From the NCBI GenBank assembly GCA_002427975.1, contig DIZT01000307.1, positions 18,339 through 29,737 of the forward strand: a stretch of 11,399 nucleotides of DNA, in the 5' to 3' direction. The notes under the pieces were generated by a model. That model searched no databases. It saw nothing but the letters and a program-made list of their open reading frames with translations, and was not told the DNA's origin. Source of the stretch: Micrococcaceae bacterium UBA6021 (GTDB lineage: Bacteria > Actinomycetota > Actinomycetes > Actinomycetales > Micrococcaceae). A program made the position numbers and the translations under genes. This document shows, piece after piece, positions 1 to 11,399 of this stretch; position 1 is the first letter of the stretch, and each line of letters opens with the position of its first letter.

Positions 1-99
1 CGGGAACTGCGGATGCCACTGCGCCGCGTGGACGTCATTGCCGTGCTGGACGGCGGCGGCGGCGAACCCCTGGTGGAGCATCTTAAGGGGGTGGGGTAG
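1..99 (+). CDS. YraN-family (UPF0102) protein, 3' end only
   Basis: Frame 1 is open from the window edge to a TAG at 97-99 and gives 32 residues ending ...PLVEHLKGVG. The stretch LRRVDVIAVLD followed by a short variable linker and VEHLKG matches the C-terminus of actinobacterial YraN/UPF0102 proteins, small proteins with a restriction-endonuclease-like fold and no settled function. Its usual position directly before comM and dprA supports the call. The stop codon touches the comM start codon with no gap, so the two are almost certainly co-transcribed and perhaps translationally coupled. The catalytic part of the protein lies outside the window, so nothing can be said about its activity. Confidence 0.8.
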   Translation, partial: RELRMPLRRVDVIAVLDGGGGEPLVEHLKGVG

Positions 100-1644
100 A
101 TGGCGCTGGGCCGGACCTACTCTGTGGCGCTCGTGGGTTTGAACGGGTACATCGTCGAAGTGGAGGCCGATATTGGCCAGACCCTGCCGGCATTTGTGAT
201 CCTGGGCCTGCCGGATGCTGCCCTCAACGAGGCCAAGGAGCGGATACGGTCCGCGGCCAAGAATTCCGGAATTCCACTGAGCCGGCGGAAGATCACGGCC
301 AACCTCATCCCGGCGTCGCTGCCCAAGCGCGGTTCCGGCTTTGACCTGGCGGTCACCATGGCGGTCCTGAGGGCCGCGAATGACATCAAGCCCACAAACC
401 GGACAGTTTTCATCGCCGAACTGGGGTTGGACGGCCGGCTGCGGCCGGTACGCGGCATCCTGCCGGCGGTGATGGCGGCGGTGCAGGCCGGCTATCCGGA
501 CGTGGTGGTAGCGCACGCCAATCTCGCCGAAGCATCGCTGGTCCCCGGCGCCAACGTCCGGGGGTACCGCACCTTGGCCCGGCTTGCACTCGACTTTGGT
601 GCAGACCCGCAGGAGCTCGCCCTGGACTTCGAGCCGGAGGACGAGACCGGCTACGTGGATTCTTCTCCGGGACTGCAGGCTGTCCCGGACATGGCCGACG
701 TCTCCGGCCAGGGCGACGCCCGGCGTGCCCTTGAGGTGGCCGCGGCCGGGGCGCACCACCTGCTGCTGACGGGGCCGCCTGGCGCGGGCAAGACCATGCT
801 TGCTGAAAGGCTGCCAGGTCTCCTGCCGGACCTTGCCGACAATGAGGCCATGGAAGTCACTGCCATCCACTCCCTATGTGGCCTTCCGTCATCCGCCGTT
901 CAGCTCGTGCGGCGTCCACCGTTCGAGAATCCGCATCATTCGGCTACCGCCGCCGCCATTATCGGCGGAGGTTCCGGGTTGCCGCGCCCCGGAGCGGCGT
1001 CGCGGGCCCACCGCGGCGTCCTGTTCCTGGACGAGGCCCCTGAATACGAACGGCGGGTCCTGGACGCCCTTCGCCAGCCCCTGGAGAGCGGGGAGCTGGT
1101 CATTCACCGCTCGGCGGGAACGGCGGCCTATCCCGCCCGGTTCCAACTGGTCCTGGCCGCCAACCCCTGTCCTTGCGGCAAAGCTTCGGGAAAGGGCCTG
1201 GAGTGCACCTGCACGCCCATGATGAGGCGCCGCTACGTGGCCAGGATGTCCGGCCCGCTGCTGGACCGGGTTGACATCCAGCTGCAGGTGGAGCGCGTGT
1301 CCCTGGCCGACTTCGGCCAGGCGGGTGCCGAGGAGGACACGGCTGCCGTGGCCCGGCGGGTCGGCGACGCACGCCGGCGGCAGGCCGAACGGCTGCAGCC
1401 CCTGGGCCTGGAAACGAACTCGCAGGTTCCCGGCCGGATTCTGCGCGGTGCCCTGCGTCTGCCGGCCACTGCCACGCGGATCCTGGACCACTCGCTGGAG
1501 CGTGGGGTACTGACGGCCAGAGGCTATGACAGGGTACTTCGGCTTGCCTGGACCCTGGCCGACCTGTCGCACCGCGACACGCCCGACACCAACGACATCG
1601 GTCAGGCCCTTGGCCTCCGGCAGGCTGCCTCGGCAGCGGCGTGA
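100..1644 (+). CDS. comM: ComM/YifB, Mg-chelatase-like AAA+ ATPase (branch-migration helicase)
   Basis: A 514-residue protein of the usual length for the ComM/YifB family. In Vibrio cholerae ComM is a hexameric helicase that extends heteroduplex by branch migration during natural transformation; that role is inferred here by family. Domain order: a Lon-protease-like N-terminal domain (about residues 20-145, with LPDAALNEAKERIRSA and the KRGSGFDLA motif), the Mg-chelatase AAA+ core (about 190-395) and the Mg_chelatase_C helical domain (about 405-505). Walker A is GPPGAGKT at 225-232. Walker B is VLFLDE with D311 and E312. The family's cysteine cluster NPCPCG (355-360) followed by CTC is intact and may bind metal. 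The start is ATG, with an AAGGGGG ribosome binding site at 85-91, 8 nt upstream and inside the yraN 3' end. dprA begins 13 nt after the TGA, which suggests an operon. No defects seen. Confidence 0.95.
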   Translation: MALGRTYSVALVGLNGYIVEVEADIGQTLPAFVILGLPDAALNEAKERIRSAAKNSGIPLSRRKITANLIPASLPKRGSGFDLAVTMAVLRAANDIKPTNRTVFIAELGLDGRLRPVRGILPAVMAAVQAGYPDVVVAHANLAEASLVPGANVRGYRTLARLALDFGADPQELALDFEPEDETGYVDSSPGLQAVPDMADVSGQGDARRALEVAAAGAHHLLLTGPPGAGKTMLAERLPGLLPDLADNEAMEVTAIHSLCGLPSSAVQLVRRPPFENPHHSATAAAIIGGGSGLPRPGAASRAHRGVLFLDEAPEYERRVLDALRQPLESGELVIHRSAGTAAYPARFQLVLAANPCPCGKASGKGLECTCTPMMRRRYVARMSGPLLDRVDIQLQVERVSLADFGQAGAEEDTAAVARRVGDARRRQAERLQPLGLETNSQVPGRILRGALRLPATATRILDHSLERGVLTARGYDRVLRLAWTLADLSHRDTPDTNDIGQALGLRQAASAAA

Positions 1645-1657
1645 AGGAAGAAATCAC

Positions 1658-2842
1658 ATGGACAACGAACGGATCGCCCGGGCCGCACTGTCGCGGTTGA
1701 TGGAACCGCAGGACGCTGCCGGACTTGCCCTTGTGCAGGCCACTGGCGCCCTCGACGCCCTGAAGATCGCCACCGGCCAGGCGGCCGCCGGACCGGCATT
1801 GGAGCAGGAGATCACTGGCCTGCTGGCGGACAGCGGCGCCGGAACCAGCTGGGCCGGGATGGCAGCCGCGCTCAAACGCTGGGCGCCCCGCATTCCCGAT
1901 CTGGCGCCCGAGCGTGACCTGGCAACCATGGCACGCCTTGGCGGCCGGCTGATTGTCCCGTCAGACGAGCTCTGGCCAGCCCAACTTGCGGACCTCGGCA
2001 TCCAGGAGCCCATCTGTCTGTGGTGGCGTGGCCTGGAGCAGGAGCTGCCGGGCCAAGCCAAAAGTGTGGCGCTGGTTGGGTCCCGCGACAGCACGAGCTA
2101 CGGTGCCTCGGTGACCGGGGAACTCGCGTACTCGCTGGCTCAGCGGGGCTTCACCGTGGTTTCCGGAGGTGCGTACGGCATCGACGCCCACGCGCACCGG
2201 GCTGCACTGGCCGGGGGATCAGGGGCGGTGCCCACCATAGCGGTCATGGCAGGCGGCGTGGACCGGTTCTATCCGTCCGGCAACGAGGATCTCCTGCGGG
2301 CGGTCTGCAACCAGGGAGCGGTGCTCGCCGAGGTCCCGCCGGGGTCGGCGCCCACCCGCTACCGCTTTCTCCAACGGAACAGGCTGATAGCAGCCTTGGC
2401 CTCGGTCACGGTGGTGGTGGAAGCCCGCTGGCGCTCCGGTGCACTGAACACTGCCCATCACGCGGAGACGCTTGGCCGGGCGGTCGGTGCCCTTCCAGGG
2501 TCCGTGCACAGCGCCAACTCCGCTGGCTGCCACCGGTTGCTCCGGGACGGCGGTGCCATCTGCGTGACTGACGCGGCGGAGATTGCCGAGCTCGCCTCCC
2601 CGAGCGGTGTGGGGCTGCCGGAGCCCGGGACAGGGCGTGTGGCCGATCACGATGGGCTGACCCTGGAGGATCTGATCCTCCTCGATGCGCTGCCGCTGCG
2701 GTCCACCACCTCCGTTGACAAACTCTGCGCTGTTGCCGGACTCAGCGCGGAATCCGTGCGGGCCGGATTGGGCAGGCTCGGGCTGCTGGGGCTTGCCGCT
2801 TCGGAAAGGGGCGGCTGGAAACGGGCCAAGGAATCCGCGTAG
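1658..2842 (+). CDS. dprA: DprA, DNA-processing protein A
   Basis: A 394-residue DprA (Smf) protein. In transforming bacteria DprA binds single-stranded DNA entering the cytoplasm and loads RecA on it. The extended Rossmann fold (about residues 90-310) shows the family motifs: VALVGSRDSTSYG (136-148), SGGAYGIDAHAHRAAL (169-184), the IAVMAGGVDRFYPSGN segment, the RFLQRNR motif with R240 N241 R242, and VVEARWRSGALNTA followed by LPGSVHSANSAGCHRLLRDGGA. The N-terminal helical region and a C-terminal winged-helix-like domain (about 325-390) match the long form of the family. The frame is open upstream to 1526, but that extension lies inside comM. The ATG at 1658 has AAGGAAG at 1644-1650, 7 nt upstream, which decides the start. 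The gap from comM is 13 nt, so the two are probably one transcript. Confidence 0.95.
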   Translation: MDNERIARAALSRLMEPQDAAGLALVQATGALDALKIATGQAAAGPALEQEITGLLADSGAGTSWAGMAAALKRWAPRIPDLAPERDLATMARLGGRLIVPSDELWPAQLADLGIQEPICLWWRGLEQELPGQAKSVALVGSRDSTSYGASVTGELAYSLAQRGFTVVSGGAYGIDAHAHRAALAGGSGAVPTIAVMAGGVDRFYPSGNEDLLRAVCNQGAVLAEVPPGSAPTRYRFLQRNRLIAALASVTVVVEARWRSGALNTAHHAETLGRAVGALPGSVHSANSAGCHRLLRDGGAICVTDAAEIAELASPSGVGLPEPGTGRVADHDGLTLEDLILLDALPLRSTTSVDKLCAVAGLSAESVRAGLGRLGLLGLAASERGGWKRAKESA

Positions 2843-2893
2843 TTTCCTGTGTCCGGCACGGGAATCCCCGCGGAATTCTGGGACAGTGGAACA

Positions 2894-3820
2894 GTGGAGA
2901 ACCAGGAACTGCCCCAGGCGTTTGAGCACGCAGTTGCCGGCTTCGGCAGGTACCTGTCAGCCGAGCGGGCCCGGTCCGGGCATACAGTTCGGGCCTACAT
3001 CTCGGACCTTCGAAGCCTCCTGGAGCACGCCGCCTCCGAGGGCATCACGGACCTGCCGGGCCTGGAGTTGGGGACTTTCCGGCGGTGGCTCGGGGCGCAA
3101 AGCCAGTCGGGGATGTCCCGTTCCACCCTTGCGCGGAGATCGGCCACAGCGCGGTCGTTCACCACGTGGGCCATGCGGGAAGAACTTATCGAGACGGACC
3201 CCGCCCTGCGCCTCAGGGCGCCCAAGGCGGAAAAGTCCCTGCCGGGCGTGCTGCAGTCCCAACAACTTGGCAGGCTGCTGGGAAGCCTGGAGGAAGCTGC
3301 GGCTGACGGGTCACCGGTTCCGGTGCGCAACCGGGCCATGGTGGAACTCCTGTACGCCACGGGACTGCGGGTGGGGGAGCTGGCCGCCTTGGATGTGGAC
3401 GATCTCAACCCGGACCGCCGGACCCTTCGGGTGGTCGGCAAAGGCAACAAGGAAAGGACCGTACCTTACGGTGTCCCGGCTGCGCTCGCCGTCGACGATT
3501 GGCTCCGCAGGGGCAGGCCGCTCCTGGCGGTGGGCCACAGCGGACCTGCGCTTTTCCTCGGCTCCAGAGGAAACCGCGTTGACCAGCGCCAGGTCAGGAC
3601 CGTGGTGAAAGAGATCTTCGAAGCACTCGGAGATACCTCAGCCACCGGCCCGCACGCCCTGAGGCATTCCGCGGCAACGCACCTGCTCGACGGCGGCGCC
3701 GACCTTCGCGCGGTCCAGGAGATCCTGGGCCACAGCAGCCTCGCCACCACCCAGATCTACACCCACGTGTCCGTGGAGCGGCTCCGGAGCAGCTACCAGC
3801 AGGCCCATCCCCGGGCCTGA
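2894..3820 (+). CDS. xerC: XerC-type tyrosine site-specific recombinase
   Basis: A tyrosine recombinase of 308 residues from the chosen GTG. XerC with XerD resolves chromosome dimers at dif near the terminus; which Xer it is rests on similarity and on the usual place of xerC after dprA. The N-terminal SAM-like core-binding domain covers about residues 8-95 and the catalytic domain about 118-300. All six catalytic residues are present: R159 (ATGLRVGEL), K183 (GKGNKER), H254 and R257 (HALRHSAATHLL), H280 (LGHSS) and the nucleophile Y289 (QIYTH). Their spacing is almost the same as in E. coli XerD, so the enzyme should be active. The start is uncertain. A GTG at 2849 would give 323 residues and leave 6 nt after dprA, but has no well-spaced ribosome binding site. 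The GTG at 2894 has GGGA 10 nt upstream and puts the protein at the family's usual length. Confidence 0.92.
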   Translation: MENQELPQAFEHAVAGFGRYLSAERARSGHTVRAYISDLRSLLEHAASEGITDLPGLELGTFRRWLGAQSQSGMSRSTLARRSATARSFTTWAMREELIETDPALRLRAPKAEKSLPGVLQSQQLGRLLGSLEEAAADGSPVPVRNRAMVELLYATGLRVGELAALDVDDLNPDRRTLRVVGKGNKERTVPYGVPAALAVDDWLRRGRPLLAVGHSGPALFLGSRGNRVDQRQVRTVVKEIFEALGDTSATGPHALRHSAATHLLDGGADLRAVQEILGHSSLATTQIYTHVSVERLRSSYQQAHPRA

Positions 3821-4096
3821 GAACGGGGGGATTCCCCGCCACGGTCGGGCAAATCCTGGTCTGCGTTACCGGTGGCGAATCGCACTGGCGTAATTACGCG
3901 GCGTACGGCACAATAAGAGTCACGTCCGGCAACTTTCAAGTTTCGCTTGAAGCTCCTTCGCTTCGCGCGTTACCTCAAGTCCGGACACAGTTTAATAATC
4001 AGGCAGGGAATACCGCCGCTGGAACATACAGCACCGGGCAGTTTCATCCAGGCAGAGGTCGTTGGGGAAGACGTACCTACAGCTATGGAGGATGGA
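3821..4096 (+). promoter_or_regulatory. Intergenic spacer and leader before the DUF3145 gene
   Basis: This 276-bp gap holds no credible gene. Just after xerC there is a short hairpin, CGGGG (3824-3828) and CCCCG (3834-3838) with a 5-nt loop, but no U-tract, so it is at best a weak terminator. A perfect 12-bp palindrome, GCGTAATTACGC, is at 3888-3899. It is followed by an AT-rich CACAAT at 3919-3924 that could be a -10 element, though its -35 is poor. An inverted repeat TTCAAG-N5-CTTGAA lies at 3935-3951. A second possible -10 is TTTAAT near 3990. The promoter of the DUF3145 gene is probably here, but the sequence does not single out one start. Confidence 0.35.
4087..4091 (+). promoter_or_regulatory. 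Ribosome binding site fixing the DUF3145 start
   Basis: GGAGG stands 5 nt before the ATG at 4097. The same frame is open back to 3947 and has another ATG at 4085, but that ATG lies just upstream of this site, so only the ATG at 4097 is well placed for initiation. Confidence 0.75.
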
Positions 4097-4600
4097 ATGT
4101 CTGTTGCAATGACCCGTGGTGTGCTGTTTGTTCACTCAGCCCCTACAGCACTGTGCCCGCATGTCGAGTGGGCCATCGGCTCCGTCGTGGATAAGCGGAC
4201 GGATCTTGAGTGGACCCCTCAGCCTGCCGCGCCCGGAATGTTCCGTGCCGAGCTCTCCTGGACGGGAACCCCGGGCACCGGATCGTTGTTGGCATCCTCA
4301 CTTCGCGGCTGGGCCCATTTGCGGTACGAGGTCACTGAGGAACCGAGCCAGGGCGTTGACGGCGGCCGCTGGTCGCACACCCCCGAACTGGGGATTTTCC
4401 ACGCCACGACGGATGTCCACGGCAACATCATGGTTTCAGAGGACCGCATCCGCTACGCCTACGAATCAGGCGCCGGCGATCCATCCGCCGTCTACCACGA
4501 ACTTTCCCTGGCGCTGGGTGAGGCCTGGGACGAAGAACTCGAGCCCTTCCGCCACGCGGCCGAGGGCGCTCCGGTGCGCTGGCTGCACCAAGTGGGCTAG
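4097..4600 (+). CDS. DUF3145 family protein, function unknown
   Basis: A 167-residue soluble protein recognised as DUF3145, an actinobacterial family with no assigned function. The N-terminus MTRGVLFVHSAPTALCPHVEWAIGSVV and the segment GWAHLRYEVTEEPSQGVDGGRW are characteristic and full length. The sequence is rich in acidic and aromatic residues and shows no signal peptide, membrane span, cysteine cluster or nucleotide-binding motif. The first residues after the start, with short hydrophobic strands, suggest a mixed alpha/beta fold, but this is a guess. The gene faces fabF, stop to stop, across 82 bp. To my knowledge DUF3145 genes often sit next to the fab operon in actinobacteria, which hints at a link with lipid metabolism but proves nothing. 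Confidence 0.9.
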   Translation: MSVAMTRGVLFVHSAPTALCPHVEWAIGSVVDKRTDLEWTPQPAAPGMFRAELSWTGTPGTGSLLASSLRGWAHLRYEVTEEPSQGVDGGRWSHTPELGIFHATTDVHGNIMVSEDRIRYAYESGAGDPSAVYHELSLALGEAWDEELEPFRHAAEGAPVRWLHQVG

Positions 4601-4607
4601 CCAGCAA

Positions 4608-4668
4608 CGTCGAAATGACAGATGGCGCAATGGTCATCAAAAAATTGCCGCCATCTGTCATTTCGACG
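4608..4668. repeat. Long palindrome between convergent genes (20-bp perfect arms)
   Basis: Arms at 4608-4627 and 4649-4668 are perfect reverse complements over 20 bp. Past one unpaired C (4648) four more pairs follow, CAAT (4628-4631) with ATTG (4644-4647), leaving a 12-nt loop GGTCATCAAAAA. It lies 7 nt after the DUF3145 stop and 14 nt from the fabF stop. Its position suggests a bidirectional terminator for both genes. There is no U-run after either arm, so it is not a classical intrinsic terminator. It could stop transcripts by Rho or protect 3' ends, or be a copy of a dispersed palindromic repeat. Confidence 0.8.
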
Positions 4669-4682
4669 AGCCCCTGCGATCG

Positions 4683-5918
4683 CTAGATGCTGCGGATAGC
4701 GATCACGGCGTTGTGGCCGCCGAAACCGAACGAGTTGCTCAGCGCCACGATGTCGCCCGCCGGCAGATCCCTGGCCGACGTGACGACGTCGAGCGGAATC
4801 TCGGGGTCCTGGTTCTCAAGGTTGATCGTGACCGGGGCCTTGCGGTGGTAGACGGCCAGCGCAGTGAGCACCGCCTCCACAGCACCGGACGCGCCCAGAA
4901 GGTGGCCCATCTGGGACTTGGTGGCGGATACTGCAACGTTGTCGAGGTGGTTCCCCAGTGATGCGCGGAGCGCCGTGTACTCGGGCTTGTCACCGACGGG
5001 GGTGGAGGTGGCGTGCGCGTTGACGTGCACCACGTCCTCGGCCTGGATCCGGCCATCGAACATGGCTGCCTTCAGCGCACGGGTGGCGCCAAGGCCCTGG
5101 GGGTCCGGGGCGGTGATGTGGTACGCGTCAGCGGTTACGGACGTGCCTGCCAGTTCGCAGTAGATACGGGCGCCGCGGGCCAGGGCGTGCTCCTCAGCCT
5201 CGAGGACCAGCGCACCGGCGCCTTCGCCCATGACAAAGCCGTCACGCCCGAGATCGTACGGACGTGAAGCGCCCTGGGGGTCATCGTTGCGCCGGGAGAG
5301 CGCCTGCATCGAGGAGAAGGCGGCAAGGGGCATGGGGTGGATGGCCGCCTCAGCGCCGCCGCACATCACGACGTCGGCCTTGCCGGAGCGGATCAGTTCC
5401 AAGCCCAGGTGAAGGGCTTCGGTGCCGGACGCGCAGGCCGAAACCGGGGTGTGGGCGCCGGCACGGGCACCAAGGTCAAGGCTGACGGCTGCCGCGACGC
5501 CGTTGGGCATCAGCATGGGCACCGTCATGGGCAGGACGCGACGCGGGCCCTTTTCCTTCAGGGTGTCCCACGCGTCCAGCAGCGTCCAGACACCGCCGAT
5601 ACCGGTGGCGAAAGCAACCGCAAGACGGTCAGGGTCAATTTCCGTGATGCCTGAATCGGCCCAGGCCTCGCGGGAGGCGATCACGCCGAACTGGGTGGAC
5701 GGGTCCATCCGTTTGGCCTCAACGCGGCTCAGGACCTCCAGGGCCGGGGTGGAGCAGCGGGCGGCAAAGTGGACCGGCAGTTCGTACTTGGCGACCCATT
5801 CGTCCTCCAGCGTGCGGGCACCGGAGACCCCCTTCAGCGCATTGTTCCACATGGTGGGTACGTCGCCGCCGATGGGCGTGGTGGCACCCAGACCGGTAAT
5901 GACTACTTTGCGTGTCAT
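4683..5918 (-). CDS. fabF: 3-oxoacyl-ACP synthase II (FabF/KasA-type)
   Basis: A 411-residue beta-ketoacyl-ACP synthase that condenses malonyl-ACP with acyl-ACP, adding two carbons per FAS-II cycle in the cytoplasm. Catalytic residues are all present: C162 (VSACASGT), H302 (VNAHATST), K334 and H339 (KSQMGHLLGASGAVE). These align with C163, H303, K335 and H340 of E. coli FabF. The gatekeeper loop SFGFGGHN (396-403) and the GEGAGALVLE segment are intact. The start ATG has only a weak ribosome binding site (AGAGAG about 8 nt upstream). It is the last gene of the fab block and is separated from acpP by 153 bp that contain a probable terminator, so it may be expressed below acpP. Only one elongating synthase is seen, unlike the kasA-kasB pair of mycobacteria. 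Confidence 0.96.
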   Translation of the reverse strand: MTRKVVITGLGATTPIGGDVPTMWNNALKGVSGARTLEDEWVAKYELPVHFAARCSTPALEVLSRVEAKRMDPSTQFGVIASREAWADSGITEIDPDRLAVAFATGIGGVWTLLDAWDTLKEKGPRRVLPMTVPMLMPNGVAAAVSLDLGARAGAHTPVSACASGTEALHLGLELIRSGKADVVMCGGAEAAIHPMPLAAFSSMQALSRRNDDPQGASRPYDLGRDGFVMGEGAGALVLEAEEHALARGARIYCELAGTSVTADAYHITAPDPQGLGATRALKAAMFDGRIQAEDVVHVNAHATSTPVGDKPEYTALRASLGNHLDNVAVSATKSQMGHLLGASGAVEAVLTALAVYHRKAPVTINLENQDPEIPLDVVTSARDLPAGDIVALSNSFGFGGHNAVIAIRSI

Positions 5919-5994
5919 TGGATCACTCTCTGTCGGTGGGCAGGCCGTATCCGGTTATCCGGCGGGGTCCCGCGTGTGGGGCAGCTGGCTGCCG

Positions 5995-6044
5995 AAAAAT
6001 TGGTGTGGGCTGCCGGTCCGGCCTGAGCACGGACCGGCAGCCCA
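5995..6044 (-). terminator. Rho-independent terminator or attenuator between acpP and fabF
   Basis: On the - strand a 15-bp perfect stem (6030-6044 with 6006-6020, 9-nt loop) is followed, after CACCAA, by TTTTT at 5999-5995. The stem is nearly all G and C. A strong stem plus a short U-run 6 nt later is a credible intrinsic terminator, somewhat weak because the U-run is short and offset. It starts 27 nt after the acpP stop codon and about 80 nt before the fabF start. Since fabF needs expression and no clear promoter is visible in the remaining 76 bp, partial read-through is the likely mode. Confidence 0.65.
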
Positions 6045-6071
6045 GTCAGCCGCAAGGGGCTGAAGCCTGGG

Positions 6072-6317
6072 TTAGGCCTGGGCGCCGGCGATGAAGCTGA
6101 CGGCGTCGCCCACGGTCTTGAGGTTCTTGACCTCTTCGTCCGGGATACGCACGCCGAACTTCTCTTCGGCGTTGACCACGATGGTCATCATGGAGATGGA
6201 GTCGATGTCCAGGTCCTCGGTGAAGGACTTGTCGAGCTCTACGGACTCAGGGGCAAGGCCGGTTTCTTCGTTGACGATTTCAGCCAAGCCGGCCAGGATC
6301 TCTTCGTTGCTAGCCAT
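6072..6317 (-). CDS. acpP: Acyl carrier protein
   Basis: An 81-residue acidic four-helix acyl carrier protein that holds growing acyl chains on a 4'-phosphopantetheine arm for all FAS-II enzymes. The attachment serine is S40 in DLDIDSISMM; the usual DSL motif is DSI here. The recognition helix after it, with MMTIVVNAEEKFGV, and the IPDEEVKNLKTVGDAV segment are typical. The ATG at 6317 has a strong AAAGGAG ribosome binding site (6324-6330), 6 nt upstream, in keeping with high expression of an abundant protein. An 81-bp gap separates it from fabH. Downstream is a hairpin terminator before fabF. Confidence 0.97.
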   Translation of the reverse strand: MASNEEILAGLAEIVNEETGLAPESVELDKSFTEDLDIDSISMMTIVVNAEEKFGVRIPDEEVKNLKTVGDAVSFIAGAQA

Positions 6318-6341
6318 TGATGGCTCCTTTTCTTGTTATTG

Positions 6342-6358
6342 CCGGCAGTGGGTGCCGG
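6342..6358 (-). other. Small hairpin in the acpP leader
   Basis: CCGGCA and TGCCGG form a 6-bp stem with a 5-nt loop, 11 nt upstream of the acpP ribosome binding site. No U-run follows, so it is not a terminator. It could mark an RNA processing site or a 5' end that stabilises the acpP message, or be incidental in GC-rich DNA. Confidence 0.35.
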
Positions 6359-6398
6359 AAACGGTGCAGTCCGCGGATGCGGCCTGTGTGGGGCGTTC

Positions 6399-7460
6399 CT
6401 AAGGAAGGACGATTACCTGGGCGCCGAAGACCAGCCCGGCGCCGAAGCCGATCTGGAGTGCGAGGCCGCCGCTGAGCTCAGGGTTTTCCTTGAGCAGGCG
6501 GTGGGTGGCCAGGGGGATGGAGGCCGCCGAGGTGTTTCCGGCATCGGCGATGTCCCGGGCCACGGTGACGGATTCGGGAAGTTTCAGTTTCTTGACCATC
6601 TCGTCGATGATCCGCATGTTCGCCTGGTGGGGGATGAAGGCTGCAAGGTCGTCAGCCGTGATTCCGGCGACCTCCAGGGCCTGCTGGGCCATCTTCGCCA
6701 TTTCCCAGACGGCCCAGCGGAAGACTGTCTGTCCGTCCTGGCGGAGGGTGGGCCACAGGTCCTGGACTTCTTCCAACAGGGCAAAGTCGCCTGACTCGTC
6801 GGACTGGCGGGCCGCAATGCTCAGGTCACGGACATCCAGCATTGAACGCGTCATGCCGATGGCGTCCCACTTGCTGCCGTCCGAACCCCACACCGACGGC
6901 CCGATGCCGGGCGTGTCCGAGGGGCCGATCACGACCGCGCCGGCGCCGTCGCCAAGCAGGAACGAAATAGTCCGCTCATGGTTGTCAATAACGTCGGAAA
7001 GCTTTTCCGCCCCCACCACCAGGACGTAGGTGGCGGTACCGGCACGCACCAGGGCATCCGCCTGGGCGATGCCGTAGCAGTACCCGGCGCAGGCAGCCGA
7101 AATGTCGAAGGCGGGAGCCGGCGTCGCACCGAGCCTGTCAGCCAAGGCGGCCGCGGCCGACGGAGTGGCGTAAGGGTGGGTGACGGTGGAGACGATGACG
7201 GCTCCCAGCTGGGAGGCTTCGATGCCTGCCTGCTGCAGGGCCTCCCGGGCGGCGCCTTCGGCCATGTCAATGACGCTCACGTTGGCGGCGGCCCGGTGGC
7301 GGGTCACGATGCCGGTCCGTTGGCGGATCCATTCGTCCGAGGAATCAATCCACTGGCAGACGTCGTCGTTGGTGACGATGACGTCAGGCCGGAATGCGCC
7401 GAGTCCGATGATGCGGCTGTGCTGGTTTACGGGAAGCTGTTTCAGCGTGGGAACGCTCAT
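6399..7460 (-). CDS. fabH: 3-oxoacyl-ACP synthase III (FabH)
   Basis: A 353-residue ketoacyl synthase III that starts each fatty acid by condensing an acyl-CoA primer with malonyl-ACP. In Micrococcaceae, rich in anteiso and iso acids, the primer is probably a branched short-chain acyl-CoA; that is inferred. The catalytic triad is C124 (SAACAGYCYG), H278 (FIPHQAN) and N309 (AGNTSAAS). The early motif DEWIRQRTGI (42-51) and the C-terminal GFGAGLVFGAQVI are intact. The Cys-His distance is 154 residues against 132 in E. coli FabH; the extra length falls at about residues 205-242, before QTVFRWAV. The start ATG overlaps the fabD stop by 4 nt (ATGA), with GGAGGGA 5 nt upstream inside fabD, so translation is coupled to fabD. 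Confidence 0.96.
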   Translation of the reverse strand: MSVPTLKQLPVNQHSRIIGLGAFRPDVIVTNDDVCQWIDSSDEWIRQRTGIVTRHRAAANVSVIDMAEGAAREALQQAGIEASQLGAVIVSTVTHPYATPSAAAALADRLGATPAPAFDISAACAGYCYGIAQADALVRAGTATYVLVVGAEKLSDVIDNHERTISFLLGDGAGAVVIGPSDTPGIGPSVWGSDGSKWDAIGMTRSMLDVRDLSIAARQSDESGDFALLEEVQDLWPTLRQDGQTVFRWAVWEMAKMAQQALEVAGITADDLAAFIPHQANMRIIDEMVKKLKLPESVTVARDIADAGNTSAASIPLATHRLLKENPELSGGLALQIGFGAGLVFGAQVIVLP

Positions 7461-8386
7461 GCATTTCCCTCCAATTCTGCGAAGAGTGCCAGCGCGGCCG
7501 TGAGGTCGTCCGGGGTTTTGACTGCAATGGTCTTGACGCCGGGCATGCCGCGTTTGGCGAGCCCGGCCAGGGTGCCAGCCGGGGCCAGCTCAATGACGCC
7601 TGTGACGCCGCGCTGCACGAGTGTTTCCATGCACAGGTCCCAGCGGACCGGCCGGGAGACCTGCGCGATGAGGCTCTCGACGGCTGCGCCGCCGTCGGAG
7701 ACTTCACGGCCGTCAAAGTTGGACAGCAGCGGCACCTGCGGCTTCTGTGGCTTGAGGCCCGGCTTCAGCGCCTCGAGGGCGCTTACAGCGGGGGACATGT
7801 GTGAGGTGTGGAACGCTCCAGCCACCTTCAGCGGGATGACGCGCGCCTTGGCCGGCGGGTTGTCCGCCAGGGCCTTGAGCTGTTCGAAGGTTCCGGCAGC
7901 TACAGTCTGGCCCGCGCCATTGACGTTGGCCGGTGTCGCGCCGGAAGCCTCGATGGCGGCCAGGACCTCTGCCGGGTCCCCGCCCACCACTGCACTCATG
8001 CCGGTGGGAGTCACGGCGGCGGCCGCAGCCATGCTGTTGGCGCGTTCACGGACGAACGTCATGGCTTCCTGCTCGGTGAGCACGCCGGCGAGGGCCGAGG
8101 CGGTGATCTCGCCCACGGAGTGTCCGGCAAGGATCACCGGGAGTGTGCCGAGTTCGACGTCGAACAGCGACTTCGCGGCAACCAGCCCGGCGGCAACAAT
8201 CAGGGGCTGCGCAACAGCGGTGTCCTTGATGGTTTCCTCATCCGAGGTGGTCCCGTGGGCTATCAGGTCGATGCCTGCGATCTCACTGAGGGAGGCCAGA
8301 TGGCCTGCTACCGAAGGCAGTTCCAGCCAAGGGGCCAGAAAACCCGGGGTCTGTGAGCCCTGTCCAGGGCAGACTATTGCAAGCAC
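7457..8386 (-). CDS. fabD: Malonyl-CoA:ACP transacylase (FabD)
   Basis: A 309-residue malonyl-CoA:ACP acyltransferase that moves malonyl from CoA to AcpP, making the extender for FabH and FabF. The N-terminal GQGSQ (8-12), the nucleophile S90 in GHSVGE (88-93), R115, H193 in AFHTSHM and Q242 in AQVSRPVRW match the catalytic set of E. coli FabD (S92, R117, H201, Q250). NGAGQTVAAG replaces the usual N-P-Q-V region in a typical way. The start is GTG at 8386 and sits directly before the conserved core LAIVCPGQG; GGAAAG lies 8 nt upstream. It is the first fab gene, 87 bp after fasR, and a palindromic operator candidate occupies that gap, so it probably has its own promoter. Confidence 0.96.
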   Translation of the reverse strand: MLAIVCPGQGSQTPGFLAPWLELPSVAGHLASLSEIAGIDLIAHGTTSDEETIKDTAVAQPLIVAAGLVAAKSLFDVELGTLPVILAGHSVGEITASALAGVLTEQEAMTFVRERANSMAAAAAVTPTGMSAVVGGDPAEVLAAIEASGATPANVNGAGQTVAAGTFEQLKALADNPPAKARVIPLKVAGAFHTSHMSPAVSALEALKPGLKPQKPQVPLLSNFDGREVSDGGAAVESLIAQVSRPVRWDLCMETLVQRGVTGVIELAPAGTLAGLAKRGMPGVKTIAVKTPDDLTAALALFAELEGNA

Positions 8387-8452
8387 GTATCCAGCTTTCC
8401 AAATTACGGGTCATCCAGCGGTGTTTCTCTGCACCAAGCTCAAGGGGTCAGA

Positions 8453-8469
8453 TTGTAGGAAGTCTACAA
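8453..8469 (-). promoter_or_regulatory. Candidate FasR operator upstream of fabD
   Basis: On the - strand the site reads TTGTAGACTTCCTACAA, a perfect inverted repeat of 6-bp half-sites TTGTAG and CTACAA around 5 nt. It starts 4 nt after the fasR stop codon and ends 66 nt before the fabD start. A near copy lies before fasR at 9755-9771 (13 of 17 identical). Just downstream, CTGACC (8446-8451) is a possible -35, but no good -10 follows at 16-18 nt. Alternatively TAATTT (8401-8406) could be the -10, which would put the operator near -67. FasR of Streptomyces and MabR of mycobacteria are known to bind before fabD and control these genes; that this is the bound site is inferred. Confidence 0.7.
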
Positions 8470-8473
8470 CGAC

Positions 8474-9718
8474 TCACGGCTGATTCCGCGCCGGATGACG
8501 CTCGGCCGGGGCTTTTGGCGGCACCGAAAGCCGCCCGACCACCAACGCCGCCTGCAGCACAAACGCTTCCCGGGGGAGGAGCGGATCCCAGCCGGTGACG
8601 TCGCAGACGCGCTTGAGCCGGTACCTGACGGTGTTGGCGTGGACAAACAATTCGCGGGCAGTCGCCTCAAGGGAATGGCCCAACTCCAGGTAGGTGCCCA
8701 GGGTCTCGACCAGCCCGTTGGAAGCAGCGACAAGCGGACGGTAGATGTTCTTCACCAGAGAGCGGCGGGCCGCCTCGTCACCCGAGATGACGCGTTCCGG
8801 CAGAAGGTCATCGGCCGCCACGGGCCGTGGAGCGGAGGGCCAGGCCCTAGCGGCGGTCAGACCGGCAAAGGCAGACTGCGCTGATCCGCTGGCCTCCAGC
8901 AGGGAACCGGCTTCCGGGCCGTAGACAACGGGGCCGGGGGCGAACATTTCGCTGAGCTTCAGGTACGCGGTCTCGCGGTCCTGGACGCCGCCAAGGATCA
9001 GGATGAGCCGGTCGCCCTGGATGCCCACCAACGCATCCTCGGCGTAGCGGCCTGCCAGGCGGCGGAGTTCGCTGACGTAGCTGGCGCTGGGTTCAGACGG
9101 CGAATTGCCCACCATCACGGTGAACCTTTCCTGCGCCTTCCAGCCTAGCGCGGCGATCCGGGACCTTAGCGCGTCTGTGTTTTCGCCGCGCAGGATGGCG
9201 TCCACGATCAGCGCTTCCAGCCGGGTGTCCCAGGATCCGCGGGATTCGGCGGCCCGTGCATAAACGTCGGCGGCGGCGAAGGCCACTTCCCGCGAGTACC
9301 GGAGGACGGCTTCGCGGAGCGAGGGCTGGTCGGCTTCGGGGGCAATGACCGGCACCTGGTCTTCCACGACTTCAACCACGATCCGGATGAGCTGGAGCGC
9401 CTTCTGAAGACTGATGGACCGCGTCAGTTCGGTGGGTGCTGTTCCAAAGACATCGGTGAGGATCCACGACGGAGAGCTGGGCCGCTCGTACCAGGTGACA
9501 AACGCCGCGATGCCGTTTTGCGCCACCATGCCCAGGGCCGAGCGCTCATCGGAGCTGAGCCGGGAATACCACGGCAGTGACTTCTCCAGCTGGCGCAGGG
9601 TAGTGGTGGAGAGGTGTCCCACGCTTGACCGGAGCTTTTTCAGGGTTTCGGATTTCTCCGGCGTCATGCTGCGCGAGGACGGTTTGCGCTTCGCGGGCGG
9701 GGTGGTTGGCTCTGGCAT
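8474..9718 (-). CDS. fasR: PucR-family transcriptional regulator of fatty-acid synthesis (FasR/MabR-like)
   Basis: A 414-residue cytoplasmic regulator. The C-terminus carries the PucR-type helix-turn-helix (about 336-395), with SLEATARELFVHANTVRYRLKRV (349-371). The middle (about 150-280) has the degenerate GGDEF-like fold common in CdaR/PucR proteins, seen in the stretch that ends in GDRLILILGG. The N-terminal 120 residues are a helical region probably used for ligand sensing. Its place directly before fabD identifies it as the ortholog of Streptomyces FasR and mycobacterial MabR, activators of FAS-II genes that respond to acyl-CoA. An ATG at 9754 would add 12 residues but lies in the -35 region and has no ribosome binding site. 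The ATG at 9718 directly follows a -10 element and fits leaderless initiation. Palindromic sites before fasR and before fabD suggest that it regulates both. Confidence 0.9.
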   Translation of the reverse strand: MPEPTTPPAKRKPSSRSMTPEKSETLKKLRSSVGHLSTTTLRQLEKSLPWYSRLSSDERSALGMVAQNGIAAFVTWYERPSSPSWILTDVFGTAPTELTRSISLQKALQLIRIVVEVVEDQVPVIAPEADQPSLREAVLRYSREVAFAAADVYARAAESRGSWDTRLEALIVDAILRGENTDALRSRIAALGWKAQERFTVMVGNSPSEPSASYVSELRRLAGRYAEDALVGIQGDRLILILGGVQDRETAYLKLSEMFAPGPVVYGPEAGSLLEASGSAQSAFAGLTAARAWPSAPRPVAADDLLPERVISGDEAARRSLVKNIYRPLVAASNGLVETLGTYLELGHSLEATARELFVHANTVRYRLKRVCDVTGWDPLLPREAFVLQAALVVGRLSVPPKAPAERHPARNQP

Positions 9719-9753
9719 CCTTCGAGCATACGGTGCCTGCCCGGCAAGCTCCA
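9719..9753 (-). promoter_or_regulatory. Predicted leaderless promoter of fasR
   Basis: The -10 hexamer TATGCT (9730-9725) fits the actinobacterial TANNNT pattern and is followed by exactly 6 nt, CGAAGG, before the ATG at 9718. Transcription would therefore begin at the A of the start codon. With a 17-nt spacer the -35 position (9753-9748) reads TGGAGC, a poor match, as expected for a promoter that needs an activator. The candidate operator at 9755-9771 abuts it. Confidence 0.5.
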
Positions 9754-9754
9754 T

Positions 9755-9771
9755 TTGTGCAAAGGCTACAA
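9755..9771 (-). promoter_or_regulatory. Candidate FasR operator upstream of fasR
   Basis: On the - strand it reads TTGTAGCCTTTGCACAA, an imperfect inverted repeat with outer arms TTGT and ACAA separated by 9 nt. It shares 13 of 17 positions with the site before fabD, including TTGTAG, the central CTT and ACAA. It is centred at -45 from the predicted leaderless start and lies next to the -35 position, a common place for an activator that touches RNA polymerase. Autoregulation by FasR is inferred. Confidence 0.65.
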
Positions 9772-9817
9772 GGGTGTTGGACCTGCATCACAGGCGGTCT
9801 CCTGTACAGGAAACGTT

Positions 9818-9879
9818 GAGGGAACGACGACGGCGACCCTCACCTTTTGGTGAGTGCCGCCGTCGTCGTCAAATCCCTC
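9818..9879 (-). terminator. Strong compound hairpin between aceE and fasR
   Basis: Nested complementary arms: GAGGG/CCCTC at the base (9818-9822, 9875-9879), a perfect 12-bp stem ACGACGACGGCG/CGCCGTCGTCGT (9824-9835, 9858-9869), and a 6-bp tip CTCACC/GGTGAG (9839-9844, 9849-9854) closing on a 4-nt loop. It follows aceE by 77 nt on the - strand and probably ends its transcript. The bases after it lack a clear U-run, so Rho-independent action is uncertain. Confidence 0.55.
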
Positions 9880-9881
9880 GA

Positions 9882-9944
9882 GAGTTTTTGTCCAGATAAT
9901 CGGCCGATCGGGGCCTTTTGGGGGTGTTATCTGGACAAAAACTC
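9882..9944. repeat. Palindrome with 18-bp perfect arms downstream of aceE
   Basis: GAGTTTTTGTCCAGATAA (9882-9899) and its exact reverse complement (9927-9944) flank a 27-bp centre rich in G and C, which itself contains the palindrome ATCGGCCGAT (9899-9908). The element begins 12 nt after the aceE stop. The T-run lies in the 5' arm and the A-run in the 3' arm on either strand, so no U-tract follows the hairpin and it is not a classical terminator. A dispersed palindromic repeat or an mRNA 3'-end stabiliser fits better. Confidence 0.8.
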
Positions 9945-9956
9945 AATTGGGGTGGA

Positions 9957-11399
9957 TCAGGACTCGCCGCCCGCGTTGCCGGTGGAGCCGGCGTTGACGT
10001 TGTGGAGCCGGTACTTCTCGATGGCCTGGACCGGGGCCTGGGCGTCAACTTCGCCGCGGCGCGCCAGCATTTCCAGGGAACGGACCACGATGGAGTGGAT
10101 GTCGTTCTTGAAGAAGCGCCGGGCAGCCGCGCGGGTGTCGGAGAAGCCGAAGCCATCCGCGCCGAGCGTGGCAAACTCGTTCGGCACAAACTGGCGGATC
10201 TGGTCCGGAACGGCCTTCATGTAGTCCGTAACCGCAACCACGGGGCCGGTGGCACCTGCCAGCTGCTGGGCCACAAACGGAACACGGGCGGGCTTGCCCG
10301 GGTTCAGGAACGCTTCTTCCTCGGCGGCCATGCCGTCGCGGCGCAGTTCGTTCCAGGACGTGACGGACCAGACGTCGGCCGAGACTCCCCAGTCCTCGGC
10401 GAGCAGCCGCTGGGCTTCGATGGCCCAGGGAACAGAGACGCCGGAGGCCAGGATCTGGGTCCGGGGACCGTCGATCTTTGCCGGAGCCAGCAGGTAGATG
10501 CCCTTGAGGACACCTTCGACGTCGAGCTCCTCGGGTTCCGCGGGCTGGAAGATGGGCTCGTTGTAGACCGTGAGGTAGTACATGAGGTTTCGGTCAGCCG
10601 AATCGGGCCCGTACATGCGCTCGATGCCGTCCCGGATGATGTGGCCCATCTCGTACCCGTAGGCGGGGTCGTAAGTGACCACTGCCGGGTTCGTGGAGGC
10701 CAGGAGCGGGGAGTGGCCGTCCGCGTGCTGGAGTCCTTCGCCGGTCAGCGTGGTCCGGCCGGCGGTGGCACCGATGATGAAGCCGCGGGCCATCTGGTCC
10801 CCGGCGGCCCAGAAGGCGTCGCCGGTGCGCTGGAAGCCGAACATCGAGTAGAACACGTAGACGGGGATCAGCGGTACGCCATGGGTGGCGTAGGACGTTC
10901 CCGCGGCGGTGAACGCTGCCACGGCACCGGCTTCGTTGATGCCGGGGTGGATCAGCTGGCCTTGCGCGGACTCCTTGTAGGCGAGGACGAGGTCCCGGTC
11001 CACGGACAGGTAGTTCTGGCCCTTGGGGTTGTAGATCTTTGCCGTGGGGAAGAACGCATCCATGCCGAACGTGCGGGCTTCATCGGGGATGATCGGCGCG
11101 ATGTGCTTGCCGAAGTTCTTGTCCCGCATGAGGTCCTTGAGCAGCCGGACAAACGCCATGGTGGTGGCTGCCTGCTGTTTGCCGGAGCCACGCTTGGCGA
11201 CCTCGTACGTTTTTGCGTCCGGGAGGGCGATCTCCTGGTGTTTGGAACGCCGTTCCGGTACGGAGCCGCCGAGCTGGGCGCGGCGTTCCATCATGTACTG
11301 GATCTCCGGCGCATCGGTGCCCGGGTGGAAGTACGGAGGCTGGTACGGGTCCTTCTCCAGCTGCTCGTCGGTGACCGGGATCCGCAGGTGGTCGCGGAA
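9957..11399 (-). CDS. aceE: Pyruvate dehydrogenase E1 component (AceE), 5' end outside the window
   Basis: The frame is open from the right edge to a TGA at 9957-9959 and gives 480 residues, about the C-terminal half of the roughly 910-residue homodimeric E1. An in-frame ATG near 11294 is internal, since the frame continues upstream with [14 protein letters not shown] and [15 protein letters not shown], a typical AceE segment. AceE decarboxylates pyruvate with thiamine diphosphate and acetylates the lipoyl group of E2. The pyrimidine-binding domain is visible, with the GINEAGA motif (Glu codon 10932-10934, the residue expected to activate the cofactor), [36 protein letters not shown] and YDPAYGYEM. 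The transketolase C-terminal domain follows, ending [10 protein letters not shown]. Its product acetyl-CoA feeds the fatty-acid genes downstream. Hairpins after the stop suggest a transcript separate from fasR. Confidence 0.96.

Follow-up and report, generated by a model that had tools for sequence, protein, structure and literature searches.

A PucR-type regulator gene, fasR, lies between two similar 17-bp palindromes, one before fabD and one before fasR itself, and this arrangement raises the question whether the encoded protein reads both sites and so governs its own gene along with the FAS-II genes. The stretch of DNA analysed, referred to here as the window, comprises 11,399 nt of Micrococcaceae bacterium UBA6021 (GCA_002427975.1, contig DIZT01000307.1, positions 18,339-29,737, forward strand). 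The following features are relevant.

4683..5918, - strand: fabF
6072..6317, - strand: acpP, acyl carrier protein (PF00550, E 4.4e-14)
6399..7460, - strand: fabH
7457..8386, - strand: fabD, first gene of the FAS-II cluster, GTG start
8432..8437, - strand: conserved element TTGGTG, displaced by 32 bp from the start of the fabD operator
8453..8469, - strand: predicted FasR operator before fabD, TTGTAGACTTCCTACAA, with perfect 6-bp arms TTGTAG/CTACAA
8474..9718, - strand: fasR, PucR-type regulator (HTH_30, GGDEF_2) by Pfam and MabR chain matches, with an in-frame upstream ATG at 9754
9725..9730, - strand: probable -10 box TATGCT of a putative leaderless fasR promoter, the ATG 6 bases further on
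9755..9771, - strand: probable FasR operator before fasR, TTGTAGCCTTTGCACAA, with imperfect arms in which 4 of 6 arm positions pair

The two palindromes and their probable regulator

A preliminary description of this DNA had placed the two 17-mers at these positions of the - strand with 13 of 17 positions shared, and checking the letters confirmed both of them and, by direct comparison, the number of shared positions. The fabD operator lies 4 nt past the fasR stop codon and 66 nt ahead of the fabD GTG, and the inverted repeat TTGT-N9-ACAA is present in the fabD promoter both in the window and in the wider loci described below. The second site, described earlier as lying in a short gap upstream of fasR, is indeed upstream, but 36 nt before the probable start codon (ATG 9718-9716) rather than abutting the ATG at 9754. 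Strong inverted repeats at 9824-9869 and 9882-9944, between an aceE-like gene and fasR, are probably terminators, consistent with a separate fasR promoter. A 20-bp perfect inverted repeat at 4608-4668, located after fabF between two convergent genes, is probably a two-way terminator.

FasR contains a C-terminal PucR helix-turn-helix with a GGDEF-like domain (PF13556, E 1.2e-19; PF17853, E 5.8e-14). It matches the solved C-terminal part of MabR (chain 9f80, E 3.3e-56), and its residues 21-158 match the globin-like N-terminal part of MabR (chain 9fb1, E 4.1e-21, sequence only). Judged by its sequence, the fasR product is a MabR homologue. As described in the available text of PMC5541348, MabR is an activator which responds to long-chain acyl-CoA and binds TTTTGT(N)9ACAAAA, and its S. 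coelicolor orthologue FasR (SCO2386) activates the fab operon through a highly similar inverted repeat, located at about -67 in the fab promoter. The window shares with the mycobacterial fas-II system of MabR (Rv2242) the TTGT-N9-ACAA core and its spacing, the regulator gene adjoining fabD, and a homologous regulator. The full MabR arms TTTTGT/ACAAAA are not found, since in the window each arm departs from MabR at its two outermost positions (TT/AA); the conserved arm form in the window and its relatives is TTGTAG/CTACAA, with the inner AG/CT kept. Unlike the MabR system, the present one has a second copy before the regulator gene and further copies before acc, accDE and biotin genes, and the available part of PMC5541348 mentions no own-gene or acc/biotin site for SCO2386. 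The explicit site, which had been presented as read from the sequence, is therefore real but only partly new, the MabR motif having already been published (PMC5541348, available text). The mycobacterial protein also called FasR shares the name and the control of fatty acid genes, but it is a TetR-like protein (PMC7382501, available text) and different from that of the window.

Conservation, frequency and co-occurrence with fasR

Close relatives were compared as the best 80 of 215 relatives, all titled Arthrobacter or Pseudarthrobacter and hence named loci here; like the wider loci below, they share ancestry and do not form an independent sample. As in the window, fasR lies directly upstream of fabD in all 80, with a gap of 90-97 nt from the match end, and both sites are kept in all 80. 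The fabD site is identical throughout, spacer included, and the mean identity of its columns is 1.000 versus 0.781 in the flanks. The fasR site retains TTGT-N9-ACAA in 80/80, with variation at three inner positions and a mean column identity of 0.968 versus 0.596 in the flanks. In one genome the fasR match (G030:C1:2146274-2147512) carries two internal TGA codons, which points either to a disrupted gene or to an error in the sequence. The spacer of the fabD operator (window 8459-8463), invariant in the 80 named loci, recurs in many other genera, unlike the acc site spacer, which varies freely.

Conservation before fabD, on which the preliminary description had staked its proposal, extends well beyond these relatives. 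Among 31 family loci (one each from 30 other Micrococcaceae genera and one more of the source genus), every one keeps six or more of the 8 core bases of the fabD site at -83 to -85; at order level, for which 18 loci were fetched and 16 had fabD adjoining fasR, the site is present in 15/16, and at class level in 20/20 (one at -99). When recounted by script at -83 to -86 of the fabD start, 65/67 fasR-bearing loci match the 8-base core at six or more positions and 60/67 at seven or more. The same expectation for fasR is borne out in the family and the order but largely fails in the class: by hand count, a site matching the 8-base core at seven or more positions occurs in 21/31 family loci (missing in 10/31) and 13/16 order loci, whereas only 6/20 class loci have a fasR site and 14/20 lack one, which makes 40 of the 67 wider loci with such a match. 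Because the fasR copy is less widespread, autoregulation suits the family and the order better than the whole class, and for Micrococcaceae these comparisons make autoregulation of fasR, be it positive or negative, likely.

Simple counts of the motif gave a mixed answer on whether it occurs at random frequency. With up to one mismatch, TTGT-N9-ACAA has three matches in the window versus 1.44 expected, and 38 of 200 shuffles reach three, so the window count of this loose 8-base pattern is not significant. Over the whole genome, its 17 exact matches versus 23 of a reversed control amount to background; the loose pattern was therefore rejected as a regulon finder in favour of matrices and the 12-base form. 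The 12-base form, TTGTAG-N5-CTACAA, is rare: it occurs twice in the source assembly (3.79 Mb, 83% complete) with no match of the reversed control, and in a survey of 37 genomes of the source genus 32 had two copies, three had a single copy and two had three copies, the reversed control giving 0 to 3 per genome. Outside the source genus, the same survey found it in one of 22 genomes. When one mismatch was allowed across 12 whole genomes, 57 sites were found versus 122 for the reversed control, so that counts alone carry no weight and only the positions of sites do. What sets the window sites apart from chance is their place and conservation.

A matrix trained on fabD sites only, with a pass threshold of 10, links the site to the presence of the regulator. 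At the fixed place before fabD, 62 of 67 fasR-bearing loci pass, a set which includes the training loci, versus none of six loci without detected fasR. These six come from 12 genomes with no FasR listed, at thresholds that differed (E 1e-3, 1e-40 and 1e-30), in which fabD was matched in six; for four of these, the DNA fetched with fabD also shows aceE. Their best score was 3.5 at the usual place and 8.3 anywhere in 300 nt, and the nearest misses were a site with 6 of 8 core bases and poor symmetry at -84 (L284) and one with 7 of 8 at -139 (L285). The motif thus keeps a fixed place before fabD and is absent where no fasR was detected. The operator class is already known, as the fasR product is a MabR homologue, TTGT-N9-ACAA is the core of the MabR site and the fabD-matrix match tracks the presence of fasR; the window sites add a member to this class. 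The identity of the regulator as FasR, the fabD operator and its conservation all hold up, and the comparisons support the window palindromes as FasR operators. Applied to fasR promoters, the same matrix passes 32/68, whereas dinucleotide-shuffled regions, for fasR as well as for the acc, accD, bioB and bioY promoters treated below, gave a mean of at most 0.12 passes and a maximum of 1.

Sites before carboxylase and biotin genes

Upstream of acyl-CoA carboxylase genes, where the preliminary description had suggested looking, a site was found that is conserved in Micrococcaceae. In the source genome, the second perfect TTGTAG-N5-CTACAA is situated between maf and acc, the gene for biotin carboxylase (L003:1501-1517, that is, G000:C176:3378-3394). 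Of 30 perfect-site loci examined, 18 are at acc, 90-94 nt before the start, with the arms kept and the spacer varying. The remainder comprise ten fabD sites of the source genus, recognized as such by the adjacent fasR match, the fabD site of another genome (L144 of G044), and one locus outside the assigned set (L151). Among the 57 near-matches of the 12 scanned genomes, 45 lie, by our own assignment, before fabD (12), acc (12, one of them, in G004, assigned by its letters and its place near accD), accD (12), bioY (5), bioB (3) or fasR (1). Sites inside coding genes, namely one within an aminotransferase gene of L001, which by its letters recurs in G004 and G016, and one within the gene of L006, were discounted as chance occurrences.

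The accD site, present in 12/12 scanned genomes and located in the source genome at L301:2001-2017 (G000:C204:3665-3681), occupies a divergent gap with accD-accE on one side and, on the other, an SDR gene followed by birA (9/12) or birA without a detected SDR gene (3/12). FasR-type sites were also seen before bioY (L318:2001-2017) and bioB (L007:1501-1517). With the fabD-only matrix, acc promoters pass in 29 of 31 family loci (30 of 31 searched family genomes fetched, plus the window's own), and G069, a family genome with FasR, has no acc site. Only 7 of 22 order loci pass, although most of these genomes have FasR, and the acc site was therefore rejected as a universal feature. The accD promoters pass in 12/12, the loci having been found by the motif scan and thus not forming an independent sample. 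For bioB the matrix passes 11/11 in two genera only (10 of 26 searched genomes had the gene, nine of them of the source genus, and the window's own was added), and for bioY it passes 14 of 30 loci scored, the gene being present in 34 of 38 genomes, whereas 16/30 have no site.

Among genomes without fasR, G060, the only such family genome with acc and bioY fetched, has a site before neither; three order genomes of this kind have no full-core acc site, as is also the case for many order genomes with FasR. No FasR regulon of carboxylase and biotin genes was reported in the literature searched, as judged largely on titles and abstract openings, and this part of the proposed regulon is a prediction that goes beyond the reports found there.

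Promoter geometry and proposed mode of action

The position of the operators relative to the promoter bears on whether FasR would activate or repress. A TANNNT box lies 39 bp from the operator start in 11/12 accD, 11/14 bioY and 10/11 bioB promoters, which puts the operator centre near -44, and positions around -44 are usual for activators. At acc the box lies at 77-78 bp in 26/29 promoters. Among the 32 fasR promoters that pass the matrix, it lies at 41-42 bp in 14, and in seven, mostly of other families, at 25-26 bp, where the operator overlaps the -35 region. No TANNNT offset stands out in fabD promoters, and their -10 box could not be fixed. A displacement of 32 bp does stand out among 64 fabD promoters (z 4.9), and none of 66 scores more than 3 bits there; the TTGGTG element at 8432..8437 may serve as a -35 box, or it may be a second, weak site.

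Weaker second sites accompany the strong ones at 53-54 bp in acc (z 5.4 and 6.5), 64 bp in accD (z 6.6), and 33 bp (z 4.7) and 65 bp (z 3.0) in bioY. Second sites scoring at least 4 occur in 29 of 169 promoters, whereas letter-shuffled flanks averaged 2.5 and never exceeded 7. Displacements of 32-34, 53-54 or 64-67 bp, three classes chosen after seeing the list, account for 25 of the 29, the other four being 56, 74, 77 and 87, and these classes correspond approximately to 3, 5 and 6 helical turns.

Some of these positions would suit a repressor, and it is conceivable, though we consider activation the better reading, that FasR represses at some sites, such as those of its own gene and acc, where the site would overlap the -35 to -10 region. 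Besides the seven fasR promoters in which a mere 25-26 bp separate the operator start from TANNNT, there is the weak site of acc, with its start some 24 bp upstream of TAGGCT, and by our reckoning the weak sites of accD and bioY are downstream of the likely transcription start. However, the strong accD, bioY and bioB sites are at an activator-like place, and activation of the fas-II operon is described for both FasR of S. coelicolor and MabR of mycobacteria (PMC5541348, available text).

It is unlikely that some of the sites, for example those of bioB, bioY or acc, are read by a different regulator whose palindrome is similar. Actinobacterial biotin genes are known to be controlled by BioQ, a TetR family protein which recognizes TGAAC-N3-GTTCA (available parts of PMC3398298 and PMC11089781), and most of the genomes studied here also contain weaker PucR-type matches. 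Of the 16 bioY promoters that lack a FasR-type site, 8 carry a BioQ-type motif (TGAAC-N3-GTTCA or -GATCA), as against none of the 14 that have such a site (motif from the available part of PMC3398298). BioQ, although it likewise acts on biotin genes, has a different motif, which among these 30 promoters is seen only where the FasR-type site is missing, and the sites in question fit the fabD-only matrix rather than the BioQ motif. Furthermore, the fasR-less G060 has no such site at either acc or bioY. Across Micrococcaceae, FasR-type sites alternate with BioQ-type repeats before bioY.

Slightly less probable still is that only the fabD site is a FasR operator and the fasR copy a coincidence or a different element, with no autoregulation: the copy is imperfect, its loose pattern is at genome-wide background and most class loci lack it, but its retention in all named loci well above the identity of the flanks, its presence in most order and family loci, and the passing of 32/68 fasR promoters by a matrix built on fabD sites, versus 0.12 on average in shuffles, argue against chance.

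We regard it as quite probable that the palindromes are sites for the PucR-type FasR encoded between them, the wider acc/biotin set and the mechanism included. A FasR dimer would bind each site, its two helix-turn-helix domains reading TTGT and ACAA in adjacent major grooves. At fabD, FasR would activate from upstream of the promoter and respond to long-chain acyl-CoA as MabR does, and at fasR a site beside the -35 region would set the level of FasR itself. In Micrococcaceae, FasR probably also binds before acc, accDE/SDR-birA and bioB, and in some genera before bioY, and biotin supply, carboxylation and FAS-II would thereby be adjusted together. The weaker second sites at near-whole helical turns suggest that two FasR dimers may act together at acc, accDE and bioY. 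Joint binding is put forward here only as an inference, because MabR forms tetramers in solution, yet electron microscopy favours dimers on a 23-bp site (PMC11617747, available text), which speaks against a bridging tetramer.

In its most extended form, to which we give about even credence, the proposal makes FasR a master regulator in Micrococcaceae of biotin uptake, synthesis and ligase, both carboxylase subunits, FAS-II and its own gene. Two dimers would together occupy a strong site and a weak, helically phased one about 3, 5 or 6 turns away, and at bioY FasR and BioQ would have exchanged places within this one family. Paired, phased sites would offer a use for the MabR tetramers, and the wider set would supply exact DNA sites for gel shifts. 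The carboxylase and biotin prediction is a more interesting result than the window sites themselves: if true, a single activator that senses acyl-CoA would link biotin, malonyl-CoA and fatty acid synthesis across a large group of soil bacteria.
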